Shown piece by piece: positions 1 through 45,064 of a stretch of DNA of 45,064 nt. Each line of letters opens with the position of its first letter. The stretch's first letter is position 1. This DNA comes from Verrucomicrobiota bacterium (GTDB lineage: Bacteria; Verrucomicrobiota; Verrucomicrobiia; Limisphaerales; UBA9464). Below the pieces are notes generated by a model, which was given only the letters and a program-made list of their open reading frames with translations, did not search any database and was not told where the DNA came from. Position numbers and translations under genes: made by a program. The stretch is taken from contig CANIZL010000052.1 of assembly GCA_947471985.1 (NCBI GenBank), positions 1 to 45,064 of the forward strand, written 5' to 3'.

Positions 1-121
1 ACCAGACTCCCAAAGCGGCCCTGCCGGTTCTCAGCGGATGAAAATCCGGCGACGGGAGCGCTTGATCTGAAAAAACGGAGCCGGAGGTGGTCGGAAATCG
101 CCCGCCACGGACTCGCCGTAG

Positions 122-367
122 CTATTTGAACTCACGTTTTTAGGTTTAACCGTCCGCTGGGCTGGCCGCGAGAACACCCACATTATCCGCCCCGGTGGAC
201 AGGTTGAGTTCCTCGGGGCTGAGCTGCGGAAAGTGACCCGTCCAGACCGATGCGATGAACGCTCGTTCTACCTGAACGTTGCCATGAACGGTCTCGTGAA
301 AGAGGGTTGGGAGTTCGCCGGCATGACGACAGATGACATCGTCATGCGTCGTCCGCTGAACCGATGA
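122..367 (+). pseudogene. Start-less remnant of a small DUF4177-like protein
   Basis: An open frame runs from a TAG at 119-121 to a TGA at 365-367. The codons from about 145 onward have the GC-rich third positions typical of the neighbouring genes. The predicted C-terminus contains LNVAMNGLVKEGWEFAGM, which resembles the LN-x-L-x-KEGWE-hydrophobic pattern of small DUF4177-type proteins. No ATG, GTG or TTG start exists before the middle of the frame (first GTG at 233), so the gene looks 5'-truncated or frameshifted. A second frame (1-129, ending TGA 127-129) runs off the left edge of the window and could be the broken upstream half. The function of DUF4177 proteins is unknown. The family assignment is by pattern recognition only. 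Confidence 0.4.
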
Positions 368-412
368 CTCCAATTGCGCGACCGTGATGCGCGCTCCGAG
401 CCTGATCGCCCC

Positions 413-2026
413 CTATTTCCCGGCCGTTCCCAGCAAGGCAAAAAACTCCGTCGCGGTCACGACCCGTGTGCCGGCGGGTAGACGTTCCACCGTTCGCGCA
501 ATGGCTCCCATCGGTCCGCCGGAATCCCGGAAGGACCAGGCATGGACATTGATCAGGGCAAAACTCTCCCCGTCCCGTGCCACGCCCGCCGGTAGACGTT
601 CGATCGCCGCCGCAACGCCCTCCGGCAGCCAGTCCGGGCGCAGCGTGCCATCCGCGCGTTTTTGTTCCCACAGCAGGTGCCGGTAGCTGATGATCGGCTT
701 GCCCGCCGACCACCTAACCGCCCCGCGCCATTTGTGATACGGCGCGTAGTCCTTGTAGAGTACACCGCGGACGCCGGGCACGGCCGCCACGACGTCGGCT
801 GCTTCCATGCCGCCACCGGAGTTGAGTACGGTCGTCAGCTCCAACTGCGCCTCCGCCATCGCCCGCGCACCGCCCCGGGCCACGGCCCCGGCGTCCGGTG
901 ATCGCGAGGGAAACCAATATCCGTCCCCGCTTGGTCCCGCGATGAAATCATCCTGATCGGAAGCCGTCCGGAAAAGCCGGGCACAGACGCGCGGCGCCAA
1001 TTGCGCCAGGGCCGGCGCCAATTCCCACGTCACCGCGAACCGTCCGCGCTGCGGGCTGGCCCAGAATCCGGGGGAATCGACAAATCCGTTGAGCAACCAC
1101 TGCACGTTGTCGCCGTCGGTCACCACGAAAGCCACCACCCGTTCCCCGGCCTGCAGCGGCGTCGGCGCGGGACGACGCGGCCGCGGGGGAATCGCCGCCG
1201 GCAGCCGGGCGAGGGCCGACAGATTCAACGCCCAATCAGAGGGGATCACCACGCCACCACCCGCCGATACCTCACTCACAAATTCGTGTTCGTCCCGGCC
1301 CCAGCCAAACACCCGTGTCCCCAGGCCGAGTTCCCGCACCACGCGGGTGCGTTCGGCCGGCGTCACGTCAAAACAGGTGAAGGCTCCCCGGGCGACCGCC
1401 AGATCTCGCAGGTGCAACGGCTTGCTCCAAGGCTGATGCACCAGCACGCCGGCCGTGAAATCACCCCGGAATTGCGTCCACGCGGCCATCTCTGACAGCC
1501 CGCGCACATCCAGCAACTCCCGCCATCCTTGCGCGATCAAGTTGGGTCGCAGCGAGACATCCGCCACCACCGCGCGGCGTGGCCCCGCCAGGGACGTCGC
1601 GACGTTGAGGCTGGCATTGGTGACCGAGCACGTGATGAACCCCTGCACGCGATCCCGGGAGAGCTCCAATGCCGACCACACCGTGAGATTCGTGCGGCAC
1701 GTCATCCCTTCGGCGCGCACTTCCTCGAGCACCCACGTGCTCGCACCGACCCCGCGGAGCCAAAGCGTCGCATTCGTGCGGTTCAGTTGCCCCTGCAACG
1801 ACGCCAACAGCGCCTGTTCCGCCGGTGGCAGCCCCCGGGGATCGATCACCCAGAGTTCCGCGGCCGGGAGGACGAAGCCCAGGCCCCAAATCAGGAACGC
1901 GGCAACGAGGCGTCGCCCACCACCCGCCCACAGCCATCGCCACGTGTCATCGTGCCCCTGCGCCGCCCGCATTCGGATACCAACCATCCGACGAGCGTGC
2001 CACAAACAACGCGGCAGCCGCAGCAT
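413..2026 (-). CDS. Exported GxGYxYP-family protein (putative glycoside hydrolase-like)
   Basis: This 537-residue protein has a basic N-terminus and a hydrophobic segment at about residues 40-56 (RRLVAAFLIWGLGFVLPAA), consistent with a signal peptide or anchor. The body carries TDGDNVQW near residue 303 and SGDGYWFPS near residue 366. The second is a clear version of the GxGYxYP signature that names a family of bacterial extracellular proteins suspected of acting on polysaccharides. No catalytic mechanism is established for that family, so no substrate is claimed. Alternative starts exist at Met14 (1987) and Met19. The gene is the last of a leftward cluster 54 bases after ltaE, and it converges on the truncated frame at 122-367. 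Confidence 0.85.
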   Translation of the reverse strand: MLRLPRCLWHARRMVGIRMRAAQGHDDTWRWLWAGGGRRLVAAFLIWGLGFVLPAAELWVIDPRGLPPAEQALLASLQGQLNRTNATLWLRGVGASTWVLEEVRAEGMTCRTNLTVWSALELSRDRVQGFITCSVTNASLNVATSLAGPRRAVVADVSLRPNLIAQGWRELLDVRGLSEMAAWTQFRGDFTAGVLVHQPWSKPLHLRDLAVARGAFTCFDVTPAERTRVVRELGLGTRVFGWGRDEHEFVSEVSAGGGVVIPSDWALNLSALARLPAAIPPRPRRPAPTPLQAGERVVAFVVTDGDNVQWLLNGFVDSPGFWASPQRGRFAVTWELAPALAQLAPRVCARLFRTASDQDDFIAGPSGDGYWFPSRSPDAGAVARGGARAMAEAQLELTTVLNSGGGMEAADVVAAVPGVRGVLYKDYAPYHKWRGAVRWSAGKPIISYRHLLWEQKRADGTLRPDWLPEGVAAAIERLPAGVARDGESFALINVHAWSFRDSGGPMGAIARTVERLPAGTRVVTATEFFALLGTAGK

Positions 2027-2080
2027 TTATACAATCGAACCACCGACACGGCTGTGCCCCCCGCTAGGCACGGGAAAACC

Positions 2081-3109
2081 TCAACCCGCTGCCAGCAAAT
2101 CGGCGGCAAACTCGCGAACATCCTCTTCGCGGGTATCCCAGGAGCACATCAGGCGACAGCCGCCTTCGCCGATAAAGTTGTAAAACAACCAGCCCTTGTC
2201 CCAGAGGCGTTGAATGACGGGTTTCGGCAGGTCCACGAACACGCTGTTCGCCTCGCGGGGGAAGAGCACCTTCACCCCGGGTTGTCCGGCGATCAGATCA
2301 TGCAGGAGCCCCGCCATCGCATTGGCATGCCCCGCGTGTTTCAACCAAACGCCGTCGCGCAACATGCCCACCCACGGCGCCGACATGAAGCGCATCTTCG
2401 AGCACAGCTGGCCCGCCTGCTTGGCGCGATACGCAAATTCCTCGGCCAGTTCCAGGTTGAAAAACACCACCGTCTCCCCCACGTGGATCCCGTTCTTCGT
2501 GCCGCCAAACGAAAGGACATCCACACCCGCCTGCCAAGTGACCTCCCGCGGCGCCACGCCCAGGGCCGCCACCGCATTGGCAAACCGGGCGCCGTCCATG
2601 TGGTACCGCAGCCCCAGCTTCTTGGCCACCGAACCGATCGCCCGCAGCTCGCCCGGGGTGTACAGCGTCCCCACCTCCGTGCACTGGGTCACGGTGACCA
2701 CCCGGGGCTTGGGGTAATGGATATCCGTGCGCCGGTGCACCGCCTCTTCAATGCCCGCCGGGGTCAGCTTTCCATTCGCTCCAGGCAGCAGGATCAGCTT
2801 CGTGCCGTTGCTGAAGAACTCGGGCGCGCCGCACTCGTCCTTCTCCACGTGCGCCACCTCGTGACAGAGGGCGCTGTGATAACTCTGACAACAGGCCGCC
2901 AGGGACAACGAATTGGCCGCCGTGCCATTGAAAACGAAAAAGACCTCGCACGGGGTCTCAAACACCTCGCGCACCAGATCCGCCGCCCGCTGCGTCCAGC
3001 GATCATTGCCATACGCGGGCTCATGATCCGTGTTCGCCTCAGCCAGTGCGGCCCAGGCTTCCGGCGTAATTCCGGCGTAATTATCCGACGCAAAATGACG
3101 ACGCTTCAT
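2081..3109 (-). CDS. ltaE: Low-specificity L-threonine aldolase
   Basis: The 342-residue product matches the PLP-dependent beta-eliminating lyase/threonine aldolase fold. It starts with a SDNYAG motif, has NGTAAN at 61-66 for the cofactor phosphate, MDGARF around 171 with the PLP-pairing Asp, and SFGGTKNG around 200-207 with Lys205 as the predicted Schiff-base lysine. The enzyme cleaves L-threonine or L-allo-threonine to glycine and acetaldehyde in the cytoplasm. The length is normal for the family. It lies 59 bases downstream of folA on the same strand, so the two are probably co-transcribed. Glycine production and folate reduction are metabolically adjacent. No Shine-Dalgarno sequence precedes the ATG. 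Confidence 0.93.
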   Translation of the reverse strand: MKRRHFASDNYAGITPEAWAALAEANTDHEPAYGNDRWTQRAADLVREVFETPCEVFFVFNGTAANSLSLAACCQSYHSALCHEVAHVEKDECGAPEFFSNGTKLILLPGANGKLTPAGIEEAVHRRTDIHYPKPRVVTVTQCTEVGTLYTPGELRAIGSVAKKLGLRYHMDGARFANAVAALGVAPREVTWQAGVDVLSFGGTKNGIHVGETVVFFNLELAEEFAYRAKQAGQLCSKMRFMSAPWVGMLRDGVWLKHAGHANAMAGLLHDLIAGQPGVKVLFPREANSVFVDLPKPVIQRLWDKGWLFYNFIGEGGCRLMCSWDTREEDVREFAADLLAAG

Positions 3110-3168
3110 CGGCGGGGACTTTAAGAAGGCGGGGAGCGATGGGGGAAACGAAATTCAACCGCCCCCCG

Positions 3169-3651
3169 TCACGCCAACAGGCAGTTCCGGTGGTGAAAAT
3201 GCCGCACCACAAACTCGGGCTGCTCCAGCAGCACTGCCACCTCGACAAATTGCTCTTCAAACGGAGGAAAAAACGCATCCCCAGCCGGCCGGCCGTGCAC
3301 ACACGTCAGGAACAACTCGCGACAGCGCGGCAGCAGTTCCCGATAGATCTCAGCCCCGCCGGCGATCCACACGGGCTTCGCCAATTCCGCCGCCAATTGT
3401 TCCAGTTGGGCGACGTCCCGGACCGTGCGAACTCCCGGATGGACAAAGCCCGTCCGACTCAAAACGACGGTTTCGCGGCCCGGCAACGGCCGGCCAATCG
3501 ATTCGAACGTCTTCCGGCCCATCACCAAAACCCCACCCATCGTCGTCCGCTTGAACCACGCAAAATCCGCCGGCAGATGCCAGGGAATGCGATTCCCGGC
3601 ACCGATCACCCGGTTTTCCGCCATCGCCGCGATGGCTTTCCAGTTCGTCAT
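3169..3651 (-). CDS. folA: Dihydrofolate reductase
   Basis: The 160-residue protein begins MTNWKAIAAMAENRVIG and carries the folate-site motif WHLPADFAWFK with catalytic Asp29, followed by the NADPH-binding MGRKTFESIGRPLPGR segment around 44-59 and IAGGAEIY further on. It reduces dihydrofolate to tetrahydrofolate with NADPH. The frame is open for 31 more codons upstream, but the ATG at 3651 gives the normal DHFR N-terminus and was chosen. The gene is divergent from the E2 gene at 3808, with about 156 bases between the starts, and it leads the leftward cluster folA-ltaE-GxGYxYP. Confidence 0.95.
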   Translation of the reverse strand: MTNWKAIAAMAENRVIGAGNRIPWHLPADFAWFKRTTMGGVLVMGRKTFESIGRPLPGRETVVLSRTGFVHPGVRTVRDVAQLEQLAAELAKPVWIAGGAEIYRELLPRCRELFLTCVHGRPAGDAFFPPFEEQFVEVAVLLEQPEFVVRHFHHRNCLLA

Positions 3652-3807
3652 GGCGGTCAGCTTGGCATTCCGGGCGGCGAAAACAGGACTTTTCCGGCAA
3701 TTAAACCGCCTCCAACCGGCCCGGACAGCCCGCAAAATTCCCACTCACCGATTCAAAAAAAATCCATTTTCCCCGATAGACACTCTCCACCACGCTGGGC
3801 CGGTCCT

Positions 3808-5085
3808 ATGGATGTACGTTTTCCAAAGATTGGTGAGGGCGCTGACAGCGGTAAGGTCGTTGCTGTGCTCGTGAAGGTGGGTGATACGATCGCCGCCGGT
3901 CAGAGCATTATTGAGCTCGAAGCAGGGAAGGCCATCGCGCCCATCCCCGCTTCGGCGGGCGGCAAGATCACCGCCCTGCTCGTGAAAGAAGGTGACACGA
4001 TCAATGTCGGCGCAGTGATCCTGACCGTCGAAGGCGGCGAAGCCGCGGCGTCCAGCCCCACCAGCTCCCCTGCCAAGTCGGCCGCACCGAAAGCGGCCCG
4101 GCGTCCGGTGGTCGAGGACGATGATGATGATGCGGCGGTCGAAGACGACGGGGCCGACGACGGTCCGACTCCGGCCGCGAGCCCATATGTCCGCAAGGTG
4201 GCCCGCGATCTCGGTATCAAGCTGTCGCGCGTCCGGGGTTCCGGTTCGGGTGGCCGCGTGCAGGTCGAGGATCTCGGTCGGTACATCGCCAAACTGGAGC
4301 ACAAAGTCGCCAAGGCCGGTCGTTACGCGGCGGAACCCCAGGGGTTGCAGTTCCCGCTCGTGGGCACCGACTTCTCCGTGTTCGGCCCGGTAACCAGCGA
4401 GCCGCTGTCCCCGCTCCGGAAGATCATTTCCAGCCGGATGGTGGAAAACTCCGTCACGCTCGCCCACGTTTCGCAGTTCGATGAGGCTGACGTCTCGGTC
4501 ATCGAAGCTCTCCGCGCCAAGTACAAAGGCGCGTACGAAAAGGCGGGCGCCAAGCTCTCCCCCACCCCGTTCCTCATCCAGGCGCTGGTCGCCACGCTCA
4601 AGCTGCATCCGAAGTTCAATGCCAGCCTGAACGAGGTCGCCGAAACCCTCGTGCTCAAGCACTACTATAACATCGGCATCGCCGTGGACACGGATGCCGG
4701 TTTGCTGGTACCGGTGCTCAAGGATGCGGATAAGAAGTCGTTGCTGGATCTGGCCAAGGAACTCGCGGGCATCGCCGAAAAGGCGCGCGACCGCAAGCTG
4801 GCCGCGGACGCCATGACCGGCGGTACCTTCACCATTTCCAATCAGGGCGCCATCGGTGGATCGCATTTCACGCCCATCGTCAACAAACCCGAAGTGGCCA
4901 TTCTCGGCCTCGGCAAAACGGCGAAGAAGGCGTTGGTCGTGGGTGACAAGCTCGAGATTCGCCCGCTGCTGCCCATCACGGTCAGCTACGATCACCGCGT
5001 CATCGACGGCGGCAGCGCCGCACGCTTCGTGGTGGATCTGGTCCGGGCCATTCAGGAATTTCCGGAAGCCGCCGTCAAACTCTGA
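3808..5085 (+). CDS. Dihydrolipoamide acyltransferase (E2) of a 2-oxoacid dehydrogenase complex
   Basis: The 425-residue protein has the classic E2 layout. A lipoyl domain occupies about 1-78, with the predicted lipoylated Lys41 in the motif EAGKA (ETDKA in most homologues). An Ala/Pro linker contains a very acidic patch at 103-118. A peripheral subunit-binding domain spans about 125-162, and the acyltransferase domain about 195-425 ends with YDHRVIDGG, giving His396 and Asp400. Pyruvate dehydrogenase E2 (aceF/pdhC) is the most likely identity, but branched-chain or other 2-oxoacid E2 enzymes share this pattern. No E1 or E3 gene is nearby. The ATG at 3808 starts exactly at the lipoyl domain; the open frame upstream is antisense to folA. 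An intrinsic terminator follows. Confidence 0.92.
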   Translation: MDVRFPKIGEGADSGKVVAVLVKVGDTIAAGQSIIELEAGKAIAPIPASAGGKITALLVKEGDTINVGAVILTVEGGEAAASSPTSSPAKSAAPKAARRPVVEDDDDDAAVEDDGADDGPTPAASPYVRKVARDLGIKLSRVRGSGSGGRVQVEDLGRYIAKLEHKVAKAGRYAAEPQGLQFPLVGTDFSVFGPVTSEPLSPLRKIISSRMVENSVTLAHVSQFDEADVSVIEALRAKYKGAYEKAGAKLSPTPFLIQALVATLKLHPKFNASLNEVAETLVLKHYYNIGIAVDTDAGLLVPVLKDADKKSLLDLAKELAGIAEKARDRKLAADAMTGGTFTISNQGAIGGSHFTPIVNKPEVAILGLGKTAKKALVVGDKLEIRPLLPITVSYDHRVIDGGSAARFVVDLVRAIQEFPEAAVKL

Positions 5086-5109
5086 CAGAAGCCGTCATAT
5101 ATGACCAAA

Positions 5110-5140
5110 GGCCCGGGGTGAACCCGGGCCTTTTCTTTTT
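5110..5140 (+). terminator. Intrinsic terminator of the E2 gene
   Basis: A perfect 8-bp stem GGCCCGGG (5110-5117) and CCCGGGCC (5123-5130) encloses the loop GTGAA and is followed directly by TTTTCTTTTT (5131-5140). It sits 24 bases after the E2 stop codon. It also lies beyond the mutS stop on the other strand, but only a short T-run follows in that direction. Confidence 0.92.
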
Positions 5141-5196
5141 ATCGCCCGCCCTTCGACGCCAACGGCGAGGGCGATGCCCACGGCGGGCGACGGCGC

Positions 5197-7884
5197 CTAT
5201 TGCGGCGAAAACAGATCCAACTGCGGTGGCGGCGGCAGTGATTTCAGGGACTCCCGATCCCGACGTCGTACCGTTTTGGGCCGCGCCGGTTTTTCTTCCG
5301 GAGCCGCGGCGGCATCGGCGGCGCCATCGCCTCCGAGGACGTGTTGGAGATTCAATTCCGCCTCCTCCAGGATGCGCAGGATTTCCTTCGCCCGCTCAAT
5401 CACCGGTCGCGGCACGCCGGCCAACCGCGCCACCTGGATGCCGTGACTCTTATCGGTCGCTCCCGGCAACACTTTGCGCAGGAAGATGAGTTGCTCCTGG
5501 TATTCACGGACCGCCACGTGGTAGTTGCGCACACGGGGCAACGCCGCGCGATGACCGACCGGATCGGAAGTTCCTTCCGCCACTCCCCCACCGACGCCCA
5601 GTCCTTCACCGGTTGGCGTGGAGCCCAATTCCGTCAGCTCATGATAATGCGTGGCGAAAAGCGTCTTGGCCCCCACCTGATGGTGCAGGTGCTCCACAAT
5701 GCTCCAGGCCAGACTGAGGCCGTCGAAGGTGCTCGTGCCCCGGCCAATCTCGTCCAGAATCACCAGGCTGCGTCGCGTGGCATTGTTCAGGATGTTGGCC
5801 GTCTCGCTCATCTCCACCATGAACGTGCTCTGCCCCCGCGCCAGATCGTCGCTGGCCCCAATCCGCGTGAAGATGCGATCAATCAGATCGATCCGTGCCA
5901 GCGCCGCCGGCACAAACGATCCGGTGTGCGCCAGCAAGCCCAGCAACGCCACTTGACGGATGTAGGTGCTCTTGCCCGCCATGTTGGGCCCGGTGATCAG
6001 CGCAATCTGTTCCGTGGCTGGATTCAACCGGGTGTCATTAGGCACGAAGCGCTCTTCGATCAGCGCCTGCTCCAGCACCGGGTGGCGACCGTCCCGCACC
6101 GCAAAGACGCCTTCATCGCCGACTTCCGGACGCATCCAGGAATGCAGGCGGGCGGTCTCGGCAAAGCCCACCAGGACATCCAACTGCGCCAGCGCTGCCG
6201 CCGTCTGCTGGATCGAGCGGAGATCCGCCAGCACCTCTTCGCGGACCTTGAGGAACAAATCGTACTCCAGCTTCGTCGCCCGCTCCTCGGCACCAAGGAT
6301 CTTGGACTCCATCGCCTTTAATTCCTGGGTAATGAAGCGCTCGCCGTTCGCCACGGTCTGCTTGCGGACATAGTCGCCGGGGACCTTGGCCAGATTCGCC
6401 TTGGTGACTTCGATGAAATATCCGAAGACGGAATTGAACCCGACCTTCAGCGACGGAATGCCGGTGCGGACAATTTCGTCCTGCTGCAGCTTGGCCAGCC
6501 AATCCTTCCCGCCGCGACTGGCGTTGCGCAATTCATCCAGCTCCGGACTGAATCCATCCCGGATGAGCCCGCCCTCCTTGAGCGCGAGCGGCGGTTCGTC
6601 GGTGATCGCCCGCTCCAGCAATTCAATGAGCGCCGGGAGTTCCGTAATCTCGGCCAGCAACGTCGCCAGCAGCGAAGTCCCGGATTCCCCCGCGTCCGGC
6701 GTCACGTCCCGCAGGGTCGCCCGCAAGGCCGGCAATTGTTGCAGCGCCAAACGAAGCCCCAGCAGATCCCGGGCATTGCCGGAACCCAGACTGAGCCGAC
6801 TCAGCATCCGCTCCAGATCCTTCACCTCCACCAAGCGCGCCCGGAAGGCCTGCAGGGCCGCAGTCTGGGTGAGCCAGACGGACACGGCATCCTGTCGCCG
6901 CTGGATCGGCTCCACGGCCGCCAGCGGTTGCGTCAACCAATCGCGCAGCCGCCGGGCGCCCATGGGCGTCACGGTCCGATTCAAGGCGCCGAATAACGTG
7001 GTGTTGCGCGGAGAATCGCGATGCAGCGGTTCCAGGATTTCCAGATTGCGCAGCGAAATGCCGTCGAGAATCAGGTAATCCGCGACTTGATAGCAACTGA
7101 GCCGCGTGAGATGCCCGACATCACGCCGCAGTTGCTGCGTCAAATAATGCAACACGGCGCCCGCCGCGCCGATCGCCGCCGATCGCCCCTTCAACCCAAA
7201 GCCATCCAGGGACGCGACCTTGAAATGTTCGCGCAAGGTGAAGACGGCCGTCTCCGGTTGAAACGTCCAATCCTCGTAGGTCACCAATTGTGCCCCGGAA
7301 GCGGAGTGCCGGGGACCCGATTCATGCTGCCGACCCAACAATTCGGTGAGGGAGATCGCCTCGGCCGGCACCAGCAACTCCGCCGGCCGCAACCGGTCGA
7401 GTTCCGCCAGGAGTGTCTTGCCCGCGTCGAGCTCAGTAACTCGAAAATCCCCCGTCGTGAGATCCACCAAGGCGAGACCGAAGGTACTGCCCACCGCACA
7501 GACCGCCGCCAGGAAGTTGTTCCGCTCCGCCTGCAGCAGCCGGTCATCAAAGTGCGTGCCCGGCGAGAGGATGGAGGTCACCTCGCGTTGCACGAGTTTG
7601 CCGGGCTTGGCGTCCTCGGTCTGATCACACACCGCCACCTTGCACCCATTCTTCAGCAACCGGGTGAGGTAATTGTTCGCCGCATGATACGGCAGCCCGC
7701 ACATCGGCACGCCGTTGCGCGCGGTCAGCGTCAGATTCAACAGCGCCGACGCCTGAGTCGCGTCCTCGAAAAACAGCTCGTAGAAATCCCCCAGCCGGAA
7801 CAACAGCAACGTGCCCTTCGGCAGACCGCCCTTGATGCGGCGATACTGCGCCATCATCGGAGTCAGCTGGGGCTCGGCAGACAT
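5197..7884 (-). CDS. mutS: DNA mismatch repair protein MutS
   Basis: The 895-residue protein carries the mismatch-recognition motif in FRLGDFYELFF near residue 30, with the Phe-x-Glu wedge. It has the Walker A GPNMAGKST at about 632, a Walker B/signature segment LVILDEIGRGTSTFDG near 705, and ATHYHELTEL near 745. MutS binds mismatches as a dimer and recruits MutL. The ATG at 7884 (MSAEPQLTPMM) is preferred over an in-frame TTG 36 bases upstream. An oddity is about 29 extra residues between HELTEL and the conserved PRVRNYHV (bases 5539-5625), rich in Gly and Glu (GEGLGVGGGVAEG), where homologues have only a few residues. The C-terminus is a Pro/Ala-rich tail ending in a QLDLF-like motif, a possible sliding-clamp contact. 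It lies 88 bases downstream of ndk. Confidence 0.97.
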   Translation of the reverse strand: MSAEPQLTPMMAQYRRIKGGLPKGTLLLFRLGDFYELFFEDATQASALLNLTLTARNGVPMCGLPYHAANNYLTRLLKNGCKVAVCDQTEDAKPGKLVQREVTSILSPGTHFDDRLLQAERNNFLAAVCAVGSTFGLALVDLTTGDFRVTELDAGKTLLAELDRLRPAELLVPAEAISLTELLGRQHESGPRHSASGAQLVTYEDWTFQPETAVFTLREHFKVASLDGFGLKGRSAAIGAAGAVLHYLTQQLRRDVGHLTRLSCYQVADYLILDGISLRNLEILEPLHRDSPRNTTLFGALNRTVTPMGARRLRDWLTQPLAAVEPIQRRQDAVSVWLTQTAALQAFRARLVEVKDLERMLSRLSLGSGNARDLLGLRLALQQLPALRATLRDVTPDAGESGTSLLATLLAEITELPALIELLERAITDEPPLALKEGGLIRDGFSPELDELRNASRGGKDWLAKLQQDEIVRTGIPSLKVGFNSVFGYFIEVTKANLAKVPGDYVRKQTVANGERFITQELKAMESKILGAEERATKLEYDLFLKVREEVLADLRSIQQTAAALAQLDVLVGFAETARLHSWMRPEVGDEGVFAVRDGRHPVLEQALIEERFVPNDTRLNPATEQIALITGPNMAGKSTYIRQVALLGLLAHTGSFVPAALARIDLIDRIFTRIGASDDLARGQSTFMVEMSETANILNNATRRSLVILDEIGRGTSTFDGLSLAWSIVEHLHHQVGAKTLFATHYHELTELGSTPTGEGLGVGGGVAEGTSDPVGHRAALPRVRNYHVAVREYQEQLIFLRKVLPGATDKSHGIQVARLAGVPRPVIERAKEILRILEEAELNLQHVLGGDGAADAAAAPEEKPARPKTVRRRDRESLKSLPPPPQLDLFSPQ

Positions 7885-7972
7885 GAAGTGGGATCCGGTC
7901 GAGGAATTGAAATGAACCAAAGGGCCCCGGCAGCGGGAGGCTCCTCAGCCGCCCACCACCCGGTACGGCAAC

Positions 7973-8389
7973 TCAGGCGAAGATCTCGCCCGATTGGAAG
8001 AAGCGCTTCACTTCGAGCTCTGCGTTTTCCACGGAATCGGAGGCATGCGCGATGTTGCGCATGTTGTCGGTGCCGAGGTCGCCCCGGATCGTCCCCTTGG
8101 CCGCCTTGCGCGAATCCGTCGGTCCCAGCAAATCACGCACCCGCGCCACCGCGCCGTCCCCTTCCAGGATGGCGCCGACCACCGGGCGGCTCATCATGAA
8201 AGTCTCAATCTCCGGATAAAACGGGCGATCCTTGATGTGGGCGTAGTGCTCCGCGAGGACCGCCGGCGCCAACCGCAGGGTCTTGAGCGCGATCAGGCGC
8301 AGCCCGGCCCGCTCGAACCGGCCCAGCACTTCACCGACCAGGTTTTTCTCCACGCAGTCCGGCTTACAAAGAATCAACGTACGTTCCAT
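7973..8389 (-). CDS. ndk: Nucleoside diphosphate kinase
   Basis: The 138-residue product begins MERTLILCKPDCVEK and contains NIAHASDS with the phosphorylated His115, as well as the RPVVGAILEG segment. It transfers the gamma phosphate from ATP to nucleoside diphosphates through a phosphohistidine intermediate. The length is normal. The ATG at 8389 gives the family N-terminus; the frame upstream of it is non-homologous. It probably shares a transcript with mutS downstream. The 149 bases between this start and bioB form a divergent promoter region. Confidence 0.96.
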   Translation of the reverse strand: MERTLILCKPDCVEKNLVGEVLGRFERAGLRLIALKTLRLAPAVLAEHYAHIKDRPFYPEIETFMMSRPVVGAILEGDGAVARVRDLLGPTDSRKAAKGTIRGDLGTDNMRNIAHASDSVENAELEVKRFFQSGEIFA

Positions 8390-8538
8390 GAGGCCGCCGA
8401 CCCTAGCCGGAGTCCGCCACAAGCCAAGGATGGGAATGCCGGAACCCGCTCCCGTCAACCGCACCCCCAACTTCGTTTTACAAGCCAAGCCCCGATCCGC
8501 GATGGTTTCGCCCGCCGCAGTCTGACTGCGGCAAAGGC

Positions 8539-9555
8539 ATGAGCATGAGTATGGCGCTACGACACGATTGGACATTGGAAGAGCTGCAGGCGGTCTATGA
8601 CCTCCCCCTGCTGGAACTCGTTTTTCGCGCGGCCTCGGTGCATCGGCAGCACCACAACCCTCGCGAAATGCAGGTCAGCAAACTGATCAGCATCAAGACC
8701 GGGGCGTGCCCGGAGGACTGCTCGTATTGCGCCCAGAGCAGCCGGTACTCCACCGGCGTGGACGCCGAACGGATGATGGACAAGTGCCAGGTGCTGGACA
8801 TCGCCGCCCGCGCCAAGGCCGCCGGAGTTTCCCGCGTCTGCCTCGGCGCCGCCTGGCGCAGCGTCAAGGACGACAACCGCTTTGATCAGGTCCTCGACAT
8901 GGTGCGGGGCGTGACGGATCTCGGACTCGAAGTCTGCTGCACCCTCGGCATGTTGAACACCGACCAAGCACAGAAGCTCGAGGATGCCGGCTTGTACGCG
9001 TACAATCACAACGTTGATTCCTCCGCCGAATTCTACGAGACAATCATCACCACGCGGACCTACGCGGACCGGCTGAATACCCTCGAAAACGTTCGTAAAA
9101 CCAACCTCACGGTCTGCTCCGGCGGAATCATCGGCCTGGGCGAAACGCCGACCGACCGCTTGAAGATGCTCCAGACGCTGGCGGCGGTCCGCCCGCATCC
9201 GGAGTCGGTGCCCATCAACATCCTTTCCAAGGTTCCGGGCACCCCCCTGGCCGACAATGCGGACGTCCCGGTGTGGGATGTCATTCGCATGATTGCCACG
9301 GCCCGCATCGTGATGCCGAAGTCGGACGTCCGATTGACGGCTGGCCGGGTCAAACTGGACCCCACCGCCCAGGCGATGTGCTTCCTCGCGGGTGCGAACT
9401 CGATCTTCTCGAGCGAAACCGAATTCATGCTGACCAAGGCGGTCCCCTCGCCCAGCTACGACGCGGATCACGCGTTGCTGGAGGCCTTGGGAATGACCTT
9501 GCGCGAACCCTTCAAAATGGGACGTCCCCAGGATAAACGGGCGGTTACGGCCTGA
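8539..9555 (+). CDS. bioB: Biotin synthase
   Basis: This radical-SAM enzyme of 338 residues inserts sulfur into dethiobiotin in the last step of biotin synthesis. The [4Fe-4S] motif CPEDCSYC gives Cys57, Cys61 and Cys64. The second-cluster ligand regions are visible as [29 protein letters not shown] and VRLTAGRV with the cluster Arg, and YNHNVDSS is the conserved substrate-pocket segment. Three ATG codons lie close together (8539, 8545, 8551); the first is used here but any is possible. A methyltransferase gene follows 90 bases later on the same strand, which raises the question of a BioC-like role. No other bio genes are in the window. Confidence 0.97.
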
Positions 9556-9645
9556 GCGGAAGAGCCCCGGGCGGGACGGCGGTCGGAATCCGTCGAACTC
9601 AGTTCGCCACCGCCGCATTTTCATTGTACGCTGGATACCGTCGCC

Positions 9646-10410
9646 ATGGATTCAACGATCCAAGAAGGTCATTACGCCAAGAAGCAGCTCCGCAATCCGT
9701 TTGCGTTGATCCGCTGGAGTCACCACGCACGATTCGCCAAGGCCATCGAGATGGCGGCCGGGTTCAAGGGCAAGCGGGTGCTCGATTTTGGTTGTGGCGA
9801 CGCCACCTTCCTGGCCCTGCTCTCGGACTCACCCAATGCTCCGGCGGCCGGAGTGGGCGCCGAAATCGAGGCAAAAGTGGTGCAAAGCAACCGGGAGCGC
9901 TTCGCCAGCCGGCCTTCGCTGAGTTTTGTTTTACAGCCCGAGCTGACCGGCCCCGCCCACCAAGGCCAGTACGATGCCGTGACCTGCATGGAGGTTTTCG
10001 AGCACGTGGAGAATCAGGATGCCTATCTGGATCTGTTCAACCAGTTGTTGCGTCCCGGCGGGCAGGTGATCATCAGCGTGCCCGTGGAGACCGGACCGGC
10101 CGTGGTGGTGAAGCAGGCGGCCCGGCAGGTGGCCGGCTGGATGGGAGCGCCCCACTATCCCGGAGTGGCGCCCTACAGTTGGGGCGACCTCACCCGCAGC
10201 GTCTTTGCCGGGGACACGCAGCACGTGAAGCGGCCCCTGCACCGGGACCCCGATGGCTTTGCGTCGTACTGTCACAAAGGATTCAATTGGAAGGTCCTCC
10301 GGGGCAAGATTGCCCAACGGTTTGAGATCACCTCGATCAGCGCCTCGCCGCTCGGATGGCTGCCGCCGGGCATCAATAGTCAGGTGTGGATCTCGGCCCG
10401 GAAGCGGTAG
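9646..10410 (+). CDS. Class I SAM-dependent methyltransferase
   Basis: The 254-residue cytoplasmic protein has SAM-binding motif I as VLDFGCGDATF (about 45-55), a post-I acidic segment, YDAVTCMEVFEHVEN for the motif II/III region, and LLRPGGQVIISVP, typical of Methyltransf_11/23-type enzymes. The C-terminal third, with HKGFNWKVLRGKI and SPLGWLPPGINSQVW, is not recognised and probably forms the substrate cap. It lies directly downstream of bioB, so a malonyl-ACP methyltransferase (BioC) role is conceivable, but the sequence is not diagnostic and a lipid or polyketide-type substrate is equally possible. The tRNA gene starts 57 bases after the stop codon. Confidence 0.88.
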   Translation: MDSTIQEGHYAKKQLRNPFALIRWSHHARFAKAIEMAAGFKGKRVLDFGCGDATFLALLSDSPNAPAAGVGAEIEAKVVQSNRERFASRPSLSFVLQPELTGPAHQGQYDAVTCMEVFEHVENQDAYLDLFNQLLRPGGQVIISVPVETGPAVVVKQAARQVAGWMGAPHYPGVAPYSWGDLTRSVFAGDTQHVKRPLHRDPDGFASYCHKGFNWKVLRGKIAQRFEITSISASPLGWLPPGINSQVWISARKR

Positions 10411-10467
10411 GATCGACGAATTCCCTTGCGACCGTGGATTACTGCTCCTAACTCCCCGGCCGGTCGG

Positions 10468-10542
10468 GCCAGCGTAGCTCAGCGGTAGAGCAGGGGACTC
10501 ATAAGCCCTTGGTCGGAGGTTCGATTCCTCCCGCTGGCACCA
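10468..10542 (+). tRNA. tRNA with CAT anticodon (elongator Met or Ile2)
   Basis: A complete cloverleaf can be drawn. The acceptor stem pairs GCCAGCG (10468-10474) with CGCTGGC (10532-10538), with discriminator A and an encoded CCA (10540-10542). The D arm is GCTC/GAGC, the anticodon loop CTCATAA has CAT at 10500-10502, and the T arm GGAGG-TTCGATT-CCTCC is intact. The G1-C72 pair argues against initiator tRNA-fMet. A CAT anticodon can belong to elongator Met or to lysidine-modified Ile2, and this cannot be resolved by eye. The 3' end from the T loop onward is duplicated 1.6 kb downstream. Confidence 0.96.
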
Positions 10543-10546
10543 ACTT
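10518..10546 (+). repeat. tRNA 3'-end direct repeat, left copy (attL/attB-like)
   Basis: This 29-base segment, from the last two bases of the 5' T-stem strand through CCA plus four bases beyond, matches 12093-12121 with a single difference (T10535 versus C12110). The left copy keeps the tRNA intact. Such arrangements are typical of att sites used by tyrosine integrases. Confidence 0.7.
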
Positions 10547-10837
10547 CATAATCAGCGAGTTACGGTTAAAGACCGCGTAACTGCTATCGCCCAGCGCTAA
10601 CACCTGCCCCTTTTTCGGCTATGCTTGGGGACGTCGAAATCCACACGGGGAACGTTGAATCAACCGGGGTAGACCGCGGATCTGCTGGCGGTAGCCGATT
10701 CTGAGCCGCGGAAATGCTCCCCACCCCTGCCCTCCGCACAGTGAGAGTCCGAGGGACCGCGGGCTGTTTCCTTTCCCAACTTCCCGGGAAAATCCTTGTT
10801 GAATCAAGCCGATTCTGGGTAGTTTGGGCAAAATCGG

Positions 10838-11458
10838 ATGAATCTGAATCGAACGCTCTCTCGATTTCCCAACAGGAAGGCTGGAAGCGCCATGCTAGCC
10901 GCGACTGCAATTGCCTGTATGGGTGCCGACTTGCCGCGGGTGCTGACCTTCACAAACCGCATTGAATCGTTCACCAACGCGGCCGGCACGAAATTCGAAG
11001 CGGTAAGGATAACCAAGGTCAGCCCTGGCGGATTGCTTTGGGTTGGGACCAATGGGACCAAAGGCCGGGTGTTCCTCGTGGATCTGCCGGAGACTGAGTG
11101 CGCGCGGATTGGGGTGCCGGTGGGGTATCGGGAGAGGGCGGTGGCAGATTACGAGGCGGCGGCGGCGCGACTGAGGGCCGGAAACACCAACGGAGGCGAA
11201 ATCATAATAAAAACGCCGATTAAAGCCGTGCTGTCGGGTGCTGACGCCGAGGCTGAGATAGCAAAAACCAGAGAAGCAGCGCAGCACTTGCGACGTCGGA
11301 AATTCGTCGCCGCCAAAAAAGCGGGTGTGAGCATTACCGAAGATACCGAGGAGGCGATTATTGGACCTAACGCGCCCCTCATCGAAAACAAAGTGTGGGT
11401 TGATGGTTACTTCCGAAAAGACGGCACGCTGGTGAGTGGTCACTGGGAAGATAAATAA
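10838..11458 (+). CDS. Exported hypothetical protein with a GTKGRVFLVDLPE-type module
   Basis: The 206-residue protein has a basic start followed by a short hydrophobic stretch (AMLAATAIACMGA, about 18-30), suggesting a signal peptide. Residues 34-92 form a beta-rich module with VRITKVSPGGLLWVGTNG and GRVFLVDLPETE. Similar small modules, in which a residue-context phrase about a transcript or tag is followed by a glycine turn and a hydrophobic strand, are common in Verrucomicrobiota exported proteins of unknown function. A charged, Ala-rich middle precedes a C-terminal WVDGYFRKDGTLVSGHWE segment. I do not recognise a named family. The gene is alone on its strand inside the tRNA-flanked interval, and its lower GC and ATA codons suggest transfer or weak codon selection. 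Confidence 0.75.
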   Translation: MNLNRTLSRFPNRKAGSAMLAATAIACMGADLPRVLTFTNRIESFTNAAGTKFEAVRITKVSPGGLLWVGTNGTKGRVFLVDLPETECARIGVPVGYRERAVADYEAAAARLRAGNTNGGEIIIKTPIKAVLSGADAEAEIAKTREAAQHLRRRKFVAAKKAGVSITEDTEEAIIGPNAPLIENKVWVDGYFRKDGTLVSGHWEDK

Positions 11459-11644
11459 CCGACCCACCAGCCTCACCGCTCCCTTTCCGCCGCGAATCCA
11501 ACCGCCCAAAACCAGCGCCGCATCCTCCGGGCTGAACAGCCCCCGGTAATGCGTCAGCAGCACCCCGGCCATCTGGGCATGCGCGGGGTTTATGGATTCG
11601 TGCAGCAAAGCGCGGGAAACGGAAATGCGGTTTTCGTAACGTCC
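11459..11644 (-). pseudogene. Decayed gene fragment, unidentified
   Basis: After an in-frame TGA (11645-11647) the minus strand reads RYENRISVSRALLHESIN, then NPAHAQMAGVLLTHYRGLF, then SPEDAALVLGGWIRGG, with good GC3 and protein-like composition. It then runs into the antisense of the hypothetical gene, where it loses coding character. There is no start codon with upstream support. It looks like an internal piece of a real gene that was truncated at both ends. I do not recognise the family. Confidence 0.35.
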
Positions 11645-11647
11645 TCA

Positions 11648-12038
11648 CGCCTGCGGGGCGCCCGCATGGTAACCGGTTCCGTGACCTTCCACGCCCAACA
11701 GATTTCCTGACCGGGGCACCCCCGGGCCTCCCCCGGTGGGCTCCCATTGCACAGAAAGGCCCACCGCCGCGCTTTTGTTCGTCGGTTGAACCAATCCCAC
11801 CCGGCACGCTCGGCGCACGTCGGGACGCCATTTGGTGGGTTTTTACAATTCTTGCGCGTGCTCGGAATGGTCGCCACTCCGCTGGACCCAGCCCCGATCC
11901 CCGCAGGAAGAAATTCCTTTGATTAGCCCAAGTGCCCGCCACCCGTCCGCCGTGGCGGAATCATGGCGAAGACGTGGCGGAACCCGGCCAGACTGAAAAC
12001 CCCACCTGTCCGCCACCGCCAAACCCCTAGGGAATGTA
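11648..12038. other. Stretch without a convincing gene
   Basis: About 390 bases contain several mutually overlapping open frames of Arg/Pro/Gly-rich composition, none with family features. Short GC-rich imperfect palindromes occur around 11710-11750 (GGGGCACCCCCGGGCC and a GGGGG-rich partner). No RNA gene or clear promoter is seen. The following 12122-12305, beyond the right tRNA repeat, is likewise empty. Confidence 0.5.
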
Positions 12039-12087
12039 GCGGATGGCGGATGGCGGATGGCGGATGGCGGATGGCGGATGGCGGATG
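12039..12087 (+). repeat. Heptamer tandem repeat (GCGGATG)x7
   Basis: Seven perfect, uninterrupted copies of GCGGATG run from 12039 to 12087, followed within six bases by the right copy of the tRNA 3'-end repeat. A 7-base unit is not a multiple of three relative to any coding use here, and the array lies in non-coding DNA. Arrays of this kind vary in copy number by slippage. Confidence 0.95.
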
Positions 12088-12092
12088 AAGCC

Positions 12093-12121
12093 GGTTCGAT
12101 TCCTCCCGCCGGCACCAACTT
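12093..12121 (+). repeat. tRNA 3'-end direct repeat, right copy (attR-like)
   Basis: This copy of the T loop, 3' T-stem strand, 3' acceptor strand and CCA of the tRNA at 10468 differs at one position. Its upstream flank GAAGCC does not complete a T stem, and no matching 5' acceptor sequence precedes it, so it is not a functional tRNA. Confidence 0.7.
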
Positions 12122-12305
12122 TCAACTTCCGCAGATTTCCCGGAGCGCCGGCGACCTGCGGGCTCCCCTGAGATTCACGTGGGTTACACGATCCTCCGTG
12201 AGGTTGTCCGGTTCACCCGAAGAGGAGGCATCGATGTATTCGATGCGCCCCGTTAACCAGCACCTTTCCGGCAAAGCCGGGACTCCGAACCCGCCGTTCC
12301 CTGCC

Positions 12306-13976
12306 TCACTCGCCCGGATCCGCTTCCCGGTCGAGGGCGAGGTCCGGCCACCAGTCGGCACGGCGATCATCCTCGTAGACTTCAATCGTGCCGTCCCACC
12401 GGCTCGCCAGTCGATACGAGCGTCCCAGCATCCAACCCGCCAAACCCAATCCCATCCACCACACGGCCCACAACGCCCACTTCAAACGCGGCACCACCAT
12501 CCCCAGCGTTCCCGGAAACAGATTTAACCGCCAGTCCTCCGGATTCACCGGGGGCGGCGCCGCTTCTCCCATCACCACGCCCAACGCATTCGCCACCCGC
12601 GCGAGCGGGATCAAGGGTCCCACCGAGGCCGCCGGCAATTGATCCTCCACCGAACTCGGCAACAGGATCGACGACACCTGCACCGCCATCGCCGCCAGCA
12701 GTACCGTCGGCAGCAAATGCCGCGTCCACCAGCGACCCGGCAGGACGTGTCGCAGCCACAGGGGGAGCACCAGGGCCGTCAGCCCGTGGATCGGCGTCAG
12801 CGTGTACCGATTCCCCCAGGTCGTGGAACCGTTCCAAAAACTCACCCGGGCGTAAAAGAAGACCAGACTCGCAAAACCCAGGCCGAGCCCGAGGAGCAGC
12901 GCCTGAACCGGTCGCCCCAAACGGCGCCAGCGCGTCAGCAGCAAGACCACCAGCACAAGCATCAGGGGATCCGAGAAAACGATGCCCCGCGTCGGAGAAA
13001 TCAGCGGTCCCAGCAACCCTTCCCAAAAATCGCCATCAAAGGGAAAGGCCGGCGAGAGCGTGAGATTCTTCGTCCGCTGGTGCCGGGCGAATTCCGTAAT
13101 GTAGGTGCCCGCCCAGGTCCCAAAGCGGTGCCATTGATACCAGCGATCCAACAGGAGACCCACCAGGAGAATGGGCACCGCCACCCCGACCAACTGCGCC
13201 CACCGCAACGCCTGCCAGCCCACCGCCCCACCTTCATCGGGTCGCGGCCGACGGAAATACAACACCGCCAGAGCCGCCAGCCACAAGCCGCCGTGATCGG
13301 CCAGCGCCGGCACGCGAATGTTCAGCGCCCAGGCCGCCGTACCCGCCGACACCACCAGCCACTTCTTCTGCCCCGTCACCATCCATCGGCCCAGACACAC
13401 CGCGTCGAGCACGAGCAGAAACACCTGGAGACTGTTCTCCATGTGCACCTGCGTGTAGTAGAGATGGCTTGAGGCCAGCAACAGGCTGAAAGCTCCCGCC
13501 AACCTTTGCAGCGGCAAAAAGCCCAATTGCCCCAGCCAGACAAATACGAGGAGCACGGTGGTCGCGACCAGCGGGGGAAATGTCAGCGTAGCCACCAGCG
13601 CCGAGCTGAATTTGAATTTCAACGCCGAATTCGGCACGAATCGTTCCGCGCTCCGGGCAATCAGATCCGCCGGCCACATCAACCAACTCTGCCCCGGTCC
13701 ATACCAGGCCTGCCAAACTCCTTCCCGACCCGGCATGCCGAAGTCCGCCCGATCCGAGACGCGGACCGCAGGTTCGTCCGTGCCCCAGGAGCGGGTCACT
13801 TGGAGTCGGCGCAAGGAATCCACCGTTCCCATCCCCGGCACCTGAACCAACAGCGCGAAAAGCCATGCCGTCAGCCAGACGGCCAGGTACACCCGACGCC
13901 GTTCGACTTTGGTCACCGCCCCGACGGAAGGCGTCTCCGGCAAGGACTCCGGACTCGTGGTGGGTAACTCTCGCAC
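12306..13976 (-). CDS. Multi-pass membrane protein, GT-C-like (PMT/ArnT-type) glycosyltransferase candidate
   Basis: The 556-residue protein has about ten or more hydrophobic segments, starting with VYLAVWLTAWLFALLVQVP (about 29-47). The first large loop contains a SWGTDEPAVRVSDRADF stretch that recalls the acidic extracytoplasmic loop 1 of GT-C enzymes, which transfer sugars from polyprenyl-phosphate donors. Later loops are Arg/Trp-rich, and a soluble acidic tail of about 40 residues ends the protein. The family resemblance is topological rather than motif-based, so an unrelated membrane protein remains possible. It lies 113 bases downstream of the aminotransferase on the same strand and may be the end of the long leftward unit that begins with the RND adaptor. 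The start at 13976 is the first Met. Confidence 0.8.
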   Translation of the reverse strand: MRELPTTSPESLPETPSVGAVTKVERRRVYLAVWLTAWLFALLVQVPGMGTVDSLRRLQVTRSWGTDEPAVRVSDRADFGMPGREGVWQAWYGPGQSWLMWPADLIARSAERFVPNSALKFKFSSALVATLTFPPLVATTVLLVFVWLGQLGFLPLQRLAGAFSLLLASSHLYYTQVHMENSLQVFLLVLDAVCLGRWMVTGQKKWLVVSAGTAAWALNIRVPALADHGGLWLAALAVLYFRRPRPDEGGAVGWQALRWAQLVGVAVPILLVGLLLDRWYQWHRFGTWAGTYITEFARHQRTKNLTLSPAFPFDGDFWEGLLGPLISPTRGIVFSDPLMLVLVVLLLTRWRRLGRPVQALLLGLGLGFASLVFFYARVSFWNGSTTWGNRYTLTPIHGLTALVLPLWLRHVLPGRWWTRHLLPTVLLAAMAVQVSSILLPSSVEDQLPAASVGPLIPLARVANALGVVMGEAAPPPVNPEDWRLNLFPGTLGMVVPRLKWALWAVWWMGLGLAGWMLGRSYRLASRWDGTIEVYEDDRRADWWPDLALDREADPGE

Positions 13977-14035
13977 CGGCCCACGAAGCCAACCAAACCC
14001 CCGGCTGGCAATCGTTTTCCGGGCAGGACCCAGGC

Positions 14036-14078
14036 GCTGCCCCGGCCCTGCCCTGCCCTGCCCCGGCCCTACCCCGGC
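14036..14078. repeat. C-rich pentamer low-complexity tract
   Basis: CCCTG is repeated three times and flanked by CCCCGGCC blocks. The tract fills the gap between the aminotransferase stop and the membrane protein start. On the transcribed (minus) strand it is G-rich (GGGCAGGGCAGGGC), with closely spaced G-runs. Confidence 0.7.
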
Positions 14079-14089
14079 CGCTCGAAGTT

Positions 14090-15181
14090 CTAGGCCGACA
14101 GGTCATCCAACGCCCGACCCAGCCGGCGCAGTCCTTCCGCGGTTTCCTCGAGGTCGCGACCGATCCCGATCCGGAGGTGCTCGGGCCGTTCGAAAAAGCG
14201 CCCGGGTACCACGGTGGTTTCGTAGTCACGCCGCAGACGGTCACACAACTCCTCCACCCGCCCCGAACGCAGCCGGGGAAAAGTCACCGTGCCGGCCACG
14301 AGCGGCGTCGATTCCAGATCCGGACGGGATTCCAGAAAGCGGTTCAACACCTCCCGATTGGGATTCAAGATTCCCCGGGCGCGGGCGGCGACCCGATCGA
14401 AGTGCTGCAGAACGAGCGCGCTGAGTCGTTCCGCCGCGTGGGCCGGAATCACTCCGAATAAATCGTTCAACCGCCAGATCCGTTCCGCGAGATCCGGCGC
14501 GGCCAGGATCCAGCCACAGCGGATCCCGCTCAACCCGTAAACCTTGGTCAGACTGCCGGTCACGATCAGATTGCGGGCCAGTCCGAAGGACGTGTGCGGC
14601 GTGCAATCAAACGCGGCATCATAATAGACTTCATCGACCAGCAACCGGGCGCCGTATCGGCCCGCCAGATCCGCTGCACGCCGGAGGTCGGTTTCCGACA
14701 AGCGGGCGCTGCTGGGGTTGTGCAGATTCGTCAACACCACGAGCTTGGTCCGCGGCGTCAGCTGCTCTTCAAAACTCTCCCAATCGATCGAAAACCCCAA
14801 CGCGGCCGGACGTTGAAACCGCCGGATGTTCACCCGAAAATATCCGGCGGTTGTGACCAGCAACTCATACGCCGGCTCCTCGATCAATACGTCATCGCCC
14901 GGCTTCAGGACCGCGGCCATGGCCAGATGATTGGCCAGCGAGGTACCCGTCGATTGCACCAGGCAGTTCTCCGGCACTTTCAGATGCGCCGCCAGGGCCG
15001 TTTGCAGGAGCGGCCAGCCATAGAAGCTGGCGCCGCTCAGTTCCAGATCCTCGATCCGCACCGGCAGATGTCGGAGTGGACAGGCGCTCAGGCCGCTGTT
15101 GCCCAGATTGTAGGGCGCGCTTTGCAGGGTCTTGGCCCACTGCATGTACTCCGAACGAACAATTTGCGGCGGCAGATTCAC
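14090..15181 (-). CDS. PLP-dependent class I/II aminotransferase
   Basis: The 363-residue protein has fold-type I aminotransferase features: STGTSLANH around 77-85 for the phosphate region, NLHNPSS with Asn155, LLVDEVYYD with Asp183, and GSLTKVYGLSGIRCGW with Lys213 as the PLP lysine. The C-terminal Arg that binds substrate carboxylate falls in HLRIGIG. It probably transaminates amino acids or related amines in the cytosol, but the substrate cannot be read from the sequence. Its N-terminus is shorter than that of AspC-type enzymes and resembles MalY/HisC-like branches. It is 42 bases downstream of the small membrane protein on the same strand. Confidence 0.9.
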   Translation of the reverse strand: MNLPPQIVRSEYMQWAKTLQSAPYNLGNSGLSACPLRHLPVRIEDLELSGASFYGWPLLQTALAAHLKVPENCLVQSTGTSLANHLAMAAVLKPGDDVLIEEPAYELLVTTAGYFRVNIRRFQRPAALGFSIDWESFEEQLTPRTKLVVLTNLHNPSSARLSETDLRRAADLAGRYGARLLVDEVYYDAAFDCTPHTSFGLARNLIVTGSLTKVYGLSGIRCGWILAAPDLAERIWRLNDLFGVIPAHAAERLSALVLQHFDRVAARARGILNPNREVLNRFLESRPDLESTPLVAGTVTFPRLRSGRVEELCDRLRRDYETTVVPGRFFERPEHLRIGIGRDLEETAEGLRRLGRALDDLSA

Positions 15182-15223
15182 GGTAAGGGTTCCCCAATCT
15201 CCGGACCAAAATGGGAGGTGCGA

Positions 15224-15526
15224 TCAGCCCAGCGATTCACTGTCCGTGCCGCTGCCTCCCGCCGAAGCTGGAGTCGCCGCCGGCAGCCGTTTGGAGAGAT
15301 CCTCGTCCATGCGTCCCAGGAGACCGAAAACGTCCACCAGGAAATCGAAGATCTCCGCCAGGCAAAAAACCATCGAAGTCAGCAGGCACATAATGAAACC
15401 CGCTCCAAGTCCCGCCGAGATAAAGGTCACAATATCCGCGATGACGGCGAAGGCGGTCAGGACATACATCCAGGCCACGACTTTCCGGGCCGACTCGCAC
15501 CGGGCGTAAACCAACGAGTATTTCAT
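15224..15526 (-). CDS. Small membrane protein, unknown function
   Basis: The 100-residue protein starting MKYSLVYARCESARK has two or three hydrophobic helices (about 15-30, 35-52 and 52-70) and a soluble Ser/Gly-rich tail with DEDLSKRLP. The ATG at 15526 is preferred over an upstream in-frame start, which would add a charged non-conserved leader. It lies 75 bases after the RND permease stop and 42 bases before the aminotransferase, in one run of leftward genes. I do not recognise a family. It may be an accessory subunit or simply a bystander. Confidence 0.75.
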   Translation of the reverse strand: MKYSLVYARCESARKVVAWMYVLTAFAVIADIVTFISAGLGAGFIMCLLTSMVFCLAEIFDFLVDVFGLLGRMDEDLSKRLPAATPASAGGSGTDSESLG

Positions 15527-15601
15527 AGTTGAAGGCGGCGACTTTAGCCGCCCGTCACGTCGAACCAAATCGGGTTCCACCCGAGCCCCGCCGGGCCCGC
15601 G

Positions 15602-18600
15602 TCACGCGGCCGGCGCTGCGTCTTTCGCCGCCCCGCCCCCGCTCTCAGCCGCCCCGCGTTCGTGGGTCATGTAATACAACACCGGAACCGCCATACGGCT
15701 GATTAACAGGGACGCTATCTCCCCCGCCATTAGAGCAATTGCCAGGCCCTGAAAAATCGGGTCCGCCAGGATGATCGCCGCGCCCACCACCACCGCCAGC
15801 GCGGTCAACAGCATGGGCCGAAAGCGCACCGCGCCGGCATCCACCACCGCGTCCACCAAGGGCAATCCTTCCCGCAGCCGCAGTTCAATGAAATCCACCA
15901 GGATGATCGAATTGCGCACCACAATGCCCGCGCCCGCCATAAAGCCGATCATGGACGTGGCGGAAAAGAACGCGCCCATCAATCCGTGGGCCGGCAGGAT
16001 CCCCACCAGGGAAAACGGGATCGCCATCATCACCACCAAGGGTGTGAGAAACGAGCGAAACCAACCCACCATGAGCACATAAATGAGTATCATCACGGCA
16101 GCGAACGCCGTGCCCAGATCGCGAAACACCTCGATGGTGATATGCCATTCGCCATCCCATTTCATTGCCGGCTGATCATCGGCGAAGGGCTGCACCGCAT
16201 TGAGGATTGTGAGCCCCGTCCCGGTGCCACCGAACTCCTTCATCTCCAGTTTTCGCAGCGCCTCGTTCATCTGGAAAATCGCGTAGACCGGGCTCTCCAC
16301 GATCCCGGCCACATCCCCGAGGACGTAAGTGACGGGCAGGAGATTCTTGTGATACCGACTCTTCTCCGCCACGCCGTGCTCCACGCGCACCAGTTCCCGC
16401 AAGGGCACCAGCGACGTACCCGTCGCGGTAGCGGTCGCGCCCGGTTCCGGCAACGCATTGCCGTCGCCCGAACGCACCCGCAGCGCCAGCAGCTCCTCGG
16501 GGGTGGTCCGCGCCGAACGCGGCAATTGCAGGACGATGTTGACGTCCTCCTTCTCCCGCGGGACGTGCAGTAGATCCACCGATTCCCCGCCCACCGCAAT
16601 CCGGAGCGTCTGCGCGATCGTTTCCGCACTGATGCCGTGCAACGCGGCCTTCTCCTTGTCGATCAGAAAACGCGCCTGTGGTTGATCCGCCTCGACGTAC
16701 CAGTCGACATCGACCACCCCCGGGGTTTTCCGAAAAATCTCACGCACCCGGGCGGCCAGGGCCTGCCGGCTCGCTTCCGTGGGGCCGTAGATTTCCGCCA
16801 CCAAGGTCTGCAGGACCGGCGGTCCCGGCGGCACCTCGGCGAGCGCGACCCGGGCGTTGAATTTATCCGCCACCGCCGCAACGCGCGGACGCAACCGACG
16901 GGCGATATCGTGACTTTGGGCCCCGCGGTCATGCTTGCTCACCAGATTCACCTGAATGTCCGCCACGTTGGCGGATTGCCGCAGAAAGTAGTGACGAACC
17001 AGCCCATTGAAGTTGAACGGCGAGGCCGTCCCGACATAGATCTGGTAATCCGTGATCTCCGGCTCCGTCCGGATGGCCGCCGCAATCTCCCGCGCCGCCT
17101 GCGCCGTCCGCTCCAAGGCGCTGCCCTCGGGCAGATTCAGGATGATCTGGAATTCCGACTTGTTGTCGAACGGCAGCATTTTGACCTTCACCCAACCCAG
17201 GCCAACGGTGCCCATCGCCGCCAACAGTAGGAGCGTGATGCCCGCCAGAAAACCAAACCGCCACCCCCGGTGCGTCAGCAAGGGCTGCATGACCCGTCGG
17301 TATAAGCGGGTGAAAAAATCCTCGGGATGTTCGAAGGAATGCGGTGTTGGCACGACGCTCCCCGGCCCTTCAGCGACGTTGACGGAGGACGCGGGCGCCG
17401 CGGACTTACGTCCCCACCGCAGGACCCGGACCGCCGCCCACGGCGTCACGATGAACGCAATGAGCAGCGACCAGAACATGGCCGCGCCCGCCCCGATCGG
17501 TATCGGCCGCATGTACGGACCCATCAGCCCGCCCACGAACGCCATCGGCAACACCGCCGCGATCACGGCGAACGTGGCCAGGATGGTGGGATTGCCCACT
17601 TCACCCACCGCTTCCACCGCGATCGCCGAGGCCGGCCGACCCTGATTCTGCGGCAGATGGAAATGTCGGACGATATTTTCCACCACCACGATGGCGTCAT
17701 CGACCAGGATTCCGATGCTGAAGATCAGGGCAAACAACGTGATGCGATTCAGGGTGAATCCATACAGGTAGAAAACCAACAACGTGAGCGCGAGCGTGGC
17801 CGGGATCGCGACCGCCACGATGATCGATTCCCGCCAACCAAGCGTGAAGAGGATCAGCAGGGCCACGCTGACCACGGCGATGGCCATGTGGAAAAGCAGT
17901 TCGTTCGATTTCTCCGCTGCCGTTGCGCCGTAGTGGCGGGTGATGGAAACCGTCACATCCGCCGGAATCACCGTGCCCTTCAGCAACTCCACTTTGCGCA
18001 GCACCTCTTCGGCGACCGCAATGGCATTGGCCCCGGGGCGTTTGGCGACGCTGAGGGTTACCGCCGGTTCCTCGCCCGCGGCGACGGCGGGATGGGCCCC
18101 GCCCGGACCGAAGAAAACGTAGTTCGCCGGTTCTTCCGCGCCGTCGACGATCTCCGCCACTTCGCGGAGATATACCGGTCGGCCGCCGTAAACTCCGACC
18201 ACCACATTTCCCACGTCTTCGGCCGAATGCAGGAAGGCCCCGGTCTCCACGCGAATGGCCTGGTTTTCGGAAACGAGTTCGCCCGCGCGGAACTGGCGAT
18301 TGGCGGAGCGTAACAACGGCAACAATCCCGCCGGGCTGAGATTGCGCGCCGCCAGGCGGGTGGGATCGAGCAGCACGCGCAATTCGCGGCGGGCCCCGCC
18401 GATGAGTGCCGTCTCCGCGACCAACGGCACCTGCTTCACCGACTCCTCCACCTGGGCCACCAACCGCCGCAAAGTGAGATGATCGTAGCGCGCCGAATGA
18501 AACGTGAGCGCCAGGATCGGGACATCGTCAATCGACTTGGCTTTGATCAAGGGAAACGCCACGCCGTGGGGAATGCGATCAAAATTCCCGCGCAGCTTCT

Positions 18601-18970
18601 CGCTCACTTGCACCAGGCTGGCCTCGGGATCCTGCCCCACGCGAAAACGGATGATGACGAGGGACTCGCCGGCACGGGACGTGGAGTAGACATATTCCAC
18701 GCCGGCAATTTCCCACAGGAGCTTCTCCATCGGACGCGAGGCCCGTTCCTCCACTTCCTGGGCGGACGACCCCGGCATGGCCACCAGGACATCGATCATC
18801 GGCACCCGGATCTGCGGTTCCTCTTCACGGGGCAGGAGCACAATTGCCGCGAGGCCAAGCAACACCGAGGCCACGATGATCAGCGGCGTCAGCTTGGAAT
18901 CAATGAAGGCGCGGGCCACGCGGCCCGCCAACCCCAGCGCCGCGGCGGGCGGCGATACGTCGGTATTCAT
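15602..18970 (-). CDS. RND efflux permease (AcrB/HAE-HME type)
   Basis: The 1122-residue protein shows the duplicated RND layout. TM1 is followed by a first periplasmic porter loop starting [15 protein letters not shown], then TM2-6. The proton-relay pair lies in [14 protein letters not shown] (TM4). A second periplasmic loop follows and then TM7-12, with [14 protein letters not shown] near TM10. It pumps substrates from the inner membrane or periplasm outward using the proton gradient, docking with an adaptor and an outer membrane channel. The substrate class cannot be told. The start overlaps the adaptor stop by four bases (ATGA), showing translational coupling. An Ala/Gly-rich tail ends the protein. 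No outer membrane factor is encoded next to it. Confidence 0.95.
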
Positions 18971-19998
18971 GGCGCGACTTGAACCGGTTGACCGTCGCGC
19001 AGCGGTGTTGCGGCCGAAACCACGACGGATTCACCCGCCGTCACGCCCGCCAGCAACTCCGTCTCATCCCCCTGGGATTTCCCGGTCCGCACCAGGCGCA
19101 ACTGCGCGCGGCCATCGACCACCAGGAACACCGATTCCAGCTGTCCCCGCAAAGTCACCGCCGTGCTGGGAACGCGCAGGATGGGACTTTCGCCCACGGG
19201 AATGGCCACCCGCCCGAACGCCCCAGCCCGCAGGCCAGGTGTCGCGGGCAGGTCGAGTTTCACCACGAAAGTGCGGGTCGTCGGATCGACGGTCGGGGCG
19301 ATTTCCGATACGGTTCCGGTGAGGGATTTCGCCAGTGTGGGCAGATGCAGGGCGAGCGACTGCCCCAGTTGAAGGTGCGCCGCCAATGCCTCCCCCACGT
19401 CGGTTTCAAAACGCAACGAAGTCGCATCCTCCAATTCCAACAGGGCTTTGCCCGGTCCGGCCAAGTCACCCACGTCCGCGAGTTTCCGCGTGACGACGCC
19501 GGCAAATGGGGCCGCGATCTGCCCTTGAGCCAGCAGCGATTGGGCTTCGGTGACGGCCGCCCCGGCCACCCGGGCCCGCGAACGAACGGCTTCGAATTCC
19601 GCGGGTGTGGCGGTGGCGCTCTCCTTCAGCAGGGTGAAGCGCTTCAGATCACGATCGGCCTGCTGCTGAACTTCCTGAGCTTGCGCCCAGCGGGCCTGAA
19701 TTTCCTCCACGTCCAGGCGCACCAGCAACTCCCCCGCTTTGACGACCTGCCCCGGGGTCGCCCGCAACTCCAGGATTCGTCCGGACACCTTGGCCTCAAT
19801 CCGCGCCTGCAAGCGGGCCCGCACGGTGCCGACTGTCTCTTCGACCGCCTGATGTTTCCCCGCCGACACGGAGTGCACGCGCACGGACACCGCGGGCAAG
19901 GCGGGAGCGGCGGTGACGGCTTCCGGTGGCCGGTGGCATCCCACCGTGGAAACCAGCAGACCGCCCAGCAGGGCCACAAAACGAACCTGAATTTTCAT
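18967..19998 (-). CDS. RND efflux periplasmic adaptor (membrane fusion protein), lipoprotein
   Basis: The 343-residue adaptor begins [21 protein letters not shown], a signal peptide ending in a lipobox-like VGC, so the mature protein is probably lipid-anchored at the Cys near residue 21. It has the usual order of two half-lipoyl motifs ([15 protein letters not shown] and [16 protein letters not shown]) around an alpha-hairpin with heptad character, then a beta-barrel and a membrane-proximal domain. It connects the permease to an outer membrane channel. The ATG at 19998 gives the signal peptide directly; an upstream in-frame start at 20025 is disfavoured. It is the first gene of the coupled adaptor-permease pair. 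Confidence 0.94.
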
Positions 19999-20108
19999 GA
20001 TCAAAACCAAAACCACAGCCCCCACCGATCACGCCCGCAAGGGACGCCGGTTGATCGCTGGCGAAAGTTTACCTTTAGCCCACCGGGCAACGCTGTAAAA
20101 CTCGCGAA

Positions 20109-20417
20109 CTAGGTGACCGGTCCCACGTGCAGGACGGTGTTCCGACTACCGAAGGGATTCGGGACCATTTCCCGGCCACACTCGTCGGTCACCCATTCCC
20201 CATCCACAATGAAGCGGTACTGGTACGTACCGGGCGGCAGCACCAATTCCTTGGCCCAGCGGCCGTCGCCCATCTCCACCATGGGGGTGGCGGAACTATG
20301 CCAGTCATTGAACGAGCCCGCGATGCAAACGCTGGCGGCCGTCGGATGCAGGAATTCGAAGTGAACGAGCGCGGAGGCGGGGGCGGGGGCCCCTTTGGTT
20401 TTGGTTTTCTTGCTCAT
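20109..20417 (-). CDS. Stand-alone CBM48/AMPK-type glycogen-binding domain protein
   Basis: The 102-residue protein is almost entirely a CBM48/isoamylase-N-like beta-sandwich. After a short Lys/Ala/Pro leader come HFEFLHPTAASVCIAGSFNDW, a Trp-bearing loop typical of starch or glycogen contact, then GRWAKELVLPPGTYQYRFIV and DGEWVTDE with the usual aromatic residues. Such single domains bind alpha-glucans or act as protein-protein adaptors. There is no catalytic domain and no signal peptide. The gene lies 110 bases upstream of the efflux adaptor on the same strand and is divergent from the nitrilase-family gene at 20649. A promoter for the leftward run may lie in 20418-20648, but no clear boxes are visible. 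Confidence 0.9.
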   Translation of the reverse strand: MSKKTKTKGAPAPASALVHFEFLHPTAASVCIAGSFNDWHSSATPMVEMGDGRWAKELVLPPGTYQYRFIVDGEWVTDECGREMVPNPFGSRNTVLHVGPVT

Positions 20418-20648
20418 AACCCAAGGAGTTGAGGTTCTACGTTGCCGTGCAGTGGGTCACCGCCGGTCCACCTTGAACTTTCTAGGTTCCCGAGCGCGCG
20501 ACCCGATCGACACGCTACTGATTCGAAGGATTTTTACGACAGAAATCCGCCCCCGACCTGACCATTTGCCGCCGAATGGTGGACAAATTTTGCAGCATGC
20601 CGGCAGCTTTCCATCGTCTCCCCCGGTTCGGCATGATAAACCTCCCCC

Positions 20649-21437
20649 ATGAAGGTTTTCTGCTGTCAGCATGACATCGCCTGGGAGAACCCCACGCCCA
20701 ATCATGCGCGGGTGCGGTCGTTGCTCCAGGCCGCCGCCATCCCGCCCGGCTCCCTGGTGCTACTGCCGGAAATGTTCGCCTGTGGGTTCAGCCTCAACGT
20801 CCCGGCGATCGCTGAGGGACCCGAGCGCACCACGGAATCGTTCGTCGCCTCCCTCGCTCGCGAGTTGGGCATCTATCTGCTCGCCGGAGTGGTCCACCAC
20901 GGCGCCCAGGATCGCGGTCGCAACGTGGCCGTTGTCTATTCCCCCACCGGCGTCGAAGTGGCCCGCTACATCAAGACCCAACCCTTCGCCCCCGGCGGCG
21001 AGGCCACGGCTTACGAGGCCGGTACGGGGCCCATCCTGTTTTCCTGGGGCGATTGCCGCGTGGCACCCTTCATCTGCTACGACCTGCGGTTCCCCGAAAT
21101 CCAACGCCCCGCCGCCCGCGCCGGAGCGCGGTTGATGACCTTCATCGCGAGTTGGCCCACCGCCCGCACCGCTCATTGGGTCAAACTGCTCCAGGCCCGC
21201 GCCATCGAAAATCAATGCTGGGTCGCCGGCGTGAACCGGGTCGGCACCGATCCACAGTTCCATTACTCCGGCCGCAGCCTCATCGTCAATCACCAGGGGG
21301 AGATCGTCGCCGATGCGGGCGAAACCGAAGGCGTGATCGGCGCGGAAATCGATCTCGCCGCGATGGACGCCTACCGGAGCGACAAACCCTTTCTGGCGGA
21401 CATGCGGGCGGATTTCGTCCCGGCGCGAACGCTCTAA
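20649..21437 (+). CDS. Carbon-nitrogen hydrolase (nitrilase superfamily, omega-amidase-like)
   Basis: The 262-residue enzyme has the Glu-Lys-Cys triad: Glu41 in LLPEMFACGF, Lys109 in YIKTQPFAPG and Cys143 in FICYDLRFPE. The CYDLRFPE nucleophile segment and the compact length fit the YafV/Nit2-like omega-amidase branch that hydrolyses the amide of 2-oxoglutaramate or related acids. The lysine motif is YIKTQPF instead of the commoner K-x-HLF, so the substrate is open. It is cytoplasmic with no signal peptide. It is transcribed rightward, alone, and converges on the PfpI gene. Confidence 0.9.
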   Translation: MKVFCCQHDIAWENPTPNHARVRSLLQAAAIPPGSLVLLPEMFACGFSLNVPAIAEGPERTTESFVASLARELGIYLLAGVVHHGAQDRGRNVAVVYSPTGVEVARYIKTQPFAPGGEATAYEAGTGPILFSWGDCRVAPFICYDLRFPEIQRPAARAGARLMTFIASWPTARTAHWVKLLQARAIENQCWVAGVNRVGTDPQFHYSGRSLIVNHQGEIVADAGETEGVIGAEIDLAAMDAYRSDKPFLADMRADFVPARTL

Positions 21438-21473
21438 TCGCGGTCCGGCGACCCGCCCCCGCGGGCCGAGCCA

Positions 21474-22004
21474 TCAACCCGGGTAAAGCACTGACAACAT
21501 GCCGCGGGCGAATTCCGGCAGATCATCCGGGCGTCGACTGGAGACAAAGTGCCGATCCACCACGACCGCCTCATCGCTCCAGAGCGCCCCGGCGTTGATC
21601 AGATCGTCCTTGATCCCCGGTGACCCGGTAACCTTCACGCCGCGGTAAATGCCGGCCGAAATCGGCATCCATCCGCCGTGGCAGATCGCCGCCACGAGCT
21701 TCCCAGCCGCGGCAAATTCGCGCAGCAATTCCAGCACCCGGGGATCGCGTCGCAACTTGTCCGGCATCCACCCGCCCGCACAGACCACACCGGTAAACGC
21801 GGAGGAATCCAGGCTCGCAATGGTAACGTCCGAAACGCAGGGATAGCCGTTCTTGCCGACATAGCGATGTCCGGCCTTGGGACCCGCGATGGTCACCCGG
21901 ACGCCAGCCTCCAGCAGGCGCAGCTTGGGATACCACAGCTCGAGATCTTCGTAGTCGTCCTCCACAAAAATGAGGATGTGGGGCACCGCGGAAATTGAGT
22001 TCAT
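21474..22004 (-). CDS. DJ-1/PfpI-family protein
   Basis: The 176-residue protein has the PfpI fold: ILIFVEDDYEDLELWYP with the conserved acidic residue, GVVCAGGWMPDKLR, and the nucleophile elbow AAICHGGWM with Cys108-His109. It ends with the DRHFVSSRRPDDLPEF segment that is characteristic of the family. Members include intracellular protease-like proteins and deglycases or glyoxalase-like stress proteins. Activity here is not established. The ATG at 22004 is preferred, although a TTG at 22034 would overlap the stop of the upstream GrpE-like gene. The two genes are probably co-transcribed. Confidence 0.92.
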   Translation of the reverse strand: MNSISAVPHILIFVEDDYEDLELWYPKLRLLEAGVRVTIAGPKAGHRYVGKNGYPCVSDVTIASLDSSAFTGVVCAGGWMPDKLRRDPRVLELLREFAAAGKLVAAICHGGWMPISAGIYRGVKVTGSPGIKDDLINAGALWSDEAVVVDRHFVSSRRPDDLPEFARGMLSVLYPG

Positions 22005-22030
22005 GAGGATCGATGTCCGTTCGCTTCCGC

Positions 22031-22936
22031 TCAACCTTCCAGCGGCACGGACGGTTCCGCGTCCGAACCACCAACACCGGCGACGGGCGCCGCACCCCCG
22101 GCGAGCAAGGCGGCCTCCTGCGTCACCACGACAATGCGCCGCAGGGGCGCTCCCCGGAACGTGTAGCCGCAGGCGAAGGTCCCTGCGATCGGCGTGCCGG
22201 CGGACGCTTCCTGACCATCGTGGGTTTCGTGGGCGTCCGGATTGAAACCACTGCCGGGCTCGGCCTCATGCGAAACCAGGCCGAGACGTCGCACAGAGTC
22301 CAGACAGGCCGCGCGGAAATTGCCCAATTGCTGCACCAACCCCGGCTGACCACTGCGGGCACCCGCCTGAAAAAGGGCGTACGTATGATCGAGCAGATGC
22401 ACGATGACCTGAAGCCCCTCCTGTTCCCCGCGCCGCAGCTTTTCCAATTCAAGGCGGGTGTTCTGCTTCTCCTGATCGTTCACGTTCTGAAGGAACTGCG
22501 CGAACTGGTGGCGCTCCTGGGAAATCTTCGCCGTCAATTCCCGCGCTGCCTCTTCCACGCCGCTTAGGGACTGCCCCGCCGCCGTCAACTGCGCCGCCGC
22601 CCCCGCGACCTGTTGTCCCACCCCTTCCAGATGGCGGATCTGTGTCAGGGTCCCCGCGAGGTTGGTCTGTTCCGAAGCCCGGATGGCCGCTTCATGTTCC
22701 CGCAGGAACGGCCGGCACAACATCCACGCGCCCAGTGCCACCGCCGCCACGATCAAACCCACGTACGCCGGCGAATACGGCATCGCCCCGATGCGGCATT
22801 GCCAGGCAATCCCCGCCGCGACCCCCAAAAGCAGGATATCGCCCAACAAAAACGGCCATTTCGAAACAGTCGGACCCATGGTTTCAGACATGGCCGCCAC
22901 GCTAGAAGGAGTTGGGGGAACGATCCAGCGCTTCAT
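22031..22936 (-). CDS. Membrane-anchored coiled-coil protein with a GrpE-like C-terminal domain
   Basis: The 301-residue protein has two transmembrane helices near the N-terminus (about 28-46 and 56-75), a long Gln/Glu/Ala-rich coiled-coil region (about 80-175) and a C-terminal region that matches the GrpE pattern. That region contains LLDHTYALFQ in place of the GrpE helix, GFNPDAHETHDG like FDPxxHEA, and ACGYTFRGAPLRRIVVVT like the GrpE beta-domain GY-x(3)-R-x-LR-x-A-x-V-x-V. GrpE is normally a soluble nucleotide exchange factor of DnaK; this one would sit at the inner membrane. A start at Met16 (22891) is also possible. It lies directly upstream of the PfpI gene, 26 bases from that gene's ATG. 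Its role as a true exchange factor is inference. Confidence 0.8.
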   Translation of the reverse strand: MKRWIVPPTPSSVAAMSETMGPTVSKWPFLLGDILLLGVAAGIAWQCRIGAMPYSPAYVGLIVAAVALGAWMLCRPFLREHEAAIRASEQTNLAGTLTQIRHLEGVGQQVAGAAAQLTAAGQSLSGVEEAARELTAKISQERHQFAQFLQNVNDQEKQNTRLELEKLRRGEQEGLQVIVHLLDHTYALFQAGARSGQPGLVQQLGNFRAACLDSVRRLGLVSHEAEPGSGFNPDAHETHDGQEASAGTPIAGTFACGYTFRGAPLRRIVVVTQEAALLAGGAAPVAGVGGSDAEPSVPLEG

Positions 22937-23005
22937 CCCGGTTCAGGGGAAACACCGGAATCGACTTTCAACCGTGCGGCCGGTACCGCCCCGGCGCCGC
23001 TGCGG

Positions 23006-23287
23006 CTACTTTTTCTCCGTCTTCGGCTTGTCGCCCTTGGTCTCCACTTCCTCCGCGACCATGCGGTAGTACACAGTAACCTTGTCGCCCACCTTCACCT
23101 TCGCCGCACCCTTGGTCTTCTTATCCCGCGCCAGCTCCCATTTCTGGTCGTCTTTTTGCACCGTGATCGTGGTCTCCGTGACTTCCAGAACCGGTCCGGT
23201 GACCTGATAGGTTTTGACGTCGGCCGCCGACACGGTCAGCGAGGGGGCCGCGAGGAGGGACAACAGCAGGAGCGACAAGGCTTTCAT
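23006..23287 (-). CDS. Small exported protein of unknown function
   Basis: The 93-residue product starts MKALSLLLLSLLAAPSLTVSAA, a typical signal peptide. The mature part is a compact beta-rich domain containing YQVTGPVLEVTETTITVQKD and a KVKVGDKVTVYYRM strand pattern, ending in a Lys/Glu tail. This looks like a small OB-fold or DUF5666-type domain, in which a VTG-x(3)-E-x(3)-TIT-V strand is followed by a VGDKVTV strand. No function can be given. Using the ATG at 23287 removes a 30-residue non-conserved leader. Confidence 0.8.
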   Translation of the reverse strand: MKALSLLLLSLLAAPSLTVSAADVKTYQVTGPVLEVTETTITVQKDDQKWELARDKKTKGAAKVKVGDKVTVYYRMVAEEVETKGDKPKTEKK

Positions 23288-23398
23288 AAGGGGCAGCAAT
23301 GCGGAATCAGATTTCCAATACGGGTGAGTGGTAACCGTATGATCAATCGCCGCCGGACGCGGGAGTAAGGCCAGCATCCGGCAGCGGTGTCAAATGGT

Positions 23399-23426
23399 GC
23401 CGCGACGGTATTGTGCCCGTCGCGGC
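23399..23426 (-). terminator. Hairpin after the class V aminotransferase
   Basis: A perfect 10-bp stem (23399-23408 with 23417-23426) with an 8-base loop lies 19 bases beyond the aminotransferase stop on the minus strand. Only a weak T-run (ATTTG) follows, so it may act as a Rho-independent terminator of modest strength or as a 3' stabiliser. Confidence 0.5.
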
Positions 23427-23445
23427 GGTCAAGCAGTGGGCCGCC

Positions 23446-24561
23446 TTACAGAACGGCACGCAGGGCCGCGAGCACCAAGTCCACGTTGCGGATGGAGGCC
23501 CCATACCCCATCAGACCAATTCGCCAGGCCTTCCCGGCCATCGGTCCTAGACCCGAGCCGATCTCGATGCCGTACTCCTCTAACAAACGGCGCCGCACCA
23601 CGGCATCCTCCGCCCCCGCAGGAATCTGAAGACAGTTCAAGCTGTACAGGGAACGCTTGGGAATGTAGCTGATCCCCAGTTTTTCCAACCCCGTCCGCAG
23701 CCGTTGATGCATCTGCGCGTGCCGGGCGATGCGCGCTTCCAGACCTTCCTCCAAAACCATCGTCAGCGCCTCGTGCAAGGCGTAGGTCATATTGATGGGT
23801 GCCGTGTGGTGATACACCCGACCGCCACCACCGCCGCCGCCCGTGTAGTATTTACGCAGCATGCTGACGTCGAGATACCACGATTGCGGCTTCGTCTTCC
23901 GCGCATCCATGCGCGCCAGGGCCCGCTCCCCAAAACTCACCGGCGACAATCCCGGCGGACAGCTCAGACACTTCTGGGTGCCGCTGTAAATGGCATCGAT
24001 GCCCCAGGCATCCACTTGCAATTCATGGCCGCCGAGGCTGGTCACAGCATCGACGACAAACAGCGCTCCGTGGGCGTGAATCACTTCGGCGAAGCCCTCC
24101 AGCGGTTGATGCGCCCCGGTGCTGGTCTCCGCGTGCACGATGCCGACCAGCTTGGTCTTCGGATGCTTCGCGAGCGCCTCGATGATCTGCTCAAGCGCGA
24201 TCACATCGCCCCACGTCGCCTCCACCGCGTGCACGGTGGCGCCGCAACGTTCCATGACGTCCTTCATCCGGGTGCCGAACACGCCGTTCACGCAAACGAT
24301 CACCTCGTCACCGGGTTCGATCAGATTGGTGGCGAGACATTCCATGCCCGCCATACCCGTGCCGCTGACGGGGAACGTCAGGGGATTCTTGGTTTGGAAC
24401 ACCTGCCGCAATTGCTCGCAGGTGTGATCCATGATCGCGAGATATTGGGGATCCAGGTGCCCGAGGGTCGGCGCCCCGAGGGCACGGAGGACGCGTTGGG
24501 GCACCGGGCTCGGGCCGGGTCCGAGAAGGATCCGTTCCACGGGAATCAAAGAAGGACTCAT
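23446..24561 (-). CDS. Alanine-glyoxylate/serine-pyruvate aminotransferase (class V)
   Basis: The 371-residue enzyme starts with [17 protein letters not shown], the AGXT signature, followed by [10 protein letters not shown] for phosphate binding, [10 protein letters not shown] with Asp171, and [18 protein letters not shown] with the PLP Lys197. It interconverts alanine or serine with glyoxylate or pyruvate. [17 protein letters not shown] marks the substrate region. An uninterrupted Gly7 tract (residues 241-247, bases about 23821-23841) precedes it, at a site where homologues have a short variable loop. It is a single leftward gene bounded downstream by a hairpin at 23399-23426. Confidence 0.92.
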
Positions 24562-24658
24562 GGGTACGCTGATTTGAAAAGATGAACCCGCGCACTCTGC
24601 GGGCTGCCGGCGAGTCTGACAATGCCGGTTTCAAACCAGCGCACGGACGCCGATGCCC

Positions 24659-24704
24659 AAAATAAAAGGCGGGGATCCCGCTCAATTGCACGGAAATCCC
24701 CGCC
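24659..24704 (-). terminator. Intrinsic terminator after the giant exported protein
   Basis: On the minus strand a 9-bp stem GGCGGGGAT/ATCCCCGCC (24696-24704 and 24668-24676, loop of 19) is followed immediately by TTTTATTTTGG (24657-24667). It lies 112 bases beyond the stop of the 2044-residue gene and upstream of the aminotransferase start. Confidence 0.75.
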
Positions 24705-24773
24705 ATGACCGCAGCGGCGTTTTATCCAAACTCCGCAATTCCCCACCTGATACTGCGCCGCCCACCCGGGAGG

Positions 24774-24801
24774 CCGGGGCGGGATCTCCACCCCGCCCCG
24801 G
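24774..24801. other. GC-rich hairpin next to the giant gene stop
   Basis: A perfect 10-bp stem CCGGGGCGGG/CCCGCCCCGG with an 8-base loop lies 14 bases beyond the stop codon of the 2044-residue gene. It has no T-run, so it may protect the 3' end or pause polymerase ahead of the terminator at 24659-24704. Confidence 0.55.
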
Positions 24802-24815
24802 TCACCTCACCTTCC

Positions 24816-27800
24816 TCAGGGCACCTGCAGGAACCGATAGTACCGCAGGGGCCGATTGGTGGCCTGCGGATCCAAGACCCGGAGCAACAGCTCGGGCATT
24901 TCGTTGGTGGACAGGTTTTCCCACTTCAGGGGCACCTCCAGTTCGGACGTGGCCTGCAACACGTAGTTGCTGCCCACCAAACCGAGGTAACAGATGGACA
25001 TGCCGTCCGTCTCCGAATAGCCGTCCGCCACGGCGGTGTACAACGGCGGCGGAATGACCTCAATGGTCACCGGATCCGAGATCGTAACCGCCCCGAGGTT
25101 GTCCGTGGCCACCGCGCGCAGTTCGTATTTGCCGAACACGTCGGTGTGGAACCGGGAGAAGAACGGCCGACCCGCCGGCTGGGTCCGGGTCGTCTCCCCA
25201 AGTTTGAATTGGCCCCGGTAGAATTCGACCTTCACCACCCGGCCATCGGGATCGCCCGCCACCGCGGTGATCGGAATATCGTAGCAGGCGAAGAACTGTT
25301 GGTTCGTCACCGGCTCGATGATCCGGATCGTGGGCGGCTGATTCACCGGCTGCACCGGCACCCCAAACGTGACGCCCGTGCCGCCCGCCCCAAAGGCGAA
25401 GCCGGATCCACCACTGATGGCGAAGCCGCCCAGGTTGCCGCCCGTGCCTGGATTCAGCGGGTTCCAGGTGAGACCGCCATTGGTCGAAACGCACAGCAAT
25501 CCGCCGTCGCCGACGATGTACGCGGTGTTGGCATCCGCCCAGATCACGTTGCGAATGGTGGCGCTCGTCCCGGAATTCACCGGGATCCACGCCGTACCAT
25601 TGTAGCGGCAGATGGTGCCGCCCGATCCAACCGCCAGCCCCAAGTTAGCTCCGCTGAACGCGACGCTGTAGAAGGTGGCCGACGTGCCGGTGATCACCGA
25701 TTGCCAGGCGCCACCCACGTAGCGGCAGATCGTCCCGGAAGCGCCGACCGCCCAAGGTACAGAACCGCCATACGCGACCCCGTAACACGTGGCGCCGATT
25801 CCGGTGGGCGTCGCCACCCAGGTGCGTCCGTTATAGCGGCAGATGGTACCGCCGCTGCCCACCGCCCAACCGCTGGCCGGGGAATCGAAGGTCAGCCCGT
25901 AGAACGTGGCCGACGTCCCCGTATTGAAGGCCGTCCAACTGGAACCCAGGTTCGTCGAAATGCAGAGGACCCCATTCGCACCACCGACATACGTCACACC
26001 TCCGATGGCTTGAATCGCATTCAGATCGGAGCTGATGCCGGTGTTCACCGGCGTCCAGGTCAGGCCGCCGTTGAAGGTCACACACACACCGCCGCCGAGC
26101 AGACTGATGTAACCCACATTCCGATTCAGGAACGAAGCTCCCGTGATGTAATTGGAGGCACCCGTATTCAGCACCGTCAGTCCGGGGGGCGGCGTCACCA
26201 CCACATTGACCACAGCATTGGAACTCCGGGTGGCACCAAACTGATTACTGGCCACCAGCCAATACGTTCCCGCCGCGGACAGATCCGCCACCCGCGAATA
26301 GGCCGACGCCGTCGCCCCTGCGAGCGGGGCGTTATCCTTGAACCATTGATACGAAATGGTCGGCCGGCCGACGACCACGGGATTCAGCGCGAAGACGCCG
26401 CCCAATCCCACGGCAGTGGCCAGCGGTTGTTGCAGGAATTCCGGCGGACAGTCCGGAGCACCCGACGCCAGCGTCGTGACTTCCGCTTCCACCAACGCCC
26501 GTTGGTACACCCGGACTTCATCCAGGCCACCCGTCACGTACGGGTAGAAGACATTCACCGTGGGCCCGCTGAACAGCGTCGTACCGTTCCCCGTCGCCCC
26601 GCCGGTGCTAGACAACGTCAGCGCCAGGCGGGCGCCGTTCACCCACAATTCGGTGTTGGCCGGATCCGCCTCGTTGCCGCCGCGGAAATTCAGGGCCACG
26701 TGCGTCCAGCATCCCAGGTTGGTCACCAGACTTGCCCGCACATCGGTGGAAATAAACCGCGTGGAGTTGGTCCCCAGGGTCACCAGCGCATAGATGCCCG
26801 GGCCAAAGCTGCTGCCCGGCTGGTTACCACTGAACGCCACCGCCGCATTGCCGCGGAAGCCGCCGATCGTCACCGGTTGCACGTTGGCCAGGGTGTCGTG
26901 CCGCACCCAATAGCTGACGGCGAAGGCCCGATCGACGCGCAACAACGGATCATCCGTGGCACCCAACGCGCCGTAGCCGCCATTGCGCGTGGAGAACCAA
27001 CCGGCGCGCGGTCCGTTGGTGCCGTACAAGGTCGCGGCAATTCCAGAGAGCGACCGCCCATTGATGATATCCACCAGCGAGCCATCGAGCGGATACCGGG
27101 CCACCAAGCCTTCGGCATTCGGCGGCGGCAGCACGTCGAGCGTGGCACCCGCACTGCCAACCGAGCCCGCGGTATTGGAAACCACCACACTGTAGGTGGC
27201 ATCGTCCACCCGCGTGACCGACGCCAGCGCATAGTCCGCCGCCGTGGCGCCGGGGATGATCTGGTTGTTCTTGTACCATTGATACTTGAGCCCATTGCCG
27301 ATCGCACTCACCGAGAAGGCCGCCGACTGCCCCGGAACCACGGCATCCGCTATGGGATTCCGAGTGATGACCGGCGGCAGGGTGTTGATCGTGAGCGTCA
27401 CCGGCGCGCTGGTCACGGCCCCGAAACGATTGCTGACCACCACGGTGTAGGCCGCGATGTTGGCCGCCTGGGCGTTGACGATCGACAACACCGCCGCCGT
27501 GGCGCCCCCGAGATCGACGTCATTCGTTCGCCATTGATAGGCCATCGGCGTGGCCCCGATGGCCGCGACCGAGAACTGGGCGGTACCGCCCGGGTTCACG
27601 GCCTGATTCACCGGCGCCTGCGTGATTTCCGGCGGGCAATCCGGCGGATTGGCCGCCAGCGCCAGCGCGTCCTCGGGCCGCAGAGCGCGGCTATAAACGC
27701 GCACCTCATCCAGATCGCCATTCACGTACCCATTGATGCCGGCGATATTGCGTCCGAGTTCATTGAGCCCGACGCCGCCCCCGAGATTCACATTGCCCGG

Positions 27801-30800
27801 CAGGGGAATCGACACGCCGTTGAAATACGCCGCGTAATTCGCGTTCAGGTTCTTGTCGCCGCCGCGGTACACCAACACCACGTGCATCCAGCAACCCACC
27901 TGGGGTCCGATGGCGGTGCGGGGATCCACCGTGGCCGGTCCAGGATGCCCCCGGAATCCGAAGTGGGTCGCCAAATCGCCGTTGTTACCCGAACTCAAGT
28001 ACACCGCGAATTCACCGTCAGCCGCCGCCAGATGGAGCGGCACCATCGACTTGATCGAGCGCGGCCGGAGCCAGAAGGACGTCGAAAAAGCCTCCGCGGA
28101 ATCCATGATCGGCACCGTGGGATCCGTGCCCAGACTGACATAGCTGGATCCATTGAAACGGATCGCACGATCCCGGGCCGCATTGGTCACGTAGCTGGTC
28201 ACACCCACCGCCGTGCCATTCCGACCGCCGATGGAATCCACCAGGTTGCCGTCGAACGAATACCGCGCGAGCAGCCCCGCCTCCAGACTCGAAGGATTCA
28301 CCGTCAGAGTGGCCACCGTACTGCGCTCGGATCCGCCCGAATTGCCCACCACCACATCGTAGGCTCCCGCGTCCGTGAATTTCACCGAGTTGAGGGTGAG
28401 CGTGGCCGCGGTGGCCCCGGAAACATTCACCCCGTTGCGTCGCCACTGATAGGTCAGGCCCCCGCCCGTGGCGCCCACAGAGAAGCTGGCCGTCGCGCCG
28501 TCAAGCACAGCGACGTCCACCGGCTGCTGGGTAATCTGCGGCGGCAACACGCTCGTCTTGCTGAAGCGCACGGTGACGTTGGTGGAAGAATACTTTACGT
28601 CGGCGGCGAATCCGACCGGGGCATTCGTGGTGGCGAACGTACCCAGGCGCGTCGTCCCCCGCATGATTTCAAAGACATCGGCACCATTGGGTTCGAAGCC
28701 ATTGAGGAATTCGAGCCGCAATTCGCCACCCATGTTGAGACCACCCGCGGTGAAGAACTGATCATAGGTCACGCCCGCCTGCGTTCCGCCGATTTGAAAA
28801 TAGGAGCGGCTGGACGCGGTGTTGGTGGTATTCCAATTGGGATTGATCTCCAATTTCCCCAGCGGATTGCCGGGCCGGAGATCCCCGGCGATGGAGACGC
28901 CGGTACCGATGCGACCGTAGCCCTCCAGGGTACCGCCCTGAATGTTCAACAGCAGCGGGCTCCCTTCATAGGTGCCGCCGAACAATTGCAGCCGACCGGC
29001 CGTCTGGGTGAAGCCCTGACGGAACGTCAAGGTGCCCGCCTGCAAGGTCACCACATTCGAGTTCTGCACATTGTAGTCGAAGTATCCGACTCCGGCGCCC
29101 GCGCTCTTGAGCAGGGTACCGGCATTGGCGAACACCGCCGGGACGCCGCCCCAATAATAAATCTGCGCCGGATTCTTGAGATCCAGTACCGCTCCCGCCT
29201 GATTTTCCCACACCGCGCCGAAACCGGCGTAGTCCGGGCCCGGACTCGTCCAGTCCACGGTCGTCGCATTGACGACCCGGCGTTCCCGCAAGGCATGTTG
29301 TCCACCGGGCAGTACTGAAACCACGGAACTGGCGCCCAGAGTGAGTCGACCCGCACCTTCAATCTGCCCACCGGTCCAGTCGAACTGGCCGTTCAAGGTC
29401 AGGTCCGATGTCCCTTGCAAAACGCCGCCGGCTCCGAGTTCCAAGTAGGCGCCCGTAGTTTGGGGAACGGCGACATTATAAGCACCTCCGGTGATCCAAA
29501 AGCGTCCGCCGCCCGACAGCACCGTGCTGACGTGATTGGTGAAGACACCGCCGTTAAAAGCCAACGTAGCGCCGTTCCCCACCGACCAATTGGCCGCCAG
29601 CGTGCCACCCTGCCGCAGGTACAACGAACCGGAGTTGACCGCGAAGGAGTTCGCATTCTGAATATTGAGGTCGAAGTAGGCCACCCCGACACCCCCACTC
29701 TTCACGAACGATCCCGCGTTCTGGAAAGCGCCCACGACACCACCCAAATAGTAAACCTGGGCGGCATTCTTCATGTCCAGCGTGGCACCGGCTTGATTCT
29801 CCCAAATCGCACCGAAACCTACATAGTCCGGGCCGGGGCTCGTCCAATCAACGGAAGTGCGATTGACAATGCGGCGACCCCGCAACGCGTGCTGACCACC
29901 TGGCAGGACCGCCACCGAGGAGCCCACCGGCCAGGTCAGCGTGCCGGTGCCTTCGATCTGCCCGCCGGTCCAATCAAATCGCCCCGTCAGGGTCAGATCC
30001 GCCGACCCCTTCAACGTGCCGCCCGGCCCGAGTTCCAGAAGGATACCGGTCGTCTGCGTGGCCGCGACATTGTAGGTGCCGCCTGAAATCAGGAAACGCC
30101 CGGCACCGCTGAATCCGGACGAGGCGTGGTTATCAAAGTCGCCCCCGTTGAACGCCAGCGTCGCTCCGGCCCCCACGCTCCAACCCGCCGCCAGCGTGCC
30201 ACCCTGCCGCAGGTACAACGAACCGGAGTTGACCGCGAAGGAGTTCGCATTTTGAATATTGAGATCGAAATAAGCGACCCCGACGCCCCCACTCTTCACA
30301 AACGATCCCGCATTTTGGAAAGCCGCCACCGATCCACCAAAATAGTAAACCTGCGCCGCACTCTTCATATCGAAGGTCGCGCCCGCCTGTGTTTCCCACA
30401 CCGCGCCAAAGCCGAAGTAATCCGGGCCGGTACTGGTCCAATTCACCTGGCCACCCTGCACGATCCGACGATCCCGCAAGGTATGCTGCCCACCCGCGGT
30501 AACGTTGGCCACGGAACCGGCTGTCAGGATCAATTTGCCCGTGCCCTGAATCTGTCCACCGGACCATTCAAAGCGCCCGTCAATGGTCAGATCGCCAGTG
30601 CCATCCAGGACCCCCGCGGGAAACAGCCGCACCTGCCCATTGGCATTCACGGTTCCGGGGCCGTTCAGCGTGAACACGCCACCGGACAAAGCGAGCGTGG
30701 CCTGACCGGTGGCGGGACTCACGTTTAAACCCGCGACCGCGACGACCGAGCTCAGGGTCACCGTATAGGTACCCGCGGCATCAATGACGGCGGTGTCCGC

Positions 30801-30950
30801 CGCAGCGGGCGGCGTGCCGGTGCTCCACTTGGTGCCATCCGACCACGCGCCGGAGACGGCCGCCTTCCAGGTCACGGTCGCCGCCTGCGTTATTCCGGTC
30901 AGCCCGGCCAGCCAAATCCACATCAACGCAAAAAAGAATCGTATTCTCAT
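24816..30950 (-). CDS. Giant exported multidomain protein (beta-repeat, Ig, LamG and propeller)
   Basis: The 2044-residue protein starts with a signal peptide MRIRFFFALMWIWLAG. Residues 25-100 resemble an autotransporter-adhesin-like start with DGTKWSTG. Three Gly/Asn-rich beta-repeats of about 198 residues follow (roughly 105-300, 301-500 and 501-690). Then come Ig-like domains (about 803-887, 1107-1190, 1193-1275 and 1502-1585), two LamG/concanavalin-like domains (about 893-1100 and 1281-1495), a YCF48/BNR-like propeller with repeated SGGTICRYNG phrases (about 1590-1865), and an Ig-like segment with AVAGDPDGRVVKVEFYRG. The C-terminal 60 residues, with YVLQATSELEVPLKW and RYYRFLQVP, resemble a domain common at the end of exported Verrucomicrobiota proteins. 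A surface or secreted adhesion or carbohydrate-binding role is likely but inferred. Confidence 0.93.
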   Translation of the reverse strand: MRIRFFFALMWIWLAGLTGITQAATVTWKAAVSGAWSDGTKWSTGTPPAAADTAVIDAAGTYTVTLSSVVAVAGLNVSPATGQATLALSGGVFTLNGPGTVNANGQVRLFPAGVLDGTGDLTIDGRFEWSGGQIQGTGKLILTAGSVANVTAGGQHTLRDRRIVQGGQVNWTSTGPDYFGFGAVWETQAGATFDMKSAAQVYYFGGSVAAFQNAGSFVKSGGVGVAYFDLNIQNANSFAVNSGSLYLRQGGTLAAGWSVGAGATLAFNGGDFDNHASSGFSGAGRFLISGGTYNVAATQTTGILLELGPGGTLKGSADLTLTGRFDWTGGQIEGTGTLTWPVGSSVAVLPGGQHALRGRRIVNRTSVDWTSPGPDYVGFGAIWENQAGATLDMKNAAQVYYLGGVVGAFQNAGSFVKSGGVGVAYFDLNIQNANSFAVNSGSLYLRQGGTLAANWSVGNGATLAFNGGVFTNHVSTVLSGGGRFWITGGAYNVAVPQTTGAYLELGAGGVLQGTSDLTLNGQFDWTGGQIEGAGRLTLGASSVVSVLPGGQHALRERRVVNATTVDWTSPGPDYAGFGAVWENQAGAVLDLKNPAQIYYWGGVPAVFANAGTLLKSAGAGVGYFDYNVQNSNVVTLQAGTLTFRQGFTQTAGRLQLFGGTYEGSPLLLNIQGGTLEGYGRIGTGVSIAGDLRPGNPLGKLEINPNWNTTNTASSRSYFQIGGTQAGVTYDQFFTAGGLNMGGELRLEFLNGFEPNGADVFEIMRGTTRLGTFATTNAPVGFAADVKYSSTNVTVRFSKTSVLPPQITQQPVDVAVLDGATASFSVGATGGGLTYQWRRNGVNVSGATAATLTLNSVKFTDAGAYDVVVGNSGGSERSTVATLTVNPSSLEAGLLARYSFDGNLVDSIGGRNGTAVGVTSYVTNAARDRAIRFNGSSYVSLGTDPTVPIMDSAEAFSTSFWLRPRSIKSMVPLHLAAADGEFAVYLSSGNNGDLATHFGFRGHPGPATVDPRTAIGPQVGCWMHVVLVYRGGDKNLNANYAAYFNGVSIPLPGNVNLGGGVGLNELGRNIAGINGYVNGDLDEVRVYSRALRPEDALALAANPPDCPPEITQAPVNQAVNPGGTAQFSVAAIGATPMAYQWRTNDVDLGGATAAVLSIVNAQAANIAAYTVVVSNRFGAVTSAPVTLTINTLPPVITRNPIADAVVPGQSAAFSVSAIGNGLKYQWYKNNQIIPGATAADYALASVTRVDDATYSVVVSNTAGSVGSAGATLDVLPPPNAEGLVARYPLDGSLVDIINGRSLSGIAATLYGTNGPRAGWFSTRNGGYGALGATDDPLLRVDRAFAVSYWVRHDTLANVQPVTIGGFRGNAAVAFSGNQPGSSFGPGIYALVTLGTNSTRFISTDVRASLVTNLGCWTHVALNFRGGNEADPANTELWVNGARLALTLSSTGGATGNGTTLFSGPTVNVFYPYVTGGLDEVRVYQRALVEAEVTTLASGAPDCPPEFLQQPLATAVGLGGVFALNPVVVGRPTISYQWFKDNAPLAGATASAYSRVADLSAAGTYWLVASNQFGATRSSNAVVNVVVTPPPGLTVLNTGASNYITGASFLNRNVGYISLLGGGVCVTFNGGLTWTPVNTGISSDLNAIQAIGGVTYVGGANGVLCISTNLGSSWTAFNTGTSATFYGLTFDSPASGWAVGSGGTICRYNGRTWVATPTGIGATCYGVAYGGSVPWAVGASGTICRYVGGAWQSVITGTSATFYSVAFSGANLGLAVGSGGTICRYNGTAWIPVNSGTSATIRNVIWADANTAYIVGDGGLLCVSTNGGLTWNPLNPGTGGNLGGFAISGGSGFAFGAGGTGVTFGVPVQPVNQPPTIRIIEPVTNQQFFACYDIPITAVAGDPDGRVVKVEFYRGQFKLGETTRTQPAGRPFFSRFHTDVFGKYELRAVATDNLGAVTISDPVTIEVIPPPLYTAVADGYSETDGMSICYLGLVGSNYVLQATSELEVPLKWENLSTNEMPELLLRVLDPQATNRPLRYYRFLQVP
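29594..29657 (-). repeat. Internal DNA repeat, copy 2, in the giant gene
   Basis: This 64-base block is identical to 30188-30251, offset by exactly 594 bases (198 codons), within the second beta-repeat. Flanking sequence between repeats has diverged with many silent changes, so this block points to recent duplication or gene conversion. Confidence 0.85.
30188..30251 (-). repeat. Internal DNA repeat, copy 1, in the giant gene
   Basis: This 64-base block is identical to 29594-29657 and encodes the same piece (about NSFAVNSGSLYLRQGG) of the first beta-repeat. Confidence 0.85.
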
Positions 30951-31324
30951 CTGAGCCTGACCTGTAAACCGGCGCGCCGCGTCTCCTCAATACGTATTTC
31001 TGCTTAGCGACGGATTTGGCCCCTTTTGACAAAACCGTCCCCCGTCGCTCCCGGCAGCTCTGGCCGCCCGGAGATGCGATTTTCCTGCCGAAATCGCCCT
31101 CCATCAGGGGGGGCGGGGATATCCAGCGGCCGTAGGACGCGAACGGCGTTCCGTCGGACTTCCCCCCCGTGCTGATCTGCGCCAGCGCCGGGCGGGACGT
31201 ACTTCGGTGTGCTGGCGAATACCGCCGGTTTTCCCGCGGAACGGTCGACACAGTTCGCTTTCGCCGCCTGGCGGTTTATCCTTCCGGCCTTGGTGGCAAC
31301 ACCGGATCGAACGAATTCTGCTGC
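30951..31324. other. Divergent intergenic region, 374 bases
   Basis: This region lies between the starts of the giant exported protein (leftward) and the amidohydrolase fusion (rightward) and must hold both promoters. A TTGACA occurs at 31026 in the + direction but no matching -10 box lies at the usual distance. No RNA gene or riboswitch fold was recognised. The open frame upstream of 31325 has no family resemblance. Confidence 0.5.
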
Positions 31325-34300
31325 ATGAAACACCACACCATCACCGCCGGTAGACGGATCTGCGGACTGGGCCAGTGCCTTTCCCTTTCCCTCGGCCTGA
31401 CCAGCCTCATCGCGTCCCCGCTCCGTGGCGCCGAAAGCGCCCCGGCGGCCCCGCCCGTCGCCGTCCCCAAAACCAACGCCCCCACCGATAAATGGGACGT
31501 CCTGAAACCCCACGGCAGTGACACCGCCAAAACCGTGGCCATCGACGTCACCGAAGGCACCTGGCTGAATCTCGACGTCTCGCCCGACGGCTCCACGATC
31601 GTGTTCGATCTCCTGGGCGACCTGTACACGTTGCCGGTGGCCGGCGGAGAGGCCAAAGCGGTCACCGCCGGTCTGGCCTGGGACATGCAGCCCAAGTTCA
31701 GCCCGGACGGCAAGTGGATTGCCTTCACCAGCGACCGCGGCGGTGGCGACAACCTTTGGATCATCCGGGCCGACGCGCACGCCCCACAGCCCGCCAAGGA
31801 GTCCGGCCTGCGTCAGATCACCGACGAGGATTTCCGCCTGTTGAATTCCCCGACCTGGACCCCCGACGGCAAGTATCTGGCTGCCCGCAAACACTTCAGT
31901 TCGCGTCGTTCGCTGGGCGCCGGCGAAATCTGGCTTTATTCGGCCGCGGGAGTCGAGGCGGGAGCCAAGGACGGCGTGCAAATGACCGTGAAGGCCAGTG
32001 AACAAAAGGACCTGGGGGAACCCGCCTTCTCCCCCGATGGCCGGTACCTGTACTTTTCCCGCGACGCCTCCCCGGGGGCCGCGTTTGAATACAACAAGGA
32101 CGGCAATGGACAGATCTATGTCATTTCGCGCCTGGATCGTGTGAAGGGCGAAACCGTGGATTGGATCACCGGACCCGGCGGAGCCGTGCGGCCCACGCCC
32201 TCGCCCGATGGCACCCGCCTCGCGTTCATCCGCCGCGACCGCAATCAAACCTGCCTGTTCGTTCAGGACATCGCCTCCGGGGAAATCCGTAAACTGCGCG
32301 AAGGAATGGAACGGGATATGCAGGAAACCTGGGCCATCCATGGCGTCTATCCGAGCTTCGCGTGGACCCCCGATGGAAAATCCCTCGTCTACTACGCCCA
32401 AGGCGGCTTCCACCGCACCGAAGTCGCGGGCAAGACAACCGTCGACATCCCGTTTCACGTCAAATCCGAGCGCCGAATCATGCCCGCGGTGCGCACGCCG
32501 ATCGAAGTGGCTCCGGCCGAGTTCGACGTCCGCATGCTCCGCGGCGTAACGGTTTCGCCGGCGGGCGATGCCGTGGTGTATTCGGCCCTCGGACACCTGT
32601 ATCGCCGCACTCTGCCGGAGGGAAAACCCCAGCGGGTCACCGCGGAGGAACGACGTTTCGAATTCATGCCGTCGTGGTCCCGGGACGGGAAGTCGCTGGT
32701 CTATATTGCCTGGGACGATGAGGAATTGGCCACGGTGCGAGTGATCAGCGCCACCGGTGGGGAAAGCCGCGTGGTCACGACCCGCCCGGGATTCTACGTA
32801 GATCCCGTCTTCTCGCCGGATGGCTCGAAGATCGTCTACGGAAAGATTAGCGGCGGCAGCCTCCTGGCCGGCGTTCATTCGATGGAACCCGGCGTCTATT
32901 GGGTCCCGTCCACCGGCGGACCGGGCACGCGGATCACGCCGAAAGGCACCCGGCCACAGTTCGGGCCCGACAACGACCGCGTCTACCTGATCACCAGCGA
33001 TCCGGACAAGGAAAACGAGAACACGAAGCTGTTCAGCGTGAACTTGAACGGGACGGAGGAACGCACCCACCTGTCCAGCGCCAACGCCACGGAAATCCAG
33101 ATCTCACCCGACGGCGAATGGGTGGCCTGGGCGGAACGTTTCAATGTCTATATGACGCCGCTCCTGCCGGTGGGGCGTCCGCTGGAGGTCGGTCCGAAAG
33201 CCGCGAACGTGCCGATCTACAAGGTCACCAGTGAAGCAGGCTCCGACCTTTCCTGGTCTGGCAATTCGCAGGCGCTGCATTGGGCCCTCGGGCCGGAGTT
33301 GTTCACGCAAAACGTCCGCGAAGCCCTCCAGACAGCGACCCAACGCGCCGACGAAAAGCGCTTGGAGAATCTGGCCAAAGCAGAAGCCGCCGAGGCGGGC
33401 GCCGAGAAACCCAAGGCCGATGCCGGAGAGAAAAAGCCGGACGCCAAAAACGACTCCAAGCCCAAACCCGTGGGCGTAAACATTGGCTTCCGTCAGCGGG
33501 CGGACCAACCGGAAGGCACCGTCGCCTTGGTGGGCGGGCGCATCGTCACGATGAAAGGCGAGGAGGTCCTGCCGACCGGCGTGGTACTGATCCGTCAGAA
33601 TCGCATCGTGCAGATCGGCGCCCCGGACCAGGTTCAAGTCCCCCCGGACGCGTTCGTGATCGATTGCTCCGGCAAAACACTTCTGCCCGGATTCATCGAT
33701 GTTCACGCGCACGGCGCGCAGGGACAGGACGGCCTCACGCCGCAGCAGAATTGGGGTCGCTACGCGGATCTCGCGTTCGGCGTTACGACGGTCCATGATC
33801 CCTCGAATAATTCGGAAGCCGTTTTCGCCGCCAGTGAGATGCAACGGGCCGGATTGATCGTGCAACCCCGGACCTTCTCCACCGGGACCATCCTCTACGG
33901 GGCCGCCGGCACCTATAAGGCGCAGATCGACAACCTGGAGGACGCCCTCTTCCATCTGAAACGTATGAAGGCGATCGGTGCGTTCAGTGTGAAGTCCTAC
34001 AACCAACCGCGACGCAACCAACGCCAGCAGGTCATTGAAGCGGCCCGTCAACTCGGCATGATGGTGGTGCCCGAAGGGGGCTCCTTGCTGCAACACAACC
34101 TCACCATGGTGGCGGATGGCCATACGGGCGTGGAGCACTCCCTTCCGGTGGATCGAATCTATCGGGACGTGCAGCAATTCTGGGGCGGCAGCGCCACCGG
34201 TTACACGCCCACCCTCATCGTCGGCTACGGCGGTCTGGACGGTGAGCACTACTGGTATCAGCACATGAACGCGTGGCAGCATGAGAAGCTGCTCAAGTTC

Positions 34301-34861
34301 ACCCCCCGCTGGGTGATCGATCCCCGCTCACGCCGGCGTCCCATGGCCAGCGACGAGGATTACAACGTCCTGCGCAGCGCTTCGATTGCCAAGTCGCTGC
34401 TCGATGCCGGTGTCTCGGTGCAACTGGGCGCCCATGGTCAACTCGCCGGACTCGGCTCCCAATGGGAACTCTGGCTCCTCGCGCAGGGCGGCCTGAGCCC
34501 CCTTCAAGCCCTCCAGTGTGCCACCCTCAACGGCGCCCGCTACCTCGGCCTGGATCACGATCTCGGCTCCATCGAAGTGGGCAAACTGGCCGACATCCTG
34601 GTCCTCGATAAAAACCCGCTCGAAGACATCCACAACTCGGACTCGGTGCGCTACACGATTCTCAATGGTCGCGTGTACGAATCCATGACCCTGAATGAGA
34701 TCGGCGCCCGGAAACGGGAGCGGAAGCCCTTCTATTTTGAGCGCCTGATGGGGTCGACCGGCTGGAGCCGGATGATCTTGGGGTGCGCCGGCTGCAATCG
34801 TCCGGCCGGGGAATCGAATGGGATGGTGACAGAGATCCCGGAACCGCGGGCGTATCGCTGA
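31325..34861 (+). CDS. Exported TolB-propeller plus amidohydrolase fusion protein
   Basis: The 1178-residue protein has a signal peptide (CLSLSLGLTSLIASPLRG). About 60-700 is a chain of PD40/WD40-like propeller blades with repeated FSPDGKWIAFTSDRGG-type motifs. After an Ala/Glu/Lys-rich linker (about 675-720) comes an amidohydrolase domain: VALVGGRIVTMKGEEVLP, then FIDVHAHG near 790 with the metal-binding HxH, KSYNQP near 890 where the bridging lysine is expected, VEHSLPVD near 935, GAHGQL near 1035, and a C-terminal GSIEVGKLADILVLD. It probably hydrolyses a cyclic amide or peptide-like substrate in the periplasm. Such TolB-amidohydrolase fusions are known in Bacteroidota and PVC bacteria. 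The ATG at 31325 was chosen because it precedes the signal peptide. Confidence 0.93.
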   Translation: MKHHTITAGRRICGLGQCLSLSLGLTSLIASPLRGAESAPAAPPVAVPKTNAPTDKWDVLKPHGSDTAKTVAIDVTEGTWLNLDVSPDGSTIVFDLLGDLYTLPVAGGEAKAVTAGLAWDMQPKFSPDGKWIAFTSDRGGGDNLWIIRADAHAPQPAKESGLRQITDEDFRLLNSPTWTPDGKYLAARKHFSSRRSLGAGEIWLYSAAGVEAGAKDGVQMTVKASEQKDLGEPAFSPDGRYLYFSRDASPGAAFEYNKDGNGQIYVISRLDRVKGETVDWITGPGGAVRPTPSPDGTRLAFIRRDRNQTCLFVQDIASGEIRKLREGMERDMQETWAIHGVYPSFAWTPDGKSLVYYAQGGFHRTEVAGKTTVDIPFHVKSERRIMPAVRTPIEVAPAEFDVRMLRGVTVSPAGDAVVYSALGHLYRRTLPEGKPQRVTAEERRFEFMPSWSRDGKSLVYIAWDDEELATVRVISATGGESRVVTTRPGFYVDPVFSPDGSKIVYGKISGGSLLAGVHSMEPGVYWVPSTGGPGTRITPKGTRPQFGPDNDRVYLITSDPDKENENTKLFSVNLNGTEERTHLSSANATEIQISPDGEWVAWAERFNVYMTPLLPVGRPLEVGPKAANVPIYKVTSEAGSDLSWSGNSQALHWALGPELFTQNVREALQTATQRADEKRLENLAKAEAAEAGAEKPKADAGEKKPDAKNDSKPKPVGVNIGFRQRADQPEGTVALVGGRIVTMKGEEVLPTGVVLIRQNRIVQIGAPDQVQVPPDAFVIDCSGKTLLPGFIDVHAHGAQGQDGLTPQQNWGRYADLAFGVTTVHDPSNNSEAVFAASEMQRAGLIVQPRTFSTGTILYGAAGTYKAQIDNLEDALFHLKRMKAIGAFSVKSYNQPRRNQRQQVIEAARQLGMMVVPEGGSLLQHNLTMVADGHTGVEHSLPVDRIYRDVQQFWGGSATGYTPTLIVGYGGLDGEHYWYQHMNAWQHEKLLKFTPRWVIDPRSRRRPMASDEDYNVLRSASIAKSLLDAGVSVQLGAHGQLAGLGSQWELWLLAQGGLSPLQALQCATLNGARYLGLDHDLGSIEVGKLADILVLDKNPLEDIHNSDSVRYTILNGRVYESMTLNEIGARKRERKPFYFERLMGSTGWSRMILGCAGCNRPAGESNGMVTEIPEPRAYR

Positions 34862-34900
34862 GCCTCCGGGGTGCGGGGCCTTCGCAGTCAAGGCACCCGA

Positions 34901-34935
34901 CGTCATCCCACCCGCCCCGTGCGGGTGGGATGACG
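34901..34935. terminator. 15-bp perfect hairpin between convergent genes
   Basis: CGTCATCCCACCCGC (34901-34915) and its exact complement (34921-34935) enclose a 5-base loop between the amidohydrolase stop (34861) and the oxidoreductase stop (34944). No T-run follows on either strand, so a bidirectional transcript-end or barrier role is plausible but a classic intrinsic terminator is not shown. Confidence 0.6.
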
Positions 34936-34943
34936 ATCGCGGG

Positions 34944-36437
34944 TTAGATCCGGGCCGGAACCTCGAAGCCCTTGCGATATTCGCGGGTCAACTTGAGATT
35001 CGCCGCCGCGTTGCCTTCGAACTTCTCGGCAGCCGGATTCATCTTCAGCATCTCGCCCAAGACCACGGCTCCTCCCGCCAGATCCACGCCGTTGGCGCCA
35101 CAGTGCTCCGCGAGGCGGGCAAAGGTCTCGGCCGCCGCCGGCATTCCCTGGAGCCGTTCACGGATGGCATCGGGTTTCAGGCGTTTGCCGAGCTGATAAC
35201 TGATGTTGCCCGTATGGCACAAGGCGCTGCTGAGATGCCCTTCGAGGATTTCCGCATTCAGGTCCGACGGCTTCCGGCTGCGCACCGCCGCGACGAAATT
35301 CGCGTAATGATCGGCGCCTTCCTTCCAGCGTTTGATCTCCTTGCCCGATTTGTCGTACGCAATCGCACTGTCGTAGGTGGGAATGCTCATGGAGCCGCCC
35401 TCGCATTCCACAATCACGCCCACGCTGGCCCCCTTCAGGACGTCCATGTTTTTGCCCCAGGTCTTCGGGTCCTGAAACTCCCGGGACTTCGGCAACCCGC
35501 GCACTTCAAAAATCAGCGGCGCCTTGGCGTAGCCGTGGTACACAAACTGGGTGTTCGGCGTATTGCCGTCGTCCATATAACCGAACCGCCCGCCCACACT
35601 GAACACTTCCGGACTGAGGGTCTTCTCCCCCAGCACCCAGCGGGCAATATCCATCTGGTGGATGCCCTGGTTGCCGAGATCGCCATTGCCCGTGACAAAC
35701 TGCCAGTGCCAGTCGTAGTGCAACTTCTCCCGCATCAGCGGCGCCAACGGCGACGGACCACACCAGAGATCATAATCAATGTGCGACGGCACCGCGGTGG
35801 CCGCGCTCACCTTGCCGATGCTCATGCGGGGCTTGTAGCACAGGCCGCGGGCCAACTGGATCTTGCCCAAATTTCCCGCCTGCACCCAGGCCACCGCTTC
35901 GCGCAAACCGGGATTGGAACGGGATTGCGTCCCGGTCTGAACGATCGCGCCGTAGCGGTGCGCCGCCTTGACGATCTGCCGGCCTTCCCAGGCATTGTGC
36001 GACACCGGCTTTTCCACATAGACATCCTTGCCCGCCTGAATCGCCCAGATGGCGATCAACGAATGCCAGTGATTGGGCGTCGCCGTGGAAATCGCGTCAA
36101 TCTCACCCGACTCCAGCAGCTTCCGCACGTCCGTATAGGTCGCGACGTCGATTCCATCCTTGGCCAACTCAGCCTTGCCCGCCGCCAACACCGTGGAATC
36201 CACATCGCACAGAGCAACGAGGCGCACACCCTTCAATTTCTTGAAGCCACTGATGTGATCGCGGCCCCGGCTGTTGAAACCGATCACCGCGACCCGCAGG
36301 TCGTCATTCGCCCCCAGGACGCGGCGGCGCGGACGATTGGAGGTTTGCGCCTGCACTCCGGGCGCGTAAGTGGTCCATCCGGCGGCAACGGAAGCCGCGG
36401 CCAGCGCGGACGTGGAAATGAATTCGCGACGTTTCAT
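34944..36437 (-). CDS. Tat-exported Gfo/Idh/MocA-family oxidoreductase
   Basis: The 497-residue protein starts MKRREFISTSALAAASVAAG, a twin-arginine signal with an Ala-rich core, so it is likely exported folded with its NAD(P) bound. The Rossmann fold shows LRVAVIGFNSRGRDHI near residue 55, followed by VALCDVDS and the hallmark EKPVSHNAWEGR, where Lys is catalytic. GDLGNQGIHQMDIARWVLG lies in the C-terminal alpha/beta domain. Members oxidise or epimerise sugars and polyols; some are GH109-like. The substrate is unknown. It is 88 bases downstream of the CotH-domain gene on the same strand and may share its transcript. The ATG at 36437 puts the RR motif at residues 3-4. Confidence 0.94.
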   Translation of the reverse strand: MKRREFISTSALAAASVAAGWTTYAPGVQAQTSNRPRRRVLGANDDLRVAVIGFNSRGRDHISGFKKLKGVRLVALCDVDSTVLAAGKAELAKDGIDVATYTDVRKLLESGEIDAISTATPNHWHSLIAIWAIQAGKDVYVEKPVSHNAWEGRQIVKAAHRYGAIVQTGTQSRSNPGLREAVAWVQAGNLGKIQLARGLCYKPRMSIGKVSAATAVPSHIDYDLWCGPSPLAPLMREKLHYDWHWQFVTGNGDLGNQGIHQMDIARWVLGEKTLSPEVFSVGGRFGYMDDGNTPNTQFVYHGYAKAPLIFEVRGLPKSREFQDPKTWGKNMDVLKGASVGVIVECEGGSMSIPTYDSAIAYDKSGKEIKRWKEGADHYANFVAAVRSRKPSDLNAEILEGHLSSALCHTGNISYQLGKRLKPDAIRERLQGMPAAAETFARLAEHCGANGVDLAGGAVVLGEMLKMNPAAEKFEGNAAANLKLTREYRKGFEVPARI

Positions 36438-36525
36438 GGAGATAGCACTGCATTTCATGCGCCTTCACCCGCCTGCGGGCAATCCCAAAGTTCGGGAAAT
36501 TTCAAGCGCTAACCGCGCCGCCGAC

Positions 36526-39500
36526 TCACAAGGGCGTCACCCGCAGACGGATGAACCACGATTGGGCCGCGGCCGCCGACCACGGTACCGCACTGCGATA
36601 CGTGTCGGTGATCGTCCCGTCGGAATTCTCCCGGGAATCGCCGCGGACCAAATCGGCCTCCGCCGCTCCCCAGAGCTGCAGATTGCCACTGGTTTCCAAG
36701 CGCGCCCCCACTCCGCCCACCACCGGATTCCGCCGCACCGCCACCGACAAATAAACGTCTTCCGCACCGTTCACGAACATCGGCACCACCGTCACGAGGA
36801 CCGGATTCGCCGAGTTGGGATCCGCCGGATCCGAGCCCGTGGCGAACTCGAAGAAATCGGTGAGCCCATCGCCATCGGAATCCTTCGCCAGATCGCCGAC
36901 AAACCGGTCGGCACCGCGTCCGGACACACCGGGAGTTCCGCCCACCTTGGCGCTGCGCACCCAGTGCGCGGGATCCGCCGGATCGGGATTCAACTCGGGA
37001 TGATCCAGGATCAGGCTGTAGCCTTCGCCGGTCCCGGCATCGGGCCAGGGAGCCTTGTCATTGTACCGAAATTCCTGAATGACCGCCCCGTCGGCCGCCA
37101 GAAGTGCGAGGGTCTCCCCGCCATTGTCCAATTGACCCCGATAAGCCCCGGCAATCCGTCCCGCCGGCACCTGCGGATTGCGCAGACTGAAGGCCCGCAC
37201 GTCCGCCGCCACCACGAGCGATTCCCCGGCCCGCAATAACCGGCCCGAAGGCGCGGCGTACCGGAAATCAAAATTGAGACCGTTGCCAAAGTGCACCCCG
37301 GACAGATCGACGGTCTGCCGCGAGCGATTGTGCAGTTCCACGAATTCGAATTTCTCGGCATCCACCAGTCCCGCCGTCCGCTCATCGGCCGTAAGCGGCG
37401 CGGGTTGATACAGCACCTCCGAAATCACCAGATTCGCGGCACTCGCCGGCACGGGGGATAACAGGAAGGTGGCCGTGGCCAGCGGCGACCATTGATTCTG
37501 CGCGAGCATTCGGACCTTCACCATCGTCGAGGCGTCGATACTGAGCGGCCGAACATACTTCACGGCCGAAGGACTCACCGCTCCACCGGGCACGCGCGGG
37601 TCGGATCGGTCCAAGGTGTAATAGAGCACCCCGTCCGGATAAACGACGTTGGAAACCACTCCGCGGTAGGGAGCCAGGCTGAGTTTTAACGGTTCCGAAA
37701 CCGCCCCGCCCGCGTGGCTGAGGACCGGCGGCCGCAGCACGTTCTTGCCGGTCCGCAGGCTTTGATCATCCAGCCATTCCAGCCGGGGCTTGAGCCAGTT
37801 CTTCAGGTAGGCCACTTCCTCCTGCCAGGTCTTGATCTTGGTCGAAGCCGCCGGATTGGGCCAATCCCGCGTGCCGAGTCGCGGCCACTTGCGAAAATGC
37901 CGGGCCACCGGGTTTTGAATCGAATTGGGCGCGCGATTGCTGACTCCGCCCGTGTATCCATCCAACAGCGTGGCCATGTGCCGGTCGATCGTGGCCATGA
38001 CCTGGTCGGTGGATAAAATGCTGCCGCGCATCTGCCAATAACGATCCCAATGCGCGATTTTATAATCCGGATCCGCATGCAGGCGCGGATACCAGAGCTG
38101 CCCCACGCCATTGGCTACATCGTATAACCAGCCGGTGGGAGTTTCGCCGGAACCGTAGTCGGCATTACCCAGCGAAATATTGAAATCCCACAACGGCCCG
38201 GCTCCGAGCCGCCCGGAGCGATCCTTGTGGAAGTAAGTGCTGAAAACGTACCCATCCACCTGCTTGGAAACTTCCAGCATCCACTGCGCATCAATGAAGG
38301 TATCGGCGTCAACATACGCCGCATAGCCCGTCCGGGGATTGCGGTAAGACGTCCCCATCAACGCCTTTTCAAAATTGTTCACATAGCCCTTGATGTAATT
38401 GAATTGGGGCCCGTTCAGCTTGTCGGGATCAAAGCTCTGCAGGGGGATGGTCAGGCTCGCCGTCGTCCAGTTGTTCTTCAGCGCATCGTCCTTGTCCTTG
38501 CGGATGATGTACCCCCCGGTGATCAGATCGGACGCCACCGTTTTGTCATTGAGATTCGCCAGGGGCACCCGGTCCTTGCCGCGCTTGAGTTTCTCCATGA
38601 GCAGGTACACCCCTTGATAGCTGCTGTAGCCCACCCGTCCGGCCACGGGTTTGGTTTGATTGAAGAACAACTCGATGAACTGCGAACGCACCGCCATGCC
38701 GTCGTCGCCCCGCAAGGTCCGCATCCAGTCATAGATCAGCTTGTTCCGCATCAGGGTCTTCTCACTCCACGGGCCATAGAGAATCCAATCCGAATCGGCC
38801 GGCATGCCCAGCAAGCTGGCATTTTTGTCGTTGCCCGACTCGTCCCACAGCTCGAGGGAATAGCTGTGCTGATCAAATCCCGCCGAGCTTTCGCCGTGCA
38901 AATGAACGCCGCAGGGCCCGGCGTATTCCGGCGGGGTGTTCACCGACGCCCGGCCGGTCACCGGGTCCGGCCGGATCGCTACCACGTAGCCCGGTCGGTA
39001 CGGCCGCACACCCCCCGAGGCGCCATCCACCGAGAAGCCAAAACTGTCCACAAAGAGGAACGGCAGATTGGAATCAAAGGCTTGCCCCGTGCCGGCGAAA
39101 TTCTTCAGCGTGGCGTCCATCAACACATAGGTCCGGCTGACCACGGCGCCCGGCAGATGTCCCGGGGCGTAGGATCGGGCCTTCACGGTGGTGAATCCGG
39201 CGATGGCCAGCGCGTTGCTGTACAACAGCGAATTCGGTCCCGGTTCCGTGCGATCCAGCGTATAGCGAATTTCAATGCCCGGCACGGCGGGCACGCTCAA
39301 GGCCAAAGACAACGGATCAGCGACGAAGCCGCCATCGTGGGAGAACGCCACTTCGGCACTCAAGGACGCCGGGGACGGCACCTGGGTGTTCACCAAGCCC
39401 GGCGAGGGCGGGATCATATAACCGCGCACGCGATTGGTCCCCATTTCCCCATACGAAACGTTCTTCTCCTGTGCCCCGTACGTATAATCGCTGACCACCG

Positions 39501-40563
39501 TCTTGCCGTCCGGCCGCACCAGGGCCAGATACCCGGCATTCTTGTCGAGCGTAAAGCTCGTGTGCACCAGATTGGAGGGCCCCGCCTGAATGTTCCTGCC
39601 GGAGGCGAAGATCAATTGATAATTATACGGATTGAGCGTCAGCCCTTGGATCCGCCATTTCGTCAGATTGTTCTTCGAATCGGTCAGGTACCAGCCGGTC
39701 AGATCCACCGCGTTGGCCGAGCCGTTCAGCAGTTCCAGCCAGCCGGGCTTGTCCGCGTACTCGTCTTCCACGGTGGAATTATTGGCGACAAACTCCGAGA
39801 TGATCGGCCCACCCGCTTCAATCACCGGAAGCCCCACCGTGGTGGCCCGCAAGCTGTCGATGGCCACGTCCATGCTGGCGTCGGTGGACCGCGCAGTGAA
39901 GGCAAAAGTATTGCCCACGCCCGGACTGAAACCGGGGGTCGGCAGATCGGTGCAAATCAACCGGTTGTCATAACTGACGTCCAGTCCGGCCGAATCCCAA
40001 TGAATGACCACGGGCCGAAAGACCGTATCCAGCAGAAATGAGCGGGGGAAATTACCAACGGTGACCCCTCCCACCGAAATCTGGATCGACGTCGCATCGT
40101 CACCGGACGCGCGCGTATCAAAGCCAATGGAAAGCCCCCGCGGGAGCGGGGCGAAACCGCTCTCGCCGGTGCCGTTGTCCTCCGGGATGCGCCCAAAATT
40201 AACCGACCATCCTTCGCCGGGATTTCCGTCCGGCTGGGCATTCATCGCAACCGAGAACTTGAGATCGAAACTGCGCACCACGTTGCCGGGATCGAGGTCC
40301 GGAAGCTTGAAGGAACCGATCGCATTCGTGGCAATCTTGGCCGACAGGCGCAAGACGCCGTCAAAAACCCCGGCCACGGGAAAACCCAGACCGGCCGCCT
40401 GATCGGAACCGATGCGGGTGCCATCGCCCAAATCGGTCGTTCCCTCGGCATAATCGAAGGACTGAACCGGCGCCCCGGCCCCCGCGGGATAGCCGGCTGC
40501 CAGGGAACAAAACGAGGGTACGAGGAGCACCACGGCCCACCACAGGATACGGGGTATGCGCAT
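36526..40563 (-). CDS. Exported CotH-kinase protein with lamin-tail and chitobiase-like domains
   Basis: The 1345-residue protein has a signal peptide MRIPRILWWAVVLLVPSFCSLAAG. About 30-240 is a beta-sandwich of concanavalin type. A first lamin-tail domain (about 250-380, IISEFVANNSTVEDEYADKPGW) is followed by a chitobiase C-terminal-like domain (about 405-480, IEIRYTLDRTEPGPNS). The CotH kinase domain covers about 545-925 (HLHGESSAGF, LLGMPADSDWILYGPWSEKT, GVYLLMEKLKRGKDRV and GPLWDFNISLGNADYG). A second chitobiase-like domain (about 945-1030) and lamin-tail domain (about 1044-1165) follow, then a calcium-binding DSDGDGLTDFFEF repeat. CotH proteins phosphorylate secreted targets in spore-formers; no spore system is implied here. 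The ATG at 40563 was chosen for its signal peptide. Confidence 0.93.
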   Translation of the reverse strand: MRIPRILWWAVVLLVPSFCSLAAGYPAGAGAPVQSFDYAEGTTDLGDGTRIGSDQAAGLGFPVAGVFDGVLRLSAKIATNAIGSFKLPDLDPGNVVRSFDLKFSVAMNAQPDGNPGEGWSVNFGRIPEDNGTGESGFAPLPRGLSIGFDTRASGDDATSIQISVGGVTVGNFPRSFLLDTVFRPVVIHWDSAGLDVSYDNRLICTDLPTPGFSPGVGNTFAFTARSTDASMDVAIDSLRATTVGLPVIEAGGPIISEFVANNSTVEDEYADKPGWLELLNGSANAVDLTGWYLTDSKNNLTKWRIQGLTLNPYNYQLIFASGRNIQAGPSNLVHTSFTLDKNAGYLALVRPDGKTVVSDYTYGAQEKNVSYGEMGTNRVRGYMIPPSPGLVNTQVPSPASLSAEVAFSHDGGFVADPLSLALSVPAVPGIEIRYTLDRTEPGPNSLLYSNALAIAGFTTVKARSYAPGHLPGAVVSRTYVLMDATLKNFAGTGQAFDSNLPFLFVDSFGFSVDGASGGVRPYRPGYVVAIRPDPVTGRASVNTPPEYAGPCGVHLHGESSAGFDQHSYSLELWDESGNDKNASLLGMPADSDWILYGPWSEKTLMRNKLIYDWMRTLRGDDGMAVRSQFIELFFNQTKPVAGRVGYSSYQGVYLLMEKLKRGKDRVPLANLNDKTVASDLITGGYIIRKDKDDALKNNWTTASLTIPLQSFDPDKLNGPQFNYIKGYVNNFEKALMGTSYRNPRTGYAAYVDADTFIDAQWMLEVSKQVDGYVFSTYFHKDRSGRLGAGPLWDFNISLGNADYGSGETPTGWLYDVANGVGQLWYPRLHADPDYKIAHWDRYWQMRGSILSTDQVMATIDRHMATLLDGYTGGVSNRAPNSIQNPVARHFRKWPRLGTRDWPNPAASTKIKTWQEEVAYLKNWLKPRLEWLDDQSLRTGKNVLRPPVLSHAGGAVSEPLKLSLAPYRGVVSNVVYPDGVLYYTLDRSDPRVPGGAVSPSAVKYVRPLSIDASTMVKVRMLAQNQWSPLATATFLLSPVPASAANLVISEVLYQPAPLTADERTAGLVDAEKFEFVELHNRSRQTVDLSGVHFGNGLNFDFRYAAPSGRLLRAGESLVVAADVRAFSLRNPQVPAGRIAGAYRGQLDNGGETLALLAADGAVIQEFRYNDKAPWPDAGTGEGYSLILDHPELNPDPADPAHWVRSAKVGGTPGVSGRGADRFVGDLAKDSDGDGLTDFFEFATGSDPADPNSANPVLVTVVPMFVNGAEDVYLSVAVRRNPVVGGVGARLETSGNLQLWGAAEADLVRGDSRENSDGTITDTYRSAVPWSAAAAQSWFIRLRVTPL

Positions 40564-40776
40564 GAATTTGAGAAGTGTTGCGCGTTCAATGACGCCATTC
40601 GGCACCATTGGCAAGACTGGCGGACCGGAAAAGGCAAACGGGCAAACGCCCGTCCAGCGAAATCTGTCGACGGGTCGGCAGCGCCGTTCGCGCCCACCGG
40701 ATCCAGATAAGTCAACCGCCAATAATGTAACAATTCGGCACTGGCAACGCGGGGGCGCGCGGATCATTTTGGATAT

Positions 40777-41040
40777 GTGAAATCTCCCAAAAAGGAACCG
40801 ATCGAACATCCGGAATTGCCGAGCGCTAAAGTCCTGGCCGCGGCCGTGGACGCCTTCCGGGCGAAGAAGGTGGAGTTCAAGGCCATCAAACAAGGCGTCC
40901 GCGTGGCGAAGAAGGCGGTCAAAACCGCCCGCAAGGCACATCGACGCAGCCTGGAGAAACTGGAAAAAAGCGACCGCCCGAAGGGCAAGAAGGCCGAGTC
41001 CCGGGGCGCCAAGAGCAGCCGGACGGCCAAAAAGAAATAG
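40777..41040 (+). CDS. Small lysine-rich basic protein (histone-H1-like composition)
   Basis: The 87-residue product starts at GTG and contains 21 Lys and 8 Arg, one third of the protein. Residues 1-50 are a predicted helix with mixed charge (AKVLAAAVDAFRAKKVEFKA), and the C-terminal third is a disordered Lys/Ala/Ser tail with GKKAESRGAKSSRTAKKK. Composition and tail resemble bacterial H1-like or nucleoid-associated proteins, so nucleic-acid binding is likely but inferred. It is divergent from the CotH gene (213-base gap) and converges on the dehydrogenase gene, with a hairpin between. Confidence 0.7.
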   Translation: MKSPKKEPIEHPELPSAKVLAAAVDAFRAKKVEFKAIKQGVRVAKKAVKTARKAHRRSLEKLEKSDRPKGKKAESRGAKSSRTAKKK

Positions 41041-41058
41041 TCGGCGCCGGTCCGGCGA

Positions 41059-41078
41059 CCGGGTCCCCTCGGACCCGG
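41059..41078. terminator. GC-rich hairpin between convergent genes
   Basis: CCGGGTCC and GGACCCGG form an 8-bp stem with loop CCTC between the lysine-rich gene stop (41040) and the dehydrogenase stop (41088). It has no T-run; a bidirectional terminator role is tentative. Confidence 0.45.
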
Positions 41079-41087
41079 CGCACCACT

Positions 41088-44000
41088 CTATTTCAGAGTC
41101 CCCAGGAACTCGATCACATCGCGCAACTCCTGGCGGGTCAGGGCGCCGGCCAGCCCTTCCGGCATGCCGCTGACGCCTTTCTCGCGGGCCTTCACGTCCG
41201 CTTTGGGAATATGGACGTCACTGCCGTCTTCCGGATTGATCAGGACAATTTCCGCGGCCGTCTCGGAGCGCACCGTACCGGCCACCGCGTCGCCGTTCTT
41301 ACGGGTGATGATCGCGGCCTCGAATCCCGGCGCGATCTGTTGATTCGGCGCAACAATTGATTCCAGCAGATACTCCCGCACCGCCCGGGTGGCCACACCG
41401 TCGAGGCGGGGACCCGCATTGCCTCCGCCGTCGGTGCCGATCTGATGACACCGCGTGCAGGCGACGGCGGCGTTTTCGTAAAAGATCTTGCGACCGCGCG
41501 CCGCATTTCCCCCCACCAACGCCTCGAGATACGGCGTCAGATGATCCTTGGGCAGCTTCCAATCCTGATAGGCCGCCAGCCGGTTCGTCACCGCAGCGAC
41601 GCTGCGTTTGGCCGCCGCCTCCACCAAGTCCAGGGTCACCTCCGGGGCGATCTCCCGGCGCATCAATTGATCGAGAGCGTCGGCGAGCAGGGCATCGGCC
41701 GCCGGCGATTTCAAGTCGCCCAGAGAGGCGTATGCCGACTGTTGTTCCGCCAGGGAACCGGTGCGAATCCGGGCGGTCAACTGCCCCACGGCATCGTTGG
41801 GATTCAATTCGGCATTCAACCGGGACGCTTCCAGACGGAGCGATTCAGCGGACGACGCACCCGCAAAGGCCAGCATTTCGGCGACGGGATCAGTGGAAGG
41901 CGCGGGACTCGCGGCCGGTTTTGTCCGACTGCCGTCGACCTGGCGCAACTGCACCCACGGCCGCAGGGCGGCCGCGCGGGCCCGATCGGAAGCGGCCGGA
42001 TTGCGGATCAGGGCCTCCAGGCGGGGCGCGGCCTCCGGGACGGGCACAGACCGCAGGGCCTGACAAGCAGCCACCAGTTCGGTTTCGCCCGCCCGACTGG
42101 GATCCAGCAGCGTGGGCAGGACCGCCTTCAAGGACGCTTTGGCGGTGTCTGCCGAACGGGGCGGGAGCGGACGATGCAATCCGGTGATACGATCCCGGGC
42201 AGGCGGCGCCGGCCATTGGGCGAGGGCGAAAAGGCTTTCGGCCCGGATCAACGCCGGAAGGGCTGAATTGGTGGACCAGGCGGCCAGCCGCGCACTGGCG
42301 GCCCGATCGCCCACCCGGAAGTTGGCGTTGACGATGCGCAGCAACAGGGGTGTCAGATGATCGACCGGCGCATTGGTCCACGGCAGCGGTTGATCCCAAC
42401 GTACATCGCGAATCGGCGAACCACCGGACGGACTGGACGCCACCGGAGATTGCTGGCGCCATGGCGCGGTCAGCTTGAGCAGCGCCTCAAGCCGCGACGT
42501 CTCCGCCCAAGCCGCCAGGGCCGGCAGCGCGTCCACGATCGGCCGATCATGGATCGCCCGGGCCGCTTCCAGCACGATCCACGGATCCGGGTCGGTCAGA
42601 AATTGAACCAAAGTGGCCGTGTCTTTGGGCCGCAGCGAGGGCTGCGCGCGTAAAGCCAACAACCCGGCCATGCGTCGATGCGTGGGTGTTCCGCGGCCCG
42701 GGGCAAATTCCACCGACGCTCCCAACGCTCCGGCCGGCAGCCGGGGGACCGCCGCCGTCAGCAGATTGAGCGCGTATTGACGGACGACCAGATCGCGACT
42801 CCCCCAGCGATCCAGCACCGCGGCGACAAAGGGAAACGGGGGCACGGGATCACTCGCCCGAAGCTTCGCGGGCAGTTTCAGCGCCGCCCCGCCGGTCGTA
42901 AACCGCAAACGATCGGCCGCGCCCGGCGCCGGCGGATTTCCCGTCCCCACACGCAACGTATCGGAGGGAGCGATCCAGAAGTGGCGCAGACCGGCCAGCG
43001 CATGAGCGACCACCCGCGGTTCCGGATCCAGCGTCAACCCCAGCAAGGCGGCTTGCGCGCGAGCGACGCGGGCTTCGCCCAACATCCGCCCCAACTGACC
43101 CCGGATTTCCGGATCCGTATTCAGGGTCAAGGGCACCAGGGCTTCCAGATCCTGGACCAGCGACGTTGCCGGTAGGCGACGCGCCAGCTGACCCAACGCC
43201 CAGATGGCCTGCAGCTGGGCCGTCGGGTTGGAGGATTCCCGGACGAGCCGGCACAAACCCGCCACCGACTTCTCGCCGCGCAACGCCAGTTCAAACTGCG
43301 CCTCCTGCCGCACCCGCATATCGCGGTGGGGCAATAACGCGAGCAGCTCGGCTTCGCTGCGTTGAGTCATGCCCGCGGCCAGAAGTTTCCGGGTCTCGCC
43401 AACCGCCGGATCTGCCAGCACTTCGGGAAACCAGGCGCGGTAGATGCGACCCTTGTTGCTTTTCGGCCAGCCCTCATGCCAGTCGGCAAAATAGATGGAT
43501 CCATCCGGCCCCAGATCGACGTCCGGTACCAGCGAATTCCAGATAAACTCATCGTGCGCCATCAACTCATAGCCCGCCCCGGACGGACGCACCTTCAGGG
43601 AATAGACGCCACTTCGGGAGCTGGTGCCTTTGAAGTAGGCCAGCAGGAATCGGTGCTGCAGGCTCGCGGGAAACGTCGTTCCGTAGTCATAGACCAGCCC
43701 GCTGGGGCCATCGCCGATATTGGCGATGGGGGGCAGGATGTAGGCGGCTTGTCCGGGAAAATGGGGCACCCAGAGACGTTCCAGGTTCCACATACCCGCG
43801 TTACCCAAAGGCGCGTGTTGATGCCCCACACGCCAGCCGGCGTCCATCCCCTCCACCACCTGCACCCAGCGTTCACGATCGCCCTGATCCGAGTCGTTGT
43901 CGCCCGTGAACAAATCGCCCACTTCGTTGAAAGCGAGTTCCTGGGGATTGCGCAATCCGTGGGCCACGACTTCCAGATGACTCCCATCTGGTTCACAGCG

Positions 44001-44900
44001 AAACACGGCCCCCTCTTCCGGCAGATCAATGGTGGTCCCCTCACGGGTTACCACGTGGGTGCCGCGATCCCCGACGCTGAAATAGAGTCGGCCATCGGGG
44101 CCAAATTTGAGTCCATGCAAATCGTGCCCGGTGAAGCTGAAGCGAACGCCCCAGCCCCGCAGCAACTCCTCGGCCTGCAGATTGTCGTCGTGGGCCTTGG
44201 GCCGCGACACCAGCGCCGGGTCTGCGGGCGGCGGCAGCGGTTTCGTCGGGGCGTTGGGGGAGAACCGCCAGAGACTGGGAATCTCGGTCACCCACACCTC
44301 GCCATTACGGGCGAGAACCCCTGAAGCGATGCCGCTCAAGGGACTGGTAAAGCCATCGGCAAAAACGGTGGACCGATCCGCCCGGCCGTCCTGGTCGGTA
44401 TCCTCGATTAGCCGGATGACTTCCGTTTCCCGTCCCAGCTGCCGTTCGCCGTCCGGGCCGAACCATTTCCGGATCACGGCCAACCGATCCTCATTGCTCC
44501 GCGACGCCAGATCATCCTCGAGCATGAACATGTAATGGCGGATATCGAGCACGCTGGACCGGTACCGGTACGTTTCGCTGGTGAAGATCCGCCCGCGCTC
44601 ATCCACGCTGAAGGCCACCGGATTGGCCAACATGGGTTCGGCGGCCCAGAGATCGGCTTTCAGGCCGGGCGCCAGGCGGAACTGACGCAAACGCGCCTCA
44701 CCTTCCTTGGAGGCCGGAGCCAGCAACGGGGTCAGCAAGCGATCCGCCGCCACCAACGGCCGAAACCCATTGGTCCCGCGAACCGTCTCGCGGGCCGCGT
44801 CAATATCCGCGGCGGCCGCGCCCGCAGCCAGAAACACCGCGAGACTCAAACAAACCAAAGAACCCAGCGCCCCGCGCTCAGGACATCCGAAGATCAACAT
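41088..44900 (-). CDS. PVC-type membrane-bound dehydrogenase with HEAT repeats and c-type heme domain
   Basis: The 1270-residue protein starts with a signal peptide (SLVCLSLAVFLAAGAAAA). About 70-480 is a six-bladed propeller of the PVC putative membrane-bound dehydrogenase type (TIGR02604-like), with NPVAFSVDERGRIFTSETYRY, DTDQDGRADRS and LHGLKFGPDGRLYFSVGDRG. About 490-1000 is a helical HEAT-repeat region rich in Leu/Ala. The C-terminal heme domain (TIGR02603-like) holds CTRCHQIG near residue 1146 with the heme-binding CxxCH, and SGMPEGL as a likely Met ligand. It probably oxidises a sugar or alcohol in the periplasm and passes electrons through the heme. A tandem palindrome array begins 26 bases upstream of its ATG. 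Confidence 0.94.
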   Translation of the reverse strand: MLIFGCPERGALGSLVCLSLAVFLAAGAAAADIDAARETVRGTNGFRPLVAADRLLTPLLAPASKEGEARLRQFRLAPGLKADLWAAEPMLANPVAFSVDERGRIFTSETYRYRSSVLDIRHYMFMLEDDLASRSNEDRLAVIRKWFGPDGERQLGRETEVIRLIEDTDQDGRADRSTVFADGFTSPLSGIASGVLARNGEVWVTEIPSLWRFSPNAPTKPLPPPADPALVSRPKAHDDNLQAEELLRGWGVRFSFTGHDLHGLKFGPDGRLYFSVGDRGTHVVTREGTTIDLPEEGAVFRCEPDGSHLEVVAHGLRNPQELAFNEVGDLFTGDNDSDQGDRERWVQVVEGMDAGWRVGHQHAPLGNAGMWNLERLWVPHFPGQAAYILPPIANIGDGPSGLVYDYGTTFPASLQHRFLLAYFKGTSSRSGVYSLKVRPSGAGYELMAHDEFIWNSLVPDVDLGPDGSIYFADWHEGWPKSNKGRIYRAWFPEVLADPAVGETRKLLAAGMTQRSEAELLALLPHRDMRVRQEAQFELALRGEKSVAGLCRLVRESSNPTAQLQAIWALGQLARRLPATSLVQDLEALVPLTLNTDPEIRGQLGRMLGEARVARAQAALLGLTLDPEPRVVAHALAGLRHFWIAPSDTLRVGTGNPPAPGAADRLRFTTGGAALKLPAKLRASDPVPPFPFVAAVLDRWGSRDLVVRQYALNLLTAAVPRLPAGALGASVEFAPGRGTPTHRRMAGLLALRAQPSLRPKDTATLVQFLTDPDPWIVLEAARAIHDRPIVDALPALAAWAETSRLEALLKLTAPWRQQSPVASSPSGGSPIRDVRWDQPLPWTNAPVDHLTPLLLRIVNANFRVGDRAASARLAAWSTNSALPALIRAESLFALAQWPAPPARDRITGLHRPLPPRSADTAKASLKAVLPTLLDPSRAGETELVAACQALRSVPVPEAAPRLEALIRNPAASDRARAAALRPWVQLRQVDGSRTKPAASPAPSTDPVAEMLAFAGASSAESLRLEASRLNAELNPNDAVGQLTARIRTGSLAEQQSAYASLGDLKSPAADALLADALDQLMRREIAPEVTLDLVEAAAKRSVAAVTNRLAAYQDWKLPKDHLTPYLEALVGGNAARGRKIFYENAAVACTRCHQIGTDGGGNAGPRLDGVATRAVREYLLESIVAPNQQIAPGFEAAIITRKNGDAVAGTVRSETAAEIVLINPEDGSDVHIPKADVKAREKGVSGMPEGLAGALTRQELRDVIEFLGTLK

Positions 44901-44926
44901 GGCCGGATCTTGGCTTACAAAATCAA

Positions 44927-45064
44927 GGTGTCAGACACTTCCCGCAGCGCGGTGTCAGACACTTTACGCAGCGCGGTGTCAGACACTTTACGCAGCGCGG
45001 TGTCAGACACTTTACGCAGCGCGGTGTCAGACACTTTACGCAGCGCGGTGTCAGACACTTTACG
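44927..45064. repeat. 24-bp tandem array with GTGTCAGACAC palindromes
   Basis: Six copies start at 44927, 44951, 44975, 44999, 45023 and 45047 with a strict 24-base period. The last is cut by the window edge, so the array continues. Each unit has the perfect palindrome GTGTC-A-GACAC followed by TTTACGCAGCGC; the first copy has CCC where the others have TAC. There are no spacers, so it is not a CRISPR. The array sits directly upstream of the dehydrogenase gene. Confidence 0.95.

Follow-up and report, generated by a model that had tools for sequence, protein, structure and literature searches.

Several described classes of element resemble the locus reported here. CIMEs (cis-mobilizable elements) are presented, in the relevant passages of a Streptococcus salivarius study, as decayed relatives of ICEs and IMEs, from which they are by definition derived, and the classical CIMEs described there carry cargo and span 1.2-13 kb (PMC7563491). 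Tycheposons are characterized, in the sections of their description drawn on here, as tRNA-bordered elements of 4-200 kb with a tyrosine recombinase and cargo (PMC10872708). A third point of comparison is provided by PICI-/PICMI-like satellites. The literature that we searched contained nothing relevant to such elements in this bacterial group.

In the window, by which we mean the entire 45,064-nucleotide stretch of DNA analysed here, positions 10518-12121 are very probably what remains, after decay, of a small element inserted by a tyrosine integrase into the 3' end of a CAT-anticodon tRNA gene. Like a CIME, this remnant is flanked by att sites: its recombination sites survive, while its recombination genes are gone. 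Both att cores are kept, the left arm is degraded and the right arm is missing; the degraded left site sets the remnant apart from a CIME. It shares with Tycheposons a tRNA border, a link to tyrosine recombinases and cargo, but it is only 1.6 kb long and no recombinase was found in it. The likeness to PICI-/PICMI-like satellites, for which genes alone were compared, lies in the two intact relatives (6.3 and 9.5 kb), which encode, besides an integrase, a DnaB-like helicase in one case and a BT4734-like protein in the other, whereas the interval in the window has no integrase, helicase or BT4734-like gene. Set beside tRNA-targeting tyrosine-integrase elements as such, the locus has the far-side repeat of the tRNA 3' end and a degraded module beside the tRNA; it has neither the module at the other end nor the integrase gene, which an intact member needs.

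Results

The window carries one tRNA gene, at positions 10468-10542 of the forward strand (ARAGORN; Rfam RF00005, 68.7 bits), with a CAT anticodon and an encoded CCA. This is the attachment gene, and its 3' end is present twice. The left copy found by repeat comparison (10518-10546, forward strand) forms the attL core, and the right copy (12093-12121, forward strand), a displaced tRNA tail with one base changed, forms the attR core. The two are identical at 28 of 29 nucleotides, are spaced 1,575 bp apart, and correspond to the end of the tRNA with four further bases. No such 29-bp repeat is expected by chance, as judged from 100 shuffled versions of the window. When up to 3 mismatches are allowed, the 25-nt tail has just two occurrences in the bacterium's own genome (6.38 Mb in 180 contigs, 96% complete), both of them here. 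The duplication of the tRNA end about 1.6 kb downstream, proposed earlier in a sequence-only reading of this DNA, is thus borne out. The same reading had the right copy begin within the T arm, as it does, and lack the 5' T-stem strand entirely, which it does not: the last two of the five bases of that strand (10518-10519 of 10515-10519) are present in the right copy, so that most of the strand is missing, not all.

When 36 genomes were searched with this tRNA, whole genes were found and, in addition, partial 3' copies in four relatives (G012, G004, G025 and G022) and in the own genome. The partial copy adjoins a tyrosine-integrase gene in two of these relatives, G012 and G025 (PF00589 for G012), and in relatives the CAT tRNA has served for integration. 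Furthermore, two G012 contigs, C71 and C109 (L045 1314-1420 and L124), share exactly 107 nt starting from the first base of the tail. One of them holds the whole tRNA followed by the flank, and the other holds an integrase, the tail and the same flank; judging from these contig ends, they would be the unoccupied and the occupied site within one assembly. These tails beside tyrosine integrases, together with a module at the right distance from the tRNA in the window (see below), support the earlier suggestion of an integrase-borne insertion at this tRNA.

Two complete elements were recovered, both running from a tRNA-Phe gene to a perfect tail with the integrase at the far end: one of 9.5 kb in G012, encoding a BT4734-like protein, a Mutator-family transposase and a sulfatase-modifying-factor-like protein, and one of 6.3 kb in G026, encoding a DnaB-like helicase. 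The repeats of these intact elements reach 21 and 27 nt past the tRNA, against 4 nt in the window. We scanned 15 proteins, taken from the two intact elements and, in G012, G025 and the own genome, from integrase loci; none was assigned to a conjugation or relaxase family, and many of the open reading frames (ORFs) had no Pfam match. Related integrases (E <= 1e-25) occur in 17 of 58 genomes. The own genome has a single one, 36% identical, which lies on another contig beside a different tail and has no double repeat upstream; that contig (G000:C123; L120 5429-6568, with the different tRNA tail at about 6650-6700) also has a DnaG-like primase ORF. For the G012 integrase, no relative was found in viral_contigs, and one distant relative was found among phages (28% identity, in an Akkermansia phage). 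The integrase downstream of a tRNA-Met gene in G017 goes with a tail of the glycine type, oppositely oriented.

A module recurs beside these tRNA genes. In its intact form it reads GTGCTAAC-gccc-AGTGCTAAC, a double repeat with a spacer of 3-4 nt between the repeats. Across 58 genomes the exact pattern has 17 occurrences, spread over 11 of them, compared with one for a reversed control pattern, and in these relatives the module starts 39-41 nt past tRNA-Met, -Phe and -Gly genes. A 21-nt form was found in 16 stretches in genome_contigs, 12 of which have it on the same strand as a complete tRNA and 39-65 nt past it. The spacing is 39-41 nt in eight of these, which are contigs already covered by the 58-genome pattern search, and 62-65 nt in the other four, the only new ones; tRNA-Cys was added as a target. 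As for the remaining four stretches, two from one Clostridia-titled contig look like an inverted pair, one (L181) has a tRNA-like tail interrupted by the contig start, and one (L179) is without a tRNA. By record title, 13 of the 16 stretches belong to Verrucomicrobiota, two to Clostridia and one to Proteobacteria. No match to the module pattern was found in viral contigs. One left module, the GTGCTAAC double repeat, is shared by a family of small tRNA-targeting integrase elements at tRNA-Met, -Phe, -Gly and -Cys genes, as seen at L122 504-10126, L125 5949-12326, L045, L047, L121 and L132 and at the attL sites just described.

At 5 of 14 integrase starts the double repeat also separates the integrase from the tRNA tail, and two more have a near form (G026:C16 and G018:C42); it is absent from the other seven, among them the integrase of the own genome. 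An alternative reading of the module, as a conserved terminator, was set aside because the double repeat lies between integrase start and tail in these five cases and because it follows different tRNAs. The double repeat is a putative arm-binding site of the integrase.

In the window, an element-side attL module extends from the tRNA CCA to just past the double repeat (10540-10605, forward strand) and scores 24.4 bits (E 1.1e-6) against model R1. This model was built from 13 attL stretches, the window excluded; the stretches were chosen by eye once the motif had been seen, which makes the model independent of the letters of the window but not of the choice of motif. Within the module, the degraded double repeat, a putative integrase arm-type site, occupies 10580-10601 of the forward strand, reads ACTGCTATCGCCCAGCGCTAAC and starts 39 nt past the tRNA end. 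It has 3 mismatches in 22 positions, as opposed to at least 7 at every other position of the window on both strands, and no such match is expected by chance. All other R1 matches in the window score below 5 bits, including the one at the right tail (12115-12144; 2.3 bits, E 8.4). In the own genome, where 130 of 434 first-look candidates were scored, the window module (E 1.5e-4) is the sole match listed at E <= 0.5, and the exact double repeat was not found. Across the family, an R1 match is present in 18 of 39 genomes and absent in 21.

One clear ORF, of 206 aa (10838-11458, forward strand), lies between the two cores; it looks exported from a signal recognized by eye and is probably a cargo gene with foreign codon usage. 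Its codon adaptation score is 0.498, compared with a minimum of 0.627 among 51 length-matched slices of 19 neighbouring genes, and its GC3 is 0.63 compared with a minimum of 0.70 in the same slices, confirming the atypical codons remarked on previously. This ORF had no Pfam or PHROG match and a single NCBIfam match far under its cut-off. Weak relatives were found in 2 of 115 other genomes (90 and 104 residues aligned, at 24% and 29% identity), and none in genome_contigs, viral_contigs, phages or plasmids. An open stretch on the reverse strand (11462-11629), earlier taken for a truncated gene, has no match in 37 other genomes; since it matches itself alone among the 38, its status as a gene fragment is unproven. 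The absence of an integrase, also proposed before, agrees with our searches: when the frames of the interval were compared with the element regions, no integrase similarity was detected, and the three weak matches obtained (E 0.030-0.045), none of them at an integrase, are taken as chance.

At the right end, the place expected for an arm repeat is occupied by a 7-bp tandem repeat in seven copies (12039-12087, forward strand), which stops 5 bp before the tail and occurs once in the own genome (<= 1 mismatch). No double repeat was found before the right tail, the best candidate having 9 mismatches in 20 or 21 positions, and there is no R1 match there. Elsewhere in the window, a 24-bp unit is repeated 5.8 times (98% matches) at 44927-45064, reaching the contig end.

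To place the locus among related sites, we considered 25 tRNA sites, which include the window and not all of which carry the module. A matching tail lies downstream at four of them: the two intact elements, the window and a tRNA-Met site in G026. No tail was found at the other 21 within the stretch available, which was often ended by the contig end (the shortest being 519 nt); one of these, in G002, is not a fair test, its tail being shifted by two bases. With a tail at only 4 of the 25 sites, integrase-less pairs do not form a visible class in this sample. At the G026 site (L051 3196-8763), 5.5 kb separate a CAT tRNA from a shorter tail on the same strand; there is no integrase match and no module after the tRNA, and the sequences following tRNA and tail are alike. 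In G022 (L048 8278-9571), a CAT tRNA is followed after 1.2 kb by a displaced tail that derives from a different CAT tRNA; the sequence between them has one prepilin-like ORF, and a second docking-like motif with ACTAAGACT repeats follows both ends.

Finally, the surroundings of the locus were compared with those in other genomes. Homologs of the left neighbour, a methyltransferase, occur in 8 of 57 other genomes, and no tRNA was found within about 1.5 kb on each side in the nine methyltransferase-homolog loci. For the right neighbour, a putative glycosyltransferase, homologs occur in 6 of 57. The homologs in G011 and G012 are found less than 5 kb from the same tRNA, but on its upstream side, and gene order is therefore not shared with the window. 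Other window proteins gave only scattered matches to the tRNA neighbourhoods of relatives. Among the genomes searched, all of which lie outside the genus, the neighbourhood of the window was not found to be shared and no empty site was seen.

Discussion

Our combined findings argue strongly for a decayed remnant at 10518-12121, and insertion by a tyrosine integrase at the CAT tRNA is, at the level of sequence comparison, well supported. In the sequence of events that we infer, a tyrosine integrase would have placed a small element into the CAT tRNA gene, within its 3' end, so that the left boundary regained a complete tRNA end and a displaced copy of that end came to lie at the right boundary. 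Subsequent losses would have eliminated the integrase gene, the arm repeat on the right and most of the remaining genes; what survives is attL with its degraded arm repeat, one cargo gene and the decaying tail. The element is presumably immobile now. No gene of the intact elements is recognizable in the interval, so the attachment module is the one link through which descent from them is argued. Among described classes, the remnant fits best as a CIME-like decayed element, whether or not its parent was an ICE or IME.

Such a remnant could instead be a composite, its attL module stemming from one element and its right tail from another, with the two joined by a deletion. Tandem insertions occur at such sites, as in G022, where 1.2 kb separate a tRNA from the tail of another CAT tRNA, itself followed by a docking-like stretch, and in G012, where the flank past the tail holds an older module (20.5 bits). 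We nevertheless consider a composite unlikely: the window requires no second element, and nothing after its right tail exceeds the 2.3-bit module match.

The sequence-only reading had raised the possibility of a satellite mobilised in trans, that is, a non-autonomous mini-element still moved by an integrase that a related element encodes. The two core copies and a recognizable left module are still present, a gene with foreign codons lies between them, and related integrases exist in the family (in the 17 genomes noted above), all of which would suit such an element. However, no arm repeat precedes the right tail, the left arm is degraded, the exact double repeat is absent from the own genome, and the 25 sites reveal no class of integrase-less mini-elements. 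With the right-hand repeat missing, and the related integrase of the own genome paired with another tail and no such double repeat, we regard mobilisation in trans as unsupported and very unlikely. The same low standing applies to a minimal passenger that an integrase recognising GTGCTAAC could move in trans by means of the left arm and the two cores, as part of a cargo-only class with a shared module. Partial tRNA copies can also come from duplication, yet an old degraded tandem tRNA, which the sequence-only reading had itself named as the alternative to a mobile element, or a mere chance match is close to excluded, given that no shuffle reproduced the repeat, that the rest of such a tRNA could not be traced beside the tail, and that the attL module would go unexplained.

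The decayed remnant of an integrase-borne element is thus the reading that we prefer. As its docking site can still be recognized and the enzyme that moved it has been lost, the locus is an ordinary relic, and the docking module is the more useful by-product of its analysis. The module can serve as a search key for both intact and decayed elements where the integrase has been lost or contigs break. It marks insertions at several different tRNA genes, mostly in records titled Verrucomicrobiota, which suggests that one family of elements has conserved its left arm through changes of tRNA target.
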